NCBI GenBank assembly: GCA_023268935.1
Contig: JALRKK010000054.1
Location: forward strand, 1-64,000
DNA length: 64,000 nt
Source of the DNA: Glaciecola sp.
GTDB taxonomy: Bacteria; Pseudomonadota; Gammaproteobacteria; Enterobacterales; Alteromonadaceae
Direction of reading: 5' to 3'
In this document: one piece after another, positions 1-64,000 of the stretch
Layout: each line of letters opens with the position of its first letter
Position numbering within the stretch: position 1 is the stretch's first letter
Translations under genes and position numbers: made by a program
The notes under the pieces: generated by a model
The model's database searches: none
Told to the model about the DNA's origin: nothing
The model's input: the letters and a program-made list of their open reading frames with translations, nothing else

Positions 1-1798
1 TACCGAAAGTAGTGGTGCCTATATCTAAGACCGTTAAACCATTCACTGTCCCAACTGTTTCACCATTGGTTTGAATGATGATTTGCCCTTCTTTAATATC
101 ATCAAGTAATGATTGAGGAACTCGTCCAGTGCGATAACGCCTAGCGGCTTGCACTTGATTTAGCCATTGTCTATCAAGCACACAAGGTAGCTCAGAACGC
201 GCATAAAAACTTGCCTCATTGATCAGTTCTAATATATCCGCAAACTGCGCACTGATCTTATTTTGATGTTCTGCATCGCGCATGCTTTGCAAAATCAAAC
301 TTCGCAACGCATCCGTATCCACATCTGTAAAATGATACCGCTTCGCGTGAGCAATAACTTGTTGCACAAAATCCACCATGTTGCTATCGTCAGCTGGCAT
401 GTCGTATTCAAAATCGACCAAGACTCGAAACAAGTGTGAAAACTCCTCATCAATATCTTGTAAGGCATAAAACAAATCGCGAGAGCCAATCAGAATCAAC
501 TTAATCTGCAATGGAATCGGCTCCGGCGTAAGTGAGACAGAACTGACCATGCCCGCATCTTTTTGGGGTAAATCGATGCGCAACACATTCTGCTTTAATG
601 CGCGTTTGAGAGACTCCCACACATGGGGTTGTTCAATCATTTTATCCGCATCCAGTAACAAGTATCCTCCATTAGCTTGATGTAACGCTCCGGAGCTGAT
701 CATACGATAATCACTGATTACACTGCCACTGGCAGTCGAATATTCAATGCGACCGAATAGGTTTTGATAGGTTGGGTTGGATTCATACACCAACGGAGGC
801 GATGCATCTTCAGTTTGTTGCACAATGATATTCGGTAAGTATTGGCTTTCAAGCACATCTCTAGCTTGGGTGATATCGAACTTATCTTCTTTTTCTTCTA
901 ATTCATCCAGCCACAATACCGAATCAATGATATGAGACTCTAGAGACAAAATGTAATTGGATACCTCTGGTAAATGCGTGTAACGTTGAGCCAGTTCAGC
1001 AAGCAAAGGTTTGACGGCTTGTTGTGAAGTTTCCTGTTTGAGCTTACGCAACGCTTTGGCTAACTCTCGTTTCCAGACAGGCAGCTCAATTAACGCTTCT
1101 TCAAGCGCATCTTCAAGTATTGCAATATGCTCCAGAAAATAAGCCTGTTGCGGCTCGTCTAACGTTGCGAAAGTCTCCTCATTAATTGCCTTGCCTTCAA
1201 CTATAGGCATAAAGCTAACCATGCCATCTTCTTCAAACATCGCAATATTATGCTTTTGCGCTTGATTTTCGACCGATTCTAATGCGTCTTCATACTGGCT
1301 TTGATGGTGTTTTTGTGTAGCGCTTTTTTTGCGCTGGTAGCCAGGGTTATCAAAAGCTGCCGGGAACATATCCAGCAGTTGATTAACCAGACTTTGCATA
1401 TCTTTAGAAAAGGTTTCGCTTTGCGCTGCTGGCATTTTGATTGCTTTGGGACTGCGTTCAGCTTTGACATTGTTGACATAGACCCAATCATAAAGCTCTG
1501 CTTTGACAGCGTGTTTTGCGACATAATCTTTGACCAAGGTTGCCCGCCCTGTGGCTTGTTCTCCCATAACATACAAGTTATAACCTTTAACCGGCATGCC
1601 TAAACCAAACTCTAACGCGTGTTTGGCTCTTTCTTGACCAATAAACACACGAACTTCATTGCTATTTGCTGGTGCTGCCTGACGCCATTGGACAATTTGG
1701 TTATCGCTTAAATTAACACGACACTGGTCAGGATCGACGCGCAGAGATTGTTCCAAGGCGGTAACGGCGGAAGACTTAGCTGCGGATAATTTGGGCAT
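1..1798 (-). CDS. Lon-family ATP-dependent protease (YcbZ/LonB-like, AAA_32 N-terminal region), truncated by window start
   Basis: Reverse-strand open frame from ATG at 1798 (MPKLSAAKSSAVTALEQSLRVDPDQCRVNLSD...) runs off the window; contains EQATGRATLVKDYV P-loop-like region and GGYLLLDADKMIEQPHVWESLKRAL; absent from track because the stop is outside the window. Confidence 0.85.
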   Translation of the reverse strand, partial: MPKLSAAKSSAVTALEQSLRVDPDQCRVNLSDNQIVQWRQAAPANSNEVRVFIGQERAKHALEFGLGMPVKGYNLYVMGEQATGRATLVKDYVAKHAVKAELYDWVYVNNVKAERSPKAIKMPAAQSETFSKDMQSLVNQLLDMFPAAFDNPGYQRKKSATQKHHQSQYEDALESVENQAQKHNIAMFEEDGMVSFMPIVEGKAINEETFATLDEPQQAYFLEHIAILEDALEEALIELPVWKRELAKALRKLKQETSQQAVKPLLAELAQRYTHLPEVSNYILSLESHIIDSVLWLDELEEKEDKFDITQARDVLESQYLPNIIVQQTEDASPPLVYESNPTYQNLFGRIEYSTASGSVISDYRMISSGALHQANGGYLLLDADKMIEQPHVWESLKRALKQNVLRIDLPQKDAGMVSSVSLTPEPIPLQIKLILIGSRDLFYALQDIDEEFSHLFRVLVDFEYDMPADDSNMVDFVQQVIAHAKRYHFTDVDTDALRSLILQSMRDAEHQNKISAQFADILELINEASFYARSELPCVLDRQWLNQVQAARRYRTGRVPQSLLDDIKEGQIIIQTNGETVGTVNGLTVLDIGTTTFG

Positions 1799-1906
1799 GT
1801 TTTAACGCTTTTTAATTTTTTGCCTAATCCTACACTAAACCCATTAAAAAATCACTGCTTACCATAGTCAATAAAGCCGCTGTGGTGTATTCTATAGCTT
1901 AGATAA

Positions 1907-4528
<2,622 letters not shown>

Positions 4529-4530
4529 TA

Positions 4531-5016
4531 ATGCGTATATGGTTTCTTATTTTTGTTGTATTTTCTTTGGCGAGTTGTGGCTTTACGCCACGACAAGCCA
4601 ATTTGGTACCACAGGAACTGCGCCAACTCGCAATAGTAACTCAACCATCAACCCAAGCATTTGCTGAGGCACTGAAGCGTTTAGGCTCTCTAAATGATTT
4701 AGTTTGGCGCAACGAGAGTGATATTCGCTTAAATTTGATCGATGAAAAGGTCACTCGCAGACTCTTATCCGTATTTGCTTCAGGACAAGTCGCTGAATAT
4801 GAGCTAAATTATACCCTACGCTATCAATTATCCGTTAATTCGGCTTCTATCCCACTAGAAATTAATATCCTTCGCGATTATCAAGATGATCCTAAGCAGG
4901 TTTTAGCCAAATCGCTGGAACTTGAACTAATTATGCAAGAACTGCGTAACCAAGCTGCCGAACAACTGCTTAGAACGCTTGCGGTAAACTATCAAACCGC
5001 TTTGTTGCTGGAGTAA
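4531..5016 (+). CDS. lptE: LPS-assembly lipoprotein LptE
   Basis: lipobox LASC near N-terminus; leuS-lptE-holA order. Confidence 0.93.
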   Translation: MRIWFLIFVVFSLASCGFTPRQANLVPQELRQLAIVTQPSTQAFAEALKRLGSLNDLVWRNESDIRLNLIDEKVTRRLLSVFASGQVAEYELNYTLRYQLSVNSASIPLEINILRDYQDDPKQVLAKSLELELIMQELRNQAAEQLLRTLAVNYQTALLLE

Positions 5017-5019
5017 ATT

Positions 5020-6048
5020 GTGCAAATCAAATCGGACCAACTCAACGCGCAATTATCTAAGCAAATCCCACATGTGGTGCTTATTTTTGGTGATGAACCA
5101 CAGCAAGTAATTGAAGCATTAGACTGTGTTCGAAATGTGGCAAAAGACAATGGTTTTTCGGAACGCACTTCACTGACTGCTGATGGACAATTTGAGTGGG
5201 ACAGTTTATTTGACGCCACTCAGACCATGTCGTTATTCAGTGATAAGCAAATGATCGAGTTGTATCTGCCGACCGGTAAACCGGGTGTTACTGGTAGTAA
5301 GACACTCACCGCGCTGGCTGAGCAATTGCACGATGACTTGCTTTTAGTGATCCACGGCCCTCGGGTTGGCAAAGATGTACAAAACACCAAATGGTTTAAG
5401 ACCATTTCGCAACGTGGGTTATTTGTACCCTGCTACCCTCTCTCGGGACACGCTTTACAGCAATGGTTAGCAGGATTATTGCAACAGGCAGGACTCAATT
5501 TTGAGCGAGAATGCGTTCAGTTTATCGCGGATGCGTGCGAAGGTAATATGCTTGCCGCAGCTCAAGAAGTACAAAAATTAGCATTGCTTTACGACTCTCA
5601 GACTTTGACATTAGATATGTGTCGACATGCGGTCGTAGAGCAATCTCGCTTTAACGTATTTCAGCTAATCGATGAAGTACTCAAAGGCGATAGCGATATG
5701 ATTATTCGTTTGCTATTGCGTCTAGAGGGCGAAGGCGTTGAACCCAATGTCATTATATGGTCATTGCTCAAGGAATGGCAAAACCTGCTGCAATTGCAAG
5801 CGTTGTTACAAAGCAAGCAACCCATTCCGTGGCAGCGTTTTGGCATTTGGCCACAGCGTCAATCACTTTATCAAGCCGCATTACAAAGGCTCGAGCCGCA
5901 ACAACTCGAACTCATTGCTAATGAATTAACCTATGCAGATAAGCAATTTAAATCAGAAACGACAGCCAGACCTTTTGTTCAACTTGCTCACTTGTGTTTA
6001 TTGTTTAGCGCTCAAGGGGCTCAAAATATATCATTACAACGCGCATGA
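5020..6048 (+). CDS. holA: DNA polymerase III subunit delta
   Basis: sequence VVLIFGDEPQQVIEALD... and synteny; overlaps nadD by ATGA. Confidence 0.95.
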   Translation: MQIKSDQLNAQLSKQIPHVVLIFGDEPQQVIEALDCVRNVAKDNGFSERTSLTADGQFEWDSLFDATQTMSLFSDKQMIELYLPTGKPGVTGSKTLTALAEQLHDDLLLVIHGPRVGKDVQNTKWFKTISQRGLFVPCYPLSGHALQQWLAGLLQQAGLNFERECVQFIADACEGNMLAAAQEVQKLALLYDSQTLTLDMCRHAVVEQSRFNVFQLIDEVLKGDSDMIIRLLLRLEGEGVEPNVIIWSLLKEWQNLLQLQALLQSKQPIPWQRFGIWPQRQSLYQAALQRLEPQQLELIANELTYADKQFKSETTARPFVQLAHLCLLFSAQGAQNISLQRA

Positions 6049-6665
6049 AAATCGTCTTTGGCGGCACGTTTAACCCTGTGCATTTTGGTCATATTAAACC
6101 ACTGTTAGGCTTATGCGAAGAATTTGGCTTTGCACAAATCGGCTTGATGCCAAACTTCGTAAGCCCCTTCAAGCAAGGTGAATTCATGGTTTCCAACAAC
6201 CACCGAATTAACATGCTCGAAAAAGTCATCGCAGAATTTCCTAAGCTATATCTCGTTCGTGATGAAATCGACCGTGAATGTGTGTCGTATACCGCGGATA
6301 CCATTCAATCTTGGCGTGACAGAACGCCTGAAGAAGAAATTGTTTTTGTCATGGGCGCTGACAGTTACCAGCAATTGCATCACTGGTATGATGTTGCTCG
6401 GTTGCTGGAACAAACCAGCATAATTGTATTGCCACGTGACAAGCCTGTACAAAAAAACAACAACCTAGCGCCTGAACTTGAGTTTTTCGATTCCCATCAG
6501 GGCTTGATGAAGGGTCACATTTATGTGGCACAAACTGCCTTGTATCCAATTTCTTCAACACAAATTCGCCAAGCCATACAAAACAATCAAGACTGTGCTA
6601 AATATCTCCCTAAAGGCGTGTTAAACTATATACAGACACATCATTTATACCAACACCACAATTAG
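6045..6665 (+). CDS. nadD: nicotinate-nucleotide adenylyltransferase
   Basis: GGTFNPVHFGHIKP nucleotidyltransferase motif, ISSTQIR. Confidence 0.96.
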   Translation: MKIVFGGTFNPVHFGHIKPLLGLCEEFGFAQIGLMPNFVSPFKQGEFMVSNNHRINMLEKVIAEFPKLYLVRDEIDRECVSYTADTIQSWRDRTPEEEIVFVMGADSYQQLHHWYDVARLLEQTSIIVLPRDKPVQKNNNLAPELEFFDSHQGLMKGHIYVAQTALYPISSTQIRQAIQNNQDCAKYLPKGVLNYIQTHHLYQHHN

Positions 6666-6673
6666 AGGTACTC

Positions 6674-6991
6674 TTGGAGTTACAAGCGTTATTAGAATTT
6701 GTCATTGATAAAGCGGATGACATGAAAGCACGTGATATTATTACGTTAGATTTGACCGGTAAAAGTACAATTACCGATGCCTTTGTGATTTGTTCAGGCA
6801 ATTCCAAACGTCATGTTTGTGCCATTGCCGAAAATGTTGTTATGGAAATGAAACACGCAGGCTCCCCTCCCCTTAACATCTCCGGCACTGAAGATGGAGA
6901 ATGGGTGGTTGTAGATATGGGTGATGTGGTGTTGCATGTAATGCAGGATGCGTCACGTGATTATTTTCAACTTGAGAAACTTTGGGGATAA
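6674..6991 (+). CDS. rsfS: ribosome silencing factor RsfS
   Basis: DMKARDIITLDLTGKSTITDAFVICSG; TTG start. Confidence 0.95.
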   Translation: MELQALLEFVIDKADDMKARDIITLDLTGKSTITDAFVICSGNSKRHVCAIAENVVMEMKHAGSPPLNISGTEDGEWVVVDMGDVVLHVMQDASRDYFQLEKLWG

Positions 6992-7003
6992 CTGGAATCA
7001 TCC

Positions 7004-7474
7004 ATGCGCATCACTATTATTGCTGTTGGCACCAAAATGCCAGCATGGGTAGAGGAAGGTTGTCGCGAGTTTTTGCGTCGATTTCCGCCTGAGCTCGATG
7101 TGCATTTCAAAGAAATCCCAGCGGGTAAACGCGGCAAAAATGCCGATATCTCACGCATTTTAGAAAAAGAAGGTGAACTGACTTGTCAAGCCATTGGTAA
7201 AGGAGATAGAGTCGTTACCCTTGAAGTCAAAGGCCGTCCATGGGATACCCCGCAACTTGCCCAACAATTACAGAACTGGCAAATGGACGGACGCAACATT
7301 AGTTTGCTCATTGGTGGTCCGGAAGGACTCGCGCCGAGCTGTTTAGCGTTGGCCGAACAAAGATGGTCTCTATCAGCATTGACATTACCTCATCCTTTGG
7401 TCAGGATCATAGTTGCAGAGAGTCTTTATCGGGCTTGGACCGTTACTCAAAACCATCCATATCATCGGGAATAA
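7004..7474 (+). CDS. rlmH: 23S rRNA (pseudouridine1915-N3)-methyltransferase
   Basis: [27 protein letters not shown] motifs. Confidence 0.97.
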
Positions 7475-7480
7475 GATATT

Positions 7481-9382
7481 ATGGCTAAGCGCCGTCAGGC
7501 AATGCGTGATTATACCGCCGAAGATAAGTTATTCTTGCGCCGTGCATTCATCGCAGCATGTTTGGTCGCTGTTATTTTTGGGGTGCTTCTCCTTAATATG
7601 TATCAATTACAGATAGTCTCTTTTGAAGATTATCAAACCCGAGCTGACGGTAATCGCATCAAGGTGGTTCCCATCGCGCCAAATCGTGGGTTGATTTATG
7701 ACCGCAACGGCGTTTTATTAGCAGAAAACCGTCCTTCGTTTAGCTTGCGGATGGTCAAAGAACAAATCCGTGAGATTGACGACACCGTTGCTGAACTTTC
7801 AGAACTGCTTGTAATCAATGACGAGCAATTACAAGAAATTCGTGACAGCATCAAAAATGCCCGCCGTTTTCAACCAGTCACTATTTTGGATAACCTTAAC
7901 GAAGAACAAGTTGCTAAATTTTCAGCGCAACAACATCGTTTTTCAGGTATGTTTGTTGAGGCCGGTTTGACCCGATATTACCCGTACGCCGATGCATTGA
8001 CTCACGTGCTCGGTTACATTGCTAAAATCAATGAACAAAATCTAGAAAGCATCGCTTTAAGAGGCCAAACTTCGAACTATGCCGCAACGCGTTTTATTGG
8101 CAAACAAGGCATTGAACGCTACTATGAGGACAGACTCCACGGTAGTGTTGGTTACAAACAAGTCGAAGTCGATAATAAAGGTCGGGAATTACGAGTGCTG
8201 TCTGTTGAAGAGCCTATTCCTGGGGAGGATTTGGTCCTTAATATCGATGTGCAGCTGCAATTGTTTATCCAAAGTATCATGCGAGAAAAACGCGGGTCAG
8301 TGGTTGTTTCAGACCCTAGCATTGGGCAAATCTTAGCGATGTTTTCAAATCCTAGTTATGATCCCAATTTGTTTGTTCGTGGAATCAGTCAAAAAGCATA
8401 CAACAAACTTATCCAAAATACCGACCGTCCATTATTAAATCGTGCCGTACAAGGACAATACCCTCCCGCATCTTTGATTAAACCCCATCTTGCTTTACTT
8501 GGACTTGAATACGGTGTCATTTCAGAAAACAGCAAAATCCACGACCCGGGTTATTATCAACTTCCTGAAGTATCTCACCGCTGGCGCGATTGGAAGAAAA
8601 CGGGTCACGGACATGTTGATGTCAAATATTCAATTGAAGTATCTTGTGATACCTTTTTTTATGAGCTTGCTTATAAGTTGGGCATAGATACCATCCATGA
8701 GTATATGACTCAATTTGGGTTTGGCTTATATACCGAAATTGATTTGGTTGAAGAAACAGACGGTAATATGCCATCACGTGGATGGAAACAAGCCCGTTTC
8801 AATCAGCCTTGGTATATTGGTGATACGATTTCTATAGGTATTGGTCAAGGCTATTGGACGGCGACGCCGATTCAGTTACTCAACTCATTAAATACGTTAC
8901 TCAACGACGGGGTTCGCCATATTCCGCAAATTTTAAGAGGTTCGCTTAGCCAAGGGTCATTACTAGAACAAGGTATTAGCGAATTCCCTCCAATTTCTGT
9001 GTTGCAACCTAGACATTGGGAGCACGTACGAGAGTCCATGAGGGATACCGTTGGACTGCCGCATGGAACTGCATACGGTGCTTATCGGAATGCCAAGTAT
9101 TCATCAGGTGGCAAAACTGGAACCGCCCAATTATTCACAGTAGGACAAGATGAAGACGTTGACGAAATAGAAATAGCTGATTATTTGAAAGACAACGCGA
9201 TGTACTTCGGCTATGCGCCTGTTGATATTCCTGAAATTAGTGTGATGGTGGCTTTGGAAAACGCCGGTGGCGGTGGTTCTAATGCAGCCCCTCTCGCACG
9301 GCAAGTGATGGATTACTATCTCTTAGATCGAACATCACGCGACGCCACGATTGCTCAGCAAAAGGTCAAGTTTAATGACTAA
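7481..9382 (+). CDS. mrdA: peptidoglycan transpeptidase PBP2
   Basis: SGGKTGTAQ, YPPASLIKP motifs; upstream of rodA. Confidence 0.97.
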   Translation: MAKRRQAMRDYTAEDKLFLRRAFIAACLVAVIFGVLLLNMYQLQIVSFEDYQTRADGNRIKVVPIAPNRGLIYDRNGVLLAENRPSFSLRMVKEQIREIDDTVAELSELLVINDEQLQEIRDSIKNARRFQPVTILDNLNEEQVAKFSAQQHRFSGMFVEAGLTRYYPYADALTHVLGYIAKINEQNLESIALRGQTSNYAATRFIGKQGIERYYEDRLHGSVGYKQVEVDNKGRELRVLSVEEPIPGEDLVLNIDVQLQLFIQSIMREKRGSVVVSDPSIGQILAMFSNPSYDPNLFVRGISQKAYNKLIQNTDRPLLNRAVQGQYPPASLIKPHLALLGLEYGVISENSKIHDPGYYQLPEVSHRWRDWKKTGHGHVDVKYSIEVSCDTFFYELAYKLGIDTIHEYMTQFGFGLYTEIDLVEETDGNMPSRGWKQARFNQPWYIGDTISIGIGQGYWTATPIQLLNSLNTLLNDGVRHIPQILRGSLSQGSLLEQGISEFPPISVLQPRHWEHVRESMRDTVGLPHGTAYGAYRNAKYSSGGKTGTAQLFTVGQDEDVDEIEIADYLKDNAMYFGYAPVDIPEISVMVALENAGGGGSNAAPLARQVMDYYLLDRTSRDATIAQQKVKFND

Positions 9383-10487
9383 CACAGCTTCGTCTTTCTT
9401 ATCGAGTTTACTGCAGCGCTTGCATATCGATGCATGGTTGATGGTGGGATTAATTGTCTTAATGGGGACTGGCCTAGTAACCATATACTCAGCAGGTGGT
9501 GAAGACATTGGATTGATCCATAAGCAAGTAACCCGACTCGGTATTGGCTTGGCCGTGATGTTTTTTTGTGCACAGATACCGATACATTTTTATCGTTCAA
9601 TTGCGCCGATATTTTACTTAGTTGGAGTCTTCCTATTAGTCGCAGTACTGTTTATTGGTGTCGAAGGTAAAGGCGCACAGCGCTGGCTCGATTTGGGCTT
9701 TATGCGTTTTCAGCCATCTGAAATACTCAAGTTATTCGTGCCAATGACCATTGCTTGGTATCTCAGCCAAGAACCATTGCCGCCGAAACTCAAACACGTA
9801 TTGATAGGCTTTTTACTCGTGTTGATTCCCGCTTTGTTCATTGCCAGACAACCTGACTTAGGTACGGCATTACTGATAGCTAGTTCGGGATTGTTTGCGT
9901 TGTTCTTAGCTGGGTTGAGTTGGCGAATCATAACGGTTTCTACTGTCCTAGCGATTAGCTTTATTCCGGTAATGTGGTTCTTTTTGATGAAAGCGTATCA
10001 AAAACAACGAGTCATCACGTTTTTAAATCCAGAAAGCGATCCTCTAGGTGCGGGCTACCACATCATTCAAAGTAAAATCGCCATTGGCTCTGGTGGGATT
10101 TCTGGTAAAGGCTGGTTAAAAGGCTCTCAGTCACAATTGGAATTTTTACCCGAACGGCACACCGATTTTATCTTTTCTGTATTTAGTGAAGAATTTGGTT
10201 TAATAGGGGTTTTGCTGCTGCTCGCGTTGTATGGATTTATCATAGTGCGAGGCCTAATTATAGCTGGTAGAAGTCAGTTTATATTTTGTAAATTATTGGC
10301 TGGTAGTATTACGTTGACCTTTTTTGTCTATGTGTTTGTGAATATTGGGATGGTCAGCGGCTTGTTACCTGTGGTCGGAGTACCTCTGCCTTTGGTTAGC
10401 TATGGCGGCACGTCTATGGTTACCTTGTTGGCTGGTTTTGGGATCGTAATGGCCGTTGCCACACAAAAAAAGGTGGTTTCTCGATGA
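9375..10487 (+). CDS. rodA: rod-shape-determining SEDS glycosyltransferase RodA
   Basis: multi-TM SEDS family protein, VGVPLPLVSYGGTSMVTLL; ATG 9375 in frame with track ORF. Confidence 0.96.
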   Translation: MTNTASSFLSSLLQRLHIDAWLMVGLIVLMGTGLVTIYSAGGEDIGLIHKQVTRLGIGLAVMFFCAQIPIHFYRSIAPIFYLVGVFLLVAVLFIGVEGKGAQRWLDLGFMRFQPSEILKLFVPMTIAWYLSQEPLPPKLKHVLIGFLLVLIPALFIARQPDLGTALLIASSGLFALFLAGLSWRIITVSTVLAISFIPVMWFFLMKAYQKQRVITFLNPESDPLGAGYHIIQSKIAIGSGGISGKGWLKGSQSQLEFLPERHTDFIFSVFSEEFGLIGVLLLLALYGFIIVRGLIIAGRSQFIFCKLLAGSITLTFFVYVFVNIGMVSGLLPVVGVPLPLVSYGGTSMVTLLAGFGIVMAVATQKKVVSR

Positions 10488-11302
10488 AGGTTTGGATCAT
10501 ACTTTTAGTCTTAGTTATCAGTGGCTGTGCCCAATCTTATCGCTACACGCAACGTGTAGATTCAGCCCCTGCCGTGCTGATCCCTGACCATGAACCCTCA
10601 CCCATTATCCCGCGTTACGAGCCATATCGCTTAGCCAATCTCCGTCCTTACCATATTGCAGGTATTTCCTATCAACCCCTGTTAAGTGGACATGGTTTTG
10701 TGGAAGAAGGCATTGCGTCTTGGTATGGACAAAAATTTCATGGTTACGCCACCGCCAATGGTGAGACATTTGATATGTATGAATATACGGCTGCTCATAC
10801 CACCTTGCCATTGCCTTCATACGCCAGAGTGACAAACTTAGATAATGGCAAGTCTCTGATTGTTCGAATTAACGACCGCGGTCCTTTTCACAACAACCGA
10901 GTCATAGATTTGTCTTTCGCAGCCGCCAAAGAACTCGATTATTTAGATTCAGGAACGGCCAACGTTCGCATTGAAGTTATACACGTAGACAAGAACGAAC
11001 TGGTAACGATTGGGGATAGTACACCGATCCCTTTATCTGAATTTGTGCCTCCTTCACCTTTACAGGAGCCTGAGGCCATTAAGCAGTATTATGTGCAAGT
11101 GGCAGCTGCTACCAGTGAAGAAAACATCCTCTCTCTCGGTGACGTATTGCAACAAATCTATCAAACGGATTTTAAAGTTGCCGCACGAAATAACCTGTAC
11201 CGTTTAAAGCTTGGCCCTTTTGCTGATTATTTGAGCGCATCCGATGCACTAAATACCCTGCAAAGTAGTGATTACCCTGAGGCCTTTATTGTTTTCGAGT
11301 AA
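10484..11302 (+). CDS. rlpA: septal ring lytic transglycosylase RlpA-like lipoprotein with SPOR domain
   Basis: lipobox ISGC; GIASWYGQKFHG...ANGE; VRINDRGPF; C-terminal SPOR-like segment. Confidence 0.94.
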   Translation: MKVWIILLVLVISGCAQSYRYTQRVDSAPAVLIPDHEPSPIIPRYEPYRLANLRPYHIAGISYQPLLSGHGFVEEGIASWYGQKFHGYATANGETFDMYEYTAAHTTLPLPSYARVTNLDNGKSLIVRINDRGPFHNNRVIDLSFAAAKELDYLDSGTANVRIEVIHVDKNELVTIGDSTPIPLSEFVPPSPLQEPEAIKQYYVQVAAATSEENILSLGDVLQQIYQTDFKVAARNNLYRLKLGPFADYLSASDALNTLQSSDYPEAFIVFE

Positions 11303-11389
11303 GAGCGCAACTTTTTTGCCCTTTTAAGGTCACATTGTCCATACAATCTTGTTACAATCTTTACAGTTTAATTTTGAATTGGTTTGTCT

Positions 11390-12547
11390 ATGTTTAAAGC
11401 AGTACTCCTTACCATTTGTTCTTGGTTCTTTATCTCTTTCGCTCATGCTCTTGTGGTCATTCCCCCTCCACCATCGGTCGCTGCTGAAGGGTTTTTATTA
11501 ATTGATGCTAAAACTGGACATGTCATTGCTGAACAAAACGCGGATGTGCAACTTGCTCCGGCTAGCCTAACCAAAATCATGACCATGTATGTGATTGGTC
11601 AAGAGTTACAAGCCGGTAATATTGCCCTCACCGATATGGTGAGTATTTCAGAAAACGCATGGGCGAAAAACTTCCCTGATTCATCCAAGATGTTTATCGA
11701 AGTCGGCACAAAAGTGAGCGTTTCTGATTTGATGAAGGGCATTGTCATTCAATCAGGAAATGATGCTTGCGTGGCAATGGCTGAGCATGTTGCGGGAAGC
11801 CATGATGCATTCGTAAGCATGATGAATGCCTATGCGGCGAAGTTAGGTATGACCAGCACCAACTTTATGAACGCCCATGGTTTGCATGACCCAGAACACT
11901 ATACCACACCTCGTGATATGGCTCGCTTATCGCAAGCACTTATTAACGATAATCCCGAAGAATATCAGCTCTATAGTCAAAAAGAATTTGAATACAACAA
12001 CATTAAGCAATTTAACCGCAATAGCTTATTATGGGATAAGGCTCTGAATGTTGATGGCATCAAAACTGGCCACACTTCCGATGCAGGATATTCGCTTATT
12101 ACGTCTGCCACTCAAGGTGATATGAGACTGATTTCTGTGGTAATGGGTACTGAATCTGAACGCGCACGCAAAACCGAAAACAAAAAACTTCTGCGCTACG
12201 GGTTCCGTTTCTTTGAAACCATTGAACCGTACAAAGCGGGCGAAAGCTTTGTTGCGCATCGTATTTATATGGGTAACCGAGATACGGTTGATTTAGGGAT
12301 TGATCAAGATGTATCCATTACCATTCCAAGAGGACAAGCTCAAAATCTAACAGCTAATTTCGTCCTTGACCGTAAGTTAGAGGCGCCTCTCTCTAATGGA
12401 GAGACCGTTGGTAAGCTATATCTGCAAATCGAAGACGAAGTGATCGCACAGTACCCACTAGTTTCTTTACAGAGTGTCCAAGAAGGAGGTTTCTTTTCCA
12501 AGGCAGCCGACTTTATCAAGCTCAAACTTAGCAGCGATGAACAATAG
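11390..12547 (+). CDS. dacA: D-alanyl-D-alanine carboxypeptidase (PBP5/6)
   Basis: ASLTKIMT (SxxK), SGN, KTGHT motifs; signal peptide; ATG 11390. Confidence 0.96.
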   Translation: MFKAVLLTICSWFFISFAHALVVIPPPPSVAAEGFLLIDAKTGHVIAEQNADVQLAPASLTKIMTMYVIGQELQAGNIALTDMVSISENAWAKNFPDSSKMFIEVGTKVSVSDLMKGIVIQSGNDACVAMAEHVAGSHDAFVSMMNAYAAKLGMTSTNFMNAHGLHDPEHYTTPRDMARLSQALINDNPEEYQLYSQKEFEYNNIKQFNRNSLLWDKALNVDGIKTGHTSDAGYSLITSATQGDMRLISVVMGTESERARKTENKKLLRYGFRFFETIEPYKAGESFVAHRIYMGNRDTVDLGIDQDVSITIPRGQAQNLTANFVLDRKLEAPLSNGETVGKLYLQIEDEVIAQYPLVSLQSVQEGGFFSKAADFIKLKLSSDEQ

Positions 12548-12570
12548 TATTTGATATGATGAATTCACAA

Positions 12571-12602
12571 CGGTCTGAGTGTATAATCAGACCGTTTTTT
12601 TT
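12571..12602 (+). terminator. intrinsic terminator after dacA
   Basis: CGGTCTGA-gtgtataa-TCAGACCG followed by T8. Confidence 0.85.
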
Positions 12603-12618
12603 ATCCAAAGGTGATAAT

Positions 12619-12882
12619 GTGGATACCCGTTTTGACGAACTTCTTGATTTTCCTTGCTACCAAACTTTCAAGGTGCTTGGTGTTGCTCAACCTGACTTCC
12701 CTGACCAAGTGATTACTCGTCTGCAGCAACTAGCACCTGGTGACTATAATCCGAAAGTGAAACCCAGCAGCAAAGGCAATTATCATGCCTTATCACTGAG
12801 TGTAAAAGTGACATCTAAAACGCATATGGAGTCGATTTATACTGAACTTTCGGCATTAGATGTTGTTCGAGTTGTAATCTAA
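12619..12882 (+). CDS. ybeD: YbeD/DUF493 family protein
   Basis: [25 protein letters not shown] 12619 with upstream AAAGGTG; track start 12556 would run through the dacA terminator. Confidence 0.92.
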
Positions 12883-12892
12883 GCGTTTGTTT

Positions 12893-13537
12893 ATGGATAC
12901 GATTATCGTTCGCCAACTCGGTCGTTGTGACTATGCTCCCATCTGGCAAAAGATGCAGGACTTTACTGATCGACGTGATGAACACACTCATGATGAAATA
13001 TGGTTAGTCGAACATGAAGCGGTATTTACCCAAGGGCAAGCGGGTAAAGCCGAGCACATACTGAATGTTTCAGATATTCCGATTGTCAAAGTCGATCGCG
13101 GAGGGCAAGTTACCTATCATGGCCCAGGCCAACAGGTCATGTACGTTTTACTGAATATCAAACGTCGTAAACTGGGTGTGCGTCAACTTGTCACAGCGTT
13201 AGAGGAGACGATTGTGGCGCATTTAGCCCAAGCTGGGATTGAGAGTTATCCAAAAAAAGATGCGCCCGGTGTTTATGTCAACGAAGCCAAGATTTGTTCT
13301 ATTGGCTTGCGCATTCGCAAAGGTTGTTCATTTCATGGACTTGCGTTGAATGTGAATATGGACTTAAGCCCATTTCAGCTTATCAACCCCTGTGGCTATG
13401 CTGGTTTACAAATGGTTGATGCACACCGACTTGGCGACCAACGTCCACTAGAACAAGTTGGAGTATCTGTAGTAAAATGTTTCCATGCGCTAATAGGAGC
13501 GCCTGAACTAGAATTTAGAGAAGGTTTTGATGAGTAA
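12893..13537 (+). CDS. lipB: lipoyl(octanoyl) transferase
   Basis: [37 protein letters not shown]. Confidence 0.97.
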
Positions 13538-14513
13538 CTCACGGACACAAGCTGGCGTAAAGCTACGCGATGATGAGAAAGTAAAATATATTCCGGTCAC
13601 AATCGTACCTACCGAAAAAGAAGAAATGCTCCGCAAACCAGAGTGGATAAAAATTAAGCTCCCTCGCACTACCGATCGCATCGACAACATCAAAAAAGTC
13701 CTGCGCGAAAATAATCTTCATTCAGTATGTGAAGAAGCGAGCTGTCCCAATCTAGCTGAGTGTTTTAATCACGGTACAGCAACCTTTATGATTTTGGGCG
13801 ATATCTGTACTCGTCGCTGTCCATTTTGTGATGTGGCTCACGGTAAACCTTTACCACCGAGCGCTGAAGAACCTGAGAAGCTTGCCAAAACCATCGCACA
13901 GATGGACTTAAAATACGTCGTCATCACCTCGGTTGACCGCGATGATTTACGCGATGGCGGTGCGCAACACTTTGTAGATTGTATCAATGCGATCCGTAAA
14001 CATAGCCCTAATACCAAAATTGAAGTGCTAGTACCTGACTTCCGAGGACGCATGGATACAGCATTAGCGATCCTTAAAAAGGGAGTACCAGACGTATTTA
14101 ACCATAACCTAGAAACCATTCCTGATTTGTACCGTGAGTGTCGCCCAGGTGCAAATTACAAGTGGTCGTTGGAGTTATTGCGTAAATTCAAAGCACAGCA
14201 TCCAGATATTCCCACTAAATCAGGCTTAATGATGGGCATGGGTGAAACGAATGAGCAAATTCAACAAGTATTAGATGATCTTCGTGAGCACAATGTCGAT
14301 ATGTTGACCCTTGGCCAGTACTTACAGCCATCACGCCATCACTACCCGGTTAAACGCTATGTGACTCCGGCTGAATTTGATGAGCTAGGAGAATACGCAA
14401 AATCAATTGGCTTTACTCACGCTGCGTGCGGACCAATGGTTCGTTCTAGCTATCATGCTGATAAACAAGCTGCTGGTGAGGATATTGTTGGGCAATTTAC
14501 GCCGAACAAATAA
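13530..14513 (+). CDS. lipA: lipoyl synthase (radical SAM)
   Basis: Cxxxxx[12 protein letters not shown] and radical-SAM CTRRCPFC. Confidence 0.98.
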
Positions 14514-14540
14514 CGGCCTGCGTTATAGATTCACTAAACC

Positions 14541-14570
14541 AAAAACATCCTCTTTTGAGGATGTTTTTTT
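14541..14570. terminator. bidirectional intrinsic terminator between lipA and small lipoprotein ORF
   Basis: AAAACATCCTC-ttt-GAGGATGTTTTTTT. Confidence 0.85.
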
Positions 14571-14691
14571 ATGCTAACCTAAGCTCCCTATTTGTCGGTT
14601 GCGTGACCAGTCCTGGATTGCCTCCTACACCACCACAAGCAGCAAGTACACATGCAAATGTGGTGATAATGAGTTGTTTTATTCTATTCAT
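14569..14691 (-). CDS. putative small (40 aa) lipoprotein, uncharacterised
   Basis: MNRIKQLIITTFACVLAACGGVGGNPGLVTQPTNRELRLA*; lipobox LAAC; AAGGAT Shine-Dalgarno ~6 nt upstream; below track size cut-off. Confidence 0.65.
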   Translation of the reverse strand: MNRIKQLIITTFACVLAACGGVGGNPGLVTQPTNRELRLA

Positions 14692-14745
14692 AGCAAATCC
14701 TTTTGTCCCAATGTATTATCTTAAAAAACAAATAAAACTTGACGC

Positions 14746-15762
14746 ATGGCAGACAGAAAACGAATTTACATCGCTTACACTGGAGGGACCATTGGTATGA
14801 AACCTTCTCCACAAGGATATATTCCTGTTGCGGGGTTTTTACAAACAAGTGTGAGTCAACTTTCAGAGTTAACCCGTCCGGAGATGCCAGAATTTGAGCT
14901 CCATGAATACCATACGCTCTTGGATTCTTCAGATATGCAACCCAGTGACTGGCAATTCATTGCAGATGATATTGTCGAGCGGTATGACGAGTTTGATGGA
15001 TTCATCATCTTACATGGTACCGATACGATGGCGTATACCGCGTCAGCGCTATCTTTTATGTTTGCTAATTTGGATAAACCTATTATTGTGACTGGTTCGC
15101 AGATCCCGCTTGCACAACTGCGCTCTGACGGTCAAGAAAACTTATTAAATGCCTTGTACCTCGCCGCACACCACCCAATCAACGAAGTGTGTTTATATTT
15201 TAATAATCAATTGTTGCGCGGTAATCGCGCGCGAAAATTAGACGCTGATGGCTTTGCTGCATTTGGCTCGCCAAATTATCCAACATTGATTGAGGCTGGG
15301 ATCCATATTCAGCGTAATGACTTCGCCCCTATTGCTAATTCAGGGGCAATGAAAATGACCCGAATCACTACTCAACCTGTGGCGTTGTTGTATTTGTATC
15401 CTGGTATCAGCGCTCAGATTTTGGAAAACCTGTTGCGTCAACCTATGAAAGCGATTGTACTATTGAGTTATGGCGTAGGTAATGCACCACAAAACAAAGC
15501 AATATTAAGCTTGTTAGCAAAGGCTAAAGAAGACGGCATCATTATCCTAAACTGCACACAATGTTTACACGGCAGTGTGAATATGGATGGCTATGCGAAT
15601 GGCCGGATCTTATCGGATGTGGGAGTAATCAATGGGTACGATATGACGCCTGAAGCTGCACTCACTAAACTCCATTACGTCTTATCCACCACAGATGATT
15701 TCGATGAACAAATCGCTCTCCTTGGGCAGAACCTCAGAGGCGAGATGAGCATCAACACTTAA
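14746..15762 (+). CDS. ansA: type I asparaginase
   Basis: IYIAYTGGTIGMKPS; HGTDTMAYTASALSFM. Confidence 0.95.
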   Translation: MADRKRIYIAYTGGTIGMKPSPQGYIPVAGFLQTSVSQLSELTRPEMPEFELHEYHTLLDSSDMQPSDWQFIADDIVERYDEFDGFIILHGTDTMAYTASALSFMFANLDKPIIVTGSQIPLAQLRSDGQENLLNALYLAAHHPINEVCLYFNNQLLRGNRARKLDADGFAAFGSPNYPTLIEAGIHIQRNDFAPIANSGAMKMTRITTQPVALLYLYPGISAQILENLLRQPMKAIVLLSYGVGNAPQNKAILSLLAKAKEDGIIILNCTQCLHGSVNMDGYANGRILSDVGVINGYDMTPEAALTKLHYVLSTTDDFDEQIALLGQNLRGEMSINT

Positions 15763-16031
15763 AGTTTAGTGCGGAAAATCTCGCTTTCTTCGGATAACTC
15801 TCGACGCAATTCAGATTTGCTTTTGTGAACCATTTCACCATTTTCGCCTATGGTCATGTGTTCGTTGGTTTTGGCAATTTTGGCTTGATATAACATCACT
15901 GCTTGCAGTGCGTTGTCTTTTTGTTCATCGGTTAAGCTCTGGCCATTTGCCCACTTGCCAGTTTCTACCGCGGTTTGCAAATTAATAAAAATTTCAGGAG
16001 TCATTCCTGCGACAAGTTGTTCAATATTCAT
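15759..16031 (-). CDS. yeaC: YeaC/DUF1315 family protein
   Basis: small protein with NGQSLTDEQKDNALQAVMLYQAK; neighbour of ansA as is common in gammaproteobacteria. Confidence 0.8.
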   Translation of the reverse strand: MNIEQLVAGMTPEIFINLQTAVETGKWANGQSLTDEQKDNALQAVMLYQAKIAKTNEHMTIGENGEMVHKSKSELRRELSEESEIFRTKL

Positions 16032-16041
16032 ATTGGTTATC

Positions 16042-16374
16042 CTAAAATTTAAATCTCTTAGCTTTGATAAAAGCGATTCGAGCGCGATTGACCACGTACC
16101 ACAAAAACCCCAATACCAACATTAACATGCCAATGCTGTGTTGAGTGCCACCGACCTCAGGTTGCCCCCAATACAATAAACCAAAACCCGTAATGAAGAC
16201 TAACACTGCAACAAATGACTGAGTTTGCAAGCTTTGATGTTGGTCGTAGCGTTTGCGTTTTTCTCTCTCCAAAATCGCATCGGCATCATCTGCCCCAACC
16301 GCAAAATCACAATGTGGACACGTTTCGGCTTTATCGGAGATTTTTTTCTTACAAGCTGGGCAATCAGTTAGCAT
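16042..16374 (-). CDS. zinc-ribbon membrane protein, uncharacterised
   Basis: N-terminal CPACKKKISDKAETCPHC, two predicted hydrophobic helices. Confidence 0.8.
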   Translation of the reverse strand: MLTDCPACKKKISDKAETCPHCDFAVGADDADAILEREKRKRYDQHQSLQTQSFVAVLVFITGFGLLYWGQPEVGGTQHSIGMLMLVLGFLWYVVNRARIAFIKAKRFKF

Positions 16375-16401
16375 GTGAAACCTTGGAATTTATTTAAAAA
16401 C

Positions 16402-16433
16402 AAAAAAGCTGATACGTATGATATCAGCTTTTT
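16402..16433. terminator. intrinsic terminator downstream of AGCS symporter gene
   Basis: AAAAAGCTGATA...TATCAGCTTTTT inverted repeat. Confidence 0.75.
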
Positions 16434-16456
16434 GATGTTTATTTAATGTCAGCGGC

Positions 16457-18121
16457 TTAACTGTCTTTGACTTTATCCCAATATTGATTCATCGAATCTT
16501 TCATCTCTTTGCGCAACATCAAAATACCAAACAAGTTGGGGAGTGTCATGACCACAATTGCTACCGCTGAGAACGTCCACACCAGGGTGGTATCGGAAAA
16601 CGCCGCCATAAAGAAACCGGCCACATATACCACGCGATATGGCATGATGGATTTTGGTCCAAACAAGTATGTCATGGCACGGTCACCATAATAAGACCAT
16701 GCAATCGCAGTAGAAAAGGCAAATAACAGCAAGCCCACAGACACGATATATTGGCCAAAATCACCAAAGAACCCACGGGTGAAAGCGATGGTTGTTAAAC
16801 GAGCAGAATGCACGAGTGATAGGCCTGAAACAACAAGATTGTCTTTTTGTGGCTTACCCTCTTCAACAATCACCATGCCAGTGAAGCTGTCTTCTTCAGA
16901 CGCAATACTAAAGACAACGTCTTCAGCAACAGAGCGTGAATTGATTATGGTGAAATCGGTGTTAACGGCTTTACCGCTGACGACTTGAATACGACCGTTA
17001 TACGGAGTAATCGCTTTGTCATCAATGTTGTTAAGATATTTATATAATGACTCAACATCAGCTTGATTTTGGTCGCTATATTGCCCTGACACAATCAGCA
17101 TGTCCGCTTTGTCAAAAATGTTATGGTGTTTTTCATTCCATACGCCTGATGACAAAATGACTAAGCCCGTAATAGTACAGATAATGATGGTATCGATGAA
17201 AGGTTCTAGGATTGACACCATGCCTTCTGCTGCTGGGTCTTTGGTTTTGGCTGCCGCATGTGCGATTGGCGCAGACCCCTGCCCCGCTTCGTTGGAGAAT
17301 AAACCACGATTTACCCCTCGGTTAAATGCATAGGCTAAACTCGCGCCCAAGAACCCCCCTGCAGCAGCTGAACCGGTAAACGCATCAGCCCAAACTGACG
17401 CAAAAGCAGGCCCTAAGTTACCTAAATTTGCAAAAATAACCGCTAATGCACCAATGATATAAATTACTGCCATAATCGGGACAATTTTGGACGTCACAGC
17501 AGCAATACGCTGAATCCCCCCCAAAATCACCAAACCGAGTAATATGGCTAAAATACCGCCCATTACCATAGGATCAATACCAAAGGACTGTTCCATTGCA
17601 CTGGCGATACCGTTAGATTGTGGCAAATTACCTGTACCAAATGAACAAATAACCGTTGCCACCGCAAAGGCGATGGCCATCCATTTCATATTCAAACCTT
17701 TGTCCATGAAGTACATTGGACCACCTGCCATGGTGCCGTCTTCGGTTTTTTCACGGTATTTGTGAGACAGGGTGACTTCCACAAACTTAGTCGTCATACC
17801 CAAAAAGGCCGTCACCCACATCCAAAATAACGCCGCAGGGCCACCGAGGAATATAGCAAAGGCTACCCCAGAAATATTACCAGTGCCGACCGTACCGGAT
17901 AATGCTGTAGTTAATGACTTAAACGGTGTGGTATCACCAGGATCATCATCATGAGTATATTTACCCGAAACGACTTTCCAACCGTGTTTAAAAAAACGGA
18001 TCTGCGGAAATTTTAGGTAAATGGTGAAAAACAGGCCAGTTCCGAGTAAGACATACGGAAACCAAAAGGCACTGCCCAAAAACCCATCTAACATGAGTAA
18101 AAAATTATTGAGTGCTTCCAC
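16457..18121 (-). CDS. alanine/glycine:cation symporter family (AGCS) protein with large inserted soluble segment
   Basis: [74 protein letters not shown]. Confidence 0.95.
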
Positions 18122-18142
18122 TTGTTGCTCCTTTATAAAGGT

Positions 18143-19279
18143 TTATTGTTGTAATACTTTCATCACTGCGCGCATTGCCACAAGGATATCTGCACCGAGC
18201 TGTTGTGAACGTGGTATCGACCAACCATAGACAGCATCTGGTAAGTCTGCATTGTCTTTAAATGGCATCTCAAGAGTATATGATAGACAATTAAAGCGAT
18301 GACCAATGGCTGTTGCTGCGATGGTCAAATTGGCCGCACCTGGCGCATCTTTGGGATAGCCGTAGGTATCTTGAAACTCAGGTGTGGTCTGCATCAATAC
18401 TTGTTTAAACGTGTTCTCTAATTCAACTAATCGCTCGTTGTAGTTCGGATTACCTTCACAACCGGCAACAAAATTATACGGTAGCGCTTCATCACCATGC
18501 ATATCCAAGAACAGGTCGACTCCGACTTCATCCATCTTGTTGCGCACAAGGAAAACTTCTGGAGACTGCTCCATGGAGGGACTCTCCCATTCGCGATTGA
18601 GGTTCACCCCAGCTGCATTAGTGCGCAGATGACCGCGCACACTGCCGTCAGGATTCATATTGGGAACGACATAAAACACCACGTGTTCTAATAATTCACG
18701 CGCAACACCATCACTATCATCCAATAACCTAGACAATAAGCCTTCTGCGCACCATTGCGCCATAGATTCGCCTGGGTGTTGGCGAGCAATGACCCAAAAT
18801 TTTAATTTCGGTGTGTCAGATTGCTCGTCACCAATGACCAGCAAATCCATATCACGTCCATCTAAGGTTCGGCCGAGTAGTTCATGACGACATTCAAACC
18901 CAGTTTGTGCAGAAGCAATCAAATCCATGTGACGCTCATAACTGTAAGGTGCAAAGTAAGCAAAATACATCACATCGTGTTCCGGCGTTACATCGATGGT
19001 AAGTGTATCGCCGTCAAAGGAAGTGTCGACGCGAAACCATTCTTCCCGGTCATAACTGGCCACGGCTTGATATCCCTCCCATCCTTTGGGGTAGGCTGAA
19101 TTCGCTAAATTTGTGATGTGTAAGGTATGGTTGACCATGGCTGTGGTCGAGAGGCGAAAATGAAACCACTGATAAAAATCAGATTGATGGTCTTTGTTAA
19201 TCGATAATCGAATATTTTGAGGGGAGTCTGCCGCAATGACGCAAATGTTACCGCTGTCAAATGCACTGCTGATATGCAT
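18143..19279 (-). CDS. M14-family zinc carboxypeptidase-like metallopeptidase
   Basis: ARQHPGESMAQWCAEG (HxxE), NMNPDGSVRGHLRTNAAGVNLNREW, DMHGDE; start ATG 19279 more plausible than 19312. Confidence 0.92.
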   Translation of the reverse strand: MHISSAFDSGNICVIAADSPQNIRLSINKDHQSDFYQWFHFRLSTTAMVNHTLHITNLANSAYPKGWEGYQAVASYDREEWFRVDTSFDGDTLTIDVTPEHDVMYFAYFAPYSYERHMDLIASAQTGFECRHELLGRTLDGRDMDLLVIGDEQSDTPKLKFWVIARQHPGESMAQWCAEGLLSRLLDDSDGVARELLEHVVFYVVPNMNPDGSVRGHLRTNAAGVNLNREWESPSMEQSPEVFLVRNKMDEVGVDLFLDMHGDEALPYNFVAGCEGNPNYNERLVELENTFKQVLMQTTPEFQDTYGYPKDAPGAANLTIAATAIGHRFNCLSYTLEMPFKDNADLPDAVYGWSIPRSQQLGADILVAMRAVMKVLQQ

Positions 19280-19365
19280 AGGTAATGTCCGTGTTATTCT
19301 TATTACTTGCAATGTAGCATAAATTTTGTGGAAATGACCAGTTTTGTCTTATGTGATATTTGTCC

Positions 19366-19887
19366 CTAACCTGCAAAAGCAAGCTTTACCTTTATGCCAA
19401 ACTCTGTACTATACCCGACACTCCGACCAACAACTACTCCTTGGTTGTCCAGAATATACACGCTTGGAAATGCACTGATTTGGAACGTATCAGCCGTGCT
19501 ACGAGTCCCTAACAGAACATTACTGCGCTTAGTACCTGTCTCTTGAACAAATCGCTCGACCTCTTCAAGGTTTTGAAAAGAAAGAGCAATCTTAATCACA
19601 TTTACTTGTTCCACATCGAGTTCATCAACATTATTTATACTCCAAAAACACACCTTGCACCAAGGCGCGAAAAAATACACTAATGTCGGTTTATCATTGT
19701 CAAGTAGTGGTTGTGTTCGCCCGTCAAGACTCACAAATTGATGCTCAGGAATCGTTACTGTGCCATCTGCGACCAGCATATCACGCTGTTGATACCAGAC
19801 GATGGCCACCAACAACACAATAAAGACAAATATCTCAATGAGACTTTTGCGAAGTGAGCGAGGTTTTGAAGTTTTGTTGGTTTCCAT
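19366..19887 (-). CDS. membrane-anchored thioredoxin-like (TlpA/ResA-type) protein
   Basis: N-terminal TM, FFAPWCKVCFWSI (WCxxC). Confidence 0.85.
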   Translation of the reverse strand: METNKTSKPRSLRKSLIEIFVFIVLLVAIVWYQQRDMLVADGTVTIPEHQFVSLDGRTQPLLDNDKPTLVYFFAPWCKVCFWSINNVDELDVEQVNVIKIALSFQNLEEVERFVQETGTKRSNVLLGTRSTADTFQISAFPSVYILDNQGVVVGRSVGYSTEFGIKVKLAFAG

Positions 19888-19973
19888 CTGCGTTATGTTT
19901 CGTGCTGAATACTAAGCTTATTCGTTAAGCATGATAATTAAGATCGTAATTGTAGCAGTGTTCTTTCACAGAA

Positions 19974-20004
19974 CAAAAAAAGCCCCGGCACACAGTCCGA
20001 GGCT
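19974..20004 (-). terminator. terminator of the long GAPDH gene
   Basis: reverse strand AGCCTCGGactgtgtgCCGGGGCTTTTTTT. Confidence 0.8.
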
Positions 20005-20028
20005 TAATCATATTAGAGTGAACAATAC

Positions 20029-21480
20029 TTATTTGGCTGGCAGGCACGGCGCAAATATACCCGCCATGTCTTGCGCCACACGCATTACCTGACAGCTATA
20101 ACCAAACTCGTTATCATACCAAACATATAATGTTGCACGGTCGCCCGACACAATCGTCGCAGCACTGTCGACAATTGATGCTGCACGCGCACCCACTAAG
20201 TCACTAGATACAATCTCTGTTGATGAAGTGAAATCAATTTGATTTTGTAACTCAGAGAACAAGGCCGCATTTTGCAAAAAGTCATTAATGGCTTCTTTAG
20301 AACCAGCTTCTTTTTCAAGATTCAAATTCAATATCGCCATTGATACATTCGGTGTTGGTACACGGATCGCGTTACCCGTCAATTTACCTTCAAGCTTAGG
20401 ATAGGCTTTTGATACGGCTTTCGCAGCACCTGTTTCAGTGATAACCATGTTCAGTGGCGCACTGCGACCACGACGCTCAGCTTTGTGATAGTTATCAATT
20501 AAGTTTTGGTCATTGGTGAATGCATGCACAGTTTCGACATGGCCGTTTTTGATGCCGTATTCTTCATCAAGTACTTTTAGTACAGGTGTAATCGCATTGG
20601 TAGTACAAGATGCTGCAGACACAATTTTATCATCTGCAGTGACGTCTTGATGGTTCACACCATACACGATGTTTTTGATATCGCCTTTGCCTGGTGCGGT
20701 CAATAGTGCTTTCGCAGCACCTTTCGCTTGAAGGTGTAAGCCAAGGCCATCGCGGTCACGCCAAATACCTGTGTTGTCAATGATTAAAGCATTATCGATA
20801 CCGTATTGTGTGTAATCGACCGTTTCTGGTGAGTTTGCATAAATCACTTGAATGTAAGAGCCATTGGCTAAAATAGCTTTGCGCTCGTTGTCTACTGTGA
20901 TTGAACCATTGAATGGGCCATGTACTGAATCGCGACGCAACAATGAGGCGCGTTTTTCTAAATCACCATCTTTACCGCCACGCACGACAATTGCACGTAG
21001 ACGCAATTTATTGTTTTCACCTTGACGTTCAATTAACAAGCGCGCTAATAAACGACCAATACGTCCAAAGCCGTATAATACTACGTCTTGTGGTGCTTGG
21101 TTATCTTCTTTATCAACCACTGGAGCAAGTTGCTCTTTGATAAATCCGACTAGGTCTGTAGATTCTTTACCTGCGCCATAATGAAAATCATACGCCAATT
21201 TGCCAATATCAATGCACGCTGGTGCAATTTGCATCTCGTTAATGGCATCAAGAATTGGAAAAGATTCGCGTAAGCGAAGTTTTTGGCCTTCATGACGTCG
21301 AACCGTGCGATGTGCTTTGATGACATCGATGGCGCTGGCGTTTAATAACGAGCGACCGTATACGGTGATTTCAATTGCTTTGTTACGATACAGTTTACCA
21401 ATAATTGGCATCATTTTTTCAGCGTATTCCTGACGCTCCTGCCAACTTTTTTGAAGTTCCAATTCGACTGCTTGATTCAT
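20029..21480 (-). CDS. glyceraldehyde-3-phosphate dehydrogenase paralog with ~130-aa N-terminal extension
   Basis: [14 protein letters not shown] Rossmann motif, SAASCTTNAITP active site, C-terminal WYDNEFGYSCQVMRV. Confidence 0.95.
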   Translation of the reverse strand: MNQAVELELQKSWQERQEYAEKMMPIIGKLYRNKAIEITVYGRSLLNASAIDVIKAHRTVRRHEGQKLRLRESFPILDAINEMQIAPACIDIGKLAYDFHYGAGKESTDLVGFIKEQLAPVVDKEDNQAPQDVVLYGFGRIGRLLARLLIERQGENNKLRLRAIVVRGGKDGDLEKRASLLRRDSVHGPFNGSITVDNERKAILANGSYIQVIYANSPETVDYTQYGIDNALIIDNTGIWRDRDGLGLHLQAKGAAKALLTAPGKGDIKNIVYGVNHQDVTADDKIVSAASCTTNAITPVLKVLDEEYGIKNGHVETVHAFTNDQNLIDNYHKAERRGRSAPLNMVITETGAAKAVSKAYPKLEGKLTGNAIRVPTPNVSMAILNLNLEKEAGSKEAINDFLQNAALFSELQNQIDFTSSTEIVSSDLVGARAASIVDSAATIVSGDRATLYVWYDNEFGYSCQVMRVAQDMAGIFAPCLPAK

Positions 21481-21765
21481 TGTAATTAAGGCCTTTACTC
21501 AAACTAGTTAAACACTTGCCACGGTACGTTTGTAGGGTACAGAGGCGACAAATTCGAAGCTAAGTGTATACAAGGAAAATGGGCTTGCCAAATTGTTGGA
21601 TAATTACAAAAAATGGATGTTTTCAGAGAAATTAAAAGAATTGTATGTTGTTTTTCAACATTATTAAAGGTTCGTTGCGGTGAACGCGCATGCTTGAGGT
21701 TTTCAGACGAAAATAAAGCACACTATATAAGACTAAAATATATTATTTTTTGCGTGATATATGAT

Positions 21766-22146
21766 TTATTCACCCGAGTGAAACTGCAAAGAGACACTAT
21801 TTACGCAATACCTCTCACCAGTCGGTGCAGGGCCATCGTTAAAAACATGCCCCAAATGCGCATCACAGTGTTTGCACAAAATTTCAGTGCGTATCATGCC
21901 ATGTGAATGATCGGGGGCAAACTTTACATTTTGTGATGTATCTTGATCAAAAAAGCTCGGCCAGCCACAGCCAGATTCGAATTTATGCTCAGAGCTAAAC
22001 AGTGGCGCATCACAGACAACACAGTGATACATCCCAGTTGCAAAATGCGCGTTATACTCGCCAGTAAAAGGACGTTCAGTGCCTTTTTCTTGTGTCACAT
22101 ATAGCGCTTCAGGACTGAGGTGAGCGGTATTAAATGATTTGGACAT
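21766..22146 (-). CDS. msrB: peptide-methionine (R)-S-oxide reductase
   Basis: CVVCDAPLF...GCGWPSF...[28 protein letters not shown] (zinc CxxC pairs, catalytic Cys). Confidence 0.97.
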
Positions 22147-24179
22147 TATGCTTCTCTTTTAGGTTCATCTTGTTTAAATATAACAAAGGAACGGTTTGAG
22201 ATCACAAATTGTGGTTTCGCTATGTAAGCGCCTGTAGGTTTAAAATCCGTCATACGCGTATCGAGTACTACCTGCCAACGATGGTTTTGCTTGACTTTAG
22301 GCAACACCATATTGTGATCGACCTTGTCGGCATTGACACAAATCAGCCAGTGTTCTTGATTATTTCGATTGCCAATTAACTCTACGGCAAAGCCTTTGTT
22401 CACTGGATCATGCCAATCGAAATCGGCTTTGGGACTGCCGTCAATTTTGTACCAGTGCACGGCATCCACATTGCACTTATCAAAAAATGCATCATCTGCT
22501 AATTGAGCATTGGTGAGGATCTGACTGGATTGTTTTAACGCGATACAGTACTGACAAAAAGCTAAAAAATCTGCCTGCTGGCGATTGAGATCCCAGTCAC
22601 AATAGTTGAGCTCATTATCTTGACAATACGCATTATTATTACCGAGTTGCGTACGACTTAATTCATCGCCATGCAAGACCAATGGCGTGCCCTGAGCAAA
22701 GATCATAGACGCAAACAAATTGCGCTTTTGCCTTTCTCGTACGTGGTTGATCACCACATCATCGGTTGGTCCTTCAATGCCATAATTGCAACTCGCATTG
22801 TGATTATGACCATCGCGATTGTCCTCAAGATTCGCCTCATTGTGTTTGTCTTGGTAGCTCACGACATCTTGTAAGGTGAAGCCATCGTGAAACGTCACGC
22901 CATTGACGGATGTGTAAGAGGCGCGAACGCCTTTATGAAAAATATCTCGTGAACCGAACATACAGGTCGCAAAATCGGCCATTTTGTTATTATCTCCGCG
23001 CCAAAAACTGCGGGTGATATCGCGAAACTGATCATTGATTTCAGCAAAGGACACCGGGAAATTCCCTAACTGATAGCCATAATCACCGATGTCCCACGGT
23101 TCAGCAATGTGAATTTTGTCACGCAAAAGAGGATCTTGTTGCAGGGCTTTAAAAAAACCTGACTTTAATGAAAACGCATGTGGCTGTCGCCCCATATTCG
23201 TTGCCAAGTCATAGCGAAAGCCATCAAATCCATATTCTGTAACCCAATGTCTTGCTGCATCTAATATCATTTGGAGATTGTACTGGTGCGCAAGGTTAAT
23301 GGTATTGCCACATCCTGAATAATTCGCATATTCTCTCGATTCTGGTAAAAAGGTATATGCTGTACTTGGTTGGGTCGCACGATGATGTAATATCGGTCCA
23401 TCAGGACCACCCTCGGCAGTGTGGTTAAACACCACATCCAAAATCACTTCAAAACCGGCTTTGTGCAGCGTATCGACACAAGTTTGTAATTCTGAATGCG
23501 CATCACGGTAGGCATATCGAGGCTCTGGTGCAAAAAAGCTGGCCGTATTATAGCCCCAATAATTCGTGAGGCCTTTTTCGACAATGAAAGGCTCTGGCAT
23601 AAACGCCATCAAGGGCATCAACTGAATCGTGGTGATGCCCATGTCTTGCAAATGCTTGATCACAGCAGAATGACACAAGCCTAAATAAGTCCCGCGATGC
23701 TCAACTGGCACGCCTGGGTGTTGCATGCTCATGCTTTTGACATGCGCTTCATATACGACGCGATGATGGGGCAAAATCGCTTTTTCTAATGGCGCAACCC
23801 GAACCAATTTTGAGTATCGATGTTGAGGTGGGATTTTGCCTTTTGGAAACCACAATGACGGATTTTTATTATATTGCTCACGATTCCAGTACCAAGCATG
23901 AGACAGTTGTTTGGCGTATGGATCACTGATGAAGTACGCTCCACCATCTTGCATCGTAACATAATATAAATAAACCGAATCAGAATAGCCTGTATTAATC
24001 GACCAATACCAATCTTTACCTACGCGCTTATCTGCTGGGAAGCGAGCCAGTTCTTCTTGCGTATCAGCATGAAATAAAACCAATTCTGCGTCTTTGAGTT
24101 CAGGCCCATACAAGACGAACTCAAGACTGTTTTCAGTTACTGTAACTCCGTACGAGGCACGCAGATTGGCTGTAATCAT
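22146..24179 (-). CDS. glgX: glycogen debranching enzyme / isoamylase-type GH13
   Basis: [37 protein letters not shown]; start ATG 24179 overlapping glgB stop. Confidence 0.95.
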
Positions 24180-26320
24180 TGTTGTACTAATACCACACAA
24201 GCTAATGGTGGTAATGCTAGCATCAAATGACCATTGGCAACGGTTGCAGCTTGAGGCACAAAATAATCGCTCCCACCATAAATGGCTGCATCCGAATTAA
24301 ACACCACTTGATATTCCCCGTCAGAAACATGATCTAAAACGTACTCATTGTGTGGGCTAGGCGTAAAATTACAGAGCACAACGGCAGTTTGACCAGCATC
24401 TGAATGGCGACTAAAACACACAATAGAGCGTTCCTCATCATTGTGTGATAACCACCGAAACCCCTCTCCAATATGACATTGCTCATACAGTGCAGGGTTG
24501 TTTCGATATAAGTGATTCAAATCGCGATACAACTGTTGAATCTGTAAATGCTTTGGCTCATCTAGCAAGTACCAATCGAGCTGACCATCGTGATCCCACT
24601 CCCGATATTGTCCCAATTCACAGCCCATAAAATTGAGTTTTTTGCCTGGATGGGTAAACATGAAACTTACATAAGTTCTTAAGTTCGCTCGCTGTTGCCA
24701 GTCATCGCCAGGCATTTTGTTGATCAAAGAGCCTTTGCCGTACACCACCTCATCGTGTGATATGGGCAAGACGAAATTTTCATCAAACGCGTACACCATC
24801 GAGAATGTGATTTCATTATGGTGATATTTGCGATGTGCTGGATCACGACTGATGTATTCTAATGAATCGTGCATCCAACCCATATTCCATTTGAAGCCAA
24901 AGCCGAGTCCTCCCATATCGACAGGACGAGACACCTTAGCGAACGAGGTGGATTCTTCGGCAATGGTCATAACATTTGGAAACTGCTCATAAATAGCTCG
25001 ATTCATCCACTGCAATAAGCTGATGGCTTCATAGTTGTGATTACCACCATCGACATTCGGGATCCACTCGCCATCGTTGCGCGAATAGTCCAGATACAAC
25101 ATAGATGCCACCGCATCCACACGCAATCCATCGATGTGAAAATGCTCACACCAATATAAGGCATTCGCCACCAAAAATTGACGAACTTCATCTTTACCAA
25201 AGTCATAAATGCATGAGTTCCAATCTGGATGCCAGCCTTTTCGTGGGTCTTCGTATTCATAGACACACGACCCATCGAACTTAGCTAAACCATGTTCATC
25301 CTCTGGAAAATGCGCCGGTACCCAATCAATAATCACCCCAATACCGGCTTGATGGCAGGTATCAACAAAATATTTAAAATCATCAGGTGTTCCAAAACGG
25401 CTAGTTGGAGCAAATAAACCAACAGGTTGATAGCCCCATGAGCCATCAAATGGGTATTCAGAAATCGGCATACACTCGATGTGCGTATAGCCCATATCTT
25501 TGACGTATTCGACCAAGTCTTGAGCAAGCTCACGATAGGATAAATAGCGACGTCCATCAACCGGTCTGCGCCAGGAAGCAAGTTGCACTTCATAGATGCT
25601 GATGGGATGTGAATACGGATCGGAATTTTGTCTATTGCGCCATTCACTGTCATTCCAAACGTAAGAGGAATGGTCAAAAATCACCGAAGCATGAGATGGA
25701 TATTGATCATGGTAAAAGCCCACCGGATCGGCTTTATGAGGTAAGCGCTCGCCTTGTGCGTTACGCAAGGCAAACTTGTATTTTTGCCCAATGTGCGCTG
25801 ACGGAATGACCAGCACCCAATAGCCCATATCGGTTTTTTGCATGGGGTGCGCAGTATCATTCCAGTGATTAAATTCACCAATCACTGACACCGCTGACGC
25901 ATTGGGTGCAAACACCGCAAATCGAACCGCCTTTAAAGACGTATCATCTGCTTCATGTAACGTAATAGCCTGTGCCCCAAGCTGGCGATAAACATTTTGC
26001 GGCGCATGATCGACAAAATGCACCGCATGATAAGCCTCCTCTTTAAAACCATATGGATCGGCAATCGTATATTGTGTCTGGTTAGTTCGCACCATTAGCC
26101 GGTACGGTTCGGGGATCTCACTGGGAATACTATTAGTGAACACACCATTTCCTACGTCGCTCAATTCGACGATATGGTGACCTTGAACATCTACCACAGT
26201 CACTGCGGTTGCACCGGGGATGTAGACTCGACAAAAATCGCCTAACTCGTTGCGAAACACGCCCAAATCATTGAAGGGAAAACTCGCACGTCCTTGTACC
26301 AAATGATGATAATCAGTCAT
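24176..26320 (-). CDS. glgB: 1,4-alpha-glucan branching enzyme
   Basis: YTHIECMPISEYPFDGSWGYQPVGLFAPTSRFG, GLRVDAVASMLYLDYSR, SHDEVVYGKGSL. Confidence 0.97.
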   Translation of the reverse strand: MTDYHHLVQGRASFPFNDLGVFRNELGDFCRVYIPGATAVTVVDVQGHHIVELSDVGNGVFTNSIPSEIPEPYRLMVRTNQTQYTIADPYGFKEEAYHAVHFVDHAPQNVYRQLGAQAITLHEADDTSLKAVRFAVFAPNASAVSVIGEFNHWNDTAHPMQKTDMGYWVLVIPSAHIGQKYKFALRNAQGERLPHKADPVGFYHDQYPSHASVIFDHSSYVWNDSEWRNRQNSDPYSHPISIYEVQLASWRRPVDGRRYLSYRELAQDLVEYVKDMGYTHIECMPISEYPFDGSWGYQPVGLFAPTSRFGTPDDFKYFVDTCHQAGIGVIIDWVPAHFPEDEHGLAKFDGSCVYEYEDPRKGWHPDWNSCIYDFGKDEVRQFLVANALYWCEHFHIDGLRVDAVASMLYLDYSRNDGEWIPNVDGGNHNYEAISLLQWMNRAIYEQFPNVMTIAEESTSFAKVSRPVDMGGLGFGFKWNMGWMHDSLEYISRDPAHRKYHHNEITFSMVYAFDENFVLPISHDEVVYGKGSLINKMPGDDWQQRANLRTYVSFMFTHPGKKLNFMGCELGQYREWDHDGQLDWYLLDEPKHLQIQQLYRDLNHLYRNNPALYEQCHIGEGFRWLSHNDEERSIVCFSRHSDAGQTAVVLCNFTPSPHNEYVLDHVSDGEYQVVFNSDAAIYGGSDYFVPQAATVANGHLMLALPPLACVVLVQQ

Positions 26321-26335
26321 TCTGTTCCTTTTTGT

Positions 26336-28513
26336 TTATGTTTGACTGGCGTCGATGCGCGCTTGAGAAATACGCGCAGACAAATCCAATATATCACGAT
26401 TACTAAAAATATCTTCCAAGTTCTGCGACAACTTACGACGCCAATTTGGATATTCGTTAAAAGTGCCAGGAATATTGACTGGTTTGTCCATTTGTAACCA
26501 ATCTTCCAACTGCAATGATAACAAGGCTGAACTGCCTTTGGCCATGTGCACCTGCATACCGTAATTCAAAGCCTGGGTCATGCCGACATAGTTGACATCG
26601 TGCCCTACCTCTTGTGGGATCGAGCCATGCCCGTACAAAGTATTGAGAATTTGTTGTTTGTTTTCATGACGAGATGCGTATAAGGGTTGTAAGATCTCCT
26701 CAGTCGGATACAAACCAAGTTCTTTGCCCAATTCCAAATCATTACAGTGCCAGTAGCCAATTAATGTTGGGAAGTCATGAATGGTCAATGTCGCCATCGA
26801 TTGCACAGGATAATGTGCAGGAGAATAGAAACCGCCATCTTCAGCTTGCTCAAAGAAAAATACACGATAAGAATACACCCCATTTGAGGCCAGTTTATCT
26901 CTAATTTCTCCAGGTACTGTACCCAAATCTTCGCCTATAATAAGGGTTTGGTGGCGATGCGACTCAAGCGCCAAAATACCCAACAAATCATCGACCGGAT
27001 AGTAAACGTACCCCCCTTTGTCAGCAGAGTCACCTTTGACCACCCACCATAAACGCAACAACGCCATAGCATGGTCAATGCGCAACGCGCCTGAATTGGC
27101 CATATTAGAAGAAAATAACTCAACGATCGGTTGATACGCTTGTTGGTACAATTCTTCCGGATCCATAGGCGGCAAGCCCCAATTCTGACCCAGTGGGCCT
27201 AAAATATCAGGTGGAGCGCCAACACTAGCTTGCGTCACATACAAATCTTTGGCAGCCCATATTTCGGCACTGCCCTCACTGACGCCAACCGCCAAATCGC
27301 GATAAATACCAATAGTCAAATTCAACTCATCGGCAACAGCACTGGCCGCTGCAAATTGCTGTGCGGCAAGAAACTGCAAATAACCGTAAAAACGCACACG
27401 CTCGGCGTGCTCATGGGCAAACTCTCCAACGGCTTCATTCTGATACGTTTGATATTCTTCAGGGAAAACCGGCCATCCCCAACTGTCTTTGCCTTCTTGG
27501 CGCAAATGTTCTTGTAACGCATCATAAGTTGCCAGTGCCGCAAGACTTTCGCCACCTTGCTCGATAAACGCGTCCAGTTCACTGGTATCGCCCTTACTGT
27601 ACTCTTTATACAACGCATTAAGCACGGGCATTTTGAGTTCGGCAACGGACTGATAATCGACGTATTCCACAGCACGAGTATGTTGTAATTTGGCTTGAAA
27701 ATCGCCCTCACTGACCATTTTTTGAATGGCAGATGCAGAATATTCAGGCACTGCTGTAACATCGATATAAAGGTGATTCAACCATTTACGAGAAGACGGG
27801 CTGTAAGGTGAACACGAGTCGGGTTCATTGGGATATAATGCGTGAATGGGGTTCAAGCCAATAAAATCTGCGCCCTGCTGCGCAGCATTGCGCAGTAATG
27901 CTTGCAAATCAGTAAAATCGCCCATGCCCCAGTTGCGTTCGCTGCGCACACAGTACAATTGAACACTCAATCCCCAAACTTTATGGCCTTGAGCTATTTT
28001 TGCTGGGGTATAGCACGCATCCGGTGCCATGATTAAACGCCCATCAGCAAGCACCTGTGTATCGTGCATAAGTCGAATAGTGTGATATCCATCTGGTAAG
28101 TCACACTCAAGTTCAACAGCAAACTCTTGATACTCTGAATCCTCGATGTCCGCCGCATTCACCAGTGTATGCTCGTTTGCGGTAATATTTTGCAGTAGTT
28201 CGGTGCCTGTTTCCGTCGTCACTTTTAGTGATAAAGGCGTATTCACCATAGCAATGGGTAAACGCAGTGCAATCAATTTGTCGGAGGAATGGCGCAACAC
28301 TTTAACAGGATCAAGTGGCGTCATCCATGCATCTGAAACCTGCTCATTGATTTGTTGAACTAAGTGGCCTTCATTCTCGATATCATACCCCATGACACCT
28401 AAGATCTTTTCCTTAGTTCCAGCGGCAACTGATGTGGGTTTGCCATACGCATCAATAAATTGCGTTTCAATCCCGCGCAATGTGACGAGCGCATCAATGG
28501 GTGTTTGCGACAT
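26336..28513 (-). CDS. malQ: 4-alpha-glucanotransferase
   Basis: NWGMGDFTDLQ, NWGLPPMDPEEL, ALRIDHAMALLRLWWV, IIGEDLGTVP. Confidence 0.97.
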   Translation of the reverse strand: MSQTPIDALVTLRGIETQFIDAYGKPTSVAAGTKEKILGVMGYDIENEGHLVQQINEQVSDAWMTPLDPVKVLRHSSDKLIALRLPIAMVNTPLSLKVTTETGTELLQNITANEHTLVNAADIEDSEYQEFAVELECDLPDGYHTIRLMHDTQVLADGRLIMAPDACYTPAKIAQGHKVWGLSVQLYCVRSERNWGMGDFTDLQALLRNAAQQGADFIGLNPIHALYPNEPDSCSPYSPSSRKWLNHLYIDVTAVPEYSASAIQKMVSEGDFQAKLQHTRAVEYVDYQSVAELKMPVLNALYKEYSKGDTSELDAFIEQGGESLAALATYDALQEHLRQEGKDSWGWPVFPEEYQTYQNEAVGEFAHEHAERVRFYGYLQFLAAQQFAAASAVADELNLTIGIYRDLAVGVSEGSAEIWAAKDLYVTQASVGAPPDILGPLGQNWGLPPMDPEELYQQAYQPIVELFSSNMANSGALRIDHAMALLRLWWVVKGDSADKGGYVYYPVDDLLGILALESHRHQTLIIGEDLGTVPGEIRDKLASNGVYSYRVFFFEQAEDGGFYSPAHYPVQSMATLTIHDFPTLIGYWHCNDLELGKELGLYPTEEILQPLYASRHENKQQILNTLYGHGSIPQEVGHDVNYVGMTQALNYGMQVHMAKGSSALLSLQLEDWLQMDKPVNIPGTFNEYPNWRRKLSQNLEDIFSNRDILDLSARISQARIDASQT

Positions 28514-28613
28514 AAAAATTCCAGACTAGACTAATTTGACCCTGCATTATCTTGGCTTTGCGGTCATATTAAAAGTGAATACGATTGCATTTAGGATAAG
28601 TTTACACTTTTTA

Positions 28614-28628
28614 TGTAATAAAACTACA
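28614..28628. promoter_or_regulatory. candidate HexR operator between malQ and gapA
   Basis: TGTAATAAAACTACA, matches TGTAATWWWATTACA-type HexR palindrome with one mismatch. Confidence 0.75.
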
Positions 28629-28652
28629 TTTTACCGATAAAAACTTGCTTAA

Positions 28653-29720
<1,068 letters not shown>

Positions 29721-29738
29721 TTTGTTTCTCCCCCATAC

Positions 29739-29767
29739 AAGCCCAGTTCCGACTGGGCTTTTTTTGT
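29739..29767 (+). terminator. intrinsic terminator after gapA
   Basis: AAGCCCAGttccgaCTGGGCTTTTTTT. Confidence 0.9.
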
Positions 29768-29814
29768 TTTGTGCACTATTCTTTAGAAAATACTCAAAAA
29801 GGACTCACCGACAC

Positions 29815-30615
29815 ATGAATAATGTCACCTTACGGACCTCATCGGCCAGTTGCCAAATTGCGCTTCATGGCGCACACCTCACCTCTTATGTGCGCAATGG
29901 ATTGGAGCGTTTGTTTGTTTCGAAGCAGGCTGTAATGGATGGCACCAAAGCGATTCGAGGCGGAGTACCGATTTGCTGGCCATGGTTTGGCCAGCTACAT
30001 GCTGATATCGCTTCGCACAAGATAGCGCATGGCTTAGTGCGAAATCAACCGTGGAATATTATTGCGCAAACATGCAGTGCTGAAGAATCGTCTGTCACTC
30101 TCGTTCCATCTGATACGCAACATCCGTTGTGGCCACCGGGGTTATTTTGCTCAATCAAAATCACATTGGGTGAAGTGCTCGAGATACGCTTAATATCCTC
30201 CAATTCCAGTGCAAAACCAATTGCGATCACCGGTGCATTGCATACGTATTTCGCAATTCCAGATATCGCAGATATTGAACTTGAGGGTTTTGAGCAAGCA
30301 CATCAATTTATTGATAACAATACCACTATACGACATGATTTTGGCGAAAATCCCTATCTAATTAACGATGAAGTTGACCGTGTCCATTTGCTGCCAGCGC
30401 CATCAACCAAAATCGTAAGCGATTCCCCTATCACAATAAAGCACAGAGGCCATGATTCACTGGTCGTATGGAACCCTGGCGCAGCTAAAGCAAAGGCACT
30501 CCTAGATTTAGCTGATGAAGAGTATCGACAGTTTGTATGTATCGAAACCGCTCTTACCCAAGGATATGAGTTAATTCCTGGAAACACTCATGAACTAATA
30601 CAGTTGATTGACTAA
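29815..30615 (+). CDS. yeaD: D-hexose-6-phosphate mutarotase
   Basis: IRGGVPICWPWFGQ, HTYFAIPDI; ATG 29815 (track start 29722 crosses gapA terminator). Confidence 0.9.
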   Translation: MNNVTLRTSSASCQIALHGAHLTSYVRNGLERLFVSKQAVMDGTKAIRGGVPICWPWFGQLHADIASHKIAHGLVRNQPWNIIAQTCSAEESSVTLVPSDTQHPLWPPGLFCSIKITLGEVLEIRLISSNSSAKPIAITGALHTYFAIPDIADIELEGFEQAHQFIDNNTTIRHDFGENPYLINDEVDRVHLLPAPSTKIVSDSPITIKHRGHDSLVVWNPGAAKAKALLDLADEEYRQFVCIETALTQGYELIPGNTHELIQLID

Positions 30616-30627
30616 TGTTTTAAAGCG

Positions 30628-30663
30628 CAAAAAAACGCACATTATCCTCTCAATAATGTGCGT
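30628..30663 (-). terminator. intrinsic terminator of the Entner-Doudoroff operon
   Basis: reverse strand ACGCACATTAT-tgagagg-ATAATGTGCGT then T7. Confidence 0.85.
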
Positions 30664-30698
30664 CTAATGAAGTATTGCGAACTGAACTTAGCCGGCTT

Positions 30699-31349
30699 TT
30701 ACGCGACAGCTTTTGCTCCTTCCACCGCTTCTTTAGCAAGTTGGGTAATCGCATCCCAGTCACCGGCATCCATTAACGCATCCGGTGCAAGCCATGAACC
30801 ACCCACACAGTGAATATTTGGTAACGCCAAATAGTCATGATAGTTTGACAAACTAATACCACCGGTTGGGCAGAACACCATATCTGGGAACGGGCCCGCA
30901 ATGGATTTAATGGCTTTTACACCGCCTACCGCTTCTGCTGGGAAAAACTTAAGGTGGGTATATCCAGCATCGCGTGCGCGCATCAAGTCAGAGGTAGAAG
31001 AGATCCCTGGAATCAACGCAATAGAGCCAGCCTGTCCCGCGGCTAATAACTCTGCAGTCATGCCTGGGCTGATGGCGAATTTAGCGCCCACATCGGTCAC
31101 TTGTTGTAACTGTTCTGCATTCGTTACAGTACCCGCGCCAATCATAGCATCAGGTAATTCTTTTGAGATCAATTCAATGGCTTCTAGTGCCACAGGAGTT
31201 CGCAACGTGACTTCCAAAATATTAATACCGCCAGCAATCAATGCTTTGGCTAATGGCACTGCGTGTTCTAGTTTTTTGATCACAAGCACAGGAACAACAG
31301 GTGATGTTGCAAACACGTCTTGTGCTGAGTATTGCCATGACTGACTCAT
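30699..31349 (-). CDS. eda: KHG/KDPG aldolase
   Basis: [40 protein letters not shown]. Confidence 0.97.
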
Positions 31350-32326
31350 TAGGCATTCCTTACATGTTGATTAAGGTACGCAGCGGCACCCAATAACCCG
31401 TGATCGGGTTCGTTAATTAAGTACGTAGGGATATCTTTTATGTAATGAGCCATTTGTCCCTTGGCTTCAAAGCGTGAACGAAATTCACTTTTTTGTAAAA
31501 ATTCAACAAACCGCGAAGCAATGCCACCGCCAATGAACACACCACCGGTCGTAGCTAAATTCATCGCCAAGTTACCCGCAAAACTGCCCATGATGGCGCA
31601 AAATTGTGCTAAGGTTTTTTCGCAAATGGCGCATTGTTTATTGAGCGCACTTTCGGTGATCAGAGCCGCTTCATTGTAAATAGGTTCAACACCTTCCGCT
31701 TCTGCAAGTGCTTTGTAGACATTGACAATACCGCGTCCTGACATGACCTCTTCAGCTGACGCTCTGCCGTATTGGGCTTGTAAGTATCGCCAGATGACAA
31801 CATCGGTGTCATCTACTGGGGCAAAATCGACATGACCGCCTTCTCCATCAAGGGTTTGCCAGCCACTTGTAGTTTGTGTGATGTGCTCAACACCCAAACC
31901 TGTGCCCGGGCCAAATACAGCAATGTTACCATTTTCAATTGGTGAACCTGCACCAATTTGGATGATTTGCTCATCACTTAACACAGGTAGCGAATGAGCG
32001 ACTGCTGTGAAGTCATTAATCACAAACAAATGTTCAAGACCAAGATTATTTTGCAATCCTGACGCCGTAAACTCCCAATCGTTATTAGAGAATTTGATCA
32101 CTTCCTGATTGACAGGCCCTGCAATGGCGATACACGCAGAAGTAAAGGTTTTATCTTTGTGCTCTGCAAAGTAGTGCTCTATTGCAGCTTGAATGCTGAC
32201 AAACTCAATACACTGATATTTCTCAATATCAGCTATGCCGTTACCAGTTACGGTTGCCAGACGAATATTAGTTCCGCCGACATCTGCGATGAGCTTATGC
32301 CCCAAATTGCCAATATTGTTAGCCAT
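31349..32326 (-). CDS. glk: glucokinase
   Basis: [36 protein letters not shown]. Confidence 0.95.
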
Positions 32327-34154
32327 TGTGTGTTGCTCCTTGCTCTACAAATAACGTACATGCGCCTTCCTCTGCGCCAGAAATTGATAAACGCATACCA
32401 GCAAACATTTCACGTCCCATACCAATATGATGTTTAGCTAAATTAGCTGGTTGCGCTTCACGCTTAGCCAGTTCAGCGGCATCGACTAACAAAGCCAAAG
32501 AGCCGGTAGTGGTGTCAATTTCAATCATATCGCCGTTGTGAACTTTAGCCAGTAAGCCCCCCTTGTATGCTTCAGGTGTAACATGAATGGCAGCAGGTAC
32601 CTTACCTGACGCACCAGACATACGACCATCTGTGACCAATGCGACTTTGTAGCCACGGTCTTGCAACACACCTAGCGGTGGCGTTAAGCGATGTAATTCA
32701 GGCATACCAATCGCGGCTGGACCTTGGAAACGCACCACCACGACACAATCTTTATCTAAGTCACCAGCTTGGAATGCCGCATCTAATTCAAATTGGTCTT
32801 CAAATACAACAGCAGGTAAGGTCAGTTTGCACTCTGGAGAGCGCAATGCAGAAGTTTTGATGACCGCACGACCTAAGTTTCCTGATAATACAGATAAACC
32901 GCCATCGGGTTTAAATGGCACGGCAACTGATGCGACCACCTCTTTGTCTAAGGATTTAGATGGACCATCGACCCACTCAAGTTCACCGTCACGCAACACA
33001 GGTTCTTTGGTATACATTTCAAGGTTATCAGAACAAATCGTTTTTACGTCATTGTGCAGTAAACCCGAGTCCAATAATTCTTTAATAAGTAATGACATAC
33101 CGCCTGCCGCGACAAAGTGATTGATGTCCGCATGACCGTTAGGATAAATACGAGTCAATAATGGTGTTGCACGAGACAAATCAGCGAAATCATCCCAGTT
33201 CACAATAAAACCAGCTGCTCTTGCTACTGCCACTAAATGCATGGTGTGATTTGTAGAACCACCTGTTGCCAACAATCCTATCAAACCATTGACCACGGCT
33301 TTAGCATTGACCAGCTCACCGATTGGGCGGTAATTATCGCCTAAATCAGTAATACGAGTGGCTTGCACACCTGCGGCTCGGGTGAGCGCATCACGCAGTG
33401 GTGTACCTGGATTCACAAATGAAGAACCCGGTAAATGTAGACCCATGATCTCAACCACAAGCTGGTTTGAGTTGGCCGTACCATAGAAGGTACAAGTGCC
33501 GGCTGAGTGATACGATTCACTCTCAGCTCTTAAGAGCTCTTCACGATCCGCTTTACCTTCAGCGTATGCTTGACGAACCCGGGCCTTTTCTTTATTTGGT
33601 AAGCCGGAAGGCATAGGGCCTGCCGGTACGAAAACGGTAGGTAAATGGCCAAAAGATAAGCTTCCTAATAACATCCCAGGGACAATTTTATCACATATCC
33701 CGAGCATCATCGCGCCATCAAACATATTGTGTGATAAGGCTACGGCAGTCGATTGCGCAATGACGTCGCGGGACAGCAATGACAAGTCCATGCCTGCATT
33801 ACCTTGAGTAACACCATCACACATAGCTGGTACGCCACCAGCAAACTGCGCCACAGAGCCCACATTCTTAATAGCATCTTTTAAGATTGCCGGGTAGTTT
33901 TCATAAGGCTGATGTGCGGATAACATGTCATTGTAAGAGGAACAAATCGCAATGTTCGCTTTGACCATTGAGGTTAAATCAGCTTTTTCTTGTTTGCCAC
34001 ATGCGGCAAAACCATGCGCCAAATTACCACATGACAAGGCTCCACGATGTGGGCCTTGACGACGTGCTTCGGCTATTTTGGCAAGGTAACCTGCACGAGT
34101 TTGCTTGGAACGCTCGATAATGCGTTCGGTGACTTCTTGAATAATTTGGTTCAT
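32319..34154 (-). CDS. edd: phosphogluconate dehydratase
   Basis: [49 protein letters not shown]. Confidence 0.98.
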
Positions 34155-34166
34155 TGGTCCCTACTC

Positions 34167-34856
34167 CTATGGTGCCCACATAAGGTTAACGGTTGCGCGA
34201 TTAATTACCGCACTAATTGGCATCGCCAATTCGGTGCTTTGTAATGCTTTGGCAATCGTGTCTTTTTTGGATTCACCGACTAAATGTAAAAATATATTCT
34301 TAGCAGCTAAAATCGCCGGTAGGGTCAGCGACATACGTTGATGAGGCGCCGTGGTAGGCTGTACCGCAATGTATTTAGCGTGTGAATTCAGATCTAAACC
34401 TTGCTCGATTTGTTCTGAACATGGAAATAACGAAGCCGTGTGGCCATCTTCACCCATTCCCAATATCACTACATCAAAAGGTAACTGCACATTATCCAGT
34501 GCAGCTTCACATGAGGCTACTGCATCTTCAGCATTGGCAAAATCATGCTTTAACGTAATAAATGTGGCCGCAGCTGCGTGGCCTTGTAACAAGTGCGTGC
34601 GCACAAGTTTGTCGTTGCTCGCATCATCGTTTACATCCACCCAGCGATCATCTGCTAGGGTAATAACGACCTTACTCCAATCCAACTCGGTTTGAGCCAG
34701 CGTCTGAAACAAGGCAACCGGGGTGCGACCGCCACTGACCACAAGTGTTGCTTGGCCTTTTTGTGTAATGGCTTGACCAAGAAGATCAGCAATAGTAATA
34801 GCGAACTGTGCAGTTAACTGTTCCGCAGAGGCAAATTCATTTGATACAAGAGCCAT
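34167..34856 (-). CDS. pgl: 6-phosphogluconolactonase
   Basis: VVSGGRTPVALFQTL, ADDRWVDVNDDASN, GMGEDGHTASLFP; start ATG 34856 (MALVSNEF), the track extension to 35069 is inside zwf. Confidence 0.95.
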   Translation of the reverse strand: MALVSNEFASAEQLTAQFAITIADLLGQAITQKGQATLVVSGGRTPVALFQTLAQTELDWSKVVITLADDRWVDVNDDASNDKLVRTHLLQGHAAAATFITLKHDFANAEDAVASCEAALDNVQLPFDVVILGMGEDGHTASLFPCSEQIEQGLDLNSHAKYIAVQPTTAPHQRMSLTLPAILAAKNIFLHLVGESKKDTIAKALQSTELAMPISAVINRATVNLMWAP

Positions 34857-34857
34857 A

Positions 34858-36387
34858 TTATTTTCCTTGTGCTTTTTTGACGGCTTGTTGTTGATACCAT
34901 GCACGTCCAGTTTTGGCGAGTAAACCGATGGATTCAACGGGTCCCCAAGTCCCTGCTTGATAAGGTTCAGGCGGTTCATTTTTGGCTGCCCAAGCGCCAA
35001 TAATCGAATCAACCCATGACCAAGCCTGTTCCACTTCATCGCGACGAACAAATAGAGCTTGGTTGCCAAGCATAACTTCTAACAGGAGTTTTTCGTAAGC
35101 ATCGGCAATGCGTTCATCGGAGAAAGCTTCAGAAAACGACAGGTTCAACTGGGTTTTTTGCAGATCCATCGATCCTGATGAGGTCAACCCTGGCACTTTA
35201 TTCATAACGGTGATTTCGACGCCTTCGTCCGGTTGCAAACGAATAACCAATTTATTCGGTGGCAACTGTGCAAAGCTATCTTTAAATAAGTTATGTGGCT
35301 GACGCTTGAAGTAGATGACCACCTCAGAGGTCTTCGCAGGCATGCGTTTACCGGTTCTCAAATAAAACGGAACGCCCGCCCAACGCCAGTTATTAATATG
35401 CGCTTTTATTGCAACAAAGGTCTCAGTCTGGGATTTTTGGTTTGCATCAGGTTCATCCAAATACCCCGGTACTTCTTTACCGTTAACAAAACCACCCACG
35501 TATTGACCTCGAACCGTCATCTCGTCAATATTAGAGGAGTCAATTGGATATAACGCTTTGAGTACTTTTAGTTTCTCGTCACGAATATCATCCGCATCCA
35601 AAGTTGCCGGTGGCTCCATCGCTACGAGTGACAGAATTTGTAATAAGTGGTTTTGCACCATATCACGCATTTGCCCTGCATCGTCAAAGTAACCCCAACG
35701 CCCTTCAATACCAACGGACTCAGCCACACTGATTTGCACATGATCGATACTGTTGTGATCCCAGTTGTTAGTAAAAATAGAGTTCGCGAAACGCAAAGAA
35801 ATCAAATTTAAAACTGTCTCTTTGCCAAGATAATGGTCGATACGATAGATTTGTTTTTCTTTAAAATATTCTGCTACCGTTTCATTAATGACTTTAGAGG
35901 ATGCCAGGTCATGTCCAATGGGTTTTTCTAGCACAACCCGCATTGAGTCATCAATAGCATTAGCATGTTTTAAACCTGCACAAATATCGCCGAAAATAGA
36001 AGGAGGCGTGGCAAAATAACACACCATAGTTCGCGCTTCATTTACCAACGGGGTAAACTGCTCATAATCAGACGGCTCAAGCATATTAATACACAGGTAA
36101 CTGAGCTTTTCAGAAAAGCGAGACCACGTGACTTCACAAATCGTCTCGCCCAAAAATTTTTCTAAGTTTTCTCGAACAATGGCAACGTATTCTGTCTGCT
36201 CCAAGGATTGACGGGCCACACCGATAAATTTAGTTTCAGGATGAATCAAATCAGCTTTCTCTAGCTGATACAGTGAGGGAAGCAATTTGCGACGAGCGAG
36301 ATCTCCCACTGTGCCAAAGAGGACAAAATCACAAGGGTCGAACGAAGGTTTAATCACGTTTTTATGCCTTTTCAACGAACACAACAC
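34858..36387 (-). CDS. zwf: glucose-6-phosphate 1-dehydrogenase
   Basis: FVLFGTVGDLARRKLLPSLYQL, YRIDHYLGKE; exact start uncertain (GTG 36387 or GTG 36357). Confidence 0.97.
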   Translation of the reverse strand: MLCSLKRHKNVIKPSFDPCDFVLFGTVGDLARRKLLPSLYQLEKADLIHPETKFIGVARQSLEQTEYVAIVRENLEKFLGETICEVTWSRFSEKLSYLCINMLEPSDYEQFTPLVNEARTMVCYFATPPSIFGDICAGLKHANAIDDSMRVVLEKPIGHDLASSKVINETVAEYFKEKQIYRIDHYLGKETVLNLISLRFANSIFTNNWDHNSIDHVQISVAESVGIEGRWGYFDDAGQMRDMVQNHLLQILSLVAMEPPATLDADDIRDEKLKVLKALYPIDSSNIDEMTVRGQYVGGFVNGKEVPGYLDEPDANQKSQTETFVAIKAHINNWRWAGVPFYLRTGKRMPAKTSEVVIYFKRQPHNLFKDSFAQLPPNKLVIRLQPDEGVEITVMNKVPGLTSSGSMDLQKTQLNLSFSEAFSDERIADAYEKLLLEVMLGNQALFVRRDEVEQAWSWVDSIIGAWAAKNEPPEPYQAGTWGPVESIGLLAKTGRAWYQQQAVKKAQGK

Positions 36388-36430
36388 AATTGCATTCTTC
36401 TAATGTAATAAGGTTAAGTGTACTCAATTT

Positions 36431-36445
36431 TGTAGTAAAATTACA
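36431..36445. promoter_or_regulatory. candidate HexR operator in zwf/hexR divergent promoter
   Basis: TGTAGTAAAATTACA. Confidence 0.78.
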
Positions 36446-36586
36446 ACTTTTACACTGCGATAATACAAAAAATATCAATTTAATGCGATAATCCTGAAAG
36501 TTTTACTGTAATTTTGTGCAAAAACAATACATCTTGTGTGGAAATACAGGTATATTGTTACTCAAGCAAAAGAGACACCTATTAGT

Positions 36587-37432
36587 ATGAATATTTTAGA
36601 ACAAATCACCCGACACTTTGACGCGTTTAGTAAAAGCGAAAAAAAAGTTGCTCAAGTTATTTTAGATAATCCCAAAAATGCTATTCATTCATCTATTGCG
36701 ACACTAGCAAACCTTGCCAATGTCAGTGAGCCCACAGTCAACCGTTTTTGCCGTAGACTCGATACTAAAGGCTTCCCCGATTTTAAACTGCATCTAGCTC
36801 AAAGTCTCGCTAGCGGCACGCCTTATGTCAATCGCAACGTTGATGAAAATGATGGACCTGCTGAATATACGAACAAGATTTTTGAATCAACCATGGCGGC
36901 TCTGGAAACCGCTCGTCAATCAGTTGATATCAATGCTATTAACCGGGTGGTAGACCTGTTGACACAAGCCAATAAGATTTCTTTTTTTGGCCTTGGAGCA
37001 TCCGCATCCGTTGCACAAGATGCATTGAATAAATTTTTCCGTTTCAATGTGCCGGTGGTGTATTTCGAAGATATCGTTATGCAGCGCATGTCGACTATGA
37101 ACTCGACGGATGGCGATGTCGTGGTGTTGATTTCTCACACTGGGCGCACAAAGTCATTAGTTGAGATTGCACAAATCGCACGGAGCAATCACGCTGTTGT
37201 CGTAGGAATTACTGCAAAAGACTCGCCACTTGGTCGTGAATGTAATTACGTTCTATCTTTGGACGTTGCCGAAGATACTGATATGTATATGCCCATGGCG
37301 TCTCGCATTGCGCAACTTACCTTAATTGATATCCTAGCCACTGGCTTTACTTTGAGACGTGGCAATCGATTCAGAGAGAATTTAAAACGCGTGAAAGAAT
37401 CACTGAAAGACTCTCGTTTTTCGATTAAATGA
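36587..37432 (+). CDS. hexR: HexR-type RpiR/MurR family transcriptional regulator with SIS domain
   Basis: SEPTVNRFCRRLDTKGFPDFK HTH, SIS domain LISHTGRTKSLVEIA; next to zwf and pykA. Confidence 0.95.
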   Translation: MNILEQITRHFDAFSKSEKKVAQVILDNPKNAIHSSIATLANLANVSEPTVNRFCRRLDTKGFPDFKLHLAQSLASGTPYVNRNVDENDGPAEYTNKIFESTMAALETARQSVDINAINRVVDLLTQANKISFFGLGASASVAQDALNKFFRFNVPVVYFEDIVMQRMSTMNSTDGDVVVLISHTGRTKSLVEIAQIARSNHAVVVGITAKDSPLGRECNYVLSLDVAEDTDMYMPMASRIAQLTLIDILATGFTLRRGNRFRENLKRVKESLKDSRFSIK

Positions 37433-37459
37433 TCAACAATTGTTCGAATTCACTCGGAA

Positions 37460-37474
37460 AGTAATAAAATTACG
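37460..37474. promoter_or_regulatory. second, degenerate HexR-like site upstream of pykA
   Basis: AGTAATAAAATTACG. Confidence 0.55.
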
Positions 37475-37510
37475 TAAAAAAACCACATTTTTAGTGAATA
37501 TTCGAAAATC

Positions 37511-37525
37511 TGTAATATAATTACA
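37511..37525. promoter_or_regulatory. candidate HexR operator upstream of pykA
   Basis: TGTAATATAATTACA, fully palindromic. Confidence 0.82.
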
Positions 37526-37578
37526 ATATAAATAAGCTATCATACGATATTCACGACAGACACAATACGGACTCATAC

Positions 37579-39021
37579 ATGATACTAAATCGTCGCACCA
37601 AAATTCTTGCCACTCTCGGCCCTGCCACTGATTCTCAAGAGATATTAGAGAAACTCATCGCCGCTGGCGCCAATGTAGTGCGCATGAACTTTTCGCATGG
37701 CACTGCTCAAGATCACATTGACCGAGCAACACGGGTTCGAGCTGCAGCCAAAAAGCTCAATAAGTACGTTGGTATTCTTGGCGATTTGCAAGGACCTAAG
37801 ATTCGTGTAGCACGCTTTAAAGGCGGTCCTATCTATTTGAATATTGGCGATGCATTTGTACTTGATGCTAGTTTAGATAAAGACGCAGGTGATCAACACT
37901 CAGTCGGCATTGATTACAAAGACTTACCCAATGACGTAGTACCAGGTGATGTGTTATTACTGGATGATGGACGAGTCCAATTAATTGTTGATCGAATTGA
38001 GGGTAGCGCCATTTATACAACGGTATCGGTTGCTGGAAAGTTGTCAAACAACAAAGGCATCAATAAACAAGGTGGTGGCCTTTCTGCGGCGGCGCTAACC
38101 GATAAAGACAAAGAAGACATCAAGACTGCGGCACAAATTGGCGTAGATTATTTAGCCGTATCCTTCCCGCGCTCGGGTGCGGATTTAGAATACGCAAGAG
38201 AACTTGCTCGTGCTGCAGGATGTAACGCACAAATTTGTGCCAAAGTTGAGCGCGCTGAAACCGTTGCGACGGACGAGGCCATTGATGACATCATTCTTGC
38301 TTCCGATGCAGTGATGGTTGCGCGTGGTGATTTGGGTGTTGAAATCGGCGATGCCGAACTGGTTGGCGTACAAAAAAAACTGATTGCTCGCTCTAGACAA
38401 TTAAACAAAATAGTGATCACCGCTACGCAAATGATGGAGTCGATGATCGAAGCGCCACTTCCGACCCGTGCCGAAGTGATGGACGTCGCCAATGCCGTGT
38501 TAGATGGTACCGATGCAGTCATGTTATCCGCTGAAACTGCCGCGGGCAAATTTCCAATTGAAACTGTTGAAGCTATGGCTCGCGTATGTATTGGCGCAGA
38601 AACGCACCCAAGCGTGAACGAATCTAAACACCGCATGGATGAAAAATTTGAATCCATCTCAGAAACCGTAGCAATGGCTGCAGTTTATGCTGCCAATCAC
38701 CATTTTAATATCAAAGCCATTGTTGGCTTAACCGAGTCGGGTAACAGCACTAAGCTCATGTCACGCATCACGACTAACCTACCAATTATTGGTTTGTCTC
38801 GTCACGATACAACGCTTAATGCAATGGCATTGTACCGAGGCGTTAAACCTGTGTTTTTTGATTCGACGCAATCACGCCCTGGTCAAATCACGCAAGATGT
38901 TGTGAATGCACTAAAGGCTTATGGTTATCTTGCTGAAGGAGATAAATTCATCTTCACTTATGGCGATACCATGGAAACCATCGGTGCCACCAACACGTGC
39001 AAAATCGTAACTGTGAATTAA
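37579..39021 (+). CDS. pykA: pyruvate kinase
   Basis: [36 protein letters not shown]. Confidence 0.98.
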
Positions 39022-39046
39022 CTATCACCACCAAGTTAACAAATAA

Positions 39047-39102
39047 TTAACATTTCCCACATTATCCGTTATGATGTCTCCTTTAAAAATAAGGAGACAT
39101 CA
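39047..39102 (+). promoter_or_regulatory. sigma70-like promoter fused to SD-containing inverted repeat
   Basis: TTAACA (39047-39052), 17-nt spacer, TATGAT (39070-39075); inverted repeat GATGTCTCCTT (39073-39083)/AAGGAGACATC (39091-39101), ATG at 39103. Confidence 0.65.
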
Positions 39103-40275
39103 ATGGAAAAGCAATTCGACATAATTGTCTTTGGCGCCACTGGATACACTGGCAAATTAGTCTGTGAATATTTGCGTGACCACTACGCCAATAGTGATGT
39201 TAAGTGGGCCATAGCCGGTCGTGACGAGGCGAAACTCACCCACACCAAATCCACCTTAAACCTTGCTGAACACATCGACGTGCTGGTCGCTGACAGTCGA
39301 GATCCACAAGCCCTGCTGCCGCTGGTGACCAGTACCAAAGTCATCCTCACCACTGTAGGTCCCTATCAGCATTATGGAGATGTACTCATTCGTTTATGCG
39401 CAGAAATGGGCACTGATTATGTCGATCTGTGTGGTGAGCCAACTTGGATGCGCCAGCAAATTGATGCCCTTTCTAAAACTGCCAAAGAAAGTGGTGCTCG
39501 GATTGTCCATTCGTGCGGATTTGATTCAATCCCTTTTGATTTAGGGGTATTCTTTTTGCAAGATTTAGCATGGCAATATTTCAACAAGCCCATGACCAGT
39601 GTCAAGTGTCGTGTGCGCAAGATGAATGGCAAATTTAGTGGTGGCACTGCCGCTAGCCTACAAGCAACCATGGCCGCGGCAATGCAACAACCAGAGTTGC
39701 TCGGTTGGCTCAAAGACCCATTTAGTCTCGCGGATGGTTTTGTTGGCCCAGAGCAACCCAAAGGGAATGAGATCCATTTCGATGAGGCGCTTAATTCTTG
39801 GGTCGCGCCGTTTATCATGGCCAGTATCAATACCAAAAACATACATCGCTCTAACGCCCTACTCGACCATTACTACGGCAAAGATTTTGTGTATGACGAA
39901 ATGATTTTGACTGGTCCTGGTGAACAAGGAGAAAAAATTGCCCACCATGTCGCCAACGATAAAAGTTTATCAGGCCCTGACGCCCCAAAACCGGGTGAAG
40001 GCCCGACTCAAGAAGAACGAGAAAATGGCTCTTATGATGTATTATTCATCGGTACTCTGAATGAGCATGAAGTGAGAGTCAGCGTTGGTGGACACCTTGA
40101 CCCAGGCTATGGTTCGACTTCACGTATGCTGGCTGAAGCAGCTTTATGTCTGGCTCATGATAATTTGGCTACGTTGGGAGGTGTATATACACCTGCTCCT
40201 GCGATGGGAGAGGCTCTGATTAAACGCCTGATTGAACATGCTGGGCTGTACTTTGAAGTTGAGGAGCGGCATTAG
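39103..40275 (+). CDS. saccharopine dehydrogenase NADP-binding-domain reductase (trans-acting enoyl reductase-like)
   Basis: FDIIVFGATGYTGKLVCEYL Rossmann motif, DYVDLCGEPTWMRQQID, SCGFDSIPFDLGV. Confidence 0.88.
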   Translation: MEKQFDIIVFGATGYTGKLVCEYLRDHYANSDVKWAIAGRDEAKLTHTKSTLNLAEHIDVLVADSRDPQALLPLVTSTKVILTTVGPYQHYGDVLIRLCAEMGTDYVDLCGEPTWMRQQIDALSKTAKESGARIVHSCGFDSIPFDLGVFFLQDLAWQYFNKPMTSVKCRVRKMNGKFSGGTAASLQATMAAAMQQPELLGWLKDPFSLADGFVGPEQPKGNEIHFDEALNSWVAPFIMASINTKNIHRSNALLDHYYGKDFVYDEMILTGPGEQGEKIAHHVANDKSLSGPDAPKPGEGPTQEERENGSYDVLFIGTLNEHEVRVSVGGHLDPGYGSTSRMLAEAALCLAHDNLATLGGVYTPAPAMGEALIKRLIEHAGLYFEVEERH

Positions 40276-40319
40276 ACTATCATACTGAGCCGCAGCACCG
40301 AACTGCGGCACTTATTCGG

Positions 40320-40871
40320 TCATTCCCAATGGGTAAAGTAATCGCCACTCTCTAACGTTGATTTGGGCATAGGTTTTAGATTGGATGTACCAAGATATAA
40401 AAACCCGACGATTTCGTCATCCTCACTGAGACCTAATGATTTTTTCATATAATTTGATTGAGCATAACTTCCAGTGCGCCAAATCCCAGCAAAACCTTGT
40501 GCTTGAGCCGCCATTTGCATTGAATGCACAGCACAAGCCGTTGAGCATACTTGCTCCACCATGGGCACTTTGTCATGCTCCACATACTGGGTATATGCAA
40601 TGATGACCATAGGTGCACGTAATGGCAACTGGATGGCTCGAGAAATACTTTGCTCATCTTTATCTTCGGCAATCGCAGATTCTTGTAATAAATCCCCTAA
40701 TTTATTGAGCCCCTTGCCTGTGCAAACAATAAAACGCCACGGTTTAAGACCCGCGTGGTCGGGTGCGCGCAATGCTGCTTGCTTGATATTTTCTAACGCC
40801 TCCCCTTCTGGTGCTGGAGCCGTGAGTTTAGGCTGTGAAGCTCGGTGTAACAACAAATCTAAAGCATCCAT
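40320..40871 (-). CDS. nitroreductase family protein (YdjA-like)
   Basis: MDALDLLLHRASQPKL...APDHAGLKPWRFIV; ATG 40871. Confidence 0.88.
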   Translation of the reverse strand: MDALDLLLHRASQPKLTAPAPEGEALENIKQAALRAPDHAGLKPWRFIVCTGKGLNKLGDLLQESAIAEDKDEQSISRAIQLPLRAPMVIIAYTQYVEHDKVPMVEQVCSTACAVHSMQMAAQAQGFAGIWRTGSYAQSNYMKKSLGLSEDDEIVGFLYLGTSNLKPMPKSTLESGDYFTHWE

Positions 40872-41062
40872 GAGTACCTCATTTGTATGAAGAAAAAAAC
40901 AAGCAAAATGTACCTGTAAACAGGCTAAACACAAAGTGTTTTTTGCAAAAAATTTTGCACTTTATGACCGATGCGTTACAAAAAATTACAAATTTGCAGT
41001 GGCAGATTTACCCTCGCCTCTCTAGGATGTAGGTTGAGATAATATATAAGGTGTATTTTCGC

Positions 41063-42925
41063 ATGGCAGCAAACCAGTCATTGACCAAATCGTTGTTTGT
41101 CGGGATTTGGAATGTCCTCAACTTCTCTCGGAAGTTAGTGTTTAATCTGATTTTTATTCTTCTACTTATTTTCATGATCATGGCCATTGCCAACTCTGGT
41201 AAAGATGAAATCAAAGTTCCTCAGGGTGGCGCTTTGGTATTAGATCTATCGGGCAACTTGGTGATACAAAAAACCTCTGTTGATCCATTTGATGAGTTTG
41301 CGAATGAAGCTTTTGGTGGAAATTCAGCGCCAAAAGAAATATTGGTTCGCGATGTCGTAAAAGCCATCGAAAATGCCAAAGAAGATCGCCGCATCAGTGC
41401 ATTGCTGTTGGATTTTGATGGTTTACGCGGTGCTGGATTAGACAAGTTACGTGTTGTGGCTTCGGCCTTAGAAGACTTTAAAACGTCTGGTAAACCCGTC
41501 ATTGCTCGCGGCGATATCTATGGCCAAGTACAGTATTATCTAGCCGCGCATGCTGACAAAATTTACCTAAACCCTGAAGGTGCGGTATTGTTTGACGGTT
41601 TAACGCGTCAGCGTATGTATTACAAAGAAGCGTTAGAAAAGCTCAAAATTAATACTCATGTCTTCAAAGTTGGGACATACAAATCTGCCATTGAGCCGTA
41701 TTTGCGTAACGATATGTCACCAGAGGCAAAAGAAGCGAATGAAGCTTGGATGGGTAGCTATTGGCAACAGATGAAAGAAGACATTGCCAATGCTCGCGGC
41801 ATCAATATTGCCAGTTTTGATGAAACGGCTGCCGCTTTTATGGCTAAATTTGAAGCCGCTAACGGTGACTTTGCCCAATATGCATTAGACAATGGCTGGG
41901 TGGATGCACTCAAAACTCGCGAAGAAATCCGTACTGAAATGATTGATCTTGTTGGGAAAGATGACAAAGACAGTTCATTTAAGGGAATCTCATTTGCGCG
42001 TTACATGCGCGTGATTGACTTTCCGCTGCCTCAGGAATTTACCAAAGACGGCATAGCTGTGGTCGTAGCAAAAGGCACTATTTTAGATGGTAATCAACCC
42101 TCTGGTACCATCGGTGGTGAATCCACAGCGCGTTTACTGCGCAAAGCACGTAACAATGACAACGTAAAAGCGGTTGTTTTGCATGTTGATTCTCCTGGAG
42201 GAAGCGCTTTTGCATCCGAGATCATTCGTCAAGAAGTGATTGAGCTCAAAAATGCTGGCAAGCCAGTCGTTGCAGTCATGAGCACCTATGCTGCATCAGG
42301 TGGGTATTGGATCTCTGCGAGCGCCGATAAAATCATTGCCTCTCCTGCAACCATCACCGGTTCAATCGGAATCTTTGGCATGCTAATGACTTATGAAGAT
42401 TCACTGGCGCATTTGGGTGTGTACACTGATGGTGTTTCCACAACTGAACTGGGCTTTTCATCGTTGTCTAAAACCCTACCTGAAAGCCTAGAGCAAATCA
42501 TTCAACGCTCTATTGAGCGCGGTTACGAGCAATTTATTACCCTAGTTGCTGACAACCGAAATATGACCCTTGAACAGGTTGATTCGATTGCGCAAGGTCG
42601 CGTTTGGATCGGTGAAACAGCTCTAGAGCTAGGTTTAGTTGATGCATTAGGTGGCTTGGAAGAAGGTATTGCCGCGGCGGCTGAATTAGCTGAGCTAAAG
42701 GATTACCAAGTCAAATACATTGAGCGTACTCTGTCCCCTAAAGAACAGTTTATTCGTGAATTATTGCAAAACGCCACGGTAAGACTGGTGCAAACACAAA
42801 TGATTGATTCAAACAGTCCGCTTTTAGGCTTGTTTGGTCAAATCGCACGTGATATTTCAATCTTCTCTCGTTTAAACGATCCGAAAGCCACGTATGCCAT
42901 GTGTCTAGAGTGTGAACTTAAATAA
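41063..42925 (+). CDS. sppA: signal peptide peptidase SppA, 67K type
   Basis: VDSPGGSAFASEIIRQEV, TYAASGGYWISASADKI (Ser nucleophile region), N-terminal TM. Confidence 0.96.
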   Translation: MAANQSLTKSLFVGIWNVLNFSRKLVFNLIFILLLIFMIMAIANSGKDEIKVPQGGALVLDLSGNLVIQKTSVDPFDEFANEAFGGNSAPKEILVRDVVKAIENAKEDRRISALLLDFDGLRGAGLDKLRVVASALEDFKTSGKPVIARGDIYGQVQYYLAAHADKIYLNPEGAVLFDGLTRQRMYYKEALEKLKINTHVFKVGTYKSAIEPYLRNDMSPEAKEANEAWMGSYWQQMKEDIANARGINIASFDETAAAFMAKFEAANGDFAQYALDNGWVDALKTREEIRTEMIDLVGKDDKDSSFKGISFARYMRVIDFPLPQEFTKDGIAVVVAKGTILDGNQPSGTIGGESTARLLRKARNNDNVKAVVLHVDSPGGSAFASEIIRQEVIELKNAGKPVVAVMSTYAASGGYWISASADKIIASPATITGSIGIFGMLMTYEDSLAHLGVYTDGVSTTELGFSSLSKTLPESLEQIIQRSIERGYEQFITLVADNRNMTLEQVDSIAQGRVWIGETALELGLVDALGGLEEGIAAAAELAELKDYQVKYIERTLSPKEQFIRELLQNATVRLVQTQMIDSNSPLLGLFGQIARDISIFSRLNDPKATYAMCLECELK

Positions 42926-42946
42926 CATAAAAAGCGTTTTGATAGC

Positions 42947-42974
42947 AAAAGCCCAACATATGTTGGGCTTTTTT
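42947..42974 (+). terminator. intrinsic terminator after sppA
   Basis: AAAAGCCCAACATATGTTGGGCTTTTTT. Confidence 0.85.
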
Positions 42975-43001
42975 GTGGGTCAGTCTGAATGGATTTTTAT
43001 A

Positions 43002-43448
43002 TCAAAACCAACGCTCAGTAAATGATTTATCTAGGCTTTCAAACGCGGTTTTGAGGGTTTTTGCTAACTCTTTATATCTTGGCGGTTGTTTAGGTTGCGC
43101 GATGGTGACACCAGCTTGGCGCATTTTGGCCACAATCTCCCCGTGCCAAGCTCGTATGGCTGGCGGCAGTGGTTGATTGGCACGATGACCCAGCCACAGT
43201 TGTCCCTGTAAAGGCAGACTAAAAAACAACCCTGCCATGGCCAGCGCTTGTGGCAAATAACTCATACCGTGATTATTCACCAATAGCACAAACGAAAAAA
43301 TGCCTAATCCAGGTAATACTTTATAACCGAACTGCGTCGCACTGATGACGCGACACTCGGGAAAGATCGCAAATAACTCTTTGCGCATGGGCCAAGTTTT
43401 CATGTATTGATGGCCATCTTTTACCATAGCGGCAAGGGATACTGACAT
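43002..43448 (-). CDS. yfbV: UPF0208 membrane protein YfbV-like
   Basis: GHQYMKTWPMRKELFAIFPECRVI...; two TM helices. Confidence 0.85.
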   Translation of the reverse strand: MSVSLAAMVKDGHQYMKTWPMRKELFAIFPECRVISATQFGYKVLPGLGIFSFVLLVNNHGMSYLPQALAMAGLFFSLPLQGQLWLGHRANQPLPPAIRAWHGEIVAKMRQAGVTIAQPKQPPRYKELAKTLKTAFESLDKSFTERWF

Positions 43449-43539
43449 GTGATACCTCAATTGTGGTTAGCAATTAAGCAAATTCTACTAAAAAAACTCA
43501 ATTACGTTAATATACGCAGAATATTTATGCGAAGTTCGA

Positions 43540-44583
<1,044 letters not shown>

Positions 44584-44591
44584 ACCGCACT

Positions 44592-44616
44592 AAGGCAGCG
44601 CTTCGCTGCCTTTTTT
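44592..44616 (+). terminator. intrinsic terminator after trxB, abutting aat start
   Basis: AAGGCAGCGcttCGCTGCC followed by T6. Confidence 0.85.
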
Positions 44617-44619
44617 ATC

Positions 44620-45366
44620 ATGATTGAACTCCCTTTATTAGCGCAACACGATATTGCCTTTCCCGATGTAACCTTAGCCTTAGAGGAGCCTAATGGCTTG
44701 TTGGCCTTTGGTGGTGATTTGTCCTGTGCCCGTTTGCGCAATGCTTATCGATTGGGCATTTTTCCTTGGTATAGCCAAGGCGAGCCTATTTTGTGGTGGT
44801 CACCAGATCCACGAGCCATCATCACATACGAGCGTTTTCACATCAGTAAATCTTTGCGCAAGTGGCTGAACAAACAGTCATACAGAGTAACCGTTAATCA
44901 CGCTTTTGACGAAGTCATTAAGGCCTGTAGCAGCATACCGCGCAGTCCTATCAAACACGAGGATGGCACTGAATCAACCAATGGTGTTTGGCTCAATGCC
45001 AATATGGTATCAGCATACATAGCGTTGCATCGAGATGGTGCAGCACATTCCATTGAAGTCTGGGAGGACAATCAGCTAGTCGGTGGATTATATGGTGTCT
45101 GTATTGGTAATGTATTTTGTGGAGAATCCATGTTTCACAAACGCACAAATGCGTCTAAACTTGCTTTTGTGAGTTTAGTTCAGTTTTGTCAAACACAGGG
45201 GATCCACTTTATCGACTGCCAACTCGAAAATCCATATTTACAAAGCTTTGGCTGTTTCGCTGTCGCTCGTGAAGAGTTTAGACAGCGACTACAACACGCT
45301 TATACTACGCCATATTCTGAGGATATTTGGCAGCCTCAAGATCTCACACCAGTCTCCCTACCCTAG
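44620..45366 (+). CDS. aat: leucyl/phenylalanyl-tRNA--protein transferase
   Basis: EEPNGLLAFGGDLS, GIFPWYSQGEPILWWSPDPRAI. Confidence 0.97.
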   Translation: MIELPLLAQHDIAFPDVTLALEEPNGLLAFGGDLSCARLRNAYRLGIFPWYSQGEPILWWSPDPRAIITYERFHISKSLRKWLNKQSYRVTVNHAFDEVIKACSSIPRSPIKHEDGTESTNGVWLNANMVSAYIALHRDGAAHSIEVWEDNQLVGGLYGVCIGNVFCGESMFHKRTNASKLAFVSLVQFCQTQGIHFIDCQLENPYLQSFGCFAVAREEFRQRLQHAYTTPYSEDIWQPQDLTPVSLP

Positions 45367-45377
45367 TTGAAAGTGTC

Positions 45378-46079
45378 ATGAAGTTTGGCCTAACGTCTCA
45401 TTTTCCATGTAGTTACCTTCCCGACAGGGAAGAGCGCCTATTGGTGCATGTGGGCGAAGCTCAAGAAGGTATGGTTTATGATAAGCTTATACAAGCTGGC
45501 TTTCGCCGCAGTGGCGAGCAAATGTATCGCCCGCACTGTGCTCGATGTAATGAGTGTAAAGCCATCAGAATTAATATTGCCAAATACACTCCTTCGCGCA
45601 GCCAAAAAAGGCTCATTAACAAAAATAAAGACTTAAATATGCTCTGGCGTGCCAGTGAAGAAATCAACCTAACGGATTATTTCCCACTCTATGCCGATTA
45701 TATTAGCGAGAGACATCGTGATGGCAGTATGTTTCCTCCTGATTTGAACAGCTTCTTGACATTCAATCAATGCGCGTGGCGCCAACCTTACTTTTTGGAG
45801 GCGTGGTTGGATAATCGTTTAGTGGCTGTCGCGATCACGGATAAAATGGCAAACGGATTATCCGCATTTTATACGTTTTTTGCTCCTGACTTAGATAAAC
45901 GCTCTTTGGGTGGTTACATGATTTTGGCACAAATTAACCAGGCGCTACAGCTCGAATTACCGTATTTATATTTGGGTTATTACATCAACCAATGCGACAA
46001 AATGAATTACAAAACACAATACTCAGGCTATGAGTGGTTTAATGGTGAATATTGGTCTGATGAATCTCTCGCGCGCTAA
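45378..46079 (+). CDS. bpt: aspartate/glutamate leucyltransferase
   Basis: FPCSYLPDREERLL, RPHCARCNECKAIRI, YINQCDKMNYKTQY. Confidence 0.96.
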   Translation: MKFGLTSHFPCSYLPDREERLLVHVGEAQEGMVYDKLIQAGFRRSGEQMYRPHCARCNECKAIRINIAKYTPSRSQKRLINKNKDLNMLWRASEEINLTDYFPLYADYISERHRDGSMFPPDLNSFLTFNQCAWRQPYFLEAWLDNRLVAVAITDKMANGLSAFYTFFAPDLDKRSLGGYMILAQINQALQLELPYLYLGYYINQCDKMNYKTQYSGYEWFNGEYWSDESLAR

Positions 46080-46165
46080 ATTAACGAAAGTATTACTTTA
46101 CATATGAGTGGGTTTTCTGTATCTTCTGCGCGTTATTTTCGATCAAATAAAGGTTTCTAAACTAG

Positions 46166-46384
<219 letters not shown>

Positions 46385-46403
46385 TTGCAAATATATTGAT
46401 TCC

Positions 46404-46433
46404 AAAAAAAGAGGCTTACGCCTCTTTTTTTAT
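46404..46433. terminator. bidirectional terminator between infA and clpA
   Basis: AAAAAAAGAGGcttaCGCCTCTTTTTTT. Confidence 0.85.
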
Positions 46434-48709
46434 TCCTTCTCGACCGTCGCCGCTGCCTTTGGCAACTCTTGAGGCTTGAAAGTAAACGTTAGCTGGTTTT
46501 TCTTCAGATCAACCTTAACTGAACCGCCGTTCGCTAAACCACCGAACAGTAACTCATTGGCTAATTCTTTCTTAAGCTTATCTTGAATCAAACGTCCCAT
46601 CGGGCGTGCACCCATGGCTTTATCATAGCCTTCTTCAGCAAGCCATTCTCGAGCTTTATCCGTGACTTCTAAGGACACACCTTTGGTATCTAATTGTGCT
46701 TGTAGCTCAATTAAGAATTTATCTACCACTTGCAAGATGACATCTTGCGTCAAGTGATTGAACCAAATAATGCCATCTAAGCGATTGCGGAATTCTGGTG
46801 AGAATACCTTGTTGATCTCGCTCAGCGCATCATGTGAGTGGTCTTGTTGCTTGAAGCCAATGGATTTACGTACGGTTGCTTGTACCCCAGCATTGGTGGT
46901 CATTACTAAGACGACATTGCGAAAATCCACCTTGCGGCCGTTATTGTCGGTTAAAGTGCCGTGGTCCATCACTTGCAACAAGATGTTGTAAATGTCGCTG
47001 TGTGCCTTCTCAATTTCATCAAGAAGCACTACGGAATATGGGTTTTTGATCACAGCATCCGTTAACAAACCACCTTGGTCAAAACCAACATAACCAGGAG
47101 GTGCACCAATCAAGCGTGATACCGCATGACGCTCCATGTACTCAGACATATCGAAGCGCACCAACTCCACGCCCATTATTTTGGCAAGCTGAGCCGTGAC
47201 TTCAGTCTTACCAACACCGGTTGGACCAGCAAATAAGAACGAACCAATCGGTTTTGCTTCATTGCCTAACCCCGAGCGAGACAAATGAATTGCATCGGTT
47301 AACGTAGTAATCGCATCATCTTGGCCAAACACCACCATCTTGAGGTTGCGCTTAAGGTTTTTGAGCACCTCCATATCCGATGCGGAAACGGATTTTTCAG
47401 GGATCCGAGCGATTTTGGCAATGATTTTTTCAATTTCTAAATCAGTAATCTCAGAAGGACGTTTGTCTTCTGGCATTAAGCGCAAACTTGCCCCGGCTTC
47501 GTCCATTACGTCAATGGCTTTGTCTGGCAAGTGTCTGTCATTAATATACTTGGCGGATAATTCTGCAGCGGCTTTCAAGGCTTTTTGTGTGAACTTTACA
47601 CTATGGTGCTCTTCATAACGCGATTTGAGCCCCATCAATATCTTCGTAGTATCTTCAACGCTTGGTTCAACGACATCAATTTTCTGGAAACGTCTGGCCA
47701 GTGCTCGGTCTTTTTCAAAGATACTTTGATATTCTTGATAAGTAGTCGACCCAACGCAGCGCAGCTCGCCGCTGGAAAGTTTGGGCTTGAGTAGGTTCGA
47801 TGCATCCATCACCCCACCTGAGGCAGCTCCTGCACCGATAATGGTATGGATCTCATCGATAAATAAAATGGCATTCTTGTCCTCTGTGAGCTCTTTTAAA
47901 ATGCCTTTGAGGCGTTTTTCGAAGTCTCCGCGATATTTGGTACCGGCTAATAGCCCCCCTAAATCAAGAGAATAAACCGTCGCCGATAGCATCACTTCAG
48001 GCACATCCTCATTGACGATACGGTACGCTAACCCTTCAGCAATCGCCGTTTTACCGACGCCAGCCTCGCCAACAAGCAATGGATTATTTTTGCGTCGACG
48101 GCACAAGATCTGAATGGTGCGCTCAACTTCATGATCGCGACCAATTAAGGGGTCAATCTTGCCTTCTCTTGCGGTTGAGTTCAGGTTTGTCGTGTACTTC
48201 GACAGCATCGAGGAATCTTCATCGCCCTCAACAGCCTCTGTTTGTGGCTCATTGATGGATGGCTCTTCGTCTTTCTTAGTGACACCGTGGGAAATAAAAT
48301 TGACCACATCCAATCGCGTGACGTCTGATTTCTTTAATATATAAACAGCTTGAGATTCTTGTTCGCTAAAAATCGCAACCAATACATTAGCACCGGTCAC
48401 TTCTCCTTTACCTGAGGATTGCACATGGAAAACTGCGCGCTGTAGTACGCGCTGAAATCCCAATGTAGGTTGAGTCTCTCGCTCATTTTCCGCATCGTCT
48501 AACATCAGAGGGGTGGTGTCTTTGACAAAATCAGTCAGTTCTTGTTTGATGGTATCCAGATTAGCTCCACAGGCTTTCAGAGCCTCTAATGCTGCAGGAT
48601 TATCTAACAACGCTAACAACAAGTGCTCAACCGTCATAAACTCGTGGCGATGTTGACGTGCGAAGATAAATGCCTCGTTGAGCGTTTGTTCCAGATCTTT
48701 GTTTAACAT
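46430..48709 (-). CDS. clpA: ATP-dependent Clp protease ATP-binding subunit ClpA
   Basis: [30 protein letters not shown] (two AAA+ domains); ClpS upstream. Confidence 0.98.
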
Positions 48710-48743
48710 ATAAGATGCTACCTCTTTTGCTGACGCAATATGA

Positions 48744-49064
48744 TTATGCGCGTTCCATTGTACACATCAGTGGATGCTGATGCTTACGAGCATATTCGTT
48801 AACTTGCATGACTTTGGTCTCTGCAATCTCCGCAGTAAAAACCCCACATACGGCTTTTCCGCGATAATGTACTGTGAGCATGATTTGATTAGCTTGTTCT
48901 GTGTTCATTCGAAAAAATTTGACTAAAACGCTAACTACAAAGTCCATCGGCGTGTAATCGTCATTGTTTAAAATGACTTTGTACATCGGCGGCGGTTGGG
49001 TCTTCTGACGCTCGTCTTCGAGCAGTTTGTCGCCGTCTAAGATGGTCGTATTATCTTTACTCAT
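48744..49064 (-). CDS. clpS: ATP-dependent Clp protease adaptor ClpS
   Basis: [20 protein letters not shown]. Confidence 0.98.
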
Positions 49065-49310
49065 ACCTTTAATATAATACCTATCGACAGTTTTTCATCT
49101 ATTAATGAGAAAATAATTTTTTATTCGCCCATAAACTTGACATAACGCAAGTCCACTGACTATTTTTAAGTTAGGTTTTGCGGAATTTTACTGGCTTTGC
49201 AAACGTTTTTCGCTCAACCTTGGCACTATCCTATATCATATTCAGTCGTTTTTATAGTCATAGTGGAGGCATTCACTCACATCGAAGAAAAGGCAAAGAG
49301 GAACAGGTGT

Positions 49311-49529
49311 ATGGCGCTTGGCAAAGTAAAGTGGTTTAACAACGCTAAAGGCTTCGGCTTCATCGTACCAGAAGACGGTGGTGAAGATATATTTGCTCAT
49401 TATTCAACAATAAAGATGGACGGATACCGTTCTTTAAAGGCAGGACAGGAAGTCACTTTTGATGTCGCACTAGGGCCGAAAGGCTTGCATGCAGAAAACA
49501 TTGCCTTAGATCAGGATGCTGAACGCTAG
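49311..49529 (+). CDS. cspD: CspD-like cold shock domain protein
   Basis: MALGKVKWFNNAKGFGFIVPEDGGEDIFAHYSTI; divergent from clpS. Confidence 0.93.
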   Translation: MALGKVKWFNNAKGFGFIVPEDGGEDIFAHYSTIKMDGYRSLKAGQEVTFDVALGPKGLHAENIALDQDAER

Positions 49530-49549
49530 TAATCTGGTTTCACATAATG

Positions 49550-49588
49550 AGCATTAAAAAAGCAGACTTGGTCTGCTTTTTTAATGCT
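49550..49588. terminator. long perfect palindrome / bidirectional terminator after cspD
   Basis: AGCATTAAAAAAGCAGAC-ttg-GTCTGCTTTTTTAATGCT, 18-bp perfect stem. Confidence 0.9.
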
Positions 49589-49755
49589 GAATAATCACAA
49601 AATATTAAATGATTATTTTTTTGATTATGTCAGTATTGTGTATTGGCCACTGAACATGGATAACGTAGACCTTTACATTGCCGCTGGCTGATTTAAAATA
49701 TTTAACTGTAACCGATGAAACCAATGGTTAGCTTAGGATATCGATTCTAAACATT

Positions 49756-50289
49756 ATGATTTTATTATTTAATAAACCCTTTGACGTCCTGTGCCAATTT
49801 TCCCCTCAGCCTGGCAAGCGCACATTAAAAGATTTTATTGATATACCCAATGTCTATGCTGCAGGTCGACTTGATCGCGATAGTGAAGGATTATTGGTAC
49901 TCACCGATGATGGTGCTTTGCAACATCGCATTACTCATCCAAAGAAAAAAATGAGCAAAGAATACTGGGTGCAGGTAGAGGGCGACATGACAGAGGGTGC
50001 TATCGCACAACTTTGCCAAGGAGTAATGCTTAAAGATGGCATGACTCTGCCTGCAAAAGTCAGCGCAATGGCCGCTCCCAATATCTGGGAACGACAGCCG
50101 CCAATTCGAGAGCGCAAATCCATTCCAACGTCATGGATTAAAATCGTCTTAAAAGAAGGGCGTAATCGCCAAGTCCGGCGTATGACCGCTGCAGTGGGCT
50201 ATCCTACATTACGTTTGATTCGCTATCGTATTGGCAGCTGGACAATTGACACAGTTGGACACGGTCAATATCAAATATTCGATCATTAA
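49756..50289 (+). CDS. rluE: 23S rRNA pseudouridine synthase RluE-like
   Basis: [42 protein letters not shown]; upstream of mnmA-hflD-purB. Confidence 0.92.
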
Positions 50290-50362
50290 GCCGATGATTC
50301 ACTGACAAAAAAATGCTAAACTATTACCGTTTTAAACGACCATAGTAATTACGTTAACTGGC

Positions 50363-51490
50363 ATGCATAATACGTCTCAAAACGAAGCTCTACCATCCCC
50401 TGAAAACACCAAAGTCATCGTTGGCATGTCAGGCGGTGTCGACTCTTCAGTATCTGCATTTTTGCTCAAAGAAGCCGGTTATCAGGTCGAAGGCGTCTTC
50501 ATGAAAAACTGGGAAGAAGATGACAACGACGAGTACTGTGCCGCAGCTGAAGATTTAGCCGATGCTCAGGCCGTTGCTGATAAATTAGACATTGAGCTGC
50601 ATACGATTAACTTTGCTGCCGAATATTGGGACAATGTATTTGAGTATTTTTTACAAGAATACAAAGCGGGTCGAACCCCGAATCCCGATATCATGTGCAA
50701 CAAAGAGATTAAGTTCAAAGCCTTTTTGGAATACGCCGCTGAGGATTTGGGCGCAGACTACATTGCGACGGGCCATTATGTGCAACGTCGCGATATTCAA
50801 GGCACAACCCAAATGATCAGAGGGTTTGACCAAAACAAAGACCAAAGTTATTTTTTGTATACCTTGAGTCATGAGCACGTCCGTAAAACCCTTTTTCCAA
50901 TCGGTCATTTAGAAAAACCAGAAGTCCGACGCATCGCAGAAGCACAAGAGCTGGTGACACATGATAAAAAAGACTCTACAGGGATCTGCTTTATCGGTGA
51001 GCGCAAATTCAAAGATTTTTTAGCACAATATCTGCCTGCTCAACCAGGCCCTATTGTAACAGCAGAAGGTGAGCCCATCGGTGAACATCAAGGGTTGATG
51101 TATCACACTTTAGGTCAGCGCAAAGGATTACTCATTGGCGGCACCAAACAACACGGAGATGAGCCTTGGTATGTGGTGGATAAAGACGTGCCCAACAACA
51201 CCCTCATCGTGGGTCAAGGTGCGAATCATCCCCGCTTATTCTCCAAAGGTCTCATTGCGAACCAATTGCATTGGGTAGATCGTAATGTTTTAACCGAACC
51301 AACGCGCATGACCGTCAAAACACGATATCGTCAACACGACATACAGTGTGTGGTTGAACCAACTGATAGCGATTGCGTAAACGTCATCTTTGATGAGCCA
51401 CAAAAAGCCGTGACACCGGGACAATCCGCTGTGTTTTACCAAGGCGACGTGTGCTTAGGAGGTGGCATTATCGAGAGTTATATACGTTAA
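50363..51490 (+). CDS. mnmA: tRNA 2-thiouridylase MnmA
   Basis: [44 protein letters not shown]. Confidence 0.98.
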
Positions 51491-52113
51491 TGAGTGAAGC
51501 AATAGAAGCCACCCTCGCCCTTGCCGGAGTATGCCAGGCGGCTACCTTGGTGCAATCCGCTGCGCGCAAAGGTCAATGTGATGATACGGCGTTTCAGGCC
51601 AGCATCTCAAGTATTTGTGTGACGGAGCCTGAGCACCCACAACAAGTGTACGGCCAATTATCAAACTTAAAAATTGGCTACACCACACTGGTGCATCAGC
51701 TCAACACGCGAGGCGCACAGAAAGACGCAGAGCTCACTCGCTACATTGCCAGCTTATTGGGTTTTGAGCGCAAACTTGCCAAAAATCCTCAAGCAATGTC
51801 TGAACTGGGGGAACGTATTGGTAACGTGCAACGACAATTAGCCCATGTAGAGTTCGAGCATCACCAAATTTTATCCAGTTTAGCCAGTGCCTACGTGGAC
51901 ATTGTTAGTCCACTAGCACCGCGTATTCAAGTCGCAGGGAACCCTGCGCACCTCGGACAAGCCTCTAATCAGGCAAAAGTTCGAGCATTGTTACTCGCAG
52001 GGGTTCGCTCTGCTGTATTGTGGCGCCAAATGGGAGGCCAGCGCCGCCAAATTTTATTTAATCGTAAACGCATCTTGCGCGGAGCCCAAGCTGCCTTACA
52101 GCAAATGAGTTAG
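51490..52113 (+). CDS. hflD: HflD family high-frequency lysogenization protein homolog
   Basis: between mnmA and purB; LSNLKIGYTTLVHQLNTRG...VRALLLAGVRSAVLWRQMGGQRRQILFNRKRIL; overlaps mnmA stop (TAATG). Confidence 0.94.
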   Translation: MSEAIEATLALAGVCQAATLVQSAARKGQCDDTAFQASISSICVTEPEHPQQVYGQLSNLKIGYTTLVHQLNTRGAQKDAELTRYIASLLGFERKLAKNPQAMSELGERIGNVQRQLAHVEFEHHQILSSLASAYVDIVSPLAPRIQVAGNPAHLGQASNQAKVRALLLAGVRSAVLWRQMGGQRRQILFNRKRILRGAQAALQQMS

Positions 52114-52120
52114 ACGTTAG

Positions 52121-53549
<1,429 letters not shown>

Positions 53550-54134
53550 ATGCACACCCGTACATTTATACCCACAAACACCAAGCCGCTGCATCAGTCA
53601 CTGGATGACTGTGTGGTACTGTTCTTGGATATGGCAAACTTTGTCGAACTGACACGAGACTTTCCTGATAAAGACGTGGTTTTTGCCATGCACTACTGTT
53701 TTTCAGCGTTTGAACCTGTCATTGAATCCGCCATGGGCAAAATAATCAAAACCAATGCCGATCAATGTTTAGTCCTATTTATCCAACCTGACAAAGACGA
53801 TATTTGGCCATGTATTATTGAGTTATTTAGGCAGTTTTACAGTATTTGTCACTATTATGGGGTTGAAGGCCAGTTGCGCTGTGGCGCTCACCGCGGCTCA
53901 CTCGTGGCAGGATACATAGGTTCGAATCGACGTTACTTTGATATTTGGGGAAAAACGGTTAACATGGCCTCTCGTTTAGAACGCCACGCAAAGCGCGATA
54001 GTATCAGTATGAGCGAGACTTTTTTCTCTGAATTCTGCCCACATCAATCACTAATATTGAGCGCACAGCATTTAAAAAGTTATGGACAATTGAGAACCGC
54101 ACAATATGACTTCGCACACTTACGATATCATTGA
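53550..54134 (+). CDS. stand-alone class III nucleotide cyclase catalytic-domain protein
   Basis: VVLFLDMANFVEL (first metal Asp), GKIIKTNADQCLVLF (second metal Asp, substrate Lys), RYFDIWGKTVNMASRLERHA; ATG 53550 with AAGGGG SD. Confidence 0.85.
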   Translation: MHTRTFIPTNTKPLHQSLDDCVVLFLDMANFVELTRDFPDKDVVFAMHYCFSAFEPVIESAMGKIIKTNADQCLVLFIQPDKDDIWPCIIELFRQFYSICHYYGVEGQLRCGAHRGSLVAGYIGSNRRYFDIWGKTVNMASRLERHAKRDSISMSETFFSEFCPHQSLILSAQHLKSYGQLRTAQYDFAHLRYH

Positions 54135-55269
54135 TTTTGATCCAGAAATTTTTGTTCAGCAATACTGGCAAAAGAAACCTTGTATTATCCGCAAGCTATT
54201 TCCTAATTTTCAGGATCCAATTGATGCTGATTCCTTGGCAGGACTTGCGCTTGAAGAGGATATTGATGCTCGTATAGTCAGTTTTGCAGACGAGCAATGG
54301 GACGTTCATCAAGGTCCTTTTACAGCTGATGACATTAATGAAAATTGTGTGGGTAGCTGGACCTTAATGGTACAAGGTGTCGACAATTATTTACCACAAA
54401 CCAAAGCCTTAACGGAAAAATTTGCGTTCATTCCTCACTGGCGCTTTGATGATTTATTAGTCACTTACAGCGTGGCAGGGGGCGGTGTTGGCGCACATTA
54501 TGACGAATACGATGTATTTATCGTGCAAGGCATGGGGCAACGACGCTGGCAGGTTGGACACAAACTCAATAGCAGTCATGAAAAGCTATACCCTCATGCG
54601 CATTTGCAACAAGTCAAACCCTTTCAGCCTATTATTGATATTGTGATGCTACCAGGTGATGTTCTCTACATACCGCCATTTTATCCGCATCAAGGTAAGT
54701 CCATCACGGAATGTTTCAATTATTCTGTTGGCTTTAGGGCTCCAAATCAAAGTGAATTATTACAGGGCTTAGCCGATGGCATCTTGGATAACGACTTATT
54801 AACCAAACGCTTTAGCGACCCTAATCGTGTGATCACTCATAAACGTTCCGCGGTGAATGGTCATGATATTTTTGTCTTAAAGCAATTATTGCATCAGTTT
54901 ATTGATCTAGATGAAACCGATTATTTGCTGACAGAAATGTTATCCAAAACCTATCATCCAATCCACGATGAATATGCTCTTGAATCACCACATAGCTCAT
55001 CTGAAATGCTTCGAATGATTAATGCAGGTTTAACCATAGCACCAAATCTTGGGCTCCGACCACTCTACCCTGAGCATCAAACTAATGAGTTTTTTGTGTT
55101 CTTTATTAATGGTCGTCGCTATGAGGCCGATGCTTTGGATAGGCCGTTTTTTGAACGCTTACTCAACGAAACAAAATTGAAGGTAACCCCTAGTGAACGC
55201 CTTCAATTCAGTAGTGTTAATATCATCGCCGAACTTGTCAACGAAGGATTTTATGAAGTACTCGATTAG
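54106..55269 (+). CDS. roxA: 50S ribosomal protein L16 arginine hydroxylase, cupin/JmjC type
   Basis: GVGAHYDEYDVFIVQGMGQRRWQVG, PGDVLYIPPFYPHQG; overlaps previous CDS by 29 nt. Confidence 0.9.
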   Translation: MTSHTYDIIDFDPEIFVQQYWQKKPCIIRKLFPNFQDPIDADSLAGLALEEDIDARIVSFADEQWDVHQGPFTADDINENCVGSWTLMVQGVDNYLPQTKALTEKFAFIPHWRFDDLLVTYSVAGGGVGAHYDEYDVFIVQGMGQRRWQVGHKLNSSHEKLYPHAHLQQVKPFQPIIDIVMLPGDVLYIPPFYPHQGKSITECFNYSVGFRAPNQSELLQGLADGILDNDLLTKRFSDPNRVITHKRSAVNGHDIFVLKQLLHQFIDLDETDYLLTEMLSKTYHPIHDEYALESPHSSSEMLRMINAGLTIAPNLGLRPLYPEHQTNEFFVFFINGRRYEADALDRPFFERLLNETKLKVTPSERLQFSSVNIIAELVNEGFYEVLD

Positions 55270-55679
55270 TTTACTTGCCAGAGCTTGTCATCCTCGCTCA
55301 TGTGATATAAGTCATGAGCACGGGTACCGAGCAACGTGAGGTATTCTTTTTGAGTTTCGTCGATGTTCTCAGCTTGAGAAAGGTTCTCCACTTTTAACTG
55401 CCATAACAGCGAAAAATGTTTCAAAACCCCTCGAACATCAGATGACACATCTGCAGGTACAAAATCCACTGGCAAGTCACCACTGATGACCCATAAGTAT
55501 TTACTATCACGGGTTTTGATTTTCCATACTGCCACCATTGGCGCGAGATAGCGACTATCTTCGATTACTACAGATTCGAATAACACACCGTTTTCTGCGA
55601 GGTGTTTATTGGCTTTTTGAAATTGTTCACGCACCCATTGGGCTAATTGTTCTTGATCATGCGGGACTGATTCGACCAT
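55266..55679 (-). CDS. DUF4826-like protein, function unknown
   Basis: 137-aa acidic protein MVESVPHDQEQLAQWVREQFQKANKHLAENGV; family assignment from memory. Confidence 0.6.
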   Translation of the reverse strand: MVESVPHDQEQLAQWVREQFQKANKHLAENGVLFESVVIEDSRYLAPMVAVWKIKTRDSKYLWVISGDLPVDFVPADVSSDVRGVLKHFSLLWQLKVENLSQAENIDETQKEYLTLLGTRAHDLYHMSEDDKLWQVN

Positions 55680-55690
55680 ATCGGAACCTA

Positions 55691-58600
55691 TTATAATAGT
55701 GAATTGAGTAATATTTGTAATGGATGTCGTGGCTTGCCATCACTGTAGCGAGCCACTTGACTGCGACAAGAGTAACCTGTGACCGCTCTCTGCTCGGGGG
55801 CAAATCGAGCAATTGCATCTCGCCAGCTCAAATCATAGATACCTTTGCTGTTTTGCAAATGTACCACTTCATGACCATATGTTCCGGCCATACCACAGCA
55901 CCCAACAGACACGATATTAAGCTCTAACCCCGCATCAGAAAAAATTTTCTGCCACTGCTTTTCACTGGTTGGCAGAGCTGTTTTTTCAGTACAGTGAGTA
56001 AAGAGTGCAAACTCATGCTCAGACTGAGCTTGGTTATTGGCTATGGCACCAGCTGCATGCTGAACTAGCCACTCATGCACAGCAAGTACACTAAACTCTC
56101 CACGCTTTATTCCTAATGTTTTAGTGTACTCATCTCGATAGACCAGCAGTAGTGAAGCATCTACACCAACCATTGGGATATTGAGACTTGCAATGTCATT
56201 TAAAAAGGCAGCTGTGGACTTTGCAGTCTTGGCAAACTCGGCCAAGAACCCTTTGACATGCTGTGGTTTACCATTAGGGTTAAATGGCAGTAACACTGGG
56301 TTAAATCCTAGTTTTTGCGCAAGTAAGACAAAGTCTTCTACAACCTGAGCATCATAAAAACTCGTAAAGGGATCTTGCACAATTAATACGGTTTGAGCCT
56401 TTTGTACGTCTGACAACTGCTGTAAGGCACTTATATCAAATTTTGTAGAAACCCGTTTCTTTAACGTTGGTGTAGATAGCAATGGTGCATCCACATAGCC
56501 AATACTCTCGCGCAGTGCCCATTGCACAACTCGGGAGCGCATCACAGTATTATGTAGTGGAGCGATTTTGGCCAACCAAGGTGCCATGCGTTCAATATTG
56601 GCCACCAAGTAATCTTTTACTGGGCGTGAATATCTTTGGTAATACAAGGCTATGAATTTGGCTCTAAAATCGGGCACATCCACCCCTACTGGACATTGCG
56701 ACGAGCACGACTTACAGGCTAAGCATTCATCCATCACTTGCATGACTTCGTGAGAAAAATCCCCTTTGCTTTGTGCTGAATTGGTATTGATTAAACGACT
56801 CATCCATGAAGTTGTTCCTTTAGTCGCATCCAAAGAGTTGGTATCAACCCCTTGTTTCGCCAACAGACGAAGCCATTCGCGGATCATACCCGCTCGCCCT
56901 TTAGGTGAATGGCGACGATCGGCTGTGATCTTAAATGATGGACACATGGGCGATGTTGTGTCGTAATTAAAGCACAAGCCATTGCCATTACAACTCATTG
57001 CAGGCTCGTATTCTTCTTTGAACACCACAGGAATAATTCGATCATATGCACCGCGTTTGGTATCACTGACTTTGACTAGCTCAGCATCAGACTTATACGG
57101 CGTGCAAATTTTGCCAGGGTTCATCTTATTGAGCGGATCAAAGACTGCCTTAATCTTACGCAACTCTGTGTATAGCTCATCACCAAAAAACTCAGGAGCA
57201 TACTCGCTGCGATAGCCTTTACCGTGCTCGCCCCACATCAGGCCACCATACTTAGCGACTAAAGCAACCACTTGGTCCGATATTTGTTTGAGAAGGACTT
57301 CTTGCTGCGGATCATTCATATCCAAAGCTGGACGAACATGTAATACGCCAGCATCCACATGACCGAACATGCCATAATCCAACTTATGGGAATCGAGCAA
57401 GTCACGAAACTCCATGATAAAATCCGCTAAATTTTCAGGTGGTACCGCGGTGTCTTCCGCAAATGCAATTGGCTTTTTTGCCCCATTGGTTTTGCCTAGC
57501 AAACCTACTGCTTTTTTGCGCATGGCGTATATTTTTTGGATATCAGCGACATCATAGGTAACTTGAAAGCCAATTACGCCTGTTTCGCCAGATTCAATCT
57601 CAGCTTGTAAGCGAGCTTCTAAGGCAGTGATTTTAGTGGTAATTTCGGTTTCATCTTCACTGTTGTACTCGACCATATTCAGCCCAAGTACCTCGGCGTT
57701 TGGCACATCTTGAATCAGATCAGACACCGAATGCCAAATAATATCGGCTTTTGCTAGATTGAGTACTTTTGAATCCACAGTTTCAACAGACGTGGCTTCA
57801 GCCTCGACCATCTTTGGCGCGTGACGCAAAGCCGATTCAAATGAGTTGTATTTGATATTGACCAAGGCTTTGTGTTTGGCAATCGGGGTAATGTTGAGTT
57901 TGGCTTCCGCCACAAATGCCAAGGAACCCTCAGACCCGGCAATCAAACGGCTTATGTCAAACTGTTCTTGTTCAGGAATATACGCATGTTCCAAATCATA
58001 GCCCGTTAAGAAACGATTCAAGCGCGGAAATTTTGCTAAAATTTGTTCTCGCTTAGCGACACATGAAGTTTGAATTTGCTCGCTGATTTGCGCATAACTG
58101 GACTGGGCATGTGCCAAGCAATCATCGATTGAAGTCGGTTTGGTATGCAGAACATCCCCATTGGCTAACACACTGGTTAGGCCTAGTATGTGATCGGAGG
58201 TTTTACCATAGACTAAAGAGCCCTGACCTGAGGCGTCGGTATTGATCATGCCACCAATAGTTGCGCGATTCGAAGTCGAAAGGTCTGGAGCAAAGAAAAA
58301 ACCAAATGGCCTCAATGCATCATTTAACGCATCTTTAACGACACCTGATTGCACTCTTACCCATCGTTCTTCAGCATTGATTTCTAATATCTGATTCATA
58401 TAACGCGCGGTTTCAACAATGATCCCAGATGTTAATGACTGACCATTCGTGCCAGTGCCACCACCACGAGCAGAAAACACCACTTCAGGAAAATCATTCG
58501 CAACTCTGCCAATAATCGATAAATCATTCACCGATTTGGGATAAACCACCGCCTGTGGTAGTTTCTGATAGATTGAATTATCCGTTGCCATCGCAAAACG

Positions 58601-58711
58601 CGAGGAATAGGCCGTTTCAATATCACCAGTAAAATCACTGGCGCACAACGCATCCAAATAATCTTGATAGTGAACAGATAAAGCTTCTTGAGGGTCGAGT
58701 ACCGGTAACAT
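55691..58711 (-). CDS. ydiJ: FAD-binding and 4Fe-4S oxidoreductase, YdiJ-like (D-2-hydroxyglutarate/D-lactate dehydrogenase type)
   Basis: N-terminal FAD domain GGGTGTNGQSLTSG, Fe-S motif CLACKSCSSQCPVGVD, C-terminal CCG-like CCGMAGTYG. Confidence 0.92.
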   Translation of the reverse strand: MLPVLDPQEALSVHYQDYLDALCASDFTGDIETAYSSRFAMATDNSIYQKLPQAVVYPKSVNDLSIIGRVANDFPEVVFSARGGGTGTNGQSLTSGIIVETARYMNQILEINAEERWVRVQSGVVKDALNDALRPFGFFFAPDLSTSNRATIGGMINTDASGQGSLVYGKTSDHILGLTSVLANGDVLHTKPTSIDDCLAHAQSSYAQISEQIQTSCVAKREQILAKFPRLNRFLTGYDLEHAYIPEQEQFDISRLIAGSEGSLAFVAEAKLNITPIAKHKALVNIKYNSFESALRHAPKMVEAEATSVETVDSKVLNLAKADIIWHSVSDLIQDVPNAEVLGLNMVEYNSEDETEITTKITALEARLQAEIESGETGVIGFQVTYDVADIQKIYAMRKKAVGLLGKTNGAKKPIAFAEDTAVPPENLADFIMEFRDLLDSHKLDYGMFGHVDAGVLHVRPALDMNDPQQEVLLKQISDQVVALVAKYGGLMWGEHGKGYRSEYAPEFFGDELYTELRKIKAVFDPLNKMNPGKICTPYKSDAELVKVSDTKRGAYDRIIPVVFKEEYEPAMSCNGNGLCFNYDTTSPMCPSFKITADRRHSPKGRAGMIREWLRLLAKQGVDTNSLDATKGTTSWMSRLINTNSAQSKGDFSHEVMQVMDECLACKSCSSQCPVGVDVPDFRAKFIALYYQRYSRPVKDYLVANIERMAPWLAKIAPLHNTVMRSRVVQWALRESIGYVDAPLLSTPTLKKRVSTKFDISALQQLSDVQKAQTVLIVQDPFTSFYDAQVVEDFVLLAQKLGFNPVLLPFNPNGKPQHVKGFLAEFAKTAKSTAAFLNDIASLNIPMVGVDASLLLVYRDEYTKTLGIKRGEFSVLAVHEWLVQHAAGAIANNQAQSEHEFALFTHCTEKTALPTSEKQWQKIFSDAGLELNIVSVGCCGMAGTYGHEVVHLQNSKGIYDLSWRDAIARFAPEQRAVTGYSCRSQVARYSDGKPRHPLQILLNSLL

Positions 58712-58750
58712 GTTGACTCTTTAGTCATAATTCATGTACGCAAGTATACA

Positions 58751-58782
58751 AAAAAGCCCTGAAAGATGCATCAATCAGGGCT
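58751..58782 (-). terminator. terminator of ppsA
   Basis: reverse strand AGCCCTGAttgatgcatctTTCAGGGCTTTTTT. Confidence 0.85.
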
Positions 58783-58808
58783 CAAATTACTCAATATGCA
58801 GGTGTAAA

Positions 58809-61193
58809 TTAAGCGTGCTTCTCCGCTAGGTACAACCACGTTTCGACAACTGTGTCAGGATTCAGTGACACACTATCGATACCTTGCTCCACTAGCCAAG
58901 CTGCAAGGTCTTCATGGTCAGATGGGCCTTGGCCACAAATTCCCACGTATTTACCGCGTCTCTTAGCGGCTTGAATGGCCATAGCGAGAAGTTTTTTGAC
59001 CGCAGTGTTGCGTTCATCAAATAAATGCGCAATCAAACCAGAATCGCGATCTAATCCTAACGTCAATTGAGTTAAGTCGTTAGAGCCAATCGAGAACCCA
59101 TCAAAAATGTCTAAAAATTCATCAGCTAATAACGCATTTGACGGTAATTCACACATCATAATAACGCGTAAGCCATTTTCACCTTGCACCAAACCTTCTT
59201 CGCGCAATAAGTCGATGACTTGCTGACCTTCTTCCAAAGTGCGCACAAACGGGATCATGATTTCGACATTGGTTAATCCCATGTCATTACGCACGCGTTT
59301 AATTGCTTCACATTCCAACGCAAAACAATCGCGGAAATCCTCCGAAATATAACGTGACGCACCACGGAAACCGAGCATTGGATTTTCTTCGTCTGGTTCG
59401 TATTGATAACCACCAACGAGGTTAAAGTATTCGTTCGATTTGAAATCTGACATACGTACGATGACTTTTTCTGGCGCGAACGCCGCACCGATCGAACTAA
59501 TGCCCTCCACGAGTTTTTGAATATAGAACTCTTTTGGCGAAGCATATCCGGCAATCATCTCGGCAATTTCGGCTTTCAAATCATCGGGTTGTTCGTCAAA
59601 GTTTAAGAGGGCTTTAGGATGCACACCAATCATGCGGTTGATGATAAACTCTAGACGTGCAAGACCGACACCTGCATGTGGTAACCGCGCAAAATCAAAC
59701 GCGCGATCAGGGTTACCCACATTCATCATGATCTTCAATGGTAATTCAGGCATCGAATCGATGCGTGACGTTACAACGTCAAAGCTTAGTTCTTCTGAAT
59801 AAATGAAGCCAGTGTCCCCTTCAGCACAGGATACCGTGACTTTGTCACCAGTATTAATACTTGACGTCGCATCGCCACATCCAACAACCGCCGGAATACC
59901 TAATTCACGGGCAATGATCGCTGCATGACAAGTACGTCCACCCCGGTTTGTTACGATAGCTGAGGCACGTTTCATGATCGGTTCCCAATCAGGGTCGGTC
60001 ATATCGGTAACTAGCACATCACCCGGCTCAATTTTGTCCATTTCAGCAATGGAACTTAGTACTTTTGCAGTACCTGCACCAATCTTGTGACCAATCGCAC
60101 GACCGGTACAAACTGTCGGGGCATTACCATCGAGTTGATAGCGTTCAATGACTTGTGCATCTTCACGTGAGCGTACAGTTTCTGGGCGGGCTTGTACTAT
60201 GTATAACTTCCCATCTGTGCCGTCTTTGGCCCACTCAATGTCCATCGCTCGGCCGTAGTGCTCAGCGATAATCACGGCTTGCTTAGCTAATTCTTCTACT
60301 TCGGTATCAGTAATAGAAAATGTCAAAGACTGTTCTTTGGGCACATCCACAATCTCGACTTGCTTGCCGTGTTCTTGCGACGTCGAGTAAATCATCTGTG
60401 TGAGTTTACTGCCTAAGTTACGACGCAATACCGCAGGACGCCCAGCCGCTAGAGTGGGTTTGTGAACATAAAATTCATCTGGATTAACCGCACCTTGCAC
60501 GACCATCTCACCTAAGCCAAAACTAGAGGTGATAAAGACCACATCTTCAAAACCAGATTCAGTATCAATCGAGAACATGACACCAGAAGCGGCTTTATCC
60601 GAACGCACCATGCGTTGAATACCAGCAGATAAGGCTACGCCTTTGTGGTCATAACCTTGGTGCACACGATAGCTGATGGCACGGTCATTAAATAACGATG
60701 CGAATACATGTTTAATCGCGACTAATACAGCTTCATAGCCTTTTACATTCAGAAAGGTTTCTTGCTGACCAGCAAATGACGCATCAGGCATATCTTCTGC
60801 AGTCGCAGATGAACGCACAGCAAATGAAGCGGCATCTCCGGCATCGCCAGAAAGTTCAGCAAACGAATCGGCAATGGCTGTTTCTAAAGCTGGCTGAAAT
60901 GGTGTATCGATGATCCATTGTCGAATTTGCTCGCCGGCTTTGGCTAGCGCATTGACATCTTCGACGTCCAACGCATCGAGCACCTCATGAATACGAGCTT
61001 CTAGACCACTTTGCTCTAAAAATTCATTAAACGCATACGAGGTTGTCGCAAAACCACCCGGTACCTGCACGCCAGCATTGGCTAAATTCGAGATCATTTC
61101 ACCAAGAGAAGCGTTTTTGCCCCCTACTCGGTTAACATCATGCATACCTAATTGTTGATACCATAGAACGTATTCTTGCGCTTGTTCTTGCAC
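58809..61193 (-). CDS. ppsA: phosphoenolpyruvate synthase
   Basis: [28 protein letters not shown] phosphohistidine motif, [20 protein letters not shown]. Confidence 0.98.
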
Positions 61194-61329
61194 TTGCGAG
61201 CCTCCAGCCGTATTGTGTAATAGCTTAATGGTTTATCGACATTAATTACTGCCTGTTTAAAATTTAACCAAAAAAGCAAAATAGCATTGTAGAATGCTGA
61301 CTATAAATTTGTAAAATTTAATTGTAATC

Positions 61330-61344
61330 CGTAATAAAATTACA
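61330..61344. promoter_or_regulatory. candidate HexR operator between ppsA and ppsR
   Basis: CGTAATAAAATTACA. Confidence 0.75.
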
Positions 61345-61363
61345 AGATTGTTAAGGAGTTGTG

Positions 61364-62176
61364 ATGCGCGCAGCCTATTATATTTCCGATGGCACAGCCA
61401 TTACTTCAGAAGTTTTTGGCCATGCTTTGCTGTCTTTATTCCCGATTGAGTTCAATCACATCACGATCCCTTTTGTCGAAACTGAACAACATGCAAATGA
61501 AGTGTTAAAGCAAATATCTGTAAGTTTTCAAGAAACAAATCAGCGTCCGTTGGTTTTTTACACAATCGTTAACAGCGACATTCGTCATATTATTGCCAAC
61601 TCAGTTGGCATCAATTACAACTTTTTAGACCAATTTGTGGCCCCACTTGAAAAGATCCTAGGGGTACCATCAAAGCCAGAAAAACATCGTACTCACAGCA
61701 TCCATGAAACGACATACGACATTCGTATTGAAGCGGTCAACTATGCATTGACTAATGATGATGGCGCAAATTTACAGAATTATGCAGATGCGGATATTAT
61801 ATTGGTAGGTGTGTCGCGATCAGGCAAAACTCCAACGAGTCTTTATTTGGCATTACAATACGGCATCAAAGCCGCTAATTATCCTTTTACCGAAGAAGAT
61901 ATGGGAGACATGATAAAACTCAATCCTGCGTTGCGCCGCTATAAGAACAAGATTTTTGGCTTAACTATCGCGGCCGAACGCTTACATCAAATCCGCTCAG
62001 AACGCAGAGCCAACTCCAAATATGCCTCAATGCAACAATGTCGTATGGAATTGAGAGAAGTGGAAAACTTATACCGTAAAGAAAGGATCCCTTTTCTCAA
62101 TAGTACCAAGTTTTCCATTGAAGAGATTTCGGCCAAAATTTTGGCCACAACTGGACTGAAGCGTCGGAAATATTAA
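61364..62176 (+). CDS. ppsR: PEP synthase regulatory protein (bifunctional kinase/pyrophosphorylase)
   Basis: ILVGVSRSGKTPTSLYLALQYGIKAANYP; divergent from ppsA. Confidence 0.97.
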   Translation: MRAAYYISDGTAITSEVFGHALLSLFPIEFNHITIPFVETEQHANEVLKQISVSFQETNQRPLVFYTIVNSDIRHIIANSVGINYNFLDQFVAPLEKILGVPSKPEKHRTHSIHETTYDIRIEAVNYALTNDDGANLQNYADADIILVGVSRSGKTPTSLYLALQYGIKAANYPFTEEDMGDMIKLNPALRRYKNKIFGLTIAAERLHQIRSERRANSKYASMQQCRMELREVENLYRKERIPFLNSTKFSIEEISAKILATTGLKRRKY

Positions 62177-62508
62177 TCTTTGGCTGACGCTCTGCCGCCG
62201 GTCACTTTATTGGCTCGACCTTCCGCTTTAGCTTTCTCTGCGCGCAGACGACGAACTTCTTTGGGGTCAGCAATCAGTGGACGATATATTTCAATTCGAT
62301 CACCGTCCTGTACTATATCTTTGAGACGGCAGGTACGATTCCAAATGCCGACTTTGTTCTCGGATAAATTGATTTCAGGAAAAATTTGCTGAATATTAGA
62401 TTGAGTAATACATTCCTCAACTGAAGTCTCTGCAGGGACCTCAACGGTGACGATTTCTTGTTTATCTGGAGTGCCATATACTACTTCTACTGAACACAAT
62501 TCAGGCAT
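62173..62508 (-). CDS. rnfH: RnfH family ubiquitin-fold protein
   Basis: SVEVVYGTPDKQEIVTVEV, VGIWNRTCRLKDIVQDGDRIEIYRPLIADPKEVRRLRA. Confidence 0.95.
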   Translation of the reverse strand: MPELCSVEVVYGTPDKQEIVTVEVPAETSVEECITQSNIQQIFPEINLSENKVGIWNRTCRLKDIVQDGDRIEIYRPLIADPKEVRRLRAEKAKAEGRANKVTGGRASAKD

Positions 62509-62954
62509 TAAGCTCCTCCTTCTCTTAAGGCTTTTTGTTTGGCTCGAGCGATAAACGCACTGACCATTGCATTTGCTAGTTGGGTAAAAATTTTGCCAAA
62601 TGCCATGGCGATAAGTTTACTTTTGAACTCAAATGTCAATTTCAACTCAACCTTACATGCGTGCTCATCGAGTTCAGTAAATGTCCATCCACCGTTCAAA
62701 GATTTGAACGGCCCATCGGCGAGTTGCATCTTAATTGCACGGTTGGGTTCAAGGGTATTAAGGGTCGTAAAAGTGTGTTTGATGCCCGCTTTTGCAATGT
62801 GCATGGAAGCTTTCATATGTGACTCATCAACCGAATGCACCTCTGTGCCTACACAACCTGGTAAAAAATCGGGATACGCATGAACATCGTTGACTAAGTC
62901 ATACATTGTCTGAGCACTGTAGGGAACCAGTGCGCTTTTGTTTACGTCAGCCAT
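62508..62954 (-). CDS. ratA: RatA/COQ10-like START-domain protein
   Basis: SAQTMYDLVNDVHAYPDFLPGCVGTEV; adjacent to rnfH and smpB. Confidence 0.94.
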   Translation of the reverse strand: MADVNKSALVPYSAQTMYDLVNDVHAYPDFLPGCVGTEVHSVDESHMKASMHIAKAGIKHTFTTLNTLEPNRAIKMQLADGPFKSLNGGWTFTELDEHACKVELKLTFEFKSKLIAMAFGKIFTQLANAMVSAFIARAKQKALREGGA

Positions 62955-63065
62955 AACACCTCAACATTAAATATCATGCAAATAATAACATAACCCATAT
63001 CTTTAAACGCAAAAAAATATCCCCATATCGCTATACACATTGCAAAATACCGATATACTAACTGG

Positions 63066-63536
63066 ATGAAAAAGAAGTCAAATCCCAGCACCACCATAGC
63101 GCTCAACAAAAAAGCGCGCCATGAATATTCTTTTATAGATAAATATGAAGCCGGCATGGAATTACAAGGGTGGGAAGTAAAAAGTATTCGCTCTGGTAAG
63201 GTCAATTTAGTTGATGCTTACGTATTTATTCGCGATGGCCAGGCCTATGTGTCAAATATCAATATTACGCCACTCAATGAAGCTTCGACTCATGTGATCT
63301 GCGATCCAAGACGCGTGCGTCGACTGTTACTCAAACGTCGCGAGCTAGATCAACTCATTGGCGCAGTAGAACGCGATGGCCATACGATTGTCGCCACTGC
63401 CATGTACTGGAAAAAATGTTGGGTCAAACTCGAGGTTCAACTCGCTCGAGGGAAGCAGTCACACGACAAACGCGATGCCATTAAAGACCGCGATTGGGCA
63501 CGTCAAAAAGAACGCATGATGAAGCACAAAGCTTAA
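63066..63536 (+). CDS. smpB: SsrA-binding protein
   Basis: [35 protein letters not shown]. Confidence 0.98.
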
Positions 63537-63728
63537 TCCAATTCTGGGCTCAACTTTTTGTTGCGTCAACGATTGCAAATGAAAATATTTACTTAGACCT
63601 ATAAAAGCTAAAAAAAGCTCAATAATGCTAATTTTTCGCAAAAATATAATATTATTTATCGCTTAATTAGGATAAAAGCTGTAAATTTAGTAATAATTCA
63701 TTCTGCGAAACACATATAAGGAAACGTT

Positions 63729-64000
63729 ATGAAACTCGAATCCATGGTCTTGCATCACGCTTACAAATCTGACCCAACGACCAAAGCTGCAGCAGTGCCA
63801 ATCTACCAAACCACATCTTATACGTTTGATGACACCCAACACGGTGCGGACCTGTTTGATCTAAAGGTCGCAGGGAATATCTATACCCGAATCATGAATC
63901 CAACCACAGCTGTACTTGAAGAACGCATGGCGGCTTTAGAGGGTGGGATAGGTGCATTATGCGTTGCTTCAGGTATGGCTGCCATTACCTATGCGGTTGA
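63729..64000 (+). CDS. metY: O-acetylhomoserine aminocarboxypropyltransferase/cysteine synthase-like PLP enzyme, truncated by window end
   Basis: [73 protein letters not shown]; Cys/Met metabolism PLP family. Confidence 0.85.

Follow-up and report, generated by a model that had tools for sequence, protein, structure and literature searches.

How can a chromosomal gene be kept apart from the transcription of a co-oriented neighbour when nothing resembling a terminator separates the two? This question is raised by a locus in Glaciecola sp. (GenBank assembly GCA_023268935.1, contig JALRKK010000054.1), which lies within the window, the stretch of 64,000 nucleotides analysed here. The pyruvate kinase gene pykA (37579-39021, forward strand; Pfam PF00224/PF02887; NCBIfam PRK05826 and TIGR01064, above cut-off), presumed to be the source of read-through RNA, ends in a stop codon at 39019-39021. 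It is followed 81 nt downstream, in the same orientation, by a gene (39103-40275, forward strand) for a 390-aa protein with a saccharopine-dehydrogenase-type NADP-binding domain (PF03435, E=3.4e-13), referred to here as the reductase-like gene. A sequence-only reading of this DNA had seen no strong terminator after the pykA stop, and no terminator-like site was found in the 81-nt gap (39022-39102). Orthologs of the reductase-like gene are present in all 10 genus genomes examined, and no mobile element or transposase was seen at the locus.

What occupies the gap is a compact element spanning 39047-39105 of the forward strand. The -35-like hexamer TTAACA (39047-39052) is followed, after 17 nt, by the -10-like hexamer TATGAT (39070-39075), exactly where the sequence-only reading had placed a promoter; together they match the consensus at 10 of 12 positions. 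From within the -10 runs the inverted repeat TGATGTCTCCTT-TAAAAAT-AAGGAGACATCA, with a 5' arm (39072-39083), a 7-nt loop (39084-39090) and a 3' arm (39091-39102). This repeat had been described as perfect over 11 bp and as sharing 3 nt with the -10. Perfect it is (the arms are 100% complementary), but the A before the ATG also pairs with T39072, which makes the arms 12 bp and the overlap 4 nt. The coordinates also bear out that the 3' arm contains the whole Shine-Dalgarno (SD) sequence AAGGAG (39091-39096), with the 5' arm as its complement (anti-SD); the 3' arm directly adjoins the ATG at 39103. A stable stem downstream of pykA might be taken for a terminator or attenuator of that gene, an explanation with next to no probability, as the stem lacks a U-run and runs straight into the ATG. 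It is followed by ATGGAAAAGC, in agreement with the earlier view that this is not a standard terminator.

On balance, as far as can be judged from sequence, the element appears to act on this chromosomal metabolic gene as a start-site-dependent translational insulator. RNA arriving from upstream, whether by read-through from pykA or from a start upstream of about 39075, would carry both arms and fold into a hairpin of 12 bp in which the SD is buried up to the start codon, and such RNA would go untranslated. Transcription from the gene's own sigma-70-type promoter would instead be expected, from promoter spacing, to start 6-8 nt after the -10 (39081-39083, forward strand), giving an RNA that lacks the 5' arm and could be translated. 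The reductase-like gene would thus depend on its own promoter and be uncoupled from pykA transcription.

Predicted energetics follow the same division. The cost of opening the SD is 15-16.8 kcal/mol for RNA begun anywhere tested upstream (-200 to -31), drops stepwise as the 5' end of the RNA moves through the 5' arm, and reaches about 2-3 kcal/mol for starts at 39081-39083. With the complete 5' arm in the RNA, it is 15-16 kcal/mol in all three species that have the element. In the long RNA, the predicted probability that the SD is unpaired is 0.001-0.008. Because about 50 nt separate the pykA stop from the hairpin, ribosomes translating pykA should not melt it.

Such an arrangement is hard to attribute to chance. 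In first-order Markov simulations of the window, the expected number of perfect repeats with 12-bp or longer arms and loops of 3-10 nt is 0.075, and five occur; the other four look, by inspection of sequence and T-runs, like terminators. RNA folding gives z-scores of -8.2 when the hairpin is taken by itself and -5.4 across the full intergenic region. A survey of 464 kb from the window's genome and one sister genome took in 531 ORFs (minimum length 100 aa) and found no perfect SD-covering stem of at least 7 bp besides those of the reductase-like gene and its ortholog. The window also holds an 11-bp inverted repeat between convergent genes (30635-30663), probably a bidirectional terminator.

Conservation of the element is narrow. 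Its 10-bp core was found in 3 of 399 family genomes, namely that of the window (G000), G004 and G009, all of the same genus and always with the core before the reductase-like gene ortholog. In the remaining seven genus members, the gene is present without the hairpin; in six of these, the gene sits behind the 3' end of pyk with a different upstream sequence, while G002 has other DNA upstream. The element is a clade-specific feature, and the conservation among orthologs on which the sequence-only reading had made its proposal depend holds in three species of one genus but not across Alteromonadales. As two of the three genomes are closely related, with about 90% of their fourfold sites identical, the number of independent sequences is effectively two. 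These two are far apart: fourfold-site identity between G000 and G009 is 65/158 (41%) in the reductase gene and 57/187 (30%) in pyk, which is near saturation.

Across this distance, the 5'-arm core ATGTCTCCTT (identical in all three species), AAGGAGACAT, the TTAACA (also kept in G004), the -10 as TATNAT (TATTAT in G009) and the 17-nt spacing have been retained. All eight 5'-arm bases outside the -10 are conserved, with P = 8e-4 to 7e-5 if fourfold identity is taken as the neutral rate, and P=0.06 if the yardstick is the identity of the upstream intergenic DNA (70%), which is itself probably constrained. That the repeat arose by chance or is short-lived, kept only through shared descent, is thus highly improbable: its presence in only 3 of 10 genus genomes, as only two divergent sequences, fits such an origin, but repeats this long, expected 0.075 times per window, should be far rarer still beside an ATG, and the arm is conserved at near-saturated divergence. 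Within the spacer, where most positions are not kept, ATTATCC (39061-39067, between the -35 and the -10) is also retained to G009; a second -10 could include it, or it could belong to a protein site.

The pattern of change bears on whether the repeat works as RNA or as DNA. Length change falls in the loop, so that the total core repeat measures 27, 26 and 28 bp across the three species, with predicted hairpin energies of -18.3, -17.2 and -16.0 kcal/mol. An outer G-C pair has become G-U in G004, a pair that is tolerated by RNA and not by a DNA palindrome, and in G009 the outer pairs have been lost and loop-side pairs gained. The core itself is invariant in all three species and so offers no compensatory change. 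In each species the -10 overlaps the 5' arm, and with a predicted start 7 nt later the stem would be lost, giving SD opening costs of 2.2, 1.8 and 1.5 kcal/mol in G000, G004 and G009, respectively. The register of promoter and arm has thus been kept: in all three, whatever the loop, RNA from the native start would leave the arm out.

The sequence-only reading had offered a DNA operator as its alternative. In the form considered here, a dimeric repressor on the palindrome over the -10 and start would block transcription and the overlap with the SD would be incidental. This is unlikely, although the perfect, symmetric palindrome extends from the -10 to about +20, where operators classically lie, and both arms are conserved. 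A repeat whose total length is 26, 27 or 28 bp is unusual for a dimer site, and the 3' arm coincides exactly with the stretch from the SD to the start codon. An arm and promoter that stay conserved while the loop changes length speak more for an RNA hairpin than for a DNA operator of fixed spacing. Moreover, the palindrome is single-copy in its own genome, even with 3 mismatches allowed, and a search of the 10 genus genomes for the arms TGTCTCC/GGAGACA at spacings of 3-16 found no second site; a genome-wide regulon, considered as a separate possibility, was rejected for this lack of further sites. The sole regulator gene among the neighbours examined is hexR, whose family has a known motif, TGTAAT-ATTACA, that differs from the palindrome. 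Masking of the SD dependent on the start site, as first proposed, seems the best-supported reading of the sequence, given the conserved arm, the kept register, the drifting loop and the opening cost.

A further explanation places the hairpin in the normal transcript, as a regulated or temperature-sensitive mask of the SD or as a stabilising 5' stem. A second promoter-like pair exists, TTAACA at 39036 and CATTAT at 39060-39065 (18-nt spacing, 9 of 12 matches); its transcript would begin near 39072, with the hairpin complete. The CATTAT is kept in G004 but lost in G009, a species that retains TATNAT and its 17-nt spacing. A perfect 12-bp stem of -18.3 kcal/mol would also be very stable for a thermosensor. 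Rfam models over 39071-39104 gave only sub-threshold chance matches, and an Rfam thermometer or riboswitch was rejected on these grounds. Overall, a hairpin carried by the normal transcript is improbable.

If the element insulates, the identity of the upstream gene suggests from what. Upstream lies, besides pykA, the gene for a HexR-type regulator, hexR, and HexR-like sites precede both hexR (36431-36445) and pykA (37511-37525); pykA is probably under HexR control. The pattern searched for is the family motif given above, and at up to 3 mismatches it matches 13 times in the whole window vs 4.3 expected. With such sites before both genes, it is plausible that the purpose of the element is to insulate the reductase gene from sugar-regulated pyk RNA. 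In a stronger version, which is rather improbable, pykA read-through would supply untranslatable reductase mRNA and also run across the promoter of the gene itself, and in this way HexR-dependent (glycolytic) transcription would actively reduce the enzyme; this would be a bacterial counterpart of the eukaryotic switch based on long undecoded transcripts. Two further HexR-like palindromes (TGTAAT..ATTACA) lie elsewhere in the window, at 28614-28628 and 61330-61344.

Comparable devices are known from mobile elements and phages. In IS10-type transposase genes, RNA from upstream is not translated because structure masks the start. The sequence-only reading had likened the element to those that protect transposases, and the logic is indeed similar. 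However, the window locus shows no transposase or visible mobile element, its downstream gene encodes a PF03435 domain protein, and the closest precedent is phage T4. The T4 genes e (lysozyme), soc and 49 have hairpins that sequester the ribosome-binding site, with late promoters in the 5' strand, and lysozyme synthesis was reported to be 100-fold lower from the structured long RNA (PMC3014915). As is proposed for the present element, long upstream RNA of these T4 genes folds a stem over the SD and a promoter at the 5' strand yields a short, stemless RNA. The T4 genes, however, rely on TATAAATA late promoters and infection timing, whereas the present element is chromosomal, lies before an unrelated gene and has a sigma-70-type promoter (TATGAT or TATTAT with the -35 TTAACA). 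As TATAAATA is absent here, the element is not a member of the T4 group, which leaves the similarity of mechanism unaffected.

The T4 device is also documented for homing endonucleases of T4-like phages, HNH enzymes among them, and the cases include I-TevI, I-TevII, I-TevIII, segB and Aeh1 mobE (PMC2988022). More I-TevI was made from upstream promoters once 5'-strand sequence of its hairpin had been deleted (reviewed in PMC3014915). The logic, that of a gene inside the transcripts of other genes, is shared; those are mobile phage genes, whereas the reductase-like gene is chromosomal and has orthologs across the genus. Searches of the open-access literature found no described promoter-in-hairpin example for a chromosomal bacterial housekeeping gene. 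If the proposed mechanism is true, an ordinary metabolic gene of the chromosome is insulated in about 60 bp, without a terminator, by a device known from phage late genes and from homing endonucleases. Neighbours in the same orientation could then be co-transcribed and yet not co-expressed, and operon predictions based on RNA coverage could mislead. It would also offer a compact, portable insulator.

Similar layouts were sought more widely. Among 99 genomes, CTCCTT-loop-AAGGAG before an ATG occurs in 16 places (three being the reductase-like gene) vs 12 matches for the reversed control; with no enrichment over that control, general use of SD-masking hairpins in the order was rejected. A stem of at least 10 bp before an ORF of at least 100 aa was found in these genomes at the reductase-like gene only. 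In viral scans, a -10 plus SD hairpin occurred in 4 test vs 4 control contigs, which is no numerical enrichment; two of the four test hits (L105 and an HNH endonuclease, L108) lie directly before ORFs of >200 aa, as no control hit does. In unrelated mobile settings, gene starts carry either the exact core of the repeat or a variant fused to a -10. The same layout is found at the start of this HNH endonuclease gene (L108, TATAATATCTCCTTTTAAAAGGAGATAAGATG) and, in the same register, on a phage transcription-regulator gene (L055, TATAATGTCTCC), and an SD hairpin is present on rolling-circle replication initiator genes of Burkholderiaceae (L039, L053); these four cases were picked from few hits, without statistical enrichment. 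In L039, L053 and L038, the ATG sits at the end of the 3' arm of the SD hairpin, which in L039 and L053 precedes the replication initiator genes; another open frame in the same orientation lies close by on the upstream side.

Globally, the exact repeat is found in Proteus and others, in most cases off a start codon. Across several Proteus loci (L042-L045, L047 and L051), a repeat of 26 bp, ATGTCTCCTTTATATAAAGGAGACAT, is conserved, with 27 bp in L045; it lies about 30 nt before the ATG, away from both start codon and SD. Within the genus of the window, three sister species (G006, G001 and G003; L089, L090 and L091) carry a different 15-bp inverted repeat, TAGTTGACTTGTTAA-11-TTAACAAGTCAACTA, in the same pyk-reductase gap. 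It is perfect or near-perfect, off the SD and unique in each genome, and one of its pairs reads T-A, A-T and G-T across the three species.
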